Source: an uncultured Porphyromonadaceae bacterium
GTDB lineage: Bacteria > Bacteroidota > Bacteroidia > Bacteroidales > Muribaculaceae
Length of the DNA: 48,353 bases
Assembly: GCA_947175215.1 (NCBI GenBank)
Contig: CAMWLR010000011.1
Location: 1 to 48,353, forward strand
Direction of reading: 5' to 3'
Shown here: positions 1 through 48,353 of the stretch, piece after piece
Numbering within the stretch: the first letter of the stretch is position 1
Layout: each line of letters opens with the position of its first letter
Notes under the pieces: generated by a model
What the model was told of the DNA's origin: nothing
What the model saw: only the letters and a program-made list of their open reading frames with translations
The model's database searches: none
Program-made: the position numbers and the translations under genes

Positions 1-2267
1 AGATTCTGATTGTCGTATGCGGCGTATACGGCATAAGAGTCAACCACGGGACGCTCATGTTTACCCTTGATAGCCTGACATACGTCGCGGGCTACACCCT
101 GGGCGATCATGTCAGAGGCCGACCAGTTAGACAGCGCGTTAGAGGCTTTAGCACCTGAGTGGCTGATGTTGATGGTCTTGTTTGTACCGAGCTGACCGTT
201 GGGGTTGGTCTTGTAATAGTTGGTTTCGAGCGAGGGGTAGTCACCTGTCGGGCCCGGTGTGGGATCAGGGTTAGGATCGGGGTTGGGGTTAGGATTGGGG
301 TTATCACCGTTGTAAAGCCCCTCATCGGTCACAGCACCCTTGCTGCCGCCGGCACCTTTATAAAGATGACCGTTGACGGGTGCGCCGGTATAGTCGGCAG
401 TCTGATTCTGATCGCCCGAGCCTGAGCCGTCACAGAAGAGGAATCCGGCAAGTGTGGTCGGAGCGGTGGTGAAGGTATACTTCCAGATATTGCCGGTCAC
501 TTTGGTCATTGCGACACCGGGCCAAGTGCTCTGGGGTGTTGACCAGTAGTGGATGTTTACATTACCCCATGATGTGTTGGTATTGTCATAATAGATAGTG
601 AACGAGTTGGGATCGGGCGTGGGACCGTCTGATACGTTACCGTTGCAATCATAAACCTTACCGTTCTGGAATACGAGGTCACCGCCGCCGGCCTTGGTGT
701 CACCGTTGTTGGTGCTGAAGATGATACCGGTGGGTGTACCGTTGGTAGCACGCCAGATATAATAGCCGTTGCTCATCTCAGTCAGCTTCTCACCGGGCCA
801 GGATGTTGCGGCTGAGCACTGGTTGTTGTTGCTATCCCATGCCCATACATATACGCTGCTCCAGTTCTGTGTGTTGTTAAAGTAGCAGTATGTACCCTCA
901 GGGGTAGGATCGGGGTTGGGGTTGGGATCAGGATTAGGATTGGGGTTGGGATCAGGGGTTGTACCGTTATAGATAACTGCGATACCGGTCGAACCTACAT
1001 TACCCTTGATGGTAGATGATGTAACGGTGAAGGTATTACCTGAGATCTTGTCGGTATAGGTACCGGCAGGGCAGTAACCGCCACCATTGACAACAGACAC
1101 GTTGCCGCTACCTTTCATCACGATGACAGCACCACCGTTTTTGCGGGTGACTGTAAAGGTGTTGCCGGCAGCCTCACACCAGTCCTCTTTGCCCACCATG
1201 GCGTTTCTGAACTTGTTGACCTCGGTGATAGCCTTGCTCTTGAATGCGGTCGAGCCCTTACCAACCTTGATGTTGCCGAATCCCTTGGCACCGGGACGCG
1301 AGAGATAGAGGGCGGTCGCACCGTTACGGCAAGCGAATGAAGCGTATGCACGGTCAATAACGCTCTGGTCAACATTCTGTGACCACTCGTCATTTGAGTA
1401 TGTGTCATGAGACTCACCCCAGTAGACCATCTTGGTATCGGGGCAGCCATAGTCTACGACATGGGCACCCCCATAACCATATGGTATACCGCCATTCTCA
1501 CGGGCAGCGCCATTACTGTATTTGTTGTCAGTCACTGACATATAGTTGGTATACTCCTTGATAATCGAGGCGTTGGGGCCGGGTGCGTCGAGGATCTCGC
1601 CATAGTGATACATCCCGGGGACAGAGGTCACGCTTGTCCAGAAGTTACAACCCTCTGAGGGGAGACCGATATGCTTGGCTGCATCCCAGCGGATACCTTT
1701 GACGCCGAGATCGTGAAGTTTCTGCACGTATGCTTTGGCTCTCGCGCACACCTCGGCAGACTCTGAGTTGATGTCGCCGTAGTCGCCGAGCTGGCCGTGA
1801 GTGATAGAGTAACGGTCGCCGTAGTTGATACCGCCGTTCCAGCGTACTCGGCCGTTTGAATCCCACCAGGGATCATGATAACCTGCGGTTTTGTCGACAT
1901 GGTTGGCCACCACGTCAACGATAATCTTGATGCCATACTTGGCAGCCTCATCACAAAGGCTCTTGAGGTCGGCCTCGCTACCTAAGCCGCTCGACTTAAA
2001 CGCGAGGTCATAGGGGCGATAGAGGTCATGCCATGACGAACCGGTGCGGATATCGGCACGCTGCAGGGGTGAAAGCTGAACCGAACCGAATCCGGCAGCT
2101 GCAATGCTGGGCAGCTCGGCTTTGACATCGGCCATAGTCCAGTCAAAACAATGCAGGATGTTACCCTCCTGAATGCCTGAAGGGAGACCGTAGTTGTCAG
2201 CCCACATCACCCCGGACGCACTCATCGCAATCGCCAGGGCAATCAAACTTTTAGTAATAAATTTCAT
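1..2267 (-). CDS. Secreted GH13 alpha-amylase with C-terminal starch-binding-type modules and PNPDP linkers (C-terminus truncated by window edge)
   Basis: Minus-strand frame from ATG at 2267 (MKFITKSLIALAIAMSASGVMWADNYGLPSGIQEGNILHCFDWTMADVKAELPSIAAAGF...) with GH13 motifs DVVANH, GIRWDAAKH, GEILD and ESHDTYS, then CBM26-like repeats (YCYFNNTQNWSSVYVWAWD..., IYYDNTNTSWGNVNIHYW...). It is missing from the ORF track because the stop lies outside the window. Confidence 0.9.
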   Translation of the reverse strand, partial: MKFITKSLIALAIAMSASGVMWADNYGLPSGIQEGNILHCFDWTMADVKAELPSIAAAGFGSVQLSPLQRADIRTGSSWHDLYRPYDLAFKSSGLGSEADLKSLCDEAAKYGIKIIVDVVANHVDKTAGYHDPWWDSNGRVRWNGGINYGDRYSITHGQLGDYGDINSESAEVCARAKAYVQKLHDLGVKGIRWDAAKHIGLPSEGCNFWTSVTSVPGMYHYGEILDAPGPNASIIKEYTNYMSVTDNKYSNGAARENGGIPYGYGGAHVVDYGCPDTKMVYWGESHDTYSNDEWSQNVDQSVIDRAYASFACRNGATALYLSRPGAKGFGNIKVGKGSTAFKSKAITEVNKFRNAMVGKEDWCEAAGNTFTVTRKNGGAVIVMKGSGNVSVVNGGGYCPAGTYTDKISGNTFTVTSSTIKGNVGSTGIAVIYNGTTPDPNPNPNPDPNPNPDPTPEGTYCYFNNTQNWSSVYVWAWDSNNNQCSAATSWPGEKLTEMSNGYYIWRATNGTPTGIIFSTNNGDTKAGGGDLVFQNGKVYDCNGNVSDGPTPDPNSFTIYYDNTNTSWGNVNIHYWSTPQSTWPGVAMTKVTGNIWKYTFTTAPTTLAGFLFCDGSGSGDQNQTADYTGAPVNGHLYKGAGGSKGAVTDEGLYNGDNPNPNPNPDPNPDPTPGPTGDYPSLETNYYKTNPNGQLGTNKTINISHSGAKASNALSNWSASDMIAQGVARDVCQAIKGKHERPVVDSYAVYAAYDNQN

Positions 2268-2481
2268 GCTTGAAGATTATAAGTAAGATAAAACAGATAA
2301 TTCATGGTAAAAACCTACCGGTCGCATACAAGGCATAATCACTTATGGTGACCGGTGTCCTTAACTGCTTTTTCATAGATATATTAAGGAGCCGTAAAAG
2401 TACTAATAATTATCTAATTACGAAAACTTTATTCACCTTTTTTGACAACCACATACGATAATTGCCAAATATCGGCAAAAT

Positions 2482-2511
2482 AAAGTGCGCCGACATCAGC
2501 CGGCGCACTTT
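2482..2511 (-). terminator. Intrinsic terminator downstream of M16 peptidase gene
   Basis: AAAGTGCGCCG-acatcagc-CGGCGCACTTT inverted repeat followed on the minus strand by ATTTTG. Confidence 0.7.
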
Positions 2512-2579
2512 CACTTAAGTATGATTAACTGTCTATTATCAGTCTCTGTGCGAGTCGATAAGAAATCTATGCAAGTTGA

Positions 2580-5414
2580 TTACTCGGCGGGGGCAGCCTC
2601 GGGATCGAGGATGATGACGCGATAATTGCCGGCGGCATTTACGCGCTTCATGAAGTCCTGAACATCGGCGGGGGTAATGGTCTGAAGCAACTCTACGTTG
2701 CCGTTGAAGATGTCGACGCCGTTAAGAGCGGTGGCAGCCATAGCCGAGAGCCAAGAGCTGTTTTTCTCCTTACCCTCGATAGCGTCCTTAACCTCAAACT
2801 CGATAGCCTTGGCAACCTCCTCGACAGTCACGTCTGACTCCATATTCTTAAACTCGGTGGCGATCACCTCGAGCACCTCATCCTTCATCTCGGGCTTGAG
2901 GGGGAAGACTGACTGCACGAGAGTGTTGGGCACTGACTGACGGCTCATGACACCGCTTGCCCAGATCGAGTAAACGGCACCCATATCCTCGCGCACTTTC
3001 TTGAGGAGACGCTCGGTCATCACCTGACCGGCGATGTCTGACAGGATGCGGTCTTTGGCGGTATAGGGGAGCTCGGCAAACTCAATAACAGCGGCAAATG
3101 TCTGGGGGGTCTGCATCGGAGCGGTGAAGGTAGTGATTTTCTCTCCGGCCTTGATGCCGAGTGAATCGTCGATTACCGGCGCGGCTGTAGCTGTAGCGGC
3201 ATCACCGGGGAGTGTGGCGATATACTGCTCGCAGAGAGTCTTGAGCTCATCAAGATCAAAGTTACCGACGAAGTAGAATGTATAATCGGCCGCATTAGCG
3301 GTCATATCCTTGACGATCTTATTGATCTGGTCGAGTTGAGCGCCCTCAATAGCCTCGACCGAAACGACCTCCTTGCGGGGTGTCTGATAGAGTGACTTGC
3401 GGAGCTGGCGAGAGAAGATGTACTGAGGATTGGTCTCCTGATTATGGATAAAGCCGGTCATCATGTTCTGGGTTGCCTTAAACTCGTCAGCAGACATATT
3501 GAACTGGGTGAAGTGGCTGTAAAGCAGCTCCATCATTGTCTTGAGATCCTTGGGAGTGGTCGAGCCCGAGATGTCGCGGCAATAGTCGTCAAAGCTGAAT
3601 GATACCTGGCACTGCTTACCCTGGAGATATTTCTGCACATCTTTATAAGAGTATGTGCCGAGACCATACTGGGCAAGACCCTGAGGGAGGAAGATAAGGG
3701 TGTTGGCATACTCGTCGGGGTAAACCGATGTGCCGCCGAGAGCCTGGGCGTCGAGCAGAATCTCGTCAGCCTTGAAGTCGGTCTTCTTGGCAACGACCTT
3801 GGCACCGTTAGAGAGGGTCCACTCTACCGCGCCCCACTGGGGAAGTTCCTGAGTGGCAACCACACTGCCGGGAGCGGGGAGCTCGGCGATGAGGGGTTCA
3901 TCCTTTACCTCATCGACAAATGCCTCGATAGTCTCGCCGTCAACTGCGGCCATAACCTCAAGTACCTCCTCTTTGGTAGGGATCTTGATGTTATCTTTCT
4001 GGGGGAGCATGATAGAAACGACACGGTTGTTGTCGGCGATCATCTCCTTGAGGGCCTGATTGATCATATCGACCGGAATCTGAGGAGCTATCATGCTCAT
4101 CATCTGATATTCGGCCTCGATGCCGGTGGCAGGTGTACCGTCGATAAAGTTGCGGACATAGGTGTTGACGTATGTCTCATTCTCGGCTTTCTCGCGGTTA
4201 TTAAAATCCTTCTCGAGACGCGAGAGATATTCGCTGCGGGCACGATCATACTCTGACATGGTGAAACCGCCGCGATATGCGCGGAGCAGCTCGCGATAGA
4301 TAGATGCGAGCGAGGGGAGGATATCGTCACCCTTGCCGAGGGCTACCATTGTCATGGCATCTTTGGTTGTCGACAGGAAGTAATTTCCATAATAAGCGCC
4401 GGCACCTGCAAAGGGTGAGTCAGGGGTTGAGCTGATCTCTTCAAGACGATGGTTAAGCATCGATGAGATCATGTCAGTGGCATAATCCTGCATCCAATAA
4501 GCCATCGTGTTGCGCATCTCACGGGGAAGGACATCATTCTTAAAGAAGATTGATACGCGCGAGTTAGACATCTCGGGGTCAGCGCCGATAGCGACAATCG
4601 TACCATCGGTGTCAGGCACAGGCTCGTAAGCACGCTCGGGAGCATCGGCCGGCATCTGGATGGGCGAGAAGATCTCCTTGATCTTATTCTCGATGTAGTC
4701 TACGTCGACATCACCGACAACAACGACACCCTGCTGATCAGGACGATACCATGCCTCATAGTAGTCACGCAAAGCCTGCGGGGGGAAATTGTCGACCACC
4801 TCCATCGTACCGATGGGGAGACGATAGCCGTATTTTGAGCCGGGATACATCTCGGGGGCGAGTTGCTCGACAATACGCGACTGGCCGACGTTACGCGAGC
4901 GCCACTCCTGATGTATCACACCACGCTCCTTGTCGATCTCCTCGGGGAGCAGCAGCAGACCGTCTGCCCAGTCATGCAGGATGAGCAGACATGAGTCCTG
5001 CACGGCAACCGAGGCGGTGGGGACATTAGAGATATTGTAGACTGTCTCGTCAATCGAGGTGTAGGCGTTGAGGTTCTGACCGAACTTCACACCCTTGGTC
5101 TCAAGCCAGGTGATGAGCTCGTTGCCGGGGAAATTCTCTGTACCGTTAAAACACATATGCTCGAGGAAGTGAGCAAGACCTCGCTGCTCGTCATTCTCGA
5201 GAATAGACCCTACCTTTTGGGCGATATAGAAATCAGCCTGACCTTTGGGGGTCTCATTGTGACGGATGTAATAAGTCAATCCGTTGGGGAGGACTCCCAT
5301 TCTCACCTGAGGATCAAGCGGGAGGGGATCCATGGGCATCTGGGCGCGTACCTGCGTCGAGAATGCGATGACTCCTAACAATACGAACAGGAGTCTTGAG
5401 AAGATTTTTTTCAT
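2580..5414 (-). CDS. M16 family zinc metallopeptidase (insulinase/pitrilysin-like, two-domain)
   Basis: 944 aa, signal peptide, inverted zinc motif HFLEHMCFNGT, PNGLTYYIRHNETPKGQADFYIAQKVGS. Confidence 0.93.
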   Translation of the reverse strand: MKKIFSRLLFVLLGVIAFSTQVRAQMPMDPLPLDPQVRMGVLPNGLTYYIRHNETPKGQADFYIAQKVGSILENDEQRGLAHFLEHMCFNGTENFPGNELITWLETKGVKFGQNLNAYTSIDETVYNISNVPTASVAVQDSCLLILHDWADGLLLLPEEIDKERGVIHQEWRSRNVGQSRIVEQLAPEMYPGSKYGYRLPIGTMEVVDNFPPQALRDYYEAWYRPDQQGVVVVGDVDVDYIENKIKEIFSPIQMPADAPERAYEPVPDTDGTIVAIGADPEMSNSRVSIFFKNDVLPREMRNTMAYWMQDYATDMISSMLNHRLEEISSTPDSPFAGAGAYYGNYFLSTTKDAMTMVALGKGDDILPSLASIYRELLRAYRGGFTMSEYDRARSEYLSRLEKDFNNREKAENETYVNTYVRNFIDGTPATGIEAEYQMMSMIAPQIPVDMINQALKEMIADNNRVVSIMLPQKDNIKIPTKEEVLEVMAAVDGETIEAFVDEVKDEPLIAELPAPGSVVATQELPQWGAVEWTLSNGAKVVAKKTDFKADEILLDAQALGGTSVYPDEYANTLIFLPQGLAQYGLGTYSYKDVQKYLQGKQCQVSFSFDDYCRDISGSTTPKDLKTMMELLYSHFTQFNMSADEFKATQNMMTGFIHNQETNPQYIFSRQLRKSLYQTPRKEVVSVEAIEGAQLDQINKIVKDMTANAADYTFYFVGNFDLDELKTLCEQYIATLPGDAATATAAPVIDDSLGIKAGEKITTFTAPMQTPQTFAAVIEFAELPYTAKDRILSDIAGQVMTERLLKKVREDMGAVYSIWASGVMSRQSVPNTLVQSVFPLKPEMKDEVLEVIATEFKNMESDVTVEEVAKAIEFEVKDAIEGKEKNSSWLSAMAATALNGVDIFNGNVELLQTITPADVQDFMKRVNAAGNYRVIILDPEAAPAE

Positions 5415-5556
5415 TGTAAGAAATCTGTATGTATGAGTAGTAAGAATTCTGTATGAAAGAGTGTATGACTATTTGACTGAGCAGACGGCAAAATAGTTGC
5501 ATTGCCTGACTGTTTTTTTAGGATTATCGTGTAAAAGAGGTAGCGCGAAGATTATT

Positions 5557-6933
5557 TCATCCGAAAAGATGTCTGAATGCCTCCTCGACTTTTGATACCT
5601 CGACAACATTGATTGCAAGTTTTGAGGTATCGACACCTTTGAGCGAACCGCGCGGTATGAGGATGGTTTTCATACCTAACTTCTCGGCCTCACGGACACG
5701 TTGCTCCATGCGCGTTACAGGCCGTATTTCGCCGCTCAGGCCGACCTCGCCGCTGAGACACACACCATCTGATATGGCCATATCGACATTTGACGACAAT
5801 ATGGCGGCTATCACCGCAAGGTCGAGAGCCGGATCTGCGACTTTGAGACCACCGGCGATGTTGAGAAAAACATCTTTCTGGGCGAGCTTAAACCCTACCC
5901 TCTTCTCGAGCACGGCCAGCAACATATTCATGCGTTTTGAGTCAAAACCCGTGACCGATCGCTGGGGTGTGCCGTATGCCGCCGTGCTGACAAGGGCCTG
6001 CGCCTCGATCAGGAACGGGCGGATACCCTCGACAGTGACACCGATGGCGCAGCCCGACAGCTGCCCCTCGTCGTGACGTGAAAACAGCATCTCTGACGGA
6101 TTGGTCACTTCGCGCAGACCGCGCTGGCACATCTCATATATTCCTAACTCAGAGGTATTGCCAAATCGGTTTTTGACCGCGCGCAATATGCGGTACATAT
6201 ACTGGCGGTCACCCTCAAACTGCAATACCGCATCAACGATATGCTCCAGTACTTTAGGGCCGGCCAGCGATCCCTCTTTATTAATATGCCCGATCAGCAG
6301 CACAGGCACACCAGACTGCTTGGCATACCTGAGCAACTGTGACGCGCACTCTCTGACCTGACTCACACTGCCGGCCGACGAGTCGAGTTCGTCAGACGCG
6401 ATAGTCTGTATCGAGTCTACAATCAATATCTGAGGCTTTATCTGTTCGATATGGGCAAATATGCTCTCAAGCGATGTCTCGGTGACCACATAACAGTTGT
6501 CACTCATGCGGCCGATACGGTCGGCGCGCAACCTTATCTGTGTCGCGCTCTCCTCACCCGATACATACAGCATACGTCTCGACTTGATCGACAAGATATT
6601 CTGCAATACGAGCGTAGACTTGCCGATACCCGGTTCACCGCCGATGAGCACCATCGAGCCCGGTACGAGCCCCCCGCCCAACACGCGGTTAAGCTCCTCG
6701 CTGGGCATGTGTATGCGCGGCTCATCTGCGGTCTCTATCTCCGAGACCTTGGTGGGTTTTGATCTGGGGGTAACACCCAAGGGAGACTTGAGACTACCCT
6801 TTGATGTTGTCTTTACCTTCTCCTCGACCAAAGTACCCCATGCACCGCATGAGGGGCATCTCCCCTCCCATTTCGGGATGTCATTGCCGCACTCAGTGCA
6901 ATACCATAATGTCTTTTCTTTAAGTTTAGCCAT
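5557..6933 (-). CDS. radA: DNA repair protein RadA/Sms
   Basis: C4 zinc finger CTECGNDIPKWEGRCPSCG, Walker A GGEPGIGKST, KNRFG motif, Lon-like C-terminus. Start set at MAKLKEK (6933). Confidence 0.95.
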   Translation of the reverse strand: MAKLKEKTLWYCTECGNDIPKWEGRCPSCGAWGTLVEEKVKTTSKGSLKSPLGVTPRSKPTKVSEIETADEPRIHMPSEELNRVLGGGLVPGSMVLIGGEPGIGKSTLVLQNILSIKSRRMLYVSGEESATQIRLRADRIGRMSDNCYVVTETSLESIFAHIEQIKPQILIVDSIQTIASDELDSSAGSVSQVRECASQLLRYAKQSGVPVLLIGHINKEGSLAGPKVLEHIVDAVLQFEGDRQYMYRILRAVKNRFGNTSELGIYEMCQRGLREVTNPSEMLFSRHDEGQLSGCAIGVTVEGIRPFLIEAQALVSTAAYGTPQRSVTGFDSKRMNMLLAVLEKRVGFKLAQKDVFLNIAGGLKVADPALDLAVIAAILSSNVDMAISDGVCLSGEVGLSGEIRPVTRMEQRVREAEKLGMKTILIPRGSLKGVDTSKLAINVVEVSKVEEAFRHLFG

Positions 6934-6981
6934 AAAGGAGCTATAAATATGTCTCGTCAGAGAGGTTATCAACAATCAGTG

Positions 6982-7776
6982 TTACGGCATTCGCGCGTAA
7001 GATAGCACCACCGCAGCGGCCGTACCGACATTAAGCGATTCGACCGTGGTCGCATCGGCGGGATATGAAGGGATCGTGATGCGACGTGTCACAGCAGCCG
7101 CGGTCTCGGGTGAGATGCCGTTACCTTCGTTACCCATTACCACTACCCCGCTTTTAAGCCCCGAGGTGTAAAGATTCTCACCCCCGAGAAACGTCCCCCA
7201 CACAGCCACACCCTTGACAGCAAGCCGTGTAAGCATCTGAGGGAGATTACAATAGCAGACCTTGACGCGGGCGAGCGCTCCCATTGTCGATTGCAACACC
7301 TTGGGGTTGAACACATCGGCGGTCTCCTCAGAGGCCAGGATAGTGCTGACGCCAAACCAATCAGCCGCACGTATGATCGTACCGAGATTTCCGGGGTCTT
7401 GGATACGGTCGAGGGCGATAACGAGCTGATCGGGTGAAACATCGGGGATATCATCTTCACACTCTGGCAGCTCAAACACACCGATTACACCCTGAGGAGT
7501 CGTCATGGTGGAAATGCGGGTCATCTCGTCATTGCGGGCGATCAACAGACGGTCATCATCGCGGGCTGCAGCATCCGCCATGCCTGCAATCTCGCCGATC
7601 TCCCTCTCGTGCGACTCAGCCCATGCCGGGGTCACGACCAAATGTCGCAGTGTGAATACCGGCAGCAATTCGCTCACGCAACGCCACCCCTGGGCAAGAA
7701 ACAGCCCGGCTGCGCGGCGATGTCGCCCTGAGTCGAGTGATGCAAACAATTTACGTTGTGCGGTGGTAAGTTTCAT
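6982..7776 (-). CDS. TrmH/SpoU family RNA 2'-O-methyltransferase
   Basis: LDRIQDPGNLGTIIRAADWFG, VMGNEGNGIS, IPSYPADATTVESLNVGTAAAVVL motifs. Confidence 0.92.
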   Translation of the reverse strand: MKLTTAQRKLFASLDSGRHRRAAGLFLAQGWRCVSELLPVFTLRHLVVTPAWAESHEREIGEIAGMADAAARDDDRLLIARNDEMTRISTMTTPQGVIGVFELPECEDDIPDVSPDQLVIALDRIQDPGNLGTIIRAADWFGVSTILASEETADVFNPKVLQSTMGALARVKVCYCNLPQMLTRLAVKGVAVWGTFLGGENLYTSGLKSGVVVMGNEGNGISPETAAAVTRRITIPSYPADATTVESLNVGTAAAVVLSYARMP

Positions 7777-7931
7777 GAGATTAACGCCGGTCTGAATGAC
7801 TGAGAGAAACGATTAAATAACGCTGAGAAAACAAACATATAACGTTGAAAAAAAGCATTTGCAGGCTCAACGCCGATTCTGCAAAAATACGAAAATTTAA
7901 TGACAATCGGTGTAGTTTCGGCATTTTTTCG

Positions 7932-7939
7932 TAATTTTG
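7932..7939 (+). promoter_or_regulatory. Bacteroidetes -7 box (TAATTTTG) of rnpB
   Basis: TAnnTTTG consensus 12 bp upstream of the RNase P RNA 5' end. Confidence 0.6.
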
Positions 7940-7949
7940 CGGAACATTG

Positions 7950-8380
7950 AGACAGCCGGACGGTCCGTCGCTGACGGGTTATTGACAACGCCGTCTGAGG
8001 AAAGTCCGGGCAACACAGAGCGCCATACTTCTTAACGGGAAGCCGCGGGTGACCGTGGAGTAACGTGACAGAAAACAACCGCCCGGCGGCACGTCCGTCA
8101 GGTAAGGGTGAAAAGGCGGGGTAAGAGCCCACCGGGCATCACCGCAAGATGATGTGCCGCACGTCTTATGGGTTGCAAGGTCAAGTAAACCGGCATTTAA
8201 GGGTGGCTCGCCCGTTGCCGGAGGGTAGACTGCTACGGGAGAAGGTAAAGCCATCTCCGATTAGCCGCGATGGTGACATCGGGCATAGATAAATGACGGA
8301 CCGGACGCGGCAGGTCGGTCAGCCTCAGGGTTGGCCGAAACCCACGCTCCGACAGAACCCGGCTTACAGTCCGGCTGCCT
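7950..8380 (+). ncRNA. rnpB: RNase P RNA (bacterial type A)
   Basis: GAGGAAAGTCCGGGC, GTAAGGGTGAAAAGGC, GAAGGTAAAGCC, ATAGATAAATGAC and GACAGAACCCGGCTTAC core motifs. P1 pairs CAGCCGGAC (5') with GTCCGGCTG (3'). Confidence 0.95.
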
Positions 8381-8391
8381 CATCCATACAA

Positions 8392-8438
8392 CAGGGAGGA
8401 CACCCTGACGCCATCGCGGCCGTCACGTGCCCTCCCTG
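8392..8438 (+). terminator. Terminator hairpin after rnpB
   Basis: CAGGGAGG...TGACG...CGTCA...CCTCCCTG followed by ATTGTTTATT. Confidence 0.55.
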
Positions 8439-8446
8439 ATTGTTTA

Positions 8447-9547
8447 TTATTTGTCGAGATGGACATCCATTTGAGGGAAGGGGAAGTTGATGCCGTGAGA
8501 TGGGAGCTCGTTGTAGAAACGCTCGTTGTAGTGATAGAAGACGTTCCAGTATTCCGAGGTGCGCGTCCATGCCCTGACTTGCAGATTGACACTTGAGTCG
8601 GCCAACTCGCTCACTAATACTTTGGGGGTGTGGTCGGGCTTGGGGATCAGACGGCTCAACGCCTCGGCCTGACGACGCTCGCGGGCCTCGATGGCGGCTT
8701 TGGCTGCACGGTGACGATGCAGTATGCGGTCAAACAATGATCGCTTGACGGGTGTGGCCTCCTCTTGCTCATCAGCGTTATCCTCCTCTGACTGCTCTGG
8801 CTCGGCATTATGCTGTGTGTATGCATCCTCGATACGGTCATCTTCGGTAAACATCCCAAGGATGGCATTACGTGCGATCTCGACATCGTCGCCGTAGCTG
8901 ATTGCAACGGTCCAGGTGACGCGGCGGAATGACTCGCGCGACCAGTTGTTGACGCTGCCGGTTGAGAGTCCGCCGTTAGGTATCGATATAGATTTATTGT
9001 CGGGGGTGGTGAGGATAGTATGGAAAATCTGTATCTCCCTGACCGTACCTGCATATCCCTGAGCCTCGATATAGTCGCCGATCTTATAAGGTTTGAGCAG
9101 TAGGATCAGCACACCGCCGGCAAAATTCTGCAACGTGCCGCTCAATGCCATACCCACTGCGACACCGGCCGATGCAAAGATGGCGAGGAACGATGTGGTC
9201 TCTATGCCGAGTATGCCGATGACCGTCACTACCAATATAAAATAGAGGACGATGTTGATCAGTGACAGTATAAAGGTGGCCAGTGATTTATCTATCTTAC
9301 GACGTATGAAGATCGTCGATACAATGCGGTAAATCTTGCGGATGATGAAACGGCCGATATAAAAGACCAGTATCGCAATAGTCAGATTGATGGCGAAATC
9401 GACAGCCGATTGCGCCAGACGCTCCATCAGGTCGTTAAACGACAATGATTTGAGTTCGGCTATATCGTTAGATGCCTTCACGAGTGTCGTGTCTGCCGGC
9501 ATATCGGTGGTCAATCCGGGGAAAATATCTGTCTGCAATTTAATCAT
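8447..9547 (-). CDS. MscS family mechanosensitive ion channel
   Basis: TM bundle, GIETTSFLAIFASAGVAVGMALSGTLQNFAGGVLILLLKPYKIGD (MscS pore helix region), SIPNGGLSTGSVNNWS. Confidence 0.92.
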   Translation of the reverse strand: MIKLQTDIFPGLTTDMPADTTLVKASNDIAELKSLSFNDLMERLAQSAVDFAINLTIAILVFYIGRFIIRKIYRIVSTIFIRRKIDKSLATFILSLINIVLYFILVVTVIGILGIETTSFLAIFASAGVAVGMALSGTLQNFAGGVLILLLKPYKIGDYIEAQGYAGTVREIQIFHTILTTPDNKSISIPNGGLSTGSVNNWSRESFRRVTWTVAISYGDDVEIARNAILGMFTEDDRIEDAYTQHNAEPEQSEEDNADEQEEATPVKRSLFDRILHRHRAAKAAIEARERRQAEALSRLIPKPDHTPKVLVSELADSSVNLQVRAWTRTSEYWNVFYHYNERFYNELPSHGINFPFPQMDVHLDK

Positions 9548-9555
9548 GAGCGTAT

Positions 9556-10818
9556 TTATTCTGCGGGAGTGTTATCGGTCTGTACATCCTCAGCATACAA
9601 AGCCGAAGCGACATCTCTCCACCATACCAGCTGTTTGTAACCTTTGGTATCAGCATCTGACTCACGGCGCAGGATATAGGTAGACAAGCCGCAATGCGCA
9701 CTGATCCTTATCGTATTAAAGATATAAGGTGTAGCAGCCTGATACTCAACGCACTCATCGAGAGCAATCAACCACTCGGCATAAGCCCGGCGAAAGTTAC
9801 TGTCTGATGCGTCAGAGCTATACAAAGCCCCGATATAGTCGGCAAAATCAAACATATAGCACGGCTCGCCCCCCGCTTTAGCTCTCTCAAAGGACTGCCC
9901 GGCATATGACGCGGAGAGTTTGGGGTGAAGCGCGTAGAGCTTGCGGGTCGCATCAGCCAGACCGTCAAGAGCCGACGCATTTATAACACTCATAGTTGAT
10001 GTACGCGCCGAACCGGTGAGGTTGTCATATTTGTTGAAAGTCGCACGTGCCGCAGCAATCAGATCGGCATCCTCGGCCATCAGATAAGGGAGCGTTTCGT
10101 AATATGGCATACCCTCGGCCGGCAGTTCGGTACAGCTCCCGACAAAAGTATCGGCCACCCCTCTCAGCTCATAAAGAGACTCAACCGAGGACATGTGGCA
10201 GCAATCAAAATAGATGTAGTCAAACCCTTTACCGTCAAGCACACGCGCCAAAGTGGTGACATTCATATAATCATTCTTGTCCTGACCGATCCACGCCGGC
10301 GTGACGTTCTGATAACTGTCGGGGATACCCGTCTGTAACCACCCTGTGGCATGACTCCATAAGATCAGGCCATAATTCTCAGCCGGAGCTATGGCCTTGA
10401 AATCGGCGATAACCTGCGCCATACGGCTGCCGCTCACCGACGACTCGGTATCGTCATATTCCTTGATGATACGCAACCCCATGGGGGTCACCTCTTTAAG
10501 CGCGGGATGGTCGGCGTTGCGGTCATCGTGATAGATGATCAGGCGGTTACCACCGGTGCGTCCGTCGCGCACTGCCGCTATCATGTCGGCCAGATTCTGA
10601 CGGTCATAACCGTCACGCCCCAGGCTATTGTCGGCAAGCATATAGACCAGCACCGACCGTTGTACAGGGGTGTCGTCATCAGGTTGATCCAAATATTTAA
10701 TCTCGGGTGTGGTGCTGTCACATGACGCGAGAGTCATGACCATTAAACCCACGGCCACAATTGTCAGAGTATGTATAAACCTGAATTTCAGTTTTGGTAT
10801 ATATCTTGTAAGTTTCAT
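9556..10818 (-). CDS. Clostripain-family (C11) cysteine peptidase, predicted lipoprotein
   Basis: Lipobox TLASC; LILWSHATGW (His) and YIYFDCCHMSSVE (Cys) catalytic segments; VLVYMLADNSL. Confidence 0.88.
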   Translation of the reverse strand: MKLTRYIPKLKFRFIHTLTIVAVGLMVMTLASCDSTTPEIKYLDQPDDDTPVQRSVLVYMLADNSLGRDGYDRQNLADMIAAVRDGRTGGNRLIIYHDDRNADHPALKEVTPMGLRIIKEYDDTESSVSGSRMAQVIADFKAIAPAENYGLILWSHATGWLQTGIPDSYQNVTPAWIGQDKNDYMNVTTLARVLDGKGFDYIYFDCCHMSSVESLYELRGVADTFVGSCTELPAEGMPYYETLPYLMAEDADLIAAARATFNKYDNLTGSARTSTMSVINASALDGLADATRKLYALHPKLSASYAGQSFERAKAGGEPCYMFDFADYIGALYSSDASDSNFRRAYAEWLIALDECVEYQAATPYIFNTIRISAHCGLSTYILRRESDADTKGYKQLVWWRDVASALYAEDVQTDNTPAE

Positions 10819-10855
10819 ATATCTTTATCTCTCGGCTATATCTTTATCTCTCGGC
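10818..10855. repeat. Perfect 19-bp tandem duplication (2 x TATATCTTTATCTCTCGGC) across fcl stop / C11 start junction
   Basis: Direct reading: 10818-10836 and 10837-10855 are identical. Confidence 0.95.
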
Positions 10856-11788
10856 CCTGACCGGGTTATTCAGGAAGTCCTGATAAGACAGTCTCAGGCC
10901 ATCCTCAAGCTCGGTGGTGTACCGCCAACCGAGCTGACGGCTCTTTGAAACATCGAGTAATTTACGCGGCGTGCCGTTGGGGCGCGATGTGTCCCACAGT
11001 ATCTTGCCCTCATATCCGACAACCTTTGCGACCAACCCTGTCAGCTCCTTTATCGTCAGCTCCTTACCGGTGCCGGCATTGACGGTCTCGTTACCCGAAT
11101 AGTTATTCATCAGGAATACGCAGAGGTTAGCCAGGTCGTCGACGTAAAGAAACTCTCGCAAGGGGCTGCCGTCACCCCAGCAGGTAACCTCTGGGAGATT
11201 CTGCTCTTTTGCCTCATGAAACCGGCGTATAAGAGCCGGCACGACATGAGAATGCTCGGGATGGTAGTTGTCATTAGGGCCATAAAGGTTTGTGGGCATC
11301 ACCGAGATAAAATCGGTGCCATACTGGCGGTTGAGATACTCACAATATTTAAGTCCCGAAATCTTGGCCAAAGCGTAAGCCTCGTTGGTCTGCTCAAGTT
11401 CTGATGTCAACAGACAACTCTCCTTCATAGGCTGTGGAGCGAGACGGGGATAGATACATGATGATCCGAGGAACTCGAGTTTCTTGCACCCGTTTTTCCA
11501 CGCTGAATGTATAACGTTCATCTCAAGGATAATATTGTCATACATAAAGTCTGCCAATGCCGAAGCGTTGGCGACGATCCCCCCTACCTTGGCAGCCGCG
11601 AGGAAGACATACTCGGGTTTTTCCTCGGCAAAGAATCGCTCGACTGCATCCTGACGACACAGGTCAAGCTCGCTGTGGGTGCGGGTCACGATGTTATCAT
11701 AACCCTGACGACGCAGCTCTCGCACGATGGCCGACCCGACCATACCGCGGTGGCCGGCCACATATATTTTGGCGGATTTCTCCATCAT
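10844..11788 (-). CDS. fcl: GDP-L-fucose synthase
   Basis: [65 protein letters not shown]. Confidence 0.95.
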
Positions 11789-12885
11789 TTGACTATTCCT
11801 TTCTCGAGATATTCGGCAAGGTTCATGCGCACTCGTTCACCGGCATCCTCGACGGCGACTTTAGCCATATCGGCATCTGTCATGATCTTGACCAGTTGCT
11901 CAAAGGTGGTTTTAGAGGGATTCCAACCCAACAGGGCCTTGGCCTTGGTGGGGTCTCCCCAGAGATTCACCACATCGGTGGGTCGATAAAAATCGGGAGA
12001 CACCTCGATAAGCACGCGCCCCGTGGCGATGTCGATACCTTTTTCATCGATACCCTCACCCTCCCAACGCAGGTTGATACCCACATTGCGGAACGCGAGT
12101 GTCGCAAAATCGCGTACAGAATGCTGCTCACCGGTGGCGATAACAAAGTCATCAGGCTTACTGTTCTGCAAGATCAGCCACATACATTCGACATAATCCT
12201 TGGCATACCCCCAGTCGCGCAACGACGAGAGGTTACCCAGGTAGAGCTTATCTTGTTTTCCCTGAGCGATGCGGGCTGCCGCGAGGGTTATCTTACGGGT
12301 GACAAATGTCTCGCCGCGACGCTCTGACTCATGGTTGAAAAGTATACCCGAGCAGCAGAACATCCCGTATGCCTCGCGGTACTCCTTGACGATCCAGAAT
12401 CCGTAGAGTTTGGCAACGGCATATGGGCTGTAAGGATGGAATGGAGTATTCTCATTCTGAGGCACCTCCTCGACCTTGCCGTAAAGTTCTGACGTAGACG
12501 CCTGATAGATACGGCAGGTCTTGTCGAGTCCGCACAGTCTGACAGCCTCGAGAATACGGAGCACACCGATAGCGTCGACCTCGGCGGTAAATTCGGGAGC
12601 ATTAAACGAGACCTGCACATGGCTCTGTGCGGCCAAGTTGTAGATCTCGGTAGGCTGCACGGTCTTGATCACCTGCACGATACTCATCGAGTCTGTAAGG
12701 TCGGCATAATGCAGGTGAAATCTCTCATGCCCCTCGAGATGGGCGATGCGCTCGCGGTAGTCGACCGATGAGCGGCGGATAACGCCATGCACATCATAAC
12801 CCTTTTCGAGTAGAAATTCTGACAGATAAGAACCGTCCTGGCCTGTCACTCCGGTTATCAAGGCTACATTCTTCATTGCAGACAA
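11785..12885 (-). CDS. gmd: GDP-mannose 4,6-dehydratase
   Basis: [63 protein letters not shown]. Overlaps fcl by 4 nt. Confidence 0.96.
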
Positions 12886-12897
12886 AGAGTATGGTTA

Positions 12898-15528
12898 TCA
12901 GAAGTTTGCTGTAAGTGACTCAAGTGCTGCGTCAATACCTTGGGCATCCTTTCCGCCGGCCTGGGCGAAACCGGGCTGACCGCCACCGCCACCCTTGATG
13001 GCCTTGGCAGCCTCGCGCACCATTGTCGAGGCGTTCTTACCCTCGGCCACCAGATCATTGGTTAGCATGACAGTCAGCAGAGGTTTGCCGCTGACATCAA
13101 CAGTGGCAGCGATAAATACAGTCTTCTCGGGGCTGAGAGTCCTGATCTTGAAGGCTACATTCTTAACAACATCCGGGATGCGTGTACCGCTCATCTTGAC
13201 GAGTTTGATATCTGTCGAAGTAACTTCGGCGCTCTCAAGCATCTGGCGGCCCATCATCTCGATACGCTCTTGCATATACTCCTCAGCCTGACGGCGCAGA
13301 TCGGCGTTCTCCTCGATCGACTTGCGCAGAGCGGCCACTACATCAGGGGCATTGTGCAGCAACATGCCGATCTCGCGCAGGGTGTCCTGCACGTGGTCGA
13401 TAGCATCCTCGACATTCTTGCCGGTGATGGCTTCGATACGGCGGATACCTGAGGCGATGCTGCTCTCTGATATTATCTTTATCATACCGATATTGCCGGT
13501 ATTATCGACGTGCGTACCGCCGCAGAGCTCGACAGAGTCACCATAACGGATCACACGCACCTCATCGCCATACTTCTCGCCGAAGAGGGCCATCGCACCC
13601 ATTTCACGGGCCTCGGCGATAGGCACATTGCGGTGCTCATCGCGCGGGATCGCCTTGCGCACATAGCTGTTGGCCAGACGCTCTACCTTGCGGAGCTCCT
13701 CAGGTGTAACTTTCTGGAAGTGAGAGAAGTCAAATCTGAGCACCTCGGGCGACACAAACGAGCCTTTCTGCTCGACGTGAGTGCCGAGTACCTCGCGGAG
13801 CGCCTTGTGCAGAAGGTGGGTAGCCGAGTGATTGGCCGATGTGGCCTGACGGGCATCGAGGTCAATGCGTGCCTCAAAAACTGACTCAAGATCAGCCGGT
13901 AGACGGGTGGCGAGATGCACACCTATACCGTTTTCGCGCTTGGTATCATATATCTCTATGACATCGTCACCGTTGCTGAGCGTACCGCGGTCACCGACCT
14001 GGCCACCCATCTCGGCGTAGAAGGGGGTGCGGTCGAGGATTATCTGATAATATTCTTTATTTTTCTGCTTGACCTTGCGGTAACGCAGGATATGGGCGGG
14101 CACTGAGGTCTCGTCATAACCGACAAACTCCTGCTCGCCGTCGCGGAGCACTACCCAGTCTGAGGTCTCGACGGCGGCGGCATTGCGGGCACGCTCTTTC
14201 TGCATGGCCATCTCGGCATCAAAGCCGGCCTGGTCGAGAGTCATGTTGTTCTCTTTAAGGATGAGCTGGGTGAGGTCGAGGGGGAATCCGTAAGTATCAT
14301 ACAGCACAAACGCCTCTTTGCCCGAAATTTCGGTCTTATCCTCCTTACGTGCGGTGGCTATAGCTTTCTCAAGCATATTGATACCGTTGTCGAGGGTGCG
14401 CAGGAATGAATCCTCCTCCTCTTTGGTCACCCTGATTATCAGTTCGCGCTGACTTGCGAGCTCGGGATAGGCCGCCCCCATTGATGCGATGAGGGTATCG
14501 ATGAGTTTATAGAGGAATGCCTCTTTCTGATCAAGGAATGTGTAGGCATAACGCACGGCGCGACGCAGAATACGGCGGATGACATACCCGGCCTTGGCGT
14601 TTGACGGCAGCTGGCTGTCGGCTATAGAGAACGCTATGGTGCGGATATGGTCGGCGATCACTCGCATGGCGATATCGACCTTGTGGTCTTCGCCATATTT
14701 CTTACCCGACAGTTGCGCGATCTTGTCGATCATCGGTGTGAAGACATCGGTGTCATAGTTTGACTTCTTTCCCTGCAGGGCCATGCAGAGGCGCTCAAAT
14801 CCCATACCGGTATCAATAACCTTAGCGGGGAGAGGTTCGAGCGTATGATCGGCTTTGCGGTTAAACTGCATGAACACGAGATTCCAGATCTCGATTACCT
14901 GGGGATGATCTTTGTTGACCAGCGACGCCCCGTCGACGGCGGCTCGCTCCTCATCGCTGCGCAAGTCGATATGAATCTCCGAACAGGGGCCGCAAGGGCC
15001 GGTATCACCCATCTCCCAGAAATTGTCATGCTTGTTGCCGTTGATGATATGTGACGCGGGGAGATGTTTTTCCCAGTATGAAGCAGCCTCGTCGTCACGA
15101 TCCAGTCCCTCGGCCTCAGACCCCTCGAACACGGTAGCATAGAGGCGCTCGGGATTGAGACCGAGCACATCTACCAGAAACTCCCAAGCCCAGTCGATAG
15201 CTTCTTTCTTGAAATAGTCGCCAAACGACCAGTTGCCGAGCATCTCAAACATGGTGTGGTGATAGGTGTCGAGGCCGACCTCCTCGAGGTCATTGTGTTT
15301 ACCGCTCACGCGCAGACACTTCTGGCTGTCGGTGACCCTGGTCCATTTGGGCGCTTTGTTGCCCAGTATGATATCCTTAAACTGATTCATACCTGCGTTG
15401 GTAAACATCAACGTGGGGTCATCTTTAATAACCATCGGGGCTGATGCAACGATCTGATGCCCTTTGCTCTGGAAGAACTGCTTGAAAGATTCACGTATCT
15501 CGTTAGCGGTCTTAACGTTATGATTCAT
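12898..15528 (-). CDS. alaS: Alanyl-tRNA synthetase
   Basis: [58 protein letters not shown] zinc motif, C-terminal [14 protein letters not shown]. Confidence 0.97.
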
Positions 15529-15587
15529 CACTATATTGTGGTTTTATTTTTTATCGTAAGGTGTTGTTTATCGGGTAAACCGAAGTG

Positions 15588-15595
15588 CAAAATTA
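15588..15595 (-). promoter_or_regulatory. -7 box (TAATTTTG) for alaS
   Basis: TAnnTTTG match on minus strand, ~60 nt upstream of alaS start. Confidence 0.55.
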
Positions 15596-15607
15596 CGAAT
15601 TTTTTAC

Positions 15608-15615
15608 TATTTTTG
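15608..15615 (+). promoter_or_regulatory. -7 box (TATTTTTG) for merR-like gene
   Basis: TAnnTTTG match on plus strand, divergent from the alaS promoter. Confidence 0.5.
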
Positions 15616-15699
15616 CAAACCGAATCTCCTCTCTCCCATCCCCTGCGGCTGTCACATTAATGTGCTGACTTACCGCGGGATGTAAATAATGCCGTCGAC

Positions 15700-16035
15700 G
15701 TGGATAAATTTGAGAAAAAATATTACAAGATTTCTGAAGTAGCCGATATGATCGGGCTGCCCGCATCGACCCTGCGCTTTTGGGAGAGCCAGTTTACTAT
15801 CATATCACCCCGGCGCAGCCGCACCGGCATCAGGTTCTACACCCCGGCTGACGTCGACAAGATACGCATGGTAGCTTATCTCGTCAAAGAGAAAGGGCTT
15901 AAGATCGAAGCCGCCCAAGAGGCTATCCGCAACAATCATACCGGAGTCTCACGCAAGTCGCAGGCAATCGAACGCCTCCACAACATCCGCGACCGTCTGC
16001 AATTGATGCTCGACTCACTCAACTCATTGCGCTGA
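15700..16035 (+). CDS. MerR family transcriptional regulator
   Basis: YYKISEVADMIGLPASTLRFWESQFTIISPRRSRTGIRFYTPADVDKIRMVAYLVKEKGLKIEAAQEAI; GTG start. Confidence 0.9.
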   Translation: MDKFEKKYYKISEVADMIGLPASTLRFWESQFTIISPRRSRTGIRFYTPADVDKIRMVAYLVKEKGLKIEAAQEAIRNNHTGVSRKSQAIERLHNIRDRLQLMLDSLNSLR

Positions 16036-16068
16036 CATGATAAAACCCATTGCGCTGACATAATAAAG
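16025..16068. repeat. Imperfect tandem duplication (period 23, 19/21 identical) spanning merR stop codon
   Basis: CATTGCGCTGACATGATAAAA (16025-16045) and CATTGCGCTGACATAATAAAG (16048-16068); the merR TGA is at 16033-16035. Confidence 0.9.
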
Positions 16069-16091
16069 GCCCCGACATCGCTGCCGGGGTC
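16068..16091 (-). terminator. Intrinsic terminator of the small minus-strand transcript
   Basis: GGCCCCG...CGGGGTC stem; minus strand continues TTTATTATG. Confidence 0.6.
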
Positions 16092-16112
16092 ACGTGTGTA
16101 TGATGGGCTGAT

Positions 16113-16172
16113 TCAGATTAACGACATACATCCTAATATCAGGGTAGGGAAAATCATCAAGAGTTCACTCAT
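16113..16172 (-). CDS. Candidate 19-aa hydrophobic micropeptide MSELLMIFPTLILGCMSLI
   Basis: ATG...TGA read on minus strand, with two hairpins and a -7-like box (GAACTTTG) upstream and a terminator downstream. Below ORF-caller cutoff. Confidence 0.5.
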   Translation of the reverse strand: MSELLMIFPTLILGCMSLI

Positions 16173-16242
16173 AATTTAAGTTGTTAGTGTTTCTAACAGG
16201 CATCATGTGTAGGCGTGCCACACATTGCTACCGTCATCGTTG

Positions 16243-16288
16243 CAAAGTTCGTTATTCCCGGCGACATTTTTCTCAACAAATGTTGAGA
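16243..16288 (-). promoter_or_regulatory. Operator palindrome (TCTCAACAAATGTTGAGA, 16271-16288) plus -7-like box GAACTTTG (16243-16250, minus)
   Basis: 8+2+8 palindrome 22 bp upstream of the -7 box; same architecture at 27487-27530. Confidence 0.6.
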
Positions 16289-16300
16289 GGTAATAAAAAA

Positions 16301-16864
16301 TCAAGATTTTCGCAATCTGCTCAAATGTGTTGGGGTGATATTGAGATATGACGCTATATCCTTGAGTGAGAACAGCGTGAAAATATCCTCATTTTTCTCG
16401 ATAAGCTCGTCATAACGTTCTTGCGCCGATTTGGTGTGCAGGTTAAGATAACGGTTATAGATCGTGTCAAACAGAGCGAGCGTACTCTCGGCCACTGTTT
16501 TATACAACTCAAGGTCAGCCTCTAACCTCTTACCCAACTCACGTGTAGATACACAATAAATATCACAAGAGGTCACCGCTATGATCGACACACGCGACCG
16601 TCGACCGTAGAGCGAGAAAGGGAAATCGGCGACAAACTCTCCGGCAAACTCCAGCCCGACTACACTCTCAGAACCGTCGGGTGTGTAAGCCACATATTTC
16701 AGCGTGCCTGACTTTATATACCCCAGATAGCGGGCCGTCTCACCTTGCATGGCAAAGAATTCCCCCTTGTCATAATGACGCAACACACCCTGCTCGACAC
16801 ACAACTTCCGCCAAAAATCTCGGTCGATGTTCTCATAATAAGTATTGAAGTTACCGGTGTCCAC
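16301..16864 (-). CDS. Crp/Fnr family transcriptional regulator
   Basis: cNMP-binding fold (HYDKGEFFAMQGETARYLGYIKSGTLKYVAYTPDGSESVVGLEFAGEFVADFPFSL) and C-terminal HTH (FSLKDIASYLNITPTHLSRLRK). Confidence 0.9.
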   Translation of the reverse strand: MDTGNFNTYYENIDRDFWRKLCVEQGVLRHYDKGEFFAMQGETARYLGYIKSGTLKYVAYTPDGSESVVGLEFAGEFVADFPFSLYGRRSRVSIIAVTSCDIYCVSTRELGKRLEADLELYKTVAESTLALFDTIYNRYLNLHTKSAQERYDELIEKNEDIFTLFSLKDIASYLNITPTHLSRLRKS

Positions 16865-16935
16865 GATGTTGACTGTATCAATGTTTACCTGTCGGCCCTG
16901 CAGGTTATTATAATTAAAATGAAACGTGAGCCAAC

Positions 16936-17077
16936 TATGCTACGTCTTAATAGGAGGCCCTGAGAAAACCTTTTGCGCAGATGTAACAATAGTAGCCCAC
17001 GCTATAAGCGTGAGATCAACTATGCTATCCTTGCGCATGAAAAATTTCTCAGGTTTTCCTATTACAAGATAAGCATA
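16936..17077. repeat. Long-armed imperfect inverted-repeat element (~142 nt) with internal hairpin
   Basis: Left arm tatgctacgtcttaataggaggccctgagaaaaccttttgcgca (16936-16979) pairs with right arm tgcgcatgaaaaatttctcaggttttcctattacaagataagcata (17032-17077). Internal hairpin CACGC-tataa-GCGTG at 16998-17012. Confidence 0.8.
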
Positions 17078-17134
17078 CCGCTTCTTTATATCCAGAAAAA
17101 AATGTCACGGAGGGGTTAAACCCCATTCCGTCCG

Positions 17135-17142
17135 CAAAGTTA
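17135..17142 (-). promoter_or_regulatory. -7 box (TAACTTTG), likely crp/fnr-gene promoter
   Basis: TAnnTTTG consensus on minus strand; places the inverted-repeat element in the 5' leader. Confidence 0.5.
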
Positions 17143-17170
17143 ACAAATTCATGAGAATAATAAAACTAAA

Positions 17171-17204
17171 AAGAGCGGTATAGATTCAAATCTACGCCGC
17201 TCTT
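17171..17204 (-). terminator. Intrinsic terminator
   Basis: AAGAGCGG-ta-TAGAT-tcaa-ATCTA-cg-CCGCTCTT, minus strand followed by TTTAGTTTTATT. Confidence 0.75.
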
Positions 17205-17476
17205 CACGTTTCAACTATTTATTTATGAGAGCCTCAGTATCTGGTATCACTACCCGATAAAAAGGACGAGGGATGTTTAATTGTTGTTTCTATCACTTTA
17301 TATCTTTTCTTATTTCTGTCTATATAACAATCTCAATCGTCGTTTTGATAATTATTCATAGCTAAAAGAGCTTAAAATTTGTTTAATAACGATGCTCAAA
17401 ACTTCTGATTAACATTGTTAACTTAATATTGACTATCTTTTAACACCTAACATCCATCATATCGCCCGGGCATCCC

Positions 17477-18304
17477 TTATAAGCCGGCAAGCGAGCCTGA
17501 ATAGAGGCATCGAATTTTCCCGACTGGTAGCTTCCCCTCAAGTAACAGGGGAATTTTACGGCCATCGGTAGACAGCCATGCATCCATATTGTCAGAGGTT
17601 TTCTTGCCTGACCCCGAGGTGAAAGTAAAGGTGATATGATATGACGGAAGACTCTTCTTACCGATCTTCACATTTTCGACACCCTCATAGTGTATTGTGA
17701 GGATCTCTTGCTGAGTCCCCGAGAACACATTTAACTTTACGGTATGCCCCGGGGGCATCGAGGCATAGTCGAGATGGCGCATATAATAGAATGAGCTTAG
17801 CATATCGAGTGTGGTACCCGACGCCTGCATCTCCTTGCGTGTGACAGACACCTCGGTATCTTTCTTACGCTTGCGCCGATGTATCACCGAGGCCCGGGTG
17901 GTGTTGCCCGAGCGGGTAAACTGCAACTCGTCATGGTTAAAGTCACCCCCTTCGTATGTCACTTTCTCATATTGATACGGCACGAATGTGGCGGCATCTA
18001 TCGTTCCGCGCAGAGTATCACGGACGAGATAGAACTTGTCAGCCCACGGGGCGGTCGCGCCGGTGAGCCGGGCCTTGAATCGGTCACCTGACGGTATGGC
18101 CGAAGTAGTGATCGATACGCTCCCGGCCTTTTTGTTAATCATCCCCCACTTATACATTATATCATAAGTGAGGGTCTCATCGGGCACTCTCCATGTGGTG
18201 TCCGCCGAGGCTATCATAGCCGTCAATACCATGATAAATGTCGTAGCTGTCGCCAATATATGGCGACAGCTACGCATAGTCTTCTCAATATTCAGTTGTT
18301 TCAT
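17477..18304 (-). CDS. DUF3108 family protein
   Basis: ETLTYDIMYKWGMINKKAGSVSI...DTLRGTIDAATFVPYQYEKVTYEGGDF; homologous to the next gene. Confidence 0.8.
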   Translation of the reverse strand: MKQLNIEKTMRSCRHILATATTFIMVLTAMIASADTTWRVPDETLTYDIMYKWGMINKKAGSVSITTSAIPSGDRFKARLTGATAPWADKFYLVRDTLRGTIDAATFVPYQYEKVTYEGGDFNHDELQFTRSGNTTRASVIHRRKRKKDTEVSVTRKEMQASGTTLDMLSSFYYMRHLDYASMPPGHTVKLNVFSGTQQEILTIHYEGVENVKIGKKSLPSYHITFTFTSGSGKKTSDNMDAWLSTDGRKIPLLLEGKLPVGKIRCLYSGSLAGL

Positions 18305-18369
18305 ATCAATGAGACGCACAGAATATATCATGGTTTAACGCCGGCTATACAACAGAGGTATATCCGAGA

Positions 18370-19140
18370 TCAATCTGCCTGAGAGCCGATATAGCGGCAT
18401 ACAAGGTGACCGACTTTCAGACTGCCGTTGATATACAGCGGGATGCGGGCATCTCCGGTCGAGATAGACACGTTCATGTTATCTGAGTTTGTCTGGCCGC
18501 CGTTCTCTGCCGAGAATGTCAGCGAGATCTGATAAACCTGCTGAGGACCGTTATCTGTGTCGATGCTCGACTGTCCGTTATAGGTCACGACAAGAGTTTC
18601 GGGGTTGCTGCCTGAGAATATATTCACTTTGACCTGCTGCCCGGGGGTCATTGCAGGATAATCAATCTGACGGATGTAATAGAACACCGCAAGAAGGTCG
18701 AGCGTAAGGCCACCGCCATAATGGCTGACACGCGAGCGTAGCACCTTACCGTCAGGCAGTTGCTTAACGATATTACCCTCAGACGACGGGCCTGATGTAT
18801 CATAAGAGATAGTCTCGATAGAGAATTCACCCGACTCCTGAGACAGATACTGTGTGTAGACAGGCTGCATAGTGTCAGACATAATCGTGCCTACCATAGT
18901 ATCACCTACCGAGTAATAATGACCGAGCAGATCGACCGAGCGCCCGGTGAGAGTAGCGCGGAACTGGTTTGTGCCGGGGAGATTCTGTGTCGAGAGGGTT
19001 GCTACACCGGCGTTGGCGCTGATAAAACCCCACTTGAAGTGCACATCATACTGAAGTGTCTCGTCAGGCACATTCCACGCACTGACAGTCATTGACATTC
19101 CTAAGGCGACAGAGGCCAGCAAAGTAAAAAATTTTTTCAT
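18370..19140 (-). CDS. DUF3108 family protein, signal peptide (paralog of previous gene)
   Basis: MKKFFTLLASVALGMSMTVSAWNVPDETLQYDVHFKWGFISANAGVATLS... Confidence 0.82.
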   Translation of the reverse strand: MKKFFTLLASVALGMSMTVSAWNVPDETLQYDVHFKWGFISANAGVATLSTQNLPGTNQFRATLTGRSVDLLGHYYSVGDTMVGTIMSDTMQPVYTQYLSQESGEFSIETISYDTSGPSSEGNIVKQLPDGKVLRSRVSHYGGGLTLDLLAVFYYIRQIDYPAMTPGQQVKVNIFSGSNPETLVVTYNGQSSIDTDNGPQQVYQISLTFSAENGGQTNSDNMNVSISTGDARIPLYINGSLKVGHLVCRYIGSQAD

Positions 19141-19208
19141 CTCTTTACTTGTTTATAGTTGAATACGCAATTAATTTTTATTTAGCAGTTGGCCGATACT
19201 TACTGTGT

Positions 19209-19712
19209 TCAGCGATATATCGGATCGTCGACCGGGATTACCACACCGTCATGACGCTGCCCGTAAATCAGACGGCTCACCAGCTCAGTCAGGTTAATCA
19301 ACGGCATGGGACGATTCTCGAGCGCAGTGCCGGCAGTCTTCTGTGCTATCATCCCTCTGAGTGCGCCGATTGCAACGCTCAACATCAGAGACATCACCGA
19401 TGGCGGCAGATCGACCTTGTCGCGGGTTTGATTAAAAGTCACATACTCGGCAAGCGACGGTATCTCAAAGACAGCCTCGACCGTATGGCTCAGCAACGGA
19501 CGCTTGACCATACCGCGCATATATGTATAAAGAGCCTCAAGGCGCAGTGTAAGCATGTCAGAGGCGTGATCGGCCTCGACTCGCGCATTGAGGTCTATGG
19601 CGATATCCTCGGCACGGTTGCCGTATCTTAGGATCTCCCACCGGTTAAGATGACAGTGATCAGCGACCTCCGCCACCTTGACAAGCCGTATGTCTAATTC
19701 TGACTTTTTCAC
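19209..19712 (-). CDS. Conserved hypothetical protein (likely GTG start at 19712)
   Basis: VKKSELDIRLVKVAEVADHCHLNRWEILRYGNRAEDIAIDLNARVEADHASDMLTLRLEALYTYMRGMVKRPLL... The upstream part of the ORF overlaps the rho terminator. Confidence 0.7.
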   Translation of the reverse strand: MKKSELDIRLVKVAEVADHCHLNRWEILRYGNRAEDIAIDLNARVEADHASDMLTLRLEALYTYMRGMVKRPLLSHTVEAVFEIPSLAEYVTFNQTRDKVDLPPSVMSLMLSVAIGALRGMIAQKTAGTALENRPMPLINLTELVSRLIYGQRHDGVVIPVDDPIYR

Positions 19713-19736
19713 AGTTTCTGAATTTATATAAAATAA

Positions 19737-19769
19737 AACACTCTGAACCCATCGGGGGTTCAGAGTGTT
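19737..19769 (-). terminator. Rho-gene intrinsic terminator
   Basis: AACACTCTGAACCC-atcggg-GGTTCAGAGTGTT; minus strand followed by TTATTTTAT. Confidence 0.85.
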
Positions 19770-19815
19770 TGTCGGTCTGTTAATTTTTCTTGTCTGAGAC
19801 GCGATGCAGGGGGGG

Positions 19816-21834
19816 TCAGTCACCCATGGTGCGGAGCAGTTCGTCATTATCAGCAGACCGCTCCATACGGTCTTTGATAAACTCCATAGCCTCGATCGAG
19901 TTACGGTCTGAGAGGAAACGGCGCAGAATCCACATGCGGTTGAGTGTCTCTTCGCGCAACAGCAGATCGTCGCGACGGGTCGAAGATGCCATAATGTCGA
20001 CGGCGGGGAAGATACGCTTGTTTGAGAGCTTGCGGTCGAGCTGCAGCTCCATATTACCCGTACCCTTGAATTCCTCGAAGATCACCTCGTCCATCTTTGA
20101 CGAAGTCTCGGTCAGGGCTGTCGCGATGATCGTGAGCGACCCTCCACCCTCTATATTGCGGGCCGCGCCAAAGAATCTCTTGGGCTTTTGCAGGGCGTTG
20201 GCGTCGACACCACCCGAGAGGATCTTACCCGAAGCGGGCTGGGCGGTATTGTATGCACGGGCCAGTCGGGTGATAGAGTCGAGCAGTATGACAACGTCAT
20301 GACCGCACTCGACCATGCGCTTGGCCTTCTCGAGCACGATACCGGCAATCTTGACATGCCGATCGGCAGGCTCGTCAAATGTCGAGGCGATAACCTCGGC
20401 GTTGACCGACCGGCTCATGTCGGTAACCTCCTCGGGGCGCTCATCTATCAGCAGTATCATGATATACACCTCAGGATGATTCTCGGCGATCGCGTTAGCG
20501 ATATCCTTAAGCAGTATTGTCTTACCGGTCTTGGGAGGTGCGACAATCAGCGCGCGCTGCCCCTTACCGATGGGTGAGAACATATCGACCACGCGCGTAG
20601 ATATATTATTGGTACGCGCACCGCCGGTGAGGTTAAATTTCTCGTCGGGGAAGAGAGGCGTGAGATGTTCAAACGGTACGCGGTCACGGATAAACTCGGG
20701 AGTACGACCGTTGATAAGGATGACTCGTGTCATCGGGAAGTATTTGTCACCCTCCTTGGGTGCAGCGATCTCACACTCAACCACATCACCGTTTTTGAGT
20801 CCGTACTGTTTGATCTGCTGATGAGTCACCAGTACATCGTCAGGCGAAGGCATATAATTGAAGTCGGCGGAACGGAGGAAACCGAATCCCTCGGGGGCTA
20901 TTTCGAGCACCCCTGTCGTCTGCAAAAAACCGTCAAACTCATAAGCAGGTTGCATCGGCACAGGCTGCTTAACGTTCATCTTACCCTTTTTCCCCTTTTT
21001 ATTCTTGAAATCCTGGGGTTGCTGCATCTGGGGCTCACGTATGATTATAGGGGCTGAGGCGGCAGCTGCAGCGGCCTCCTCCCGTTCTTTCTGTGAGCGA
21101 GGGGTAAAACTCTTGCCACCCATGCGGGGGAAGAATGAGCCAAACGACTCATCAACGTTGCGACCGAATACTCCCGGAGGATTCTTGCGCGGTTGCTGGC
21201 CGTTATCCTGGTCATTGTTATGGCGGTTATCTCCCTGCTGTCTGATCGGCTGACGTGGATTAAACCGGCGCGGTGTCTCCTCTGGAACTGTCTCTGTAAC
21301 GGCGCCCTCGACATTCTCACTGTTTTCTGCGGAGGTGACAGAAGGCTGGACCGGTGTATCTTCGGTGGTAGCCGCCGGCAAAGCGAGGGTCTCCTCAGAC
21401 TGAGGTTGCGCGACAGCGGGTTTGCGTCCGCGCTTACGCGGTGTCGCCTCGGCAGGTGCAGCCGTAGCAGTGTCGCCTGAGCCGGCATCCTCTGCCGGCA
21501 CGGTTTCAGTCTTAGCCTCAGTGACCGGCTGAGTCTCAGCGTCCTGAGCCTTTTTACGTCCTCTCTTTCTGGGAGCAGCCTCTGCCGGCATATTCTCGTC
21601 AGCTTTAACCTCGACAGTCTTCTCTACCTCGGGCTGCTGCGCCTTGGGCTTACGTCCCCGCTTCTTTTCGGGGGCTGTCGGGGCATTGGCCGACAGGTCG
21701 ATAGCCTGCTGATCGAGTATTCGGTAAATAAGTGATTCTTTGTCGGAGCCGGAGGTCTTCTTCAGACCCATCTTCTCCGCGATGGCCTGCAACTGGTCAT
21801 CGGCCATCTCTTCAAGATCGGAGATATTATACAT
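19816..21834 (-). CDS. rho: Transcription termination factor Rho with extended low-complexity N-terminal insertion
   Basis: Rho core [78 protein letters not shown]; ~220 aa K/E/A/P/R-rich insertion after the N-terminal domain. Confidence 0.97.
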
Positions 21835-22039
21835 ATATCTTCAATATATCTTACTGTAAAAATTTTTATGGGGAACGGTCGCCACGCACACAAGGCATAT
21901 CAAGCCCGGTTGACATCATAGAGACCTCAATGTAACGACGGAGAAAAAACAATAATGCGGACAGCAGTGAAATATACAGCAACTGAGCAAATCCGCTTAT
22001 CTCAACATCCCTGAGAATTTTAGGGTGATTAATTCACCG

Positions 22040-22047
22040 CAAAGTTA
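22040..22047 (-). promoter_or_regulatory. rho promoter: TTTTG-N20-TAACTTTG
   Basis: Minus-strand -7 TAACTTTG with a -33 TTTTG at 20-bp spacing; ~200-nt leader to rho. Confidence 0.6.
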
Positions 22048-22164
22048 CTAACTAATTATTGAATCCGCAAAATTTTTATCTTACTTTTATCCCGATTTTA
22101 TTGGAAAAACAGTATAAAAACAGCCCGGAAGGGTATCGACGGGCTTTTAATAGGACTGAGAAGG

Positions 22165-22779
22165 TCAGAATGGCGAAGATTCACCACCGTGAGCTGATTC
22201 AAGGCGCGTTATGAATGCGGTGACGTCGGCCGGGTCTTTGAATGCTGCCAGCGGGATAATCAGTTCGTGGCGGTTGCCATAACTCACCACCACATTACGT
22301 CCCCATTGCTGACAATCGCTGATCTCTGCACGCGGTATAACGAGATCGGCGGGGGAAACGGTATCGCTGTCAGGTCTGGCAAAGTAATCGACCGTCACCT
22401 CTGAGTCGGGGTGTAGTGTCACCTGCTGCGGGAAAAGCGACGCGATGGCCCATGGTCGGGTAAGAAGCCCGTACCATGCAAAAAGTATAAGTGTGGGAAA
22501 GAAGATGAATAGTCCGAATGCGGCTATAAACAGCAGTCTGGTATCATAGATCAGCCCCGCGATCACGAGCGCGACAAACGGCAGAGCGACGGCCATCCAC
22601 GATTTGGCGGCGCGACGCATGATGGATACCCGGGCATGGACACTCGGTCCGAGCGAAAACCGCGAGGTAGAGATAGCACCCGGCAATAGATGATCACCGG
22701 CTGACGGCGTGGTTTTCACCTCACCGCCAGCCGCGATCGTCTGTTGACTGTTTTTCTTATTAAGAGTGTCGTCTGCCAT
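22165..22779 (-). CDS. Hypothetical membrane protein (two TM segments plus PH/YcxB-like C-terminal domain)
   Basis: Two adjacent hydrophobic segments and a beta-rich C-terminus; start taken as MADDTLNKK. Confidence 0.6.
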   Translation of the reverse strand: MADDTLNKKNSQQTIAAGGEVKTTPSAGDHLLPGAISTSRFSLGPSVHARVSIMRRAAKSWMAVALPFVALVIAGLIYDTRLLFIAAFGLFIFFPTLILFAWYGLLTRPWAIASLFPQQVTLHPDSEVTVDYFARPDSDTVSPADLVIPRAEISDCQQWGRNVVVSYGNRHELIIPLAAFKDPADVTAFITRLESAHGGESSPF

Positions 22780-22810
22780 ATGATGATTCAGGCGAACAGA
22801 TATTTTTTTA

Positions 22811-23890
22811 TCAGGTAAAGGCCTTGATAATCTCCTCGGTGAGTTCATACATCGGGGTGAAACCTTTTGAGCGTTTCATATCCTTGATGACATTGCCGAC
22901 GAGGGTTTTCTTTGAGTTGGCGATATCGAGCTTCATGATCGGGGCACCGGGATACAGGTCAAAATCCTTTAGGTCAACCCAGACGATGGCAGGGGTCTCT
23001 GTCAGTTTGAAGTAATAGACCTTCTCGAGCTGGTCGCTCACCGAGCGCCACTGGGTAGTCGAGATCTCGGGCTGATCGGGTACTGAGATACCGGTGGGGA
23101 CGGCGCAGTTGCCGATAATGCCGAACACGCCGGCGAGCGCTGTCTTATGGCTTGCATCCTTAGGCAGAACGCTTACATAGAATGATGCGCGGGTAAAACG
23201 ATCCTGACTGCGGTTTGTGCCGGGGAGCATATTCATACCGCCGACAGTCTTCCAGTAATTATAGATGTCGAGCTGTTGCTGATATGGGGGCGCGTTGGTC
23301 AGCACCTGATACTCATGACCCTCATGTATCTCGAGCTTGCCGTCGATATACTCTACTATCGCACTGTTACCGGTGGCATCAGAGATAGCCATGTGCAGCG
23401 TCGTGGGTGAACCGCCGGGCATTGCGGGTGCATTAATCTGGAACTGATCGAGCTTGAGTTGCTCGACAGCCTCTGATGTCGTCGCAAAGTTATCGAGGAC
23501 GTATGCAGCCCAGAGTGATGTCGACATATAGGGACGGGGGTCACCCTCCTTGGCGTAGAACGTACCGGGGAGATAGAGCAGGTTGCAGACAAGCCCTTTC
23601 TCGTTCATACCCTCGTTGACACCTACATCATAGCCGACAGAGACAACGCTGCCGTACTTAGATATCCAGGTTATCGACTGGTCTGTGTCGTAAGATTTCT
23701 TTTCGACACCGCGGGGATATACATAGAGATTCGTGGGGATGGGTGTACGCCAGTCAAGCGTGCGGCCGGTTATCACGGCACTGTCACCGACATAAGTCAC
23801 ACGTGTGCAGGCGTCGGCCGTATTTACAGATGCAAGCATCATGACAGCGCATCCCGCCGCGGCCAATGTAGAGTTTTTAAGGAGTCTCAT
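22811..23890 (-). CDS. Choloylglycine hydrolase / penicillin V acylase family (bile-salt-hydrolase-like) Ntn-hydrolase
   Basis: Signal peptide then Cys nucleophile: ADAC|TRVTYVGDSAVITGRTLDWRTPIPTNLYVYPRG; STLHMAISDATGNSAIVEYIDGKLEIHEGHEYQVLTNAPPYQQQL; TQWRSVSDQLEKVYYF. Confidence 0.92.
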   Translation of the reverse strand: MRLLKNSTLAAAGCAVMMLASVNTADACTRVTYVGDSAVITGRTLDWRTPIPTNLYVYPRGVEKKSYDTDQSITWISKYGSVVSVGYDVGVNEGMNEKGLVCNLLYLPGTFYAKEGDPRPYMSTSLWAAYVLDNFATTSEAVEQLKLDQFQINAPAMPGGSPTTLHMAISDATGNSAIVEYIDGKLEIHEGHEYQVLTNAPPYQQQLDIYNYWKTVGGMNMLPGTNRSQDRFTRASFYVSVLPKDASHKTALAGVFGIIGNCAVPTGISVPDQPEISTTQWRSVSDQLEKVYYFKLTETPAIVWVDLKDFDLYPGAPIMKLDIANSKKTLVGNVIKDMKRSKGFTPMYELTEEIIKAFT

Positions 23891-23963
23891 AGTTGAAATA
23901 GTTTACTTTTTCACTATAACAACCAAAGCCGCGGGGGAGTTCACCGCCGTCAATATGTACATT

Positions 23964-24034
23964 TATTGTGAGCCGAGATCTATTGTGAGCCGGGCTCATT
24001 ATCAGTCGAGAGTATGTATCAGTCGAGCGCATGT
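23964..24034. repeat. Two adjacent 17-bp tandem duplications at DUF1015 gene 3' end
   Basis: TATTGTGAGCCGAGATC/TATTGTGAGCCGGGCTC (23964-23997) and ATCAGTCGAGAGTATGT/ATCAGTCGAGCGCATGT (24001-24034); the second pair contains the stop codon. Confidence 0.9.
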
Positions 24035-25263
24035 ATCACAAGCCCCGAGCGCAATTTGGGCTCAAACCAAGTTGTCTTGGGGGGCATGATGTTGCCGCTG
24101 TCGGCAATATCCATCAGTTGCTTCATCGACACGGGATAGAGGGCTAATGCCATGGCCATCTCACCCGAGTCGACTCGCTGCTTGAGCTCGCCGAGGCCAC
24201 GTATACCGCCGACAAAGTCAATACGTTTGTCGCTGCGCAGATCGGTGATACCCAGCAGATCACGCAGTATCAGGTCTGACGAGATGGTCACATCGAGCAC
24301 GCCGATCGGATCGTTGTCGTCATAACGTCCCTCGCAGGCAGTGAGTGAGTACCATTTGCCGTCGAGATAGAGCGAGAAATTATGCAGGGCTGCCGGTGTA
24401 TAGATCTCCTCACCCTTCTCCTCGACGATAAAGTCCTTATCGAGACGGGCCAGGAACTCGGCCGGAGTAAGGCCGTTAAGATCACGCACGACACGGTTAT
24501 AGTCGATTATACGCAGATGTGACGCGGGGAAAGCTACGGCCATAAAATAGTTGTATTCCTCATTGCCGGTGTGTGCGCTATCCGAGGCAGCCTTCTCAAG
24601 ACCGACACGGGCAGCAGCAGCCGACCGATGGTGACCGTCAGCGATATAGAGATGAGGCATTTTGGCAAATTCCTCAGTGATTGTTTGCTCAAGGACGGGA
24701 TCATCTACTATCCAGAAATGATGTCCGAATCCGTCAGGAGCGACAAAGTCATATTCTGCGGGAGCGGCGGTCACCTTGTCGATAACCTCCTGCAACACCT
24801 TATTATCAGGGAAAGCGAGGAACACCGGCTCGATGTTGGCATTGTTGACCTTGACATGGCGCATGCGGTCATCTTCCTTGTCGCGGCGCGTGAGCTCATG
24901 TTTCTTAATCACGCCGTTGACATAGTCATGAACATTGGCCGCCACAACAATACCATATTGTGTGCGACCGTCCATCGTCTGGGCATATATATAATAGTGC
25001 TCCTTATCATCAGTCTTGAGCCACCCGTTCTTTTTGAACAGGGAGAAGTTCTCGACAGCCTTGTCATAGACCTCGTCGGCGTGTTCATCGATGCCGACGG
25101 GGAAGTCTATCTCGGGCTTGATGATGCGATAGAGCGACATCTCGTTACCCTCGGCCTCCTTGCGAGCCTCTTCGGAGTTGAGAACGTCATAGGGACGCGA
25201 AGCTACTTTCTCGATCAATTCTTTCGGAGGGCGGATACCCTTAAACGGTTTTACTTTGGCCAT
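24019..25263 (-). CDS. DUF1015 family protein
   Basis: MAKVKPFKGIRPPKELIEKVASRPYDVLNSEEARKEAEGNEMSLYRIIKPEIDFP...LYIADGHHRSAAAARV. Confidence 0.92.
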   Translation of the reverse strand: MAKVKPFKGIRPPKELIEKVASRPYDVLNSEEARKEAEGNEMSLYRIIKPEIDFPVGIDEHADEVYDKAVENFSLFKKNGWLKTDDKEHYYIYAQTMDGRTQYGIVVAANVHDYVNGVIKKHELTRRDKEDDRMRHVKVNNANIEPVFLAFPDNKVLQEVIDKVTAAPAEYDFVAPDGFGHHFWIVDDPVLEQTITEEFAKMPHLYIADGHHRSAAAARVGLEKAASDSAHTGNEEYNYFMAVAFPASHLRIIDYNRVVRDLNGLTPAEFLARLDKDFIVEEKGEEIYTPAALHNFSLYLDGKWYSLTACEGRYDDNDPIGVLDVTISSDLILRDLLGITDLRSDKRIDFVGGIRGLGELKQRVDSGEMAMALALYPVSMKQLMDIADSGNIMPPKTTWFEPKLRSGLVIHALD

Positions 25264-25370
25264 TTTGATTAAGGTTAATGTTTTTCGTGGAATGTTCACA
25301 AAGATATATCAAAAACTTCGATTCACAAACACTCCACGGATATTTTTTCACCCTCTTTTTTCACCCGCGA

Positions 25371-27461
25371 TTATTTCAGAATTGCCGAGTTAGATGTACC
25401 CGACCCCGAGATCTCATTACCTTGCTGTACTTTCTTGCCGTAGCCGAGAGTATAAGTCACAGAGACGGAGTATCGGGCATGCTGGCGGGTCCCGAATGTC
25501 TTGCGGTCAAAACTGTAATATTCACCGGTGAGATATTCTTTACTCTCCTCCCATGAGGTGTTGCAGAAGTTATAAGCCGAGGCGTTGATTTTCCACGGGC
25601 CTCTACCCCACCCTATCTGCAACTGGTATTGCGAGGGGGTGTGGCTGATGATGCCGCTGTGGGTCTCTTGATATTTGCTCGGGGTCATATACCATCCCCA
25701 GATATAGAAGTCGCCGAAATAATAGGTCAGCTGAGCCGTGCACGTCAGTTCGTTGCTGTTCCAGGCGTAGTCTCCCGAGGTTTTTCTGAGCCAGTATTGC
25801 GGACGCAGCTTGGCCACGAGTTTCGCGCCGAAAAACTTGGCTGTGGCAGAGATGCCCAGGAATCCCGCCGAATAGTCACCACCGTTGAAATATTGGCGGA
25901 GCATCGTTCCCCGCGGCCCGGTGGGTGAATAGAGCGTGACACACCTGTCTTTAGTCAATGCGTAATAACCGTCGGCCGACAATTGCCACTTGTTATCGGG
26001 CAACCATGTATAGGTGACACCGAAATTTGTGTATGTATAATCTTCAAGACCGGGGTTGCCGCGATACCACATCAGTTCATCCTGTTGCAACATATTCGCA
26101 CTTTTTTGCGACGAATCGGGGACATCTTTTCCGTAATTGCCAAATATATAGAGCTGATTTTTCTCGTCAGGCGACCAGGTCGCACTGAGATATGCCTGCG
26201 GGAAGTCGTTACTCATCTTGTTGCCCGAGATATCATTAGTTTCCCATATCCATGCAAGCTGTGCATCAATCACAAGCTTGTCAAAGATGTGGTTATATGA
26301 TCCGCCGACATAATATGCGCCCAGATCATATGTCTGACGTGAGGGGGAGTTGCCGTAATAATTTATGAGGTTGCGGTAATATATCGCTCCACCCGAAAAG
26401 AAAAACCTGTTTGACTGATTGGGATTCCAGTTAAACCTCGGAGAGACCTCAAACCTGTGAGCTCCCTCCACAGCATCGTTCTGAATCAGCAAAGTGCGGG
26501 GGATATCGTATGTCGAATTTGATTTATTATGCCAGTAGGAATACCCTATATTGGCATTCAGCGCGGCCTTATCTGACATTGTGTAATAATATTCCCCCAC
26601 GTATGACAACGACCAATTATGCTGTGACGCTGTGGTCGATGAGTTGGTGACGGTGATTATCTCAGGTGTATACGCCAGGGTTCGCGTCGCGTCATTATGG
26701 GGTATATTGGTCAGGCTGTAAGACAGGCGGTTTGAGAATTGGGTCTTATCTGTGCTATATAGCGCACGGAAACTGAAGTCATTGCTATTGTTGCGATATC
26801 GCGATGACGTCGTGGCGACATCTCTGTTGATCGTCTGCGGCCCCATATCATAAAAGTCGGTAAACTTAAATGTCTCATGGGTGCTTTGGCCCATGTGGCT
26901 GTTAGTGAGATATATCTCATCGGCATAAAGGTCAAACGTCATGCGCTTATAAACCATCTTAGAGTAAACCGACCCCTCGGTGCGGTTTACACCAAACCAT
27001 CTGTTTGCATTGATCTTGGTGTATCCGCCCCACACATATTTGTGCATGACGAAGTTGATGACATACTTCTCGCCCCTGAAACGCGGATCAGTCGGGTGAA
27101 GATAGTACTCGACCTTCTTTACATCCTGAGGGTTCATCCCCTGCAGATCCTGTGCCGTAGCGGGGAGAAAGTCGATAAACACGGCAACATTTTGCCCCTG
27201 AGCTGTCTTGACAGCCTGACTCACGGGGTCGACCTCGATCTGCGGTATCGACATCTGAGACAAGAGGGCGATGGCGTTCTGTGCCGAATTTTTCTGACGC
27301 GCGACCGGGATGTATGTCGACACGTCACCGTTTATCCTTTGATTAGAAGCCTCAACCACGACCTCATCGAGCACCTGCTCGGATATCGAATCAGCCGGTT
27401 CATCGGCATAGGCGCTAATGGACACACAGGCCATTGCCACTGACAGCAGTTTCCTTAACAT
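25371..27461 (-). CDS. TonB-dependent-receptor-like outer-membrane beta-barrel protein
   Basis: Signal peptide, plug-like LDEVVVEASNQRINGDVSTYIPVARQKNSAQNAIALLSQM, long alternating beta-barrel, terminal SVTYTLGYGKKV. Confidence 0.82.
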   Translation of the reverse strand: MLRKLLSVAMACVSISAYADEPADSISEQVLDEVVVEASNQRINGDVSTYIPVARQKNSAQNAIALLSQMSIPQIEVDPVSQAVKTAQGQNVAVFIDFLPATAQDLQGMNPQDVKKVEYYLHPTDPRFRGEKYVINFVMHKYVWGGYTKINANRWFGVNRTEGSVYSKMVYKRMTFDLYADEIYLTNSHMGQSTHETFKFTDFYDMGPQTINRDVATTSSRYRNNSNDFSFRALYSTDKTQFSNRLSYSLTNIPHNDATRTLAYTPEIITVTNSSTTASQHNWSLSYVGEYYYTMSDKAALNANIGYSYWHNKSNSTYDIPRTLLIQNDAVEGAHRFEVSPRFNWNPNQSNRFFFSGGAIYYRNLINYYGNSPSRQTYDLGAYYVGGSYNHIFDKLVIDAQLAWIWETNDISGNKMSNDFPQAYLSATWSPDEKNQLYIFGNYGKDVPDSSQKSANMLQQDELMWYRGNPGLEDYTYTNFGVTYTWLPDNKWQLSADGYYALTKDRCVTLYSPTGPRGTMLRQYFNGGDYSAGFLGISATAKFFGAKLVAKLRPQYWLRKTSGDYAWNSNELTCTAQLTYYFGDFYIWGWYMTPSKYQETHSGIISHTPSQYQLQIGWGRGPWKINASAYNFCNTSWEESKEYLTGEYYSFDRKTFGTRQHARYSVSVTYTLGYGKKVQQGNEISGSGTSNSAILK

Positions 27462-27486
27462 ATTCTTTTTTCGATATTTTTCGGCA

Positions 27487-27530
27487 CAAAGTTAAGTCAA
27501 TTGTGACAATTTTTTCTCAACATTTGTTGA
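27487..27530 (-). promoter_or_regulatory. OMP gene promoter: palindrome TCAACATTTGTTGA (27517-27530) 22 bp upstream of -7 TAACTTTG (27487-27494, minus)
   Basis: Identical spacing and flank (GAAAAA) to the site at 16243-16288. Confidence 0.65.
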
Positions 27531-27566
27531 TATTGCGAAAAAAGCATGATATGAGGGTACAAAAAA

Positions 27567-27606
27567 CAGGCCACGCCATAATCATTACCGATTGTGGCGT
27601 AGCCTG
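27567..27606 (-). terminator. Terminator downstream of glutaminase-like gene
   Basis: CAGGCCACGCCATAAT...ATTGTGGCGTAGCCTG with minus-strand TTTTTTG. Confidence 0.85.
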
Positions 27607-27629
27607 CTTAATATGTTTTACTTACATTA

Positions 27630-28559
27630 TCAGTCCTTGACAAAGTTGACTTTGGCCGAGGCAAAGATCGAGATATCGAGTTTGTTCATGACATCAATAA
27701 TTGCGTGAGCAGCCTTGACGCTTACGCCTGCGGGGTTAAGCTCGGGCGAGTAAGCGGCAATTGCCATCACGCCCGGTATGATACCGAGGATTGTACCGCC
27801 GAATGATGACTTGGCGGGTACACCGGCTGCAACGAGCCAGGGAGTGCGCATCTTGTGAGGGCCTTTAGCTGCCATGAGGGCAACGACATTTTGGGTGATC
27901 GAGCCGTCAAAGACGATGTTTCCGGTCACGGGATTGACACCGTCTGCGGCGATGGTAGCGCCCATGGTTGCCAGTTGCTCGGTTGATGCGGTCATAGAGA
28001 GCGACTTGAGATAAAGGTTGGTTGCCAGGGTAGCATCGTCATAGAGATAATAACCGTCGGCTGCCAGAGTGTCGACAAACTTGGTGTCTGTGGCCTCTTT
28101 CTCAAGAGTCTTGAGGACGGTGTCGTTAAGCTCGGGAGCCGAGCCCATCAGGTCAATCATGCGGTTGACATAGATGTTCCACTTAGACTCAGCGTCGCCG
28201 ACAGGCTCAAGAGCAGAGAATGCTCTCACGCCGTGAGCGCTGAAACTGAGATTCTTGGGCTTGGATGCGACCTTGTGGCAAGGGCACTGCCCCGACTTCT
28301 TGATAAGTTCTTTTGGGGTATTCTGTGTAAACAACACTGTTGACAGGGGGACTTTGGCAATCGACCCCATAGGAGACTTCACATTGGTGTCACCCTTGTT
28401 GATCAGAGTGCCGTCGGGCAGCATCACCGAGATACCGAAACTCTTGGTGTCGGCACCTGCGTTGCGTGCATCCACTTCACCTTCTTTGATTGATTTGTTG
28501 GCTTCGTATGCCTCGTCTACAGCCTTGCGGAGGTCTGCTAAAGAAATTTTGCGTTCCAT
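27630..28559 (-). CDS. Divergent glutaminase-like protein (serine-dependent beta-lactamase fold)
   Basis: LADLRKAVDEAYEANKSIKEGEV, SPMGSIAKVPL (SxxK), DATLATNLYLKSLSMTASTEQLATMGATIAADGVNPVTG, VAAGVPAKSSFGGTILGIIPGVMAIAAYSPELNPAG. Confidence 0.8.
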   Translation of the reverse strand: MERKISLADLRKAVDEAYEANKSIKEGEVDARNAGADTKSFGISVMLPDGTLINKGDTNVKSPMGSIAKVPLSTVLFTQNTPKELIKKSGQCPCHKVASKPKNLSFSAHGVRAFSALEPVGDAESKWNIYVNRMIDLMGSAPELNDTVLKTLEKEATDTKFVDTLAADGYYLYDDATLATNLYLKSLSMTASTEQLATMGATIAADGVNPVTGNIVFDGSITQNVVALMAAKGPHKMRTPWLVAAGVPAKSSFGGTILGIIPGVMAIAAYSPELNPAGVSVKAAHAIIDVMNKLDISIFASAKVNFVKD

Positions 28560-28712
28560 ATATAGTTGAATTTTTAGGTTTTGTCTGTAAAACATATTAC
28601 GGGGCGCTTTGGTTTGCACATGAGGCAGACATTAACATCGCACGATGGTTTAATAAAGGTTAAAGAGACGACAAATCAGAGAGCCGACCGAGGTAAATTG
28701 CAGCTGATTTAT

Positions 28713-28720
28713 TAATTTTG
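28713..28720 (+). promoter_or_regulatory. -7 box (TAATTTTG) upstream of umuD-like gene
   Basis: TAnnTTTG match. Confidence 0.45.
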
Positions 28721-28802
28721 CATTAATGCTTCAGGGCAAGTTGAGCAGGATATGCAAGATTTGCCGATCCCTTGTAACCTTAATTTTCAAAACCAGTAAA
28801 GT

Positions 28803-29243
28803 ATGGCACTCGAAATAGATATATACAGCGCAGATCTGTCGACCGAGCTACCTTTACCCTTTGCCGACGGTGGGATTCAGGCCGGATTTCCCTCACCTGC
28901 CGAGGATATCATAACCGAGAATCTTGACCTCAACCGCCTGTTGATACGCCATCCGGCAGCGACTTTTTATGGCCGCGTGTGGGGCGACTCGATGATCGAC
29001 GAGGGTATCCACCCCGGTGACATTATTGTCATCGACCGCTCGATCGAACCGACCAACGGATGTCTGGCACTATGTTGCGTCGACCACGAATTCACATTAA
29101 AACGCATCAGATTTGAGAAGAATCTTGTATGGCTCATCCCGGCCAACGAGATGTTTGATCCGATACTTGTCACCCCCGACCAGGAGTTTGAGGTCTGGGG
29201 AGTCATAACCTATTCGATCATAAATCACCAACGCCGCCGCTGA
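28803..29243 (+). CDS. S24 family (UmuD/LexA-like) self-cleaving peptidase
   Basis: AGFPSPAEDIITENLDLNRLLIRHPAATFYGRVWGDSMIDEGIHPGDIIVIDRSIEPTNGCLALCCVDHEFTLKRI: A-G cleavage site, SM serine, K dyad. Confidence 0.92.
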   Translation: MALEIDIYSADLSTELPLPFADGGIQAGFPSPAEDIITENLDLNRLLIRHPAATFYGRVWGDSMIDEGIHPGDIIVIDRSIEPTNGCLALCCVDHEFTLKRIRFEKNLVWLIPANEMFDPILVTPDQEFEVWGVITYSIINHQRRR

Positions 29244-29245
29244 CA

Positions 29246-29277
29246 TTTGGATATGTCATTAATTTTGAGTAATTTTG
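29246..29277 (+). promoter_or_regulatory. glmS promoter with tandem -7 boxes
   Basis: TTTG (29246) -N20- TAATTTTG (29270-29277); an additional TAATTTTG at 29260-29267. Confidence 0.55.
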
Positions 29278-29381
29278 TACCTGATTATCGCGAGGCTTTT
29301 GCTTCTATAATACACCAATTGTGTCAACTTTACACACAATAACCCACTTTCATTAATAAAGACAAACAGCAATATTAAAAT

Positions 29382-31226
29382 ATGTGTGGAATTGTAGGAT
29401 ATATCGGACATCGTCCGGCTTATGAAATATTGATCAAAGGCTTACATCGCCTTGAATATCGCGGATATGACAGCGCCGGTGTCGCCATGGTAGGTGATAA
29501 AGGTGATCTGAATATATACAAGACACGCGGCAAAGTGGAGGATCTCGAGAGATTTTGCCACGCCAAGGATCTCGACGGCAATATCGGTATAGCCCACACC
29601 CGCTGGGCCACCCATGGCGAACCTAATGATGTCAACGCCCATCCCCATCTTAGCCACTCGGGTAAACTCGCGCTGGTGCATAACGGCACGATCGAGAACT
29701 ATAACATCCTCAAAGAGGCTCTCGAGCAGCAGGGCTGCAAGTTTAAGAGCGACACTGACACCGAGGTGCTGGTGCAGCTGATTGAGTATATCAAGACCAC
29801 TAACAACTGTACGCTCATCGAGGCTGTGCGCGAAGCCCTGAAAGAGGTGATCGGCGCGTATGCAATCGCGGTCATAGACACCAACGAACCTGACACCGTC
29901 ATTGCCGCCCGCAAGAGTTCCCCTCTGGTGATCGGTATCGGCGAAGATGAGACATTCCTCGCCTCTGATGCCACACCCATCGTCGATTATACCGACAAGG
30001 TGGTCTATCTCAACGATGACGAGATCGCCATCATACGGCGTGGCGAACCACTCAAAATCATCACCACCGATAACGAATCGGCAGAAATAGACATCCAGAC
30101 CCTCAAGCTAAGCGTGTCTCAGCTCGAGAAAGGCGGATTCCCACACTTCATGCTCAAAGAGATCTATGAGCAGCCCCGTACTATACGCGACTGTGTCCGC
30201 GGCCGCATCGGCAACTCGGGGGGTAAGGTCACCCTGTCGGGTGTCATCGAGCACAGCGACAAGTTTCTCAACGCCAAACGTATCATCATCGTGGCTTGCG
30301 GCACATCGTGGCATGCAGGCCTGATCGGCAAACGTCTGATTGAGGAGGCCACCCGCATCCCGGTCGAGGTGGCATACGCCAGCGAGTTCCGTTACAGCAA
30401 CCCCATCGTCACCCCCGACGACATCGTCATAGCCATCTCTCAGTCAGGCGAGACAGCCGACACACTGGCAGCCATCCAGCTCGCCAAAGAGAAAGGGGCA
30501 TTTGTCTACGGCGTCTGCAACGTTGTCGGCTCATCAATCGCACGTGCCACTGACTCAGGCACATATATCCACGTCGGCCCCGAGATCGGTGTAGCGTCCA
30601 CCAAGGCTTTCACCGGCCAGGTGACCGTGCTCATCATGTTGGCCATGGCCATCGCCCAGATACGCAAGACCATGCCTAAAGAAGAGATCACCAAAGTCGC
30701 CGGCTATCTGCGTCGCCTGCCAGATCTTATCAAACAGACACTCAAACTCAATGACAAGATCGAGCATCTGTCGAGCATCTATACATACGTCCACAACTTC
30801 CTCTACCTCGGCCGCGGATACAACTATCCGTCAGCACTCGAGGGCGCTCTCAAGCTCAAGGAAATCAGCTACATCCATGCCGAGGGTTATCCGGCAGCCG
30901 AGATGAAGCACGGCCCCATAGCGCTGATTGACCGTGAGCTCCCCACGGTGGTAATCGCTCCTACCGATGAACTGCACGAAAAGATCATCTCTAACATCCA
31001 GCAGATCAAGGCACGCGGCGGCTCGGTTATCGCCGTGGTGACCAAGGGAGACACCAGCATCGCCGAGATTGCCGACCACACGATCGAGATACCCGACGTA
31101 CCTGAGTGCGTATCGCCCGTCATCGTGTCGATACCGCTCCAACTGCTCGCTTATCATATCGCTGTCAAGAAAGGTTGCAACGTAGATATGCCCCGCAATC
31201 TCGCCAAATCGGTCACTGTCGAATAA
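29382..31226 (+). CDS. glmS: Glutamine--fructose-6-phosphate aminotransferase (isomerizing)
   Basis: MCGIVGYIGHRPAYEILIKGLHRLEYRGYDSAGVA; SIS domains; C-terminal NLAKSVTVE. Confidence 0.98.
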   Translation: MCGIVGYIGHRPAYEILIKGLHRLEYRGYDSAGVAMVGDKGDLNIYKTRGKVEDLERFCHAKDLDGNIGIAHTRWATHGEPNDVNAHPHLSHSGKLALVHNGTIENYNILKEALEQQGCKFKSDTDTEVLVQLIEYIKTTNNCTLIEAVREALKEVIGAYAIAVIDTNEPDTVIAARKSSPLVIGIGEDETFLASDATPIVDYTDKVVYLNDDEIAIIRRGEPLKIITTDNESAEIDIQTLKLSVSQLEKGGFPHFMLKEIYEQPRTIRDCVRGRIGNSGGKVTLSGVIEHSDKFLNAKRIIIVACGTSWHAGLIGKRLIEEATRIPVEVAYASEFRYSNPIVTPDDIVIAISQSGETADTLAAIQLAKEKGAFVYGVCNVVGSSIARATDSGTYIHVGPEIGVASTKAFTGQVTVLIMLAMAIAQIRKTMPKEEITKVAGYLRRLPDLIKQTLKLNDKIEHLSSIYTYVHNFLYLGRGYNYPSALEGALKLKEISYIHAEGYPAAEMKHGPIALIDRELPTVVIAPTDELHEKIISNIQQIKARGGSVIAVVTKGDTSIAEIADHTIEIPDVPECVSPVIVSIPLQLLAYHIAVKKGCNVDMPRNLAKSVTVE

Positions 31227-31270
31227 TCATCATGGACTGTTGATCATCAAGCATTCTCTCTAACAACAAT

Positions 31271-32407
31271 ATGTCAGTCCCGTCCTCTCCTCGATTCCCT
31301 TTCCTGAATCTGTCGACCGTAAACGCCCCGTTTATAGATGAGATACATAAACGCGTGGCTAAGGTCATCGACTCCGGCAGGTATGTCGGCGGCGAGGAGG
31401 TGAAGCTGCTCGAGGAGTCACTCTGCCGGCTCACAGGCTATGACTATGCCATCGGCGTCAGCAACGGGCTCGATGCCCTGAGGCTGATCCTCAGAGGATA
31501 TATCGAGTTAGGGCTAATGTCGCCCGGCGATGAGATTATCGTGCCGGCCAATACTTATGTGGCCTCGATACTCGCTATCTCTGATAGCGGCTTGATTCCG
31601 ATTACTGTCGAACCGTCGGCCGTCACCTCTAACCTCGACACCTCATTGCTGTCTCAGGCACTGTCACCAAAGACCAAGGGGATAATGACCGTTCATCTAT
31701 ACGGTCGTGTCGCGTGGGATGATGAGCTCAGTCGGTTTGCCCGCGAGAATAACCTCAGGATCTTCGAGGATAACGCTCAGGCAATAGGGGCGGCAATCGT
31801 CACTGCCGACGGCAATCACCGGCGCACGGGCGGATTGGGAGACGCTGCGGCGTTCAGCTTTTATCCTACCAAAAATATCGGCGCGATGGGCGATGCCGGC
31901 GCTGTCACAACTAACGATGGCCAACTGGCAGAAGTGGTGAGAGCGCTCTCTAATTACGGTTCTGACCGCCGCTATCACAATCTCTATAAGGGCCTCAACT
32001 GTCGGCTCGACCCGATACAGGCAGCTGTCATCAATGTCAAGCTGCCCTATCTCGACAGCGAGAACGCACTGCGCCGAGAGGTAGCCGAGATCTATCTCAG
32101 CGAGATAGATAATGACAAGATCACCCTCCCCTCGCGACCCGCCGATCCCCTCGAGATGGTATGGCATCAGTTTGTAGTACATACCCCCGACCGTGCCCGA
32201 TTTATAAACCATCTCCGTGACAACTCGGTCGGTTATGACATCCACTATGCCACGCCGCCTCACCGCCAGCCATGCTATCAGGGTATACTCGAGGCCGACC
32301 GACCGATCACAGACAACCTGGCTGAGACCTGCGTGAGCCTGCCTGTCACACGCTGCACCTCACCCGATGATGCCCGTGAGATTGCAGCGATTATCAACCG
32401 ATACTGA
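31271..32407 (+). CDS. DegT/DnrJ/EryC1/StrS family PLP aminotransferase
   Basis: GVSNGLDALRLILRGY, EDNAQAIGA, FSFYPTKNIGAMGDAGAVTTND, NCRLDPIQAAVINVKLPYLD. Confidence 0.95.
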   Translation: MSVPSSPRFPFLNLSTVNAPFIDEIHKRVAKVIDSGRYVGGEEVKLLEESLCRLTGYDYAIGVSNGLDALRLILRGYIELGLMSPGDEIIVPANTYVASILAISDSGLIPITVEPSAVTSNLDTSLLSQALSPKTKGIMTVHLYGRVAWDDELSRFARENNLRIFEDNAQAIGAAIVTADGNHRRTGGLGDAAAFSFYPTKNIGAMGDAGAVTTNDGQLAEVVRALSNYGSDRRYHNLYKGLNCRLDPIQAAVINVKLPYLDSENALRREVAEIYLSEIDNDKITLPSRPADPLEMVWHQFVVHTPDRARFINHLRDNSVGYDIHYATPPHRQPCYQGILEADRPITDNLAETCVSLPVTRCTSPDDAREIAAIINRY

Positions 32408-32461
32408 TTAAACTATCAATATTTGTGATTCTTAAACCACTCAAAATCTGAGTAACAAACC

Positions 32462-34336
32462 ATGAGAAAAATTTTTACAACTGTTTTACTGTCAGTCGTC
32501 GCCATTTTATCGGCATCGGCAGAGCTACCCGAACTCTTTCTACGCGGTGAGATTTCGGGGTGGGACTGTAAGAATGAATTTAAGTTTCAGTATGCCGACG
32601 GCGCATACTCGCTGCATCTTGACCAGCTCTACGGCCAGTTTAAGATCGCCGACCGCACCTGGGATGACAATACGACATTCGGCGCCGCCACCGGCGGTAA
32701 CGGTGCAGTCGCTGTGTCGGCCGGGCAAGCTTATCAGATTCTCAGACCGGGATTTAATTTCGGATGCAATGGCACACTCACCGATGTGACCCTCAAGTTT
32801 GAATATGCTGAGGGACAGAGCAACTTTATCCTGCAAGTCCTCGGCGAGGGTGGCGAGATCATTGACAACCGTCTCTCGGGCACACTCCCTGTTCTGTATA
32901 TAAATGTATACACCGACGAGAGCCATCAGGCCTTTAACAACGAGATCATAAGCCGCAATCTCAACCACAAAAATTACTTCTCATACGCCGAATACTGGCT
33001 CGACCTAAACGGCTGTGAGTGGATGGCTCAGGAGGGTGCAAAATCTGTCGGCTCTCAGGCCGAACCGCTCCCCCTCGAGATCAAGGCCCGCGGAAACTGG
33101 ACTCGCATCGGTTTCTCTAAAAAGCCCTTCAAGCTCAAACTCGGCAGCAAGGAGAAACTGCTCGGCATGACCAAGAGCAAGCACTTCGCCCTGTTGGCCC
33201 ATGCCGATGACCAGCTCGGTTATCTCAAGAACTTTGTCGGATTTAACCTCGGCAAACGTATCGGTCTCCCCTGGACACCGGCTCAGCAGCCCGTCGAGGT
33301 GGTCATCAACGGTGACTACCGCGGCCTCTACTTCCTCACCGAGTCTATCCGCATAGATAAAGACCGCGTGAATATCACCGAACTCGATGACAACTGCTCT
33401 GATCCCGCTCTCGCCTCGGGCGGTTATCTTGTCGAACTCGACAATTATGACGAAGATAATCAGATCAGACTCGAGGAGAAAACCTGTGTCGACAATCAGC
33501 GCCTCGACATGGTACGCGTCACCTGGGATACCCCCGAGGAATACTCAGAGTTGCAGAAGCGATTCGTCACCGATCAGTTCACCGCTATCAACAATGCTGT
33601 CGGTGCAAACTCTGACGACCTGTGGCGCTATCTTGACCTCGACGATGCCGCCCGCTATTATCTGGTCGAGGAGATCATCTCTCATACCGAGTCTTACCAC
33701 GGCTCCACATACCTCTTCCGTGACAGAGGATCTGACGAGAAATGGCACTTCTCTCCCCTATGGGACTGCGGTAACGCATTCAGCGGGCCTGAGAACGACT
33801 TCTTCTACAACCACGATGCTTTCGGTAACACCTGGATCCCCTCGATCCGCACAAACAACAAATTCAACGACAAAGTCAAGGCTACCTGGCTCTGGTTTAT
33901 GAACAATGGCTATAACGGCATTTATGACGACATCAATACCTATGTCGGTCATATCGCAACCGCCGCCAATTATGACTATCAGCGCTGGCACGCCGAACCC
34001 GCACCCGACGGTGGTCAACCCGTCGCCGATAACCGTGATATGAACAGCCGTAAGTCAAGCGTTATAAACAAACTCATCGGCAAGACCAACTGGCTCAAAG
34101 GTATATTCGGCGACTACGCTGCCAACCCCGGCGCGACCGAACCGGCCCGTGACACCACCCCGGCCGCTCCCCTGCCCGATTACCTCAGCGGCATCGAGAA
34201 TGTCGAGGCAAGACATGACTCAACCCTCTACCCCACCGAATACTATGATCTGACCGGACGCCGCGTACTCAATCCCGCAGCCGGCTCTATCGTGATAGAG
34301 CGCCACGGCCCCTCAGCCCGCAAGATCCGCTTCTAA
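32462..34336 (+). CDS. CotH-type kinase family secreted protein with N-terminal beta-sandwich domain
   Basis: KARGNWTRIGFSKKPFKLKLGSKEKLLGMTKSKHFALLAHADD, GLYFLTESIRIDKDRVNI, SPLWDCGNAF; C-terminal YDLTGRRVLNPAAGSIVIERHG tail. Confidence 0.88.
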   Translation: MRKIFTTVLLSVVAILSASAELPELFLRGEISGWDCKNEFKFQYADGAYSLHLDQLYGQFKIADRTWDDNTTFGAATGGNGAVAVSAGQAYQILRPGFNFGCNGTLTDVTLKFEYAEGQSNFILQVLGEGGEIIDNRLSGTLPVLYINVYTDESHQAFNNEIISRNLNHKNYFSYAEYWLDLNGCEWMAQEGAKSVGSQAEPLPLEIKARGNWTRIGFSKKPFKLKLGSKEKLLGMTKSKHFALLAHADDQLGYLKNFVGFNLGKRIGLPWTPAQQPVEVVINGDYRGLYFLTESIRIDKDRVNITELDDNCSDPALASGGYLVELDNYDEDNQIRLEEKTCVDNQRLDMVRVTWDTPEEYSELQKRFVTDQFTAINNAVGANSDDLWRYLDLDDAARYYLVEEIISHTESYHGSTYLFRDRGSDEKWHFSPLWDCGNAFSGPENDFFYNHDAFGNTWIPSIRTNNKFNDKVKATWLWFMNNGYNGIYDDINTYVGHIATAANYDYQRWHAEPAPDGGQPVADNRDMNSRKSSVINKLIGKTNWLKGIFGDYAANPGATEPARDTTPAAPLPDYLSGIENVEARHDSTLYPTEYYDLTGRRVLNPAAGSIVIERHGPSARKIRF

Positions 34337-34359
34337 ACAGCTACACCCCTTTGTTATAA

Positions 34360-34394
34360 GCAAGTGCCCCGGATGATTCTTCCGGAGCACTTGC
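34360..34394 (+). terminator. Terminator downstream of cotH-like gene
   Basis: GCAAGTGCCCCGGA-tgattct-TCCGGAGCACTTGC then TCGTTTTATT. Confidence 0.85.
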
Positions 34395-34399
34395 TCGTT

Positions 34400-35035
34400 T
34401 TATTGGGGCTCACCAAACAGTAGTCGCCACTCATCGGCAACCGTTATCGACGAGGAGTGACCCGACAGCAGTACGGTATCGCCAGGCAGAGTCAGGATCT
34501 TGTCGATGATCGAGCGTTCGAGTTCTGGGCGGTCTCCACCGGGGAAGTTTGTCAGACCGGGGCCATGCTCATACAGGGTGTCACCGACAAACGCCACTTT
34601 CTCTTTCGCGGAATAAAACGTCACCGATCCGGGGGTGTGGCCCGGTGTATGGATAACTTTGAGAGCAAATCCCGCATTCTCCTTGAGCCTGATGATTTCG
34701 CCGTCATACAGTTCCTCGTAATGGGGGACTGTGATTGGGTGACCGGTGTTGCCGCTGAGGTTGAGATACGGGTCAGTCAGATACCGGGCATCAGAGGGAT
34801 AGATATAGATCGGTGCGACCAGTTTCTCACGCAAGATCTCGGCCGCGCCGAGGTGATCAAAGTGACCATGGGTGAGCAGTATCTTCTCGATTTTCCAACC
34901 GTTGCGCTTCACGATGTCATATATCTCGCCGGCCTGAGCGCCCGGGTCGATGATAAAGCCAGCGCGGGTCACGTCATCTATGTAAAAATAGCAGTTCTCG
35001 GCATAAACGCCATAGACGGTCAATTCTTTAACCAT
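34400..35035 (-). CDS. MBL-fold metallo-hydrolase (glyoxalase II-like)
   Basis: ILLTHGHFDHLGAAEILRE, HTPGHTPGSVTFY, VFVGDTLYEHGPG-like metal motifs (FVGDTLYEHGPGLTNFPGGD). Confidence 0.93.
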   Translation of the reverse strand: MVKELTVYGVYAENCYFYIDDVTRAGFIIDPGAQAGEIYDIVKRNGWKIEKILLTHGHFDHLGAAEILREKLVAPIYIYPSDARYLTDPYLNLSGNTGHPITVPHYEELYDGEIIRLKENAGFALKVIHTPGHTPGSVTFYSAKEKVAFVGDTLYEHGPGLTNFPGGDRPELERSIIDKILTLPGDTVLLSGHSSSITVADEWRLLFGEPQ

Positions 35036-35055
35036 GAATCTAACCTCCCGTCCAT

Positions 35056-35778
35056 TTATAACAACTGACAGCCGTCAGGGCCGCAGACATGCGGACGTTC
35101 GCCCCCTTGGGCTGACACTGCCGATTGATCGGCGGTCGCCTTAAGTTCACGTTCGAGTGCCGACTTGAAGCCGTCGATCGACATGGCACCGGGGATGGCA
35201 AACACACCGTTAATGATGATATACGGCACACCGTGGATGCCGCGCATCGCAGCCTCACGTTCATCAAGACGCACCTCATCGACATACTCCTCAGAGTCAA
35301 GTACCCGCTTGACCTCGCCCTCATTCATGCCGACCGACAACGCCTTATCAAGCAGTACCTTATGGTCAGACAGCACAAGATTCTCAGTGAAATATGCCGC
35401 AAACAGGGCCTTGTTGAGACGGTCGACGGTCTCTCGGTCATACTTCGCCTCGGCCAATTTCATCAGCCTGTGGGCGTCGCGCGTGTTAGAGTACTGTGTG
35501 GTGGCGTATCTGAAGTCGATACCCAACTCCTTGCCGAGATTTGAGATCTCCTCGATCTGACGTTTAGCGCCGTCGAGTGACAGACGATACTTCATCGCAA
35601 AACGCTCAGGCGTTGTGGTCGTCACCTCCTTAGGGGCGGTCGGGTCAAGTTCAAAAGCGCGGTAATCGATCTGCACATCATCCTTGATGCCAAGCTCCTC
35701 GATGGCACGTTCAAGACGGGTTTCGCCGATATAGCAATAAGGGCAAGCAAAGTCGCTCCAAACAGTAAGATTAATCAT
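35056..35778 (-). CDS. DsbA family oxidoreductase, FrnE-like
   Basis: VWSDFACPYCYIGETRLERAI, GIHGVPYIIINGVFAIPGAMSIDGF, C-terminal CGPDGC. Confidence 0.93.
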   Translation of the reverse strand: MINLTVWSDFACPYCYIGETRLERAIEELGIKDDVQIDYRAFELDPTAPKEVTTTTPERFAMKYRLSLDGAKRQIEEISNLGKELGIDFRYATTQYSNTRDAHRLMKLAEAKYDRETVDRLNKALFAAYFTENLVLSDHKVLLDKALSVGMNEGEVKRVLDSEEYVDEVRLDEREAAMRGIHGVPYIIINGVFAIPGAMSIDGFKSALERELKATADQSAVSAQGGERPHVCGPDGCQLL

Positions 35779-35807
35779 AATCGTTTCCTTTCTCTTTCAA
35801 TATATAC

Positions 35808-36242
35808 TTAAATTATTGATTTAATTCGGTTTAGTATCGTGACAAACATCGTCATTTCCTCAGGTGTCAGCAACTCTTTGAGCGCCTCATGACGCATACG
35901 GGCCACCTTCATCACCGTCGGACGCAACCTCTTGGCCTCATCCGTGAGATAAACCTTTAGACATTTATGGCTGACCGGCTCAGTCCTGAGCAACCCTTTT
36001 GCCACCATACCCTTAATGCAACGACACACCGCAGCGTTATCCTTGCCAAGCAACCCGGCAATCTCGCATTGCTGTGCGCCCTCACGGTCATATACCGCCC
36101 TCAGCACAAGGTATTCGGCAGTCGCGATCTCAAGACCGCAAGCCTTAAGAGCCTGTGCCAACTCAGCGAGCAGCCCTTGGTAAACACTCCCAAGCAAACA
36201 GCCCAGATTAGGCCTCCCGTATATAACCTGTTTATCACTCAT
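35808..36242 (-). CDS. MarR family transcriptional regulator
   Basis: Winged helix AGLLGKDNAAVCRCIKGMVAKGLLRTEPVSHKCLKVYLTDEAKRL; start taken as MSDKQV. Confidence 0.88.
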   Translation of the reverse strand: MSDKQVIYGRPNLGCLLGSVYQGLLAELAQALKACGLEIATAEYLVLRAVYDREGAQQCEIAGLLGKDNAAVCRCIKGMVAKGLLRTEPVSHKCLKVYLTDEAKRLRPTVMKVARMRHEALKELLTPEEMTMFVTILNRIKSII

Positions 36243-36274
36243 AGTACCAATTAAACACCTCATCCCCCCAAATA

Positions 36275-36288
36275 GTTGACTCGTCAAC
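36275..36288. promoter_or_regulatory. MarR-type operator palindrome GTTGAC-TC-GTCAAC
   Basis: Perfect 6+2+6 palindrome 33 nt upstream of the MarR start. Confidence 0.7.
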
Positions 36289-36443
36289 CATTTATCCCCT
36301 CTCCCTTCTTTAGCCACCAAGGATAACGACTTAATCTCAAACCACCATGAAAAAGCGACTCCCGCCGGGCCGGAGGCTGGCGGGAGCTGGTTTGCTTTGT
36401 TGATTGGCGGCCCGAGGGGGCTGCCGCAGACTGATCGGGGGGA

Positions 36444-36803
36444 TTAGTCTTTCTTCACTACGCGACGCTCTTTGATACGGGCTTTCTTGCCGGTGAGGGC
36501 GCGGAGATAGTAAAGTTTTGCGCGACGTACTTTACCGTACTTGTTAACCACGATTGAGTCGATAAATGGTGACTCCATCGGGAAGATACGCTCAACACCG
36601 ATGTTGTCGCTCATCTTGCGTACAGTGAAACGTTTCTTGTCGCCCTGGCCGGTGATCTTGATGACCACGCCACGATACTGCTGGATACGTTCCTTGTTAC
36701 CCTCTTTGATGCGATATGCAACGGTGATGGTGTCGCCGGGGCCGAAATCGGGGTGTTTTTTGCCGGTAGCAAAAGCCTCTTCGGCTACTTTAATAAGATC
36801 CAT
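36444..36803 (-). CDS. rplS: 50S ribosomal protein L19
   Basis: [65 protein letters not shown]. Confidence 0.97.
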
Positions 36804-36833
36804 TTTTTTGAAAATTAAAAATGTTCAACAATG

Positions 36834-36875
36834 TCGCAATATTCGCGGGCAGCCGTGTCCCGCCAGAGATTGCGA
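36834..36875 (-). promoter_or_regulatory. Structured 5' leader hairpin of rplS
   Basis: Outer stem TCGCAAT/ATTGCGA and inner stem GCGGG/CCCGC between the -7 box (TAACTTTG, 36885-36892 minus) and rplS. Confidence 0.5.
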
Positions 36876-37141
36876 ATTTCGACCGCAAAGTTACAACTTT
36901 CTTACGGTCTGTGCAAGTGTCGGGCGGTGACATTTCTCTGTTAAGAGAAGTTAAAAACAATTCCTAAAATCCTGAGATGAGCGCCTGATATCGGTGAAAT
37001 CTATGTAAAACGGGGCGTTGGGCAATTTAATCACGGTATTTATCTAATCGGTTTAACTTTTAACTGTATATTTGCGTTATATAATCAAAGAGTGATAGTC
37101 GGTGCTGTATGCCCTGCTGTCTGCTAATAACCATCACATCT

Positions 37142-38449
37142 ATGCTTAGACATTCGCTGCTAATATTGTGCCTGACCGTTGCCTCGGCCCTCTATGCCGA
37201 GATCCCCGACAACGGCGTATGGAGCTATCTCGACTGCATCGAGTATGCCCGCGAGCACAACATATCGCTTAAACAGTCTATACTTGCCGAGGAGAAAGCC
37301 GAGTATGACCTCGATGCCGCCAAGGGTCAATGGCAGCCGACACTCGACTTTGCCACCTCTCACGCCTATACCAACGCCATCTGGGGGGTAAGCCCTCATA
37401 ATACATTCGGAGGTAACTTTAACCTCAATGCCGGGTGGACGGTGTATAACGGCGGAATCAGACGCAATACCATCAAGCGTGAGACTGACAAGACCGAGAT
37501 CGCCAGACTGGCCTCAGAAGATCTGTTTCGCTCTATCGAGACCGATATACTAAAGGTGTATCTCAATTTGCTGTACGCTCAGGAATCTATCGAGATTTAT
37601 GAAGAGGCGGTCGAGTTGTCGCAAGCTCAGGTCAACCGCGCCCGTCAGCTGATGTCGGCCGGCACGCTGTCGCGTGTAGATTTCGCACAGCTCAACGCCC
37701 AGCTCGAGCAAGACCGCTATGCCCTCACCAACGCCCGCAGCCAGTATGCCACCCGGCGTATGGAACTCAAGAAGATATTGCAGCTCGGTATCAACGACAC
37801 CATCTCGCCGATGATGCTTGACTGGGATGAGAAGATGATAATGGCCGACTTGCCGCCGATGCAAGAGAGCTATATGATGGCCATCGACACCGACCTGCAG
37901 ATGCGGTCACTCGCGTTGCAGAAAAAGGTAGCCGACTATGACATCGCAATCGCCCGCGGGGCGCGTCTACCCAAGATCAGCCTTAATGCAGGGGCGGGTA
38001 CGTCCTACGCCCTGCCGACAGATAATCTCGGCTTGCAGCTCAAAAATGCGCTGTCAGAGCAGATCGGCATATCGCTGTCGATACCTATCTTTGACCAACG
38101 CAAGACCAAAGTCGCTGTCGCTCAGGCCAAGGTGGCCCGAATGGGTGTCGAGCTTGACACCGACCAGCGTCTGCTCGACCTGTCTCAGGAGATCGAATCA
38201 TGGTATGTCAATGTCACCGAATCTCAGAGCCGTTATCTGGCGGCCATACAGCAAGAGAAGTCGGCCGCCCTGAGTAATGATCTCGTCAACGAACAGTTTA
38301 ACCTCGGACTCGTCAATACGGTCGAACTGCTCACGGCCCATAACAACCTGCTCGAGGCACGCCACACGCTGCTACAGGCCAAGTTCATGACCGTCATCGG
38401 GCGCAAGATGATCGACTATTACCGCACAGCGGTCGTTTCCCTCCCCTGA
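37142..38449 (+). CDS. TolC family outer-membrane efflux protein
   Basis: Signal peptide, CIEYAREHNISLKQS, SLSIPIFDQRKTKVAVAQAK, EQFNLGLVNTVELLTAHNNLLEARHTLLQAKF. Confidence 0.94.
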   Translation: MLRHSLLILCLTVASALYAEIPDNGVWSYLDCIEYAREHNISLKQSILAEEKAEYDLDAAKGQWQPTLDFATSHAYTNAIWGVSPHNTFGGNFNLNAGWTVYNGGIRRNTIKRETDKTEIARLASEDLFRSIETDILKVYLNLLYAQESIEIYEEAVELSQAQVNRARQLMSAGTLSRVDFAQLNAQLEQDRYALTNARSQYATRRMELKKILQLGINDTISPMMLDWDEKMIMADLPPMQESYMMAIDTDLQMRSLALQKKVADYDIAIARGARLPKISLNAGAGTSYALPTDNLGLQLKNALSEQIGISLSIPIFDQRKTKVAVAQAKVARMGVELDTDQRLLDLSQEIESWYVNVTESQSRYLAAIQQEKSAALSNDLVNEQFNLGLVNTVELLTAHNNLLEARHTLLQAKFMTVIGRKMIDYYRTAVVSLP

Positions 38450-38510
38450 CGCCGACCTCTCCCCCTCTCTATATCTCCCTCACCACACATTCATGCAAAT
38501 TATCCGTAAG

Positions 38511-39677
38511 ATGAAATCAACATACTATCTGTCTCTGCTTGCATTGCTTATCGCAGCCACCGGCTGCAAGAAGACACCGAAGATCATGCTGCAGACCACA
38601 ACCGTCACCTCGGGAAATGTAAGCGAGACGGTCACCGCCACCGGCACGCTCGAATCAGTCACTCAGGTTGATGTCGGTACTCAGGTCACCGGTATCATCT
38701 CAAAACTCAATGCCGACTTTAACTCGGTCGTGACTAAAGGTGAACTGATCGCCGAGATTGACAAGACAATACTCGAGGCTGACCTCGAATCGGCCAACGC
38801 CACTCTTGAGTCGGCGCGACTGACGTATGAGTACACCAAGACAAACTTTAAACGCGACCAGACTCTGTATGAAAAGGAGCTGATAAGCGAATATGCCTTC
38901 GAGACATCGCTCAAGGATTATAAGGTGGCCGAGCAGGCTTATCACAAGGCGCAGGCCGACCGCGTCCGCGCCGCCAAGAACCTCAACTATGCCGAGATCT
39001 ATTCACCGATCGACGGTATCGTCATCTCGCGAGATGTCGAGGTGGGCCAGACAGTGGTATCCAACATGAGTGTCGCCAATCTGTTTACGATCGCCGACCT
39101 TGACCACATGCAGGTTGTCGGTGATGTAGACGAGGCCGATATAGGTCAGGTCAAAGTGGGGCAGCGCGTGGTGTTCACCGTTGACGCCTATCCCGATGAC
39201 ACATTTACCGGGAATGTCACCCAGGTGCGCCTGTCAGCGACCACCGAGAGCAACGTCGTCACCTATGAGGTGATCGTCTCGGCCGATAATGCAGACCATA
39301 AACTGATACCCGGCCTGACGGCCAACCTCACCATCTACGTCCTTGAGGAAGATAACGTGACTACTATCCCTGTGGCCGCAACCAAGTTCACTCCGCGAGA
39401 CTATCCCGGCGTCAAAGGTCTCCCCCTGCCTGCTTCATCAAGCCAAGCTCCGGCTGACGACAAATCTTCATACGTCTATCTGCTGCGCAACGACAGCCTC
39501 TACCGCACCCCTGTTATCCTCGGGGCTGCCAACGGTGTTAACGTGGCCGTTCTCTCGGGTCTTAAGGACGGAGACGTAGTGGCCACCGGCTATGAGTCGT
39601 CAGAAGCTGCCGCCGCCGAGGAGAAAGCCCAAGGTCAGACCAGCCCGTTTGCCCCCAAACCGCCACGCCGTAAGTAA
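38511..39677 (+). CDS. MacA-like periplasmic adaptor (HlyD/RND-type), predicted lipoprotein
   Basis: Lipobox LIAATGC; VGTQVTGIISKLNADFNSVVTKGELIAEID; NLNYAEIYSPIDGIVISRDVEVGQTV. Confidence 0.93.
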   Translation: MKSTYYLSLLALLIAATGCKKTPKIMLQTTTVTSGNVSETVTATGTLESVTQVDVGTQVTGIISKLNADFNSVVTKGELIAEIDKTILEADLESANATLESARLTYEYTKTNFKRDQTLYEKELISEYAFETSLKDYKVAEQAYHKAQADRVRAAKNLNYAEIYSPIDGIVISRDVEVGQTVVSNMSVANLFTIADLDHMQVVGDVDEADIGQVKVGQRVVFTVDAYPDDTFTGNVTQVRLSATTESNVVTYEVIVSADNADHKLIPGLTANLTIYVLEEDNVTTIPVAATKFTPRDYPGVKGLPLPASSSQAPADDKSSYVYLLRNDSLYRTPVILGAANGVNVAVLSGLKDGDVVATGYESSEAAAAEEKAQGQTSPFAPKPPRRK

Positions 39678-39716
39678 TAACCGGCCTGTCATTGCGTCAT
39701 CAAAATCCGTAACTTT

Positions 39717-40463
39717 ATGTCAGAACGCGATATAATCGTCATAGACCGTATACGCCGTAACTTTGTCGTCGGCGATGAGACGGTCAAGGCTCTCAGAGGT
39801 GTCTCATTCAGGATAAAAGAGGGAGAGTTTGTGACCATTATGGGCACATCCGGGTCAGGTAAATCGACCCTGCTCAATATTCTGGGGTGTCTCGACACCC
39901 CCACCTCAGGCGAGTATCTGCTTGACGGCATCTCGGTGCAGAAGATGAGCAAGAATCAACGGGCGATAGTCAGAAACCGTAAAATCGGATTCGTATTCCA
40001 GAACTATAATCTGCTCCCCAAGACAACCTCGCTTGACAACGTCGAGTTGCCGTTGCTCTATAACTCGGCCTTTAACGCCAAGGAGCGGCGCGAACGTGCC
40101 ATCAAGGCTCTTGATGCCGTCGGCCTGCACGAACGTCTCTATCACAAGAGTAACCAGATGTCGGGCGGCCAGCAGCAACGTGTGGCAATCGCACGCGCCC
40201 TTGTCAATGACCCGGTGATAATACTGGCCGATGAGGCGACGGGAAACCTCGATACGCGCACCTCTTTCAGTATTCTCACACTTTTCCAGGAACTTCACGC
40301 ACGCGGGCGCACCATTATTTTTGTCACCCACAACCCCGAACTGGCCGATTACTCATCGCGCAACATCGTCCTGCGTGACGGTAAGATCGTGTCTGACACC
40401 ATCAACGAGCACCCCGCCTCAGCCAAGACCGCCTATGACGCCCTCCCCAAAGAGAATGACTGA
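39717..40463 (+). CDS. ABC transporter ATP-binding protein (MacB/LolD-type)
   Basis: [50 protein letters not shown]. Confidence 0.96.
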
Positions 40464-40486
40464 GCCGCCAATCTAAACATCACCAC

Positions 40487-41707
40487 ATGAGATTTGTCAA
40501 CCTCCTCAAAATAGCCCTGAGGGCTCTCAACAACAATAAGCTGCGCTGTTTCCTGACCATGCTCGGCATCATCATCGGTGTGGCGTCGGTCATCACCATG
40601 CTCGCTATCGGCCAGGGATCTAAAAACAGTATCAAGGCCCAGATCTCAGAGATGGGATCAAATATGCTGATGATATTTCCGGGTAGCGGACAACGCGGCG
40701 GTGTGCGCCAGAGTGCCGATGACATGCAGACCCTCAAGGTCGAGGATTATGAGGTGATACGCGACAACGCCAAATTTGTCTCGGCCATTTCACCTCAGGT
40801 GAGCAGCGCCGGTCAGTTTGTCAACGGCAACAACAACTACCCCTCGCAGCTGAGCGGCATCACCCCCGACTATCTCAACATACGCAAACTCAATGTCGAT
40901 GAGGGTGAGATGTTTTCTGACCACGACATCGCCACCGCGGCCAAAGTGTGCGTGGTGGGCCGGACGGTGGTAAACGAACTCTTCCCCAACGGTGAGAATC
41001 CGCTCGGCAAGGTAATCCGCTTCAACAAGATACCGCTGACAATTGTAGGCGTACTTGAGGAGAAAGGAACAAACTCGATGGGACAGGATCAGGATGATGT
41101 CGTACTTGCCCCCTACACCACCGTGATGAAACGTGTGCTGGCCATCGACTACATCCAAGGACTTTTTGCAAGCGCGCTCAACGAGAATCTCAGCGATGAA
41201 GCATCTGACGAAATCACCCAACTGTTGCGCGCCAACCACAAGCTCAAAGACGAGGCCGAGGATGACTTCCAGATAAGGTCACAGCAGGAGTTGAGCGAAA
41301 TGATGAGTTCGACATCAGATATGATGACAGTGCTGTTGGCCTGCATCGCAGGTATCTCACTGTTAGTGGGCGGCATCGGCATCATGAATATCATGTATGT
41401 ATCGGTGACCGAGCGCACCCGTGAGATCGGCCTGCGCATGGCTATCGGAGCCCGTGGTATCGACATCCTCTCGCAATTCCTGATCGAGGCCATCATCATC
41501 AGCGTCACAGGCGGTATCATCGGTATACTCGTCGGGGTTTTAGCCTCGTGGCTCGTAAACGTGATAATGCAGTGGCCGGTCTACATTCAGGCCTACTCGG
41601 TATTGCTGTCATTTGTGGTCTGCACGGTCACCGGCGTATTTTTCGGCTGGTATCCTGCCCGCAAGGCGGCAAATCTCGACCCTATCGAGGCTATAAGATA
41701 TGAGTGA
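40487..41707 (+). CDS. ABC transporter permease (MacB-type)
   Basis: LRCFLTMLGIIIGVASVITMLAIGQGSKNSI, MacB_PCD-like domain, FtsX-like C-terminus GIGIMNIMYVSVTERTREIGLRMAIGAR. Confidence 0.95.
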   Translation: MRFVNLLKIALRALNNNKLRCFLTMLGIIIGVASVITMLAIGQGSKNSIKAQISEMGSNMLMIFPGSGQRGGVRQSADDMQTLKVEDYEVIRDNAKFVSAISPQVSSAGQFVNGNNNYPSQLSGITPDYLNIRKLNVDEGEMFSDHDIATAAKVCVVGRTVVNELFPNGENPLGKVIRFNKIPLTIVGVLEEKGTNSMGQDQDDVVLAPYTTVMKRVLAIDYIQGLFASALNENLSDEASDEITQLLRANHKLKDEAEDDFQIRSQQELSEMMSSTSDMMTVLLACIAGISLLVGGIGIMNIMYVSVTERTREIGLRMAIGARGIDILSQFLIEAIIISVTGGIIGILVGVLASWLVNVIMQWPVYIQAYSVLLSFVVCTVTGVFFGWYPARKAANLDPIEAIRYE

Positions 41708-41726
41708 CCGACAGGCAGCCTGAGAG

Positions 41727-43283
41727 TCAATCGACATTTTTCACCTCTGCCGCAGGTTGAGGCTCGTCGGCGGAGGGTTCTTTTAGGGGATTCTCCTCAT
41801 GAACCGATGCCGGAGTCTCTATGGCCGGTGTTGCGCTCTCACTACTACCTTTCTCCTTAGTCGGTTTATCTGCTGTGTCTGTAGTTTTATCACCGGGCGC
41901 TGACGGCGCGGGTGCACCCTTATATGTCAACAGGCTTTTTGACTTGGTCGCCACACCTTTACTGCACGCGTTGAAAATATTATTGATAAAGAGAAAGTCA
42001 GTGATACCGTTGCTGCGGCAATAGTCAACGATGTTGTGGGGGAAGTAACGGAAATCAAGCACATGCACCTCCTCAAACGAGCCGAAAAGATAACCCGGTA
42101 CGGCATTACCGTAGCTGTCTTTGAGTATTGCCAGTTTGCGTCCGTTTTTCACACCGGTCTTTACCTTGACAATCAGGAAGTCGCTCCCCATAAATGTCAG
42201 ATAGGCATTGCCTGATCCGTCCTTAAATTTCTTAAAGAACTCGGTGTTGAACGGTTTACCTTCACCTGTGATTTTGAAGTTCTTGTCGACATTGACTATC
42301 GTGAAAGTCGTCTGATAGCTTTTATCCTTGGGGGTGTAATAGACAAAGTCCTCAGGCGCGTTTTTGACGGATATATCCTTGGAGTAACCGTACATCGTGC
42401 CCACAAAGCCGTGGATGACATTCTGATCAAACTCAGACATCTCCGGTTGGTGTACCCCGGCGACACGGGCAAATTCACGTGCTGCGTAATATGCACCCAG
42501 CGGGGCCCAGTGATGGTCAGTGCGCAGGTAAATATCTTCATGCACGTGATCCGACAGCGCTGTGTATGCGTTTACGGCTTTGATCCCCGGGTTAAGCGAG
42601 GAATAGATGTGGCGTATTGTGGGTAATTGTGACTTGTACAGCCCGGGGTGTTTGCGAGCCTCCTCGGGGCAATAAAACTCCATGGCGATCGGCACGACCA
42701 TCGAATATACCTTTACACCCGACCCAAGTGCCTCATGATATGCGTTGACCATTGAGACGTAGTGGTCGCCGGCAGCCGGGCCGGCACTGAAATTCATCAG
42801 CGCCCTGACTTTATCGCCACTCCCTACAATGAGAATACCCGACTTACTCATCTTTGATGTCTCACCGTCTGCTGCCGATATATCTCCGTCGGGGATGTCA
42901 CGATCAGTATCATCCTCATCAGATGCGTTTGTGCCATCCGTATCATCGTCAACACCACCGGGGATCAGATCTGCACCGACATCTCCGGTCTGGTGGAACA
43001 CAAATTGGTCTTCGCCAGAGCCGCGTTGTAACCTCATCCCCTTTTTGACCGTCATGCTCAGGTTCATGAAATCATCGCGAAAAGGCTGGCTGTCACTAAA
43101 CCAGGCAGAGAGATCTGACGTAAAGCTGCCGGCTCTGAGCCGATCAAAGCTGAACTCGGGGAAAGTCTTGAGTTCGCGCCGCTCGACAGCCGAGAATGTC
43201 GGGCGGGGGAAGAAGAGAAACACGATGGTGAATGACATAAAGAGGCCACCGATAAGTATGATGAAGATATTTGCGCGTTTCAA
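41727..43283 (-). CDS. DHHW/AlgJ-AlgX-like O-acetylation accessory protein
   Basis: EDIYLRTDHHWAPLGAYYAAREFARV, LKDSYGNAVPGYLFGSFEEVHVLDFRYF. Confidence 0.88.
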   Translation of the reverse strand: MKRANIFIILIGGLFMSFTIVFLFFPRPTFSAVERRELKTFPEFSFDRLRAGSFTSDLSAWFSDSQPFRDDFMNLSMTVKKGMRLQRGSGEDQFVFHQTGDVGADLIPGGVDDDTDGTNASDEDDTDRDIPDGDISAADGETSKMSKSGILIVGSGDKVRALMNFSAGPAAGDHYVSMVNAYHEALGSGVKVYSMVVPIAMEFYCPEEARKHPGLYKSQLPTIRHIYSSLNPGIKAVNAYTALSDHVHEDIYLRTDHHWAPLGAYYAAREFARVAGVHQPEMSEFDQNVIHGFVGTMYGYSKDISVKNAPEDFVYYTPKDKSYQTTFTIVNVDKNFKITGEGKPFNTEFFKKFKDGSGNAYLTFMGSDFLIVKVKTGVKNGRKLAILKDSYGNAVPGYLFGSFEEVHVLDFRYFPHNIVDYCRSNGITDFLFINNIFNACSKGVATKSKSLLTYKGAPAPSAPGDKTTDTADKPTKEKGSSESATPAIETPASVHEENPLKEPSADEPQPAAEVKNVD

Positions 43284-43319
43284 TGATTTGCAGTTTTAGT
43301 TATCTGTCAGGTTAAAAGG

Positions 43320-44765
43320 TCAGAATCGGGTGTAAAGGAATGCGTTGTTGGTCGCTCCGATCAGCAACGCCACACTGAGTATCAGTATGATGACACCGAC
43401 CGCGATACGCGACACAAGCGTAATGCTATCGCCAAAGCCCTGATGACTTGGCACAAGTTTATAGGGGATGGCCGACGCCCAGCGACGCACCGGCATACAG
43501 AACAGTATTGCCGTCATCCATAGCCAGAAGTTATCGAATATCGCACCCTCAACGGTGAAGTCGGTGGGATACTCCGAGCCACCGAAAGCGGCTTTGAAGA
43601 ATGTGGTGAGCGAGTCAAAATCCTCAAAGTAAAAGATACCCCACCCGAGCACGACAATCACCAGGGCATAAATATGCAGCAGCGGCCGCGGGATACGGCT
43701 TTGCCAGGGTATGATGGTGAACTTCTCGACCATTATTATCAGGCCGAAATAAAGGCCCCAGATTATAAAGTTCCAGCTCGCACCGTGCCACATCCCGGTC
43801 AGAAACCACACGATCAGGATGTTGAGCCACTGCCGGCGACGGTTGCCGCCAAGGGGAATATATACATAATCGCGGAAGAAACTCCCTAACGACATGTGCC
43901 AGCGCCGCCAAAAGTCGGTGATGGAGTTGCAGCAATAGGGATGATCAAAATTCTCTTTGAAATGAAAGCCGATGCAGCGGCCGATGCCGATAGCCATATC
44001 AGAGTATCCCGAGAAATCAAAATAGATCTGGAATGTAAAGGCGATTATCCCAACCCATGCGCCCCCTGTCGACAGCGAGCCGATGCCGTCGGCAAGAAAA
44101 CGGTCAGATATTTCAGAGAACTGGTTGGCGAGAATCACTTTCTTGCCCAGACCGATCAGAAAGCGGAAGACTCCGTCATATATGTCATCGGCTGTAGCTT
44201 TACGCGAATTAATCTCGCGGGCGATAGTGTCATACCTGACTATCGGCCCGGCAATCAACTGCGGGAACATCGAGATATAGAGCAGCAGGTCGGCATAGCG
44301 CCGCTGCGCGGGAGCGTCTGACCTGTACACATCCACAAGGTATGATACCGACTGGAAGATGTAGAAACTGATACCTATAGGCAACCCTATCTCGGGGACA
44401 GAGATATCAAACCCGACAGAATTAAGCGTGCGGGCAAAGAAGCCGAGATATTTGAATGAGCAGAGTATCAACAGATTGGCGACGATGCCCGTAATCAGTG
44501 CAATCTTGCGCGTCGACATACTCCTGACCATCCACAGGGCCGTCAGATAATTGAGCAACACAGTTACTATCATCAGAAGCACATAGACCGGCTCTCCCCA
44601 GGCGTAAAACAGCAACGAGAACACCACCAGCACCGAGTTGCGCCAGACATGCGAGGGGTTTAACCTGTCAAGCGAGCGGCGTATGTCTATCGAGCTTGCT
44701 ATCCTGTAAAGGATAATAAACGCAGGCAGAAAAACGAATAAGAAGAATAGGTCTGAGAATACCAT
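43320..44765 (-). CDS. MBOAT family O-acyltransferase (AlgI-like)
   Basis: Multi-TM; GLPIGISFYIFQSVSYLVDVYR, FDFSGYSDMAIGIGRCIGFHFKENFDHPYCCNSITDFWRRWHMSLGSFFRDYVYIPLGGNR, WHGASWNFI. Confidence 0.96.
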   Translation of the reverse strand: MVFSDLFFLFVFLPAFIILYRIASSIDIRRSLDRLNPSHVWRNSVLVVFSLLFYAWGEPVYVLLMIVTVLLNYLTALWMVRSMSTRKIALITGIVANLLILCSFKYLGFFARTLNSVGFDISVPEIGLPIGISFYIFQSVSYLVDVYRSDAPAQRRYADLLLYISMFPQLIAGPIVRYDTIAREINSRKATADDIYDGVFRFLIGLGKKVILANQFSEISDRFLADGIGSLSTGGAWVGIIAFTFQIYFDFSGYSDMAIGIGRCIGFHFKENFDHPYCCNSITDFWRRWHMSLGSFFRDYVYIPLGGNRRRQWLNILIVWFLTGMWHGASWNFIIWGLYFGLIIMVEKFTIIPWQSRIPRPLLHIYALVIVVLGWGIFYFEDFDSLTTFFKAAFGGSEYPTDFTVEGAIFDNFWLWMTAILFCMPVRRWASAIPYKLVPSHQGFGDSITLVSRIAVGVIILILSVALLIGATNNAFLYTRF

Positions 44766-44776
44766 CGGTCTATATA

Positions 44777-45658
44777 TCAGAAGATATTCTGGCGGTCATC
44801 ACCCGATGATGATGCCGACTGAGTATCGAGTATCTGTTTCACACATTTAATAATCACGGCAGCATTCTTGCGTGCCCCCTCCTCAGAGGTATGGGTGCCG
44901 TCTGTCGTGAGCCTGCGCGTCACCATCTCTGCCGCACTGTTGACAGGGCAGAGCAGGTCTTGACGGATGACAGATGCGCCCGAGCGGGCCGCTACCTCAT
45001 CAATCATCGTGCTGACGTCGGCAAGCATCTTGTCAGAGATCTTGACCGACTGCATCGGAGTCATCACAATCAGTCGGGCATCGGGGAAACGTGCCGAAAG
45101 AATCAGCAGGTCATATCTCACGGCCTCGGGGAGTGATAATACTTTACCCGGCGGTAACGACAGCAGTTCACCGATATCTCTACCAAGAGCCTCTGATGCA
45201 GAGAGCGAGAACTCCTCAGGGCGGAATTGCGGGAACCATGCGTCATTAGTTCCCGCCGCTATCATTATCAGATCGGGCGATTGCTGACTCCTGCTGTCGA
45301 CGGCCTCAATCAGTCTTATAATCTGATTATAAATCACATTATCATCAGTTATTATCTCGCTATAATGAGCAGGGTTACGGGTAGTGGATGACGTGTGGCT
45401 CCAGGTAGCGCCACTGCGGGCATAACTCACGACATCTGATGAATCAAACTCACGGGCAAACCAGTAGTTCCACCCCCGTGGCGACGAACAATCGTCACCC
45501 CCGATCCAGGTATTCGAGTCACCCAACAGAACAATATGAGCAGGCATCCCCGGCGCGTCACCATCCGCGTCAGTACCAAGCATTGACATCGACACGCAAA
45601 GTGTCATCACCACGTATGCAAATAATCTTTTCAGCACATCATGTAATTTAGGCTGCAA
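44777..45658 (-). CDS. SGNH/GDSL-type hydrolase, secreted
   Basis: IVLLGDSNTWIGGDD (block I), MIAAGTNDAWF (block III), TTDGTHTSEEGARKNA (block V, D..H). Confidence 0.88.
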   Translation of the reverse strand: MQPKLHDVLKRLFAYVVMTLCVSMSMLGTDADGDAPGMPAHIVLLGDSNTWIGGDDCSSPRGWNYWFAREFDSSDVVSYARSGATWSHTSSTTRNPAHYSEIITDDNVIYNQIIRLIEAVDSRSQQSPDLIMIAAGTNDAWFPQFRPEEFSLSASEALGRDIGELLSLPPGKVLSLPEAVRYDLLILSARFPDARLIVMTPMQSVKISDKMLADVSTMIDEVAARSGASVIRQDLLCPVNSAAEMVTRRLTTDGTHTSEEGARKNAAVIIKCVKQILDTQSASSSGDDRQNIF

Positions 45659-45828
45659 AGTTACCTAATTTCCAATAATCCAAGTAATTTTTCCCATATA
45701 ATATTCATTAATATTCCACATCATCTCGATTATATTCTTATCTCTATGTTCATCATGCCATAATTTGATCTGTGCCCCCTATAATTACTTTATAATCAGG
45801 TATGTGAGTCGATATGATAAGTTATGCA

Positions 45829-45895
45829 CAAAAAAAATTGATTGTCTCCCGACAACCAATCTTAGTTAACCTTAAATCTAATACCATGAAAAACA
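45829..45895 (-). ncRNA. Candidate small RNA (~65 nt) with its own promoter and terminator
   Basis: Minus strand: TTG (45930-45928) -N19- TACCTTTG (45908-45901), transcript GTGTTTTTCATGGTATTAGATTTAAGGTTAACTAAG followed by ATTGGTTGTC-ggga-GACAATCAAT-TTTTTTT. Confidence 0.75.
45837..45860 (-). terminator. Terminator of small RNA
   Basis: ATTGATTGTC-tccc-GACAACCAAT, minus-strand T-run at 45836-45830. Confidence 0.85.
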
Positions 45896-46104
45896 CGTTG
45901 CAAAGGTAGTGGTATTTCGTGATTCTGCAATAGTTTTGATGCAGAAATTTACTTCGTTTTAACTTTATTTTACACAATTTGGTCAACTTATCGCCAAAAT
46001 TCAATCTTTTTGCTTGCATCTCAGACAACTCTCCGCCACTTTGCCACAGCAGAATCCAAATTAAAAAAGAGATCTCCCACTCCCTTATTAACATTTGTTA
46101 GGTT

Positions 46105-46135
46105 TTTGCCAACTCCGTTATTTTATGTAACTTTG
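46105..46135 (+). promoter_or_regulatory. Promoter TTTTTG-N19-TAACTTTG
   Basis: Near-ideal Bacteroidetes promoter; drives a ~315-nt leader before the HTH gene. Confidence 0.7.
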
Positions 46136-46458
46136 TTTCGGAATTCTACGGTTCTGCAAATTCAGAATCTAAGTTCCTGTCAAATAGTGTGGCTTGACCA
46201 CAAAGCGTATTCTTGCTCTATCCACGGTTGCAAAATCGCCAAATATTGTAGACACCGGATATAGCAGTCTTAGATACGCTCATGTTGTATCGTTTCCTGA
46301 CCCTATCGCGGGCCGGGCCGATATAGCGTGGGATCGGACTGCCTTATCGTGTCATGGCATTTGGCGATGCCCGCAACCGGATATGGCAGAAGCCTGTCCT
46401 GCGCTTTCTTTATAATCGCTTTTATCGACGCCGGGGACACGGGGTCAACTATATAATA

Positions 46459-46701
46459 ATGAGTGACATCCATATCGGGCAGTTGATTCAGCAAGAACTC
46501 AAGCATCAGGAACGCACCCCCACATGGCTCGCCCGCAAAATAAACTGCGAGCGCTCAAACATATATTATATCTTCAGTCAGAGGAGTATCAACTCTGAGT
46601 TGTTGCTGCGGTTATCTAAAGCGCTTGGCGTAAACTTCTTTAAGTATTATGAGCAACAACTTGACGAGAACAGGTCATCCACCCAAAAAGATAATCATTG
46701 A
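46459..46701 (+). CDS. Small HTH (XRE/Cro-like) DNA-binding protein, 80 aa
   Basis: IGQLIQQELKHQERTPTWLARKINCERSNIYYIFSQRSINSELLLRLSKALGVNFFKYY. Confidence 0.75.
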   Translation: MSDIHIGQLIQQELKHQERTPTWLARKINCERSNIYYIFSQRSINSELLLRLSKALGVNFFKYYEQQLDENRSSTQKDNH

Positions 46702-46783
46702 AGTCTCAGAGTCCGGTATAATTATTTTACGCATCCGTCAAAACCTTTTACGCGCCAACCTATTTGTCCTCAAGTAAATGCCA

Positions 46784-46791
46784 TAACTTTG
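46784..46791 (+). promoter_or_regulatory. -7 box TAACTTTG upstream of small secreted protein pair
   Basis: TAnnTTTG consensus; TTTG at 46763-46766. Confidence 0.5.
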
Positions 46792-46844
46792 CAGCCATCC
46801 GAAACTTTCACGGATTTTTATCTAACTAAAACAATTAAGCAATT

Positions 46845-47168
46845 ATGAAGAAAATCGTGCTTTTAGTGGCCATGCTTATCGGTTCTCAGGCATTAATTCA
46901 GATCAATGCAGGTGAATCAGGGACATGTACCGAGCTCTCGGCCCGAGCCTCTGCGGAAATCTACTCAGTGCAAGCTGTCCGCAACCCGTCTGCAGGCGTA
47001 AAAGTCAAAGCCACTCTACAGATTTCATGGGACGGATCAGAATGTTACGTTTACGGACGTGACGGCAATTATTTTGATCAGCCAATCAGAGCGTCACGTT
47101 CGACCACATACAGCGGTTATCCCTGGTGTGTAACCCTCGGTAACGCTACCTGGTACTTCACAACCTGA
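46845..47168 (+). CDS. Small secreted hypothetical protein (107 aa)
   Basis: Signal peptide MKKIVLLVAMLIGSQALIQINA, beta-rich mature part with a Cys pair; promoter upstream. Confidence 0.65.
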   Translation: MKKIVLLVAMLIGSQALIQINAGESGTCTELSARASAEIYSVQAVRNPSAGVKVKATLQISWDGSECYVYGRDGNYFDQPIRASRSTTYSGYPWCVTLGNATWYFTT

Positions 47169-47175
47169 CAATTGT

Positions 47176-47529
47176 ATGAATCGTTATCTAATTCTGTTCT
47201 CCCTTATCTTTATATTTGCCGGCTCTGTTATACAGGCCTCGACAACATCGGTACAAGCACAAACCGAGCAGTCGGTTCTTGTCAGATCTACTGTCAGGCT
47301 ATACTATCAGGATGAGTGCATCACCTTGTATTCTAACGGTCGATGCCTGATGTCTATGGGAGACAGCCAGACCGTAGAGGCGACTTACTCAATAGAGGAT
47401 GAAGGCAACTGGATATATTTTTATATTGATGTCAATGGCCATACCGAACGTCTGTCTGCCCGTATAACAATGCGTGGCGGCACAATTATCAGCCTCTCAT
47501 TTAACGGTCACGTCTATCGTCAAAGGTAA
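47176..47529 (+). CDS. Small secreted hypothetical protein (117 aa), likely diverged paralog of preceding
   Basis: Signal peptide MNRYLILFSLIFIFAGSVIQAS; 7-nt gap from upstream gene; similar layout VLVRSTVRLYYQDECITLYSNGRCLM. Confidence 0.65.
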   Translation: MNRYLILFSLIFIFAGSVIQASTTSVQAQTEQSVLVRSTVRLYYQDECITLYSNGRCLMSMGDSQTVEATYSIEDEGNWIYFYIDVNGHTERLSARITMRGGTIISLSFNGHVYRQR

Positions 47530-47556
47530 TACATATCCTCTTAAATAATACAGTAT

Positions 47557-47588
47557 AACGGGAGTCCTTTTAGGCGAGGACTCCCGTT
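47557..47588. terminator. Bidirectional intrinsic terminator
   Basis: Perfect 12-bp stem AACGGGAGTCCT/AGGACTCCCGTT between convergent units. Confidence 0.8.
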
Positions 47589-47619
47589 ATTATTTGGGAA
47601 TTTATTGCTGCATCTTGAT

Positions 47620-47847
47620 TTATACGTTCTCGGGGAGATCTGTAACCAGAGGTGTGGCATCATGAGAGGACACGCTGTCTGTGTTTTCGGTGACGGCATC
47701 CCAACCCATTTTGAATCCCTCTCTGAAATCATCCACATCTTTTTTGCTTACACTTGATGAACTTGACGAAGCCAGTGCTGTCATAGCAAAACCAATCAGA
47801 CACAGGCCATAGATCAACGAACTGAATTTTGAGATTTTCTTTTCCAT
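47620..47847 (-). CDS. Small hypothetical membrane/secreted protein (75 aa)
   Basis: MEKKISKFSSLIYGLCLIGFAMTALASSSSSSVSKKDVDDFREGFKMGWDAVTE; overlaps the upstream gene by 34 nt. Confidence 0.6.
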   Translation of the reverse strand: MEKKISKFSSLIYGLCLIGFAMTALASSSSSSVSKKDVDDFREGFKMGWDAVTENTDSVSSHDATPLVTDLPENV

Positions 47848-48206
47848 ATGTATAAGAATATTAGTATGATAGAAATATAGATAGTCAGGTCTATTATGTC
47901 AAATGTACCGGGCATAAAATGCCACGCCTGAGCAAGCTCCATCCCTAAAGGCATCAATATTGCTGCTATTCGCAATACACCTGAGAGTACTGATGCAAAG
48001 ATCATGAGTGATATGCACCACAACCCATCCGGGATATAGTAAAGCAGAATCTCTCTTGATAATGACGGCTGTAACTCAAAGAGTGGTGTCCGGCAGTTGC
48101 TCAATATCGACTGCGTGAAAATAACCGGCTCACGAAAGAGTATATAAATCAATGCCCCGGCTAACAGTGTACACACTGAAATTATAAGAGATGATGTGTT
48201 ACTCAT
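47814..48206 (-). CDS. VanZ-like membrane protein
   Basis: Four hydrophobic segments; MPLGMELAQAWHFMPGTFDIIDLTIYI resembles the VanZ E..Q....P.R..D..D signature; TAATTTTG -7 box at 48216-48223 (minus). Confidence 0.6.
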   Translation of the reverse strand: MSNTSSLIISVCTLLAGALIYILFREPVIFTQSILSNCRTPLFELQPSLSREILLYYIPDGLWCISLMIFASVLSGVLRIAAILMPLGMELAQAWHFMPGTFDIIDLTIYISIILIFLYIWKRKSQNSVR

Positions 48207-48353
48207 TTCGCCAACAAAATTACATCAAGCGTATGGGTTGAGCGACCGCCACAGCGTTTAACATTTTGACGTATCAGTCAAATATTCAGACAATGATACC
48301 GGCTAAAGCATCTGTAAACGTGATTATGGGAGCTATGATCTCCGGCCCGGCGG

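Follow-up and report, generated by a model that had tools for sequence, protein, structure and literature searches.

A short terminated unit beside a Crp-type regulator gene in a Muribaculaceae genome, probably the remnant of a regulator-operator-cargo cassette

Class II promoters of Crp/Fnr-type activators carry a dyad with a 4-nt spacer between its arms, centred near -41, that replaces the upstream promoter element and is served by a regulator with a cNMP-binding domain. Promoters of the primary sigma factor of Bacteroidota (sigma-ABfr) have TAnnTTTG at -7 and TTTG at -33 (PMC7366714), and the intergenic sRNAs of Bacteroides thetaiotaomicron are short and terminated and have a TTTG-type promoter (PMC7366714, PMC10994844). 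Type I toxins, finally, are small hydrophobic peptides. Here, we describe a short unit that shares features with each of these systems and differs from each; it lies in a 48,353-nt stretch of DNA from an uncultured Muribaculaceae bacterium, referred to below as the window.

The dyad geometry, the loss of the upstream promoter element and the cNMP-binding domain are all as in class II promoters, whereas the unit has a Bacteroidota -7 box, its regulator gene is fixed beside an exchangeable target, and activation is predicted. To our knowledge, the operator palindrome is unlike the classic Escherichia coli CRP or FNR sites. As in sigma-ABfr promoters, a TTTG-type -7 box is correctly placed, but it begins GA where most relatives have TA, and the TTTG expected at -33 is absent from that position in the window, where the operator stands instead at about -40. 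In contrast to the B. thetaiotaomicron sRNAs, the unit has neither an Rfam match nor conservation, and its transcript is predicted. The 19-codon open reading frame (ORF) resembles type I toxins in length and hydrophobicity, but it has no homologue and its N-terminus is uncharged.

The unit is located between two convergent genes, a minus-strand gene for a Crp/Fnr-family regulator and a plus-strand gene of MerR type (Table 1). On the minus strand the crp stop codon is followed, in order, by the palindrome, the GAACTTTG box, two hairpins, the 19-codon ORF and a terminator. A sequence check recovered every element that the first-pass annotation had listed from the letters of this DNA, each at the position given there, including the operator with its -7-like box, both hairpins and the ORF, and the intrinsic terminator was also detected independently. 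Beside this terminator, at the MerR stop codon, about 20 bp are duplicated in tandem (CATTGCGCTGACATGATAAA / CATTGCGCTGACATAATAAA; window 16026-16066, plus strand), which may be a trace left when the unit arrived there.

Table 1. Positions of the features discussed in the text, in window coordinates.
Feature	Position	Strand	Remarks
Crp/Fnr-family regulator gene (crp)	16864..16301	minus	cNMP-binding domain, C-terminal HTH-like segment; presumed activator
MerR-type gene	15700..16035	plus	
Operator, perfect 7-4-7 palindrome TCTCAAC-ATTT-GTTGAGA	16288..16271		13 nt past crp stop codon
-7 promoter box GAACTTTG	16250..16243	minus	Bacteroidota consensus TAnnTTTG
Leader hairpin 1	16225..16205	minus	8 bp, loop of 5
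Leader hairpin 2	16198..16182	minus	6 bp, loop of 5
19-codon ORF MSELLMIFPTLILGCMSLI plus stop	16172..16113	minus	not conserved; probably stub at cargo position
Intrinsic terminator hairpin	16091..16068	minus	generic terminator type of the family
Second operator TATCAACAAATGTTGAGA	27532..27515	minus	
-7 box TAACTTTG of second operator	27494..27487	minus	
696-aa outer-membrane protein gene	27461..25374	minus	presumed co-regulated target
Covarying structured RNA, about 175 nt, crp 5' leader	17087..16914	minus	
-7 box TAACTTTG upstream of leader RNA	17142..17135	minus	presumed crp promoter

Is the pairing of operator and -7 box more than a chance arrangement? Homologous crp genes were gathered from the genus, from genome contigs (79 loci) and from 397 genomes of the family, and 43 homologues, that of the window included, were checked for a downstream operator. 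The palindrome follows the crp stop codon in 35 of the 43, usually 5-100 nt away and never by more than about 230 nt; recognisable operators were not found at L044, L046 and L049. At 33 of the 35 loci the TTTG of the -7 box begins exactly 33.5 nt after the operator centre. An operator/-7 match of this quality was reached in 0.7% of shuffled regions, and the pair is clearly beyond chance. DNA similarity between the window and its relatives spans this operator and -7 region (about 16292-16238), other matches having failed scrutiny, and the GAACTTTG variant of the box recurs at three loci (L067, L071 and L092). If TTTG occupies about -7 to -4, the operator is centred near -40.5, the position of a class II activator, and we infer that GAACTTTG and the operator are the promoter on which the product of the adjacent crp acts, putatively as its activator. 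This comparison of loci gives good support to the view of the first-pass annotation that a short terminated unit has a regulated promoter of its own; its further suggestion of a peptide gene or regulatory RNA is not supported, the insert being unconserved in the 397 family genomes and the fetched loci. At L012, L017, L018 and L019, the crp genes are paralogues and have behind them a different, AAAACTTGTTTTA-like palindrome, then a -7 box of the TTTG type and a gene for a secreted protein; the layout of regulator, operator and cargo may be general.

In relatives, the gene that follows the promoter typically starts 22-27 nt past the -7 box and encodes a signal peptide. The identity of this cargo varies between genomes. 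Most often it is an outer-membrane protein of about 695 aa, from either of two groups of 691-698-aa beta-barrel proteins, some with PF14905; elsewhere it is a CarboxypepD_reg/Plug protein, a lipoprotein, a Porph_ging protein or a DUF4377 lipoprotein, or else the promoter is followed by a small secreted ORF and then by a protein of 434-436 aa. Several loci carry little at this position: at L041 no cargo is evident behind the promoter, L067 has a 64-aa ORF as sole cargo, and L119 has a hydrophobic stub of 15 aa, MKIIYILLVALLFLV, ahead of a gene that has a promoter of its own. Directly past the crp promoter of L009/L092, a secreted ORF of the L067 type (64 aa) is split by an insertion of about 220 nt with inverted ends (TTGCTGTCCGGTAAAA...TTTTACCGGACAGCAA); a short target duplication seems to flank the insertion. 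The cargo proteins of L042 and L050 have near-identical signal peptides and only 47% identity overall, while that of L050 is 82% identical to that of L034, a pattern which, judged from these identities, is one of recombination within the cargo gene.

The regulator itself has a cNMP_binding domain (PF00027, E 9.9e-13) and no Pfam HTH match at 0.001, although an HTH-like C-terminal segment, SLKDIASYLNITPTHLSRLRK, is strongly conserved among its homologues. Its closest homologues, with 67-75% identity, are in other genera, compared with only 55-61% for genus-mates, and a homologue at E<=1e-60 is present in only 66 of 397 family genomes. Closer relatives outside the genus together with this patchy presence suggest horizontal movement or old paralogy. 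No relatives of the regulator were found among viral contigs, and no described Crp operator-cargo arrangement was found in the literature searched, whose coverage was partial.

Upstream of crp lies a second structured element, an RNA of about 175 nt. It also precedes crp at six other loci (L006, L009, L010, L049, L071 and L140), and elsewhere it precedes quite different genes, among them genes for secreted proteins, lipoproteins, an outer-membrane protein and a TrkA-like protein. Further copies were recorded at L153-L215, with up to seven per genome. Searches with a covariance model built for this RNA (R1) gave matches in 94 of 119 family genomes, covering 28 of 30 genera, and in 42 of 149 genomes of the order, where the weaker matches of about 60 bits may include other long hairpins. 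In an alignment of 55 distinct sequences, which was fitted to the proposed structure, 97.1% of pair cells are paired and two-sided changes occur at 19 of 45 pairs (185 cells, against 52 in shuffles), with a covariation score of 0.306 against 0.04-0.08 in slid controls. A MAFFT alignment agrees, with double changes at 13 of 45 pairs, and one helix swaps as a block between CCTGAGAAA/TTTCTCAGG and CGTAGGAAA/TTTCCTACG. Nearly all other copies tested have a -7 box upstream, mostly about 40-50 nt away, and an ATG mostly 20-70 nt downstream. This pattern is the signature expected of a cis-regulatory leader, and we regard the RNA as a candidate for a new, riboswitch-like class; it has no match in Rfam 15, and no published account was found in the literature searched, again with partial coverage.

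Other RNAs were recorded in the window as well. A divergent second member of the crp leader RNA family (36.8 bits; 46199-46414, plus strand) lies 44 nt upstream of a gene for an 80-aa HTH_3-like protein (MSDIHIGQLIQQEL...). A few hundred bases from it is an Rfam match to BTncRNA_FopS, a Bacteroides paralogous sRNA family (45828-45896, minus strand), which shows that the family extends to the present lineage. RNase P RNA of bacterial class A is encoded at 7952-8382 (plus strand).

What, then, does the short unit represent? We favour, with moderate confidence, the explanation that it stands in the place of the cargo in a regulator-cargo cassette whose cargo has been lost or relocated, and that the ORF is a functionless stub or a chance ORF. 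The Crp-type protein made from the gene just upstream would bind the palindrome centred at about -40.5 and recruit RNA polymerase to the -7 box, substituting for the missing -33 box. In most relatives the same promoter would turn on the adjoining gene, whose product is secreted or placed in the outer membrane. In the present genome that gene would be gone from its place; the promoter would yield an RNA of about 170 nt ending at the nearby terminator, short because the cargo is gone. Located where the cargo once started, the hydrophobic 19-codon ORF would most likely be a stub without function or an ORF arisen by chance.

The observations behind this proposal are the conservation and rigid spacing of operator and -7 box, with their shuffle statistics, the exchange of cargo between genomes, and an insert for which no homologue of anything between promoter and terminator was found in the 397 family genomes or the fetched loci. 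DNA searches with the unit, first against 61 genomes and later against 397, returned only the operator-promoter of one genome (G008) and elsewhere short or terminator-like matches. The nearly empty positions at L119, L067 and L092 and the signal-peptide-like hydrophobicity of the ORF point the same way. So does a second operator: the assembly, which is 92% complete, yielded a single further operator with a -7 box, at 27532..27487, before the gene for a 696-aa outer-membrane protein homologous to the cargo proteins of 695-698 aa, with 29-34% identity along most of its length; this gene (start 27461) lies about 11 kb from the short unit. Against the proposal, a flawless operator palindrome is unexpected in a relic unless loss of the cargo was recent, and the leader of about 70 nt with two hairpins compares with the usual 22-27 nt. 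Because of this longer leader the unit is not simply a truncated cargo gene. A homology between its terminator and those of cargo genes was considered and withdrawn: the hairpin type recurs after unrelated genes in the family, so the similarity is no proof of descent.

A variant in which the position is still in use is a tentative possibility, well short of probable: the large outer-membrane cargo would have been replaced by a functional micro-cargo, either the 19-aa peptide or the RNA of about 170 nt, that cooperates with the relocated, co-regulated outer-membrane protein in a circuit set by the crp leader RNA.

Could the ORF by itself encode a functional membrane peptide, switched on by the Crp-type regulator together with the outer-membrane protein gene at 27461? 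The shuffle tests of ORF length, hydrophobicity and folding were all selected with the features already in view. Of the dinucleotide shuffles of the unit, 54% contain an ATG ORF of 19 codons or more; chance alone would be expected to give an ORF this long. The almost entirely hydrophobic product noted in the first-pass annotation is nonetheless unusual, as its GRAVY of 1.88 is equalled in 0.15% of shuffles and by only 2 of the window's 360 short ORFs; the mean for the signal-peptide starts of cargo proteins is 1.65. An intact operator and promoter and the 15-aa hydrophobic ORF at the equivalent place in L119 would also fit a working peptide gene. However, the 15-aa and 19-aa ORFs have no evident similarity, no conserved homologue was found in the 397 family genomes or the fetched loci, and a tblastn search of the fetched loci with the low-complexity filter off, of the kind the first-pass annotation had called for, gave a meaningful score only for the window itself. 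The peptide also has no K or R near its N-terminus, which is positively charged in 30 of 31 cargo proteins. We consider a functional peptide unlikely. The uncharged N-terminus and the long leader bear on the emptied cargo position too, since they leave direct descent of the ORF from a cargo start not established.

Equally doubtful is a regulatory sRNA under Crp-type control, in which the two-hairpin leader would be the active part and would tune the co-regulated outer-membrane protein mRNA or other mRNAs. The leader alone (16236-16173) folds better than shuffles (z -3.3), the unit is compact from promoter to terminator, and it has its operator in common with the outer-membrane protein gene. 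On the other hand, the fold of the whole 179-nt unit is ordinary (z -1.23), the unit has no match in Rfam 15, no homologues of the two-hairpin leader were found in 397 family genomes, and pairing with the 5' ends of the outer-membrane protein or crp mRNAs is not above that of shuffles (p 0.29 and 0.40). For an antisense RNA of the type I antitoxin kind, the plus strand offers only weak matches to the promoter consensus. That the unit is merely the 3' untranslated region of crp with its terminator, the separate promoter being unused, is very improbable: crp read-through would indeed stop at 16068, as no terminator lies between crp and the unit, but the conserved operator/-7 geometry serves downstream genes in most relatives.

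In conclusion, the short unit is itself probably a remnant, and it cautions against taking short terminated ORFs for new peptides. The crp leader RNA, frequent in the family and outside Rfam 15, is a better candidate for novelty. What the unit reveals is a cassette in which a Crp-type regulator, a fixed operator and a rigid spacing are kept while the surface protein is swapped among gut Muribaculaceae, and regulator, operator and cargo together form a set that is open to direct testing.
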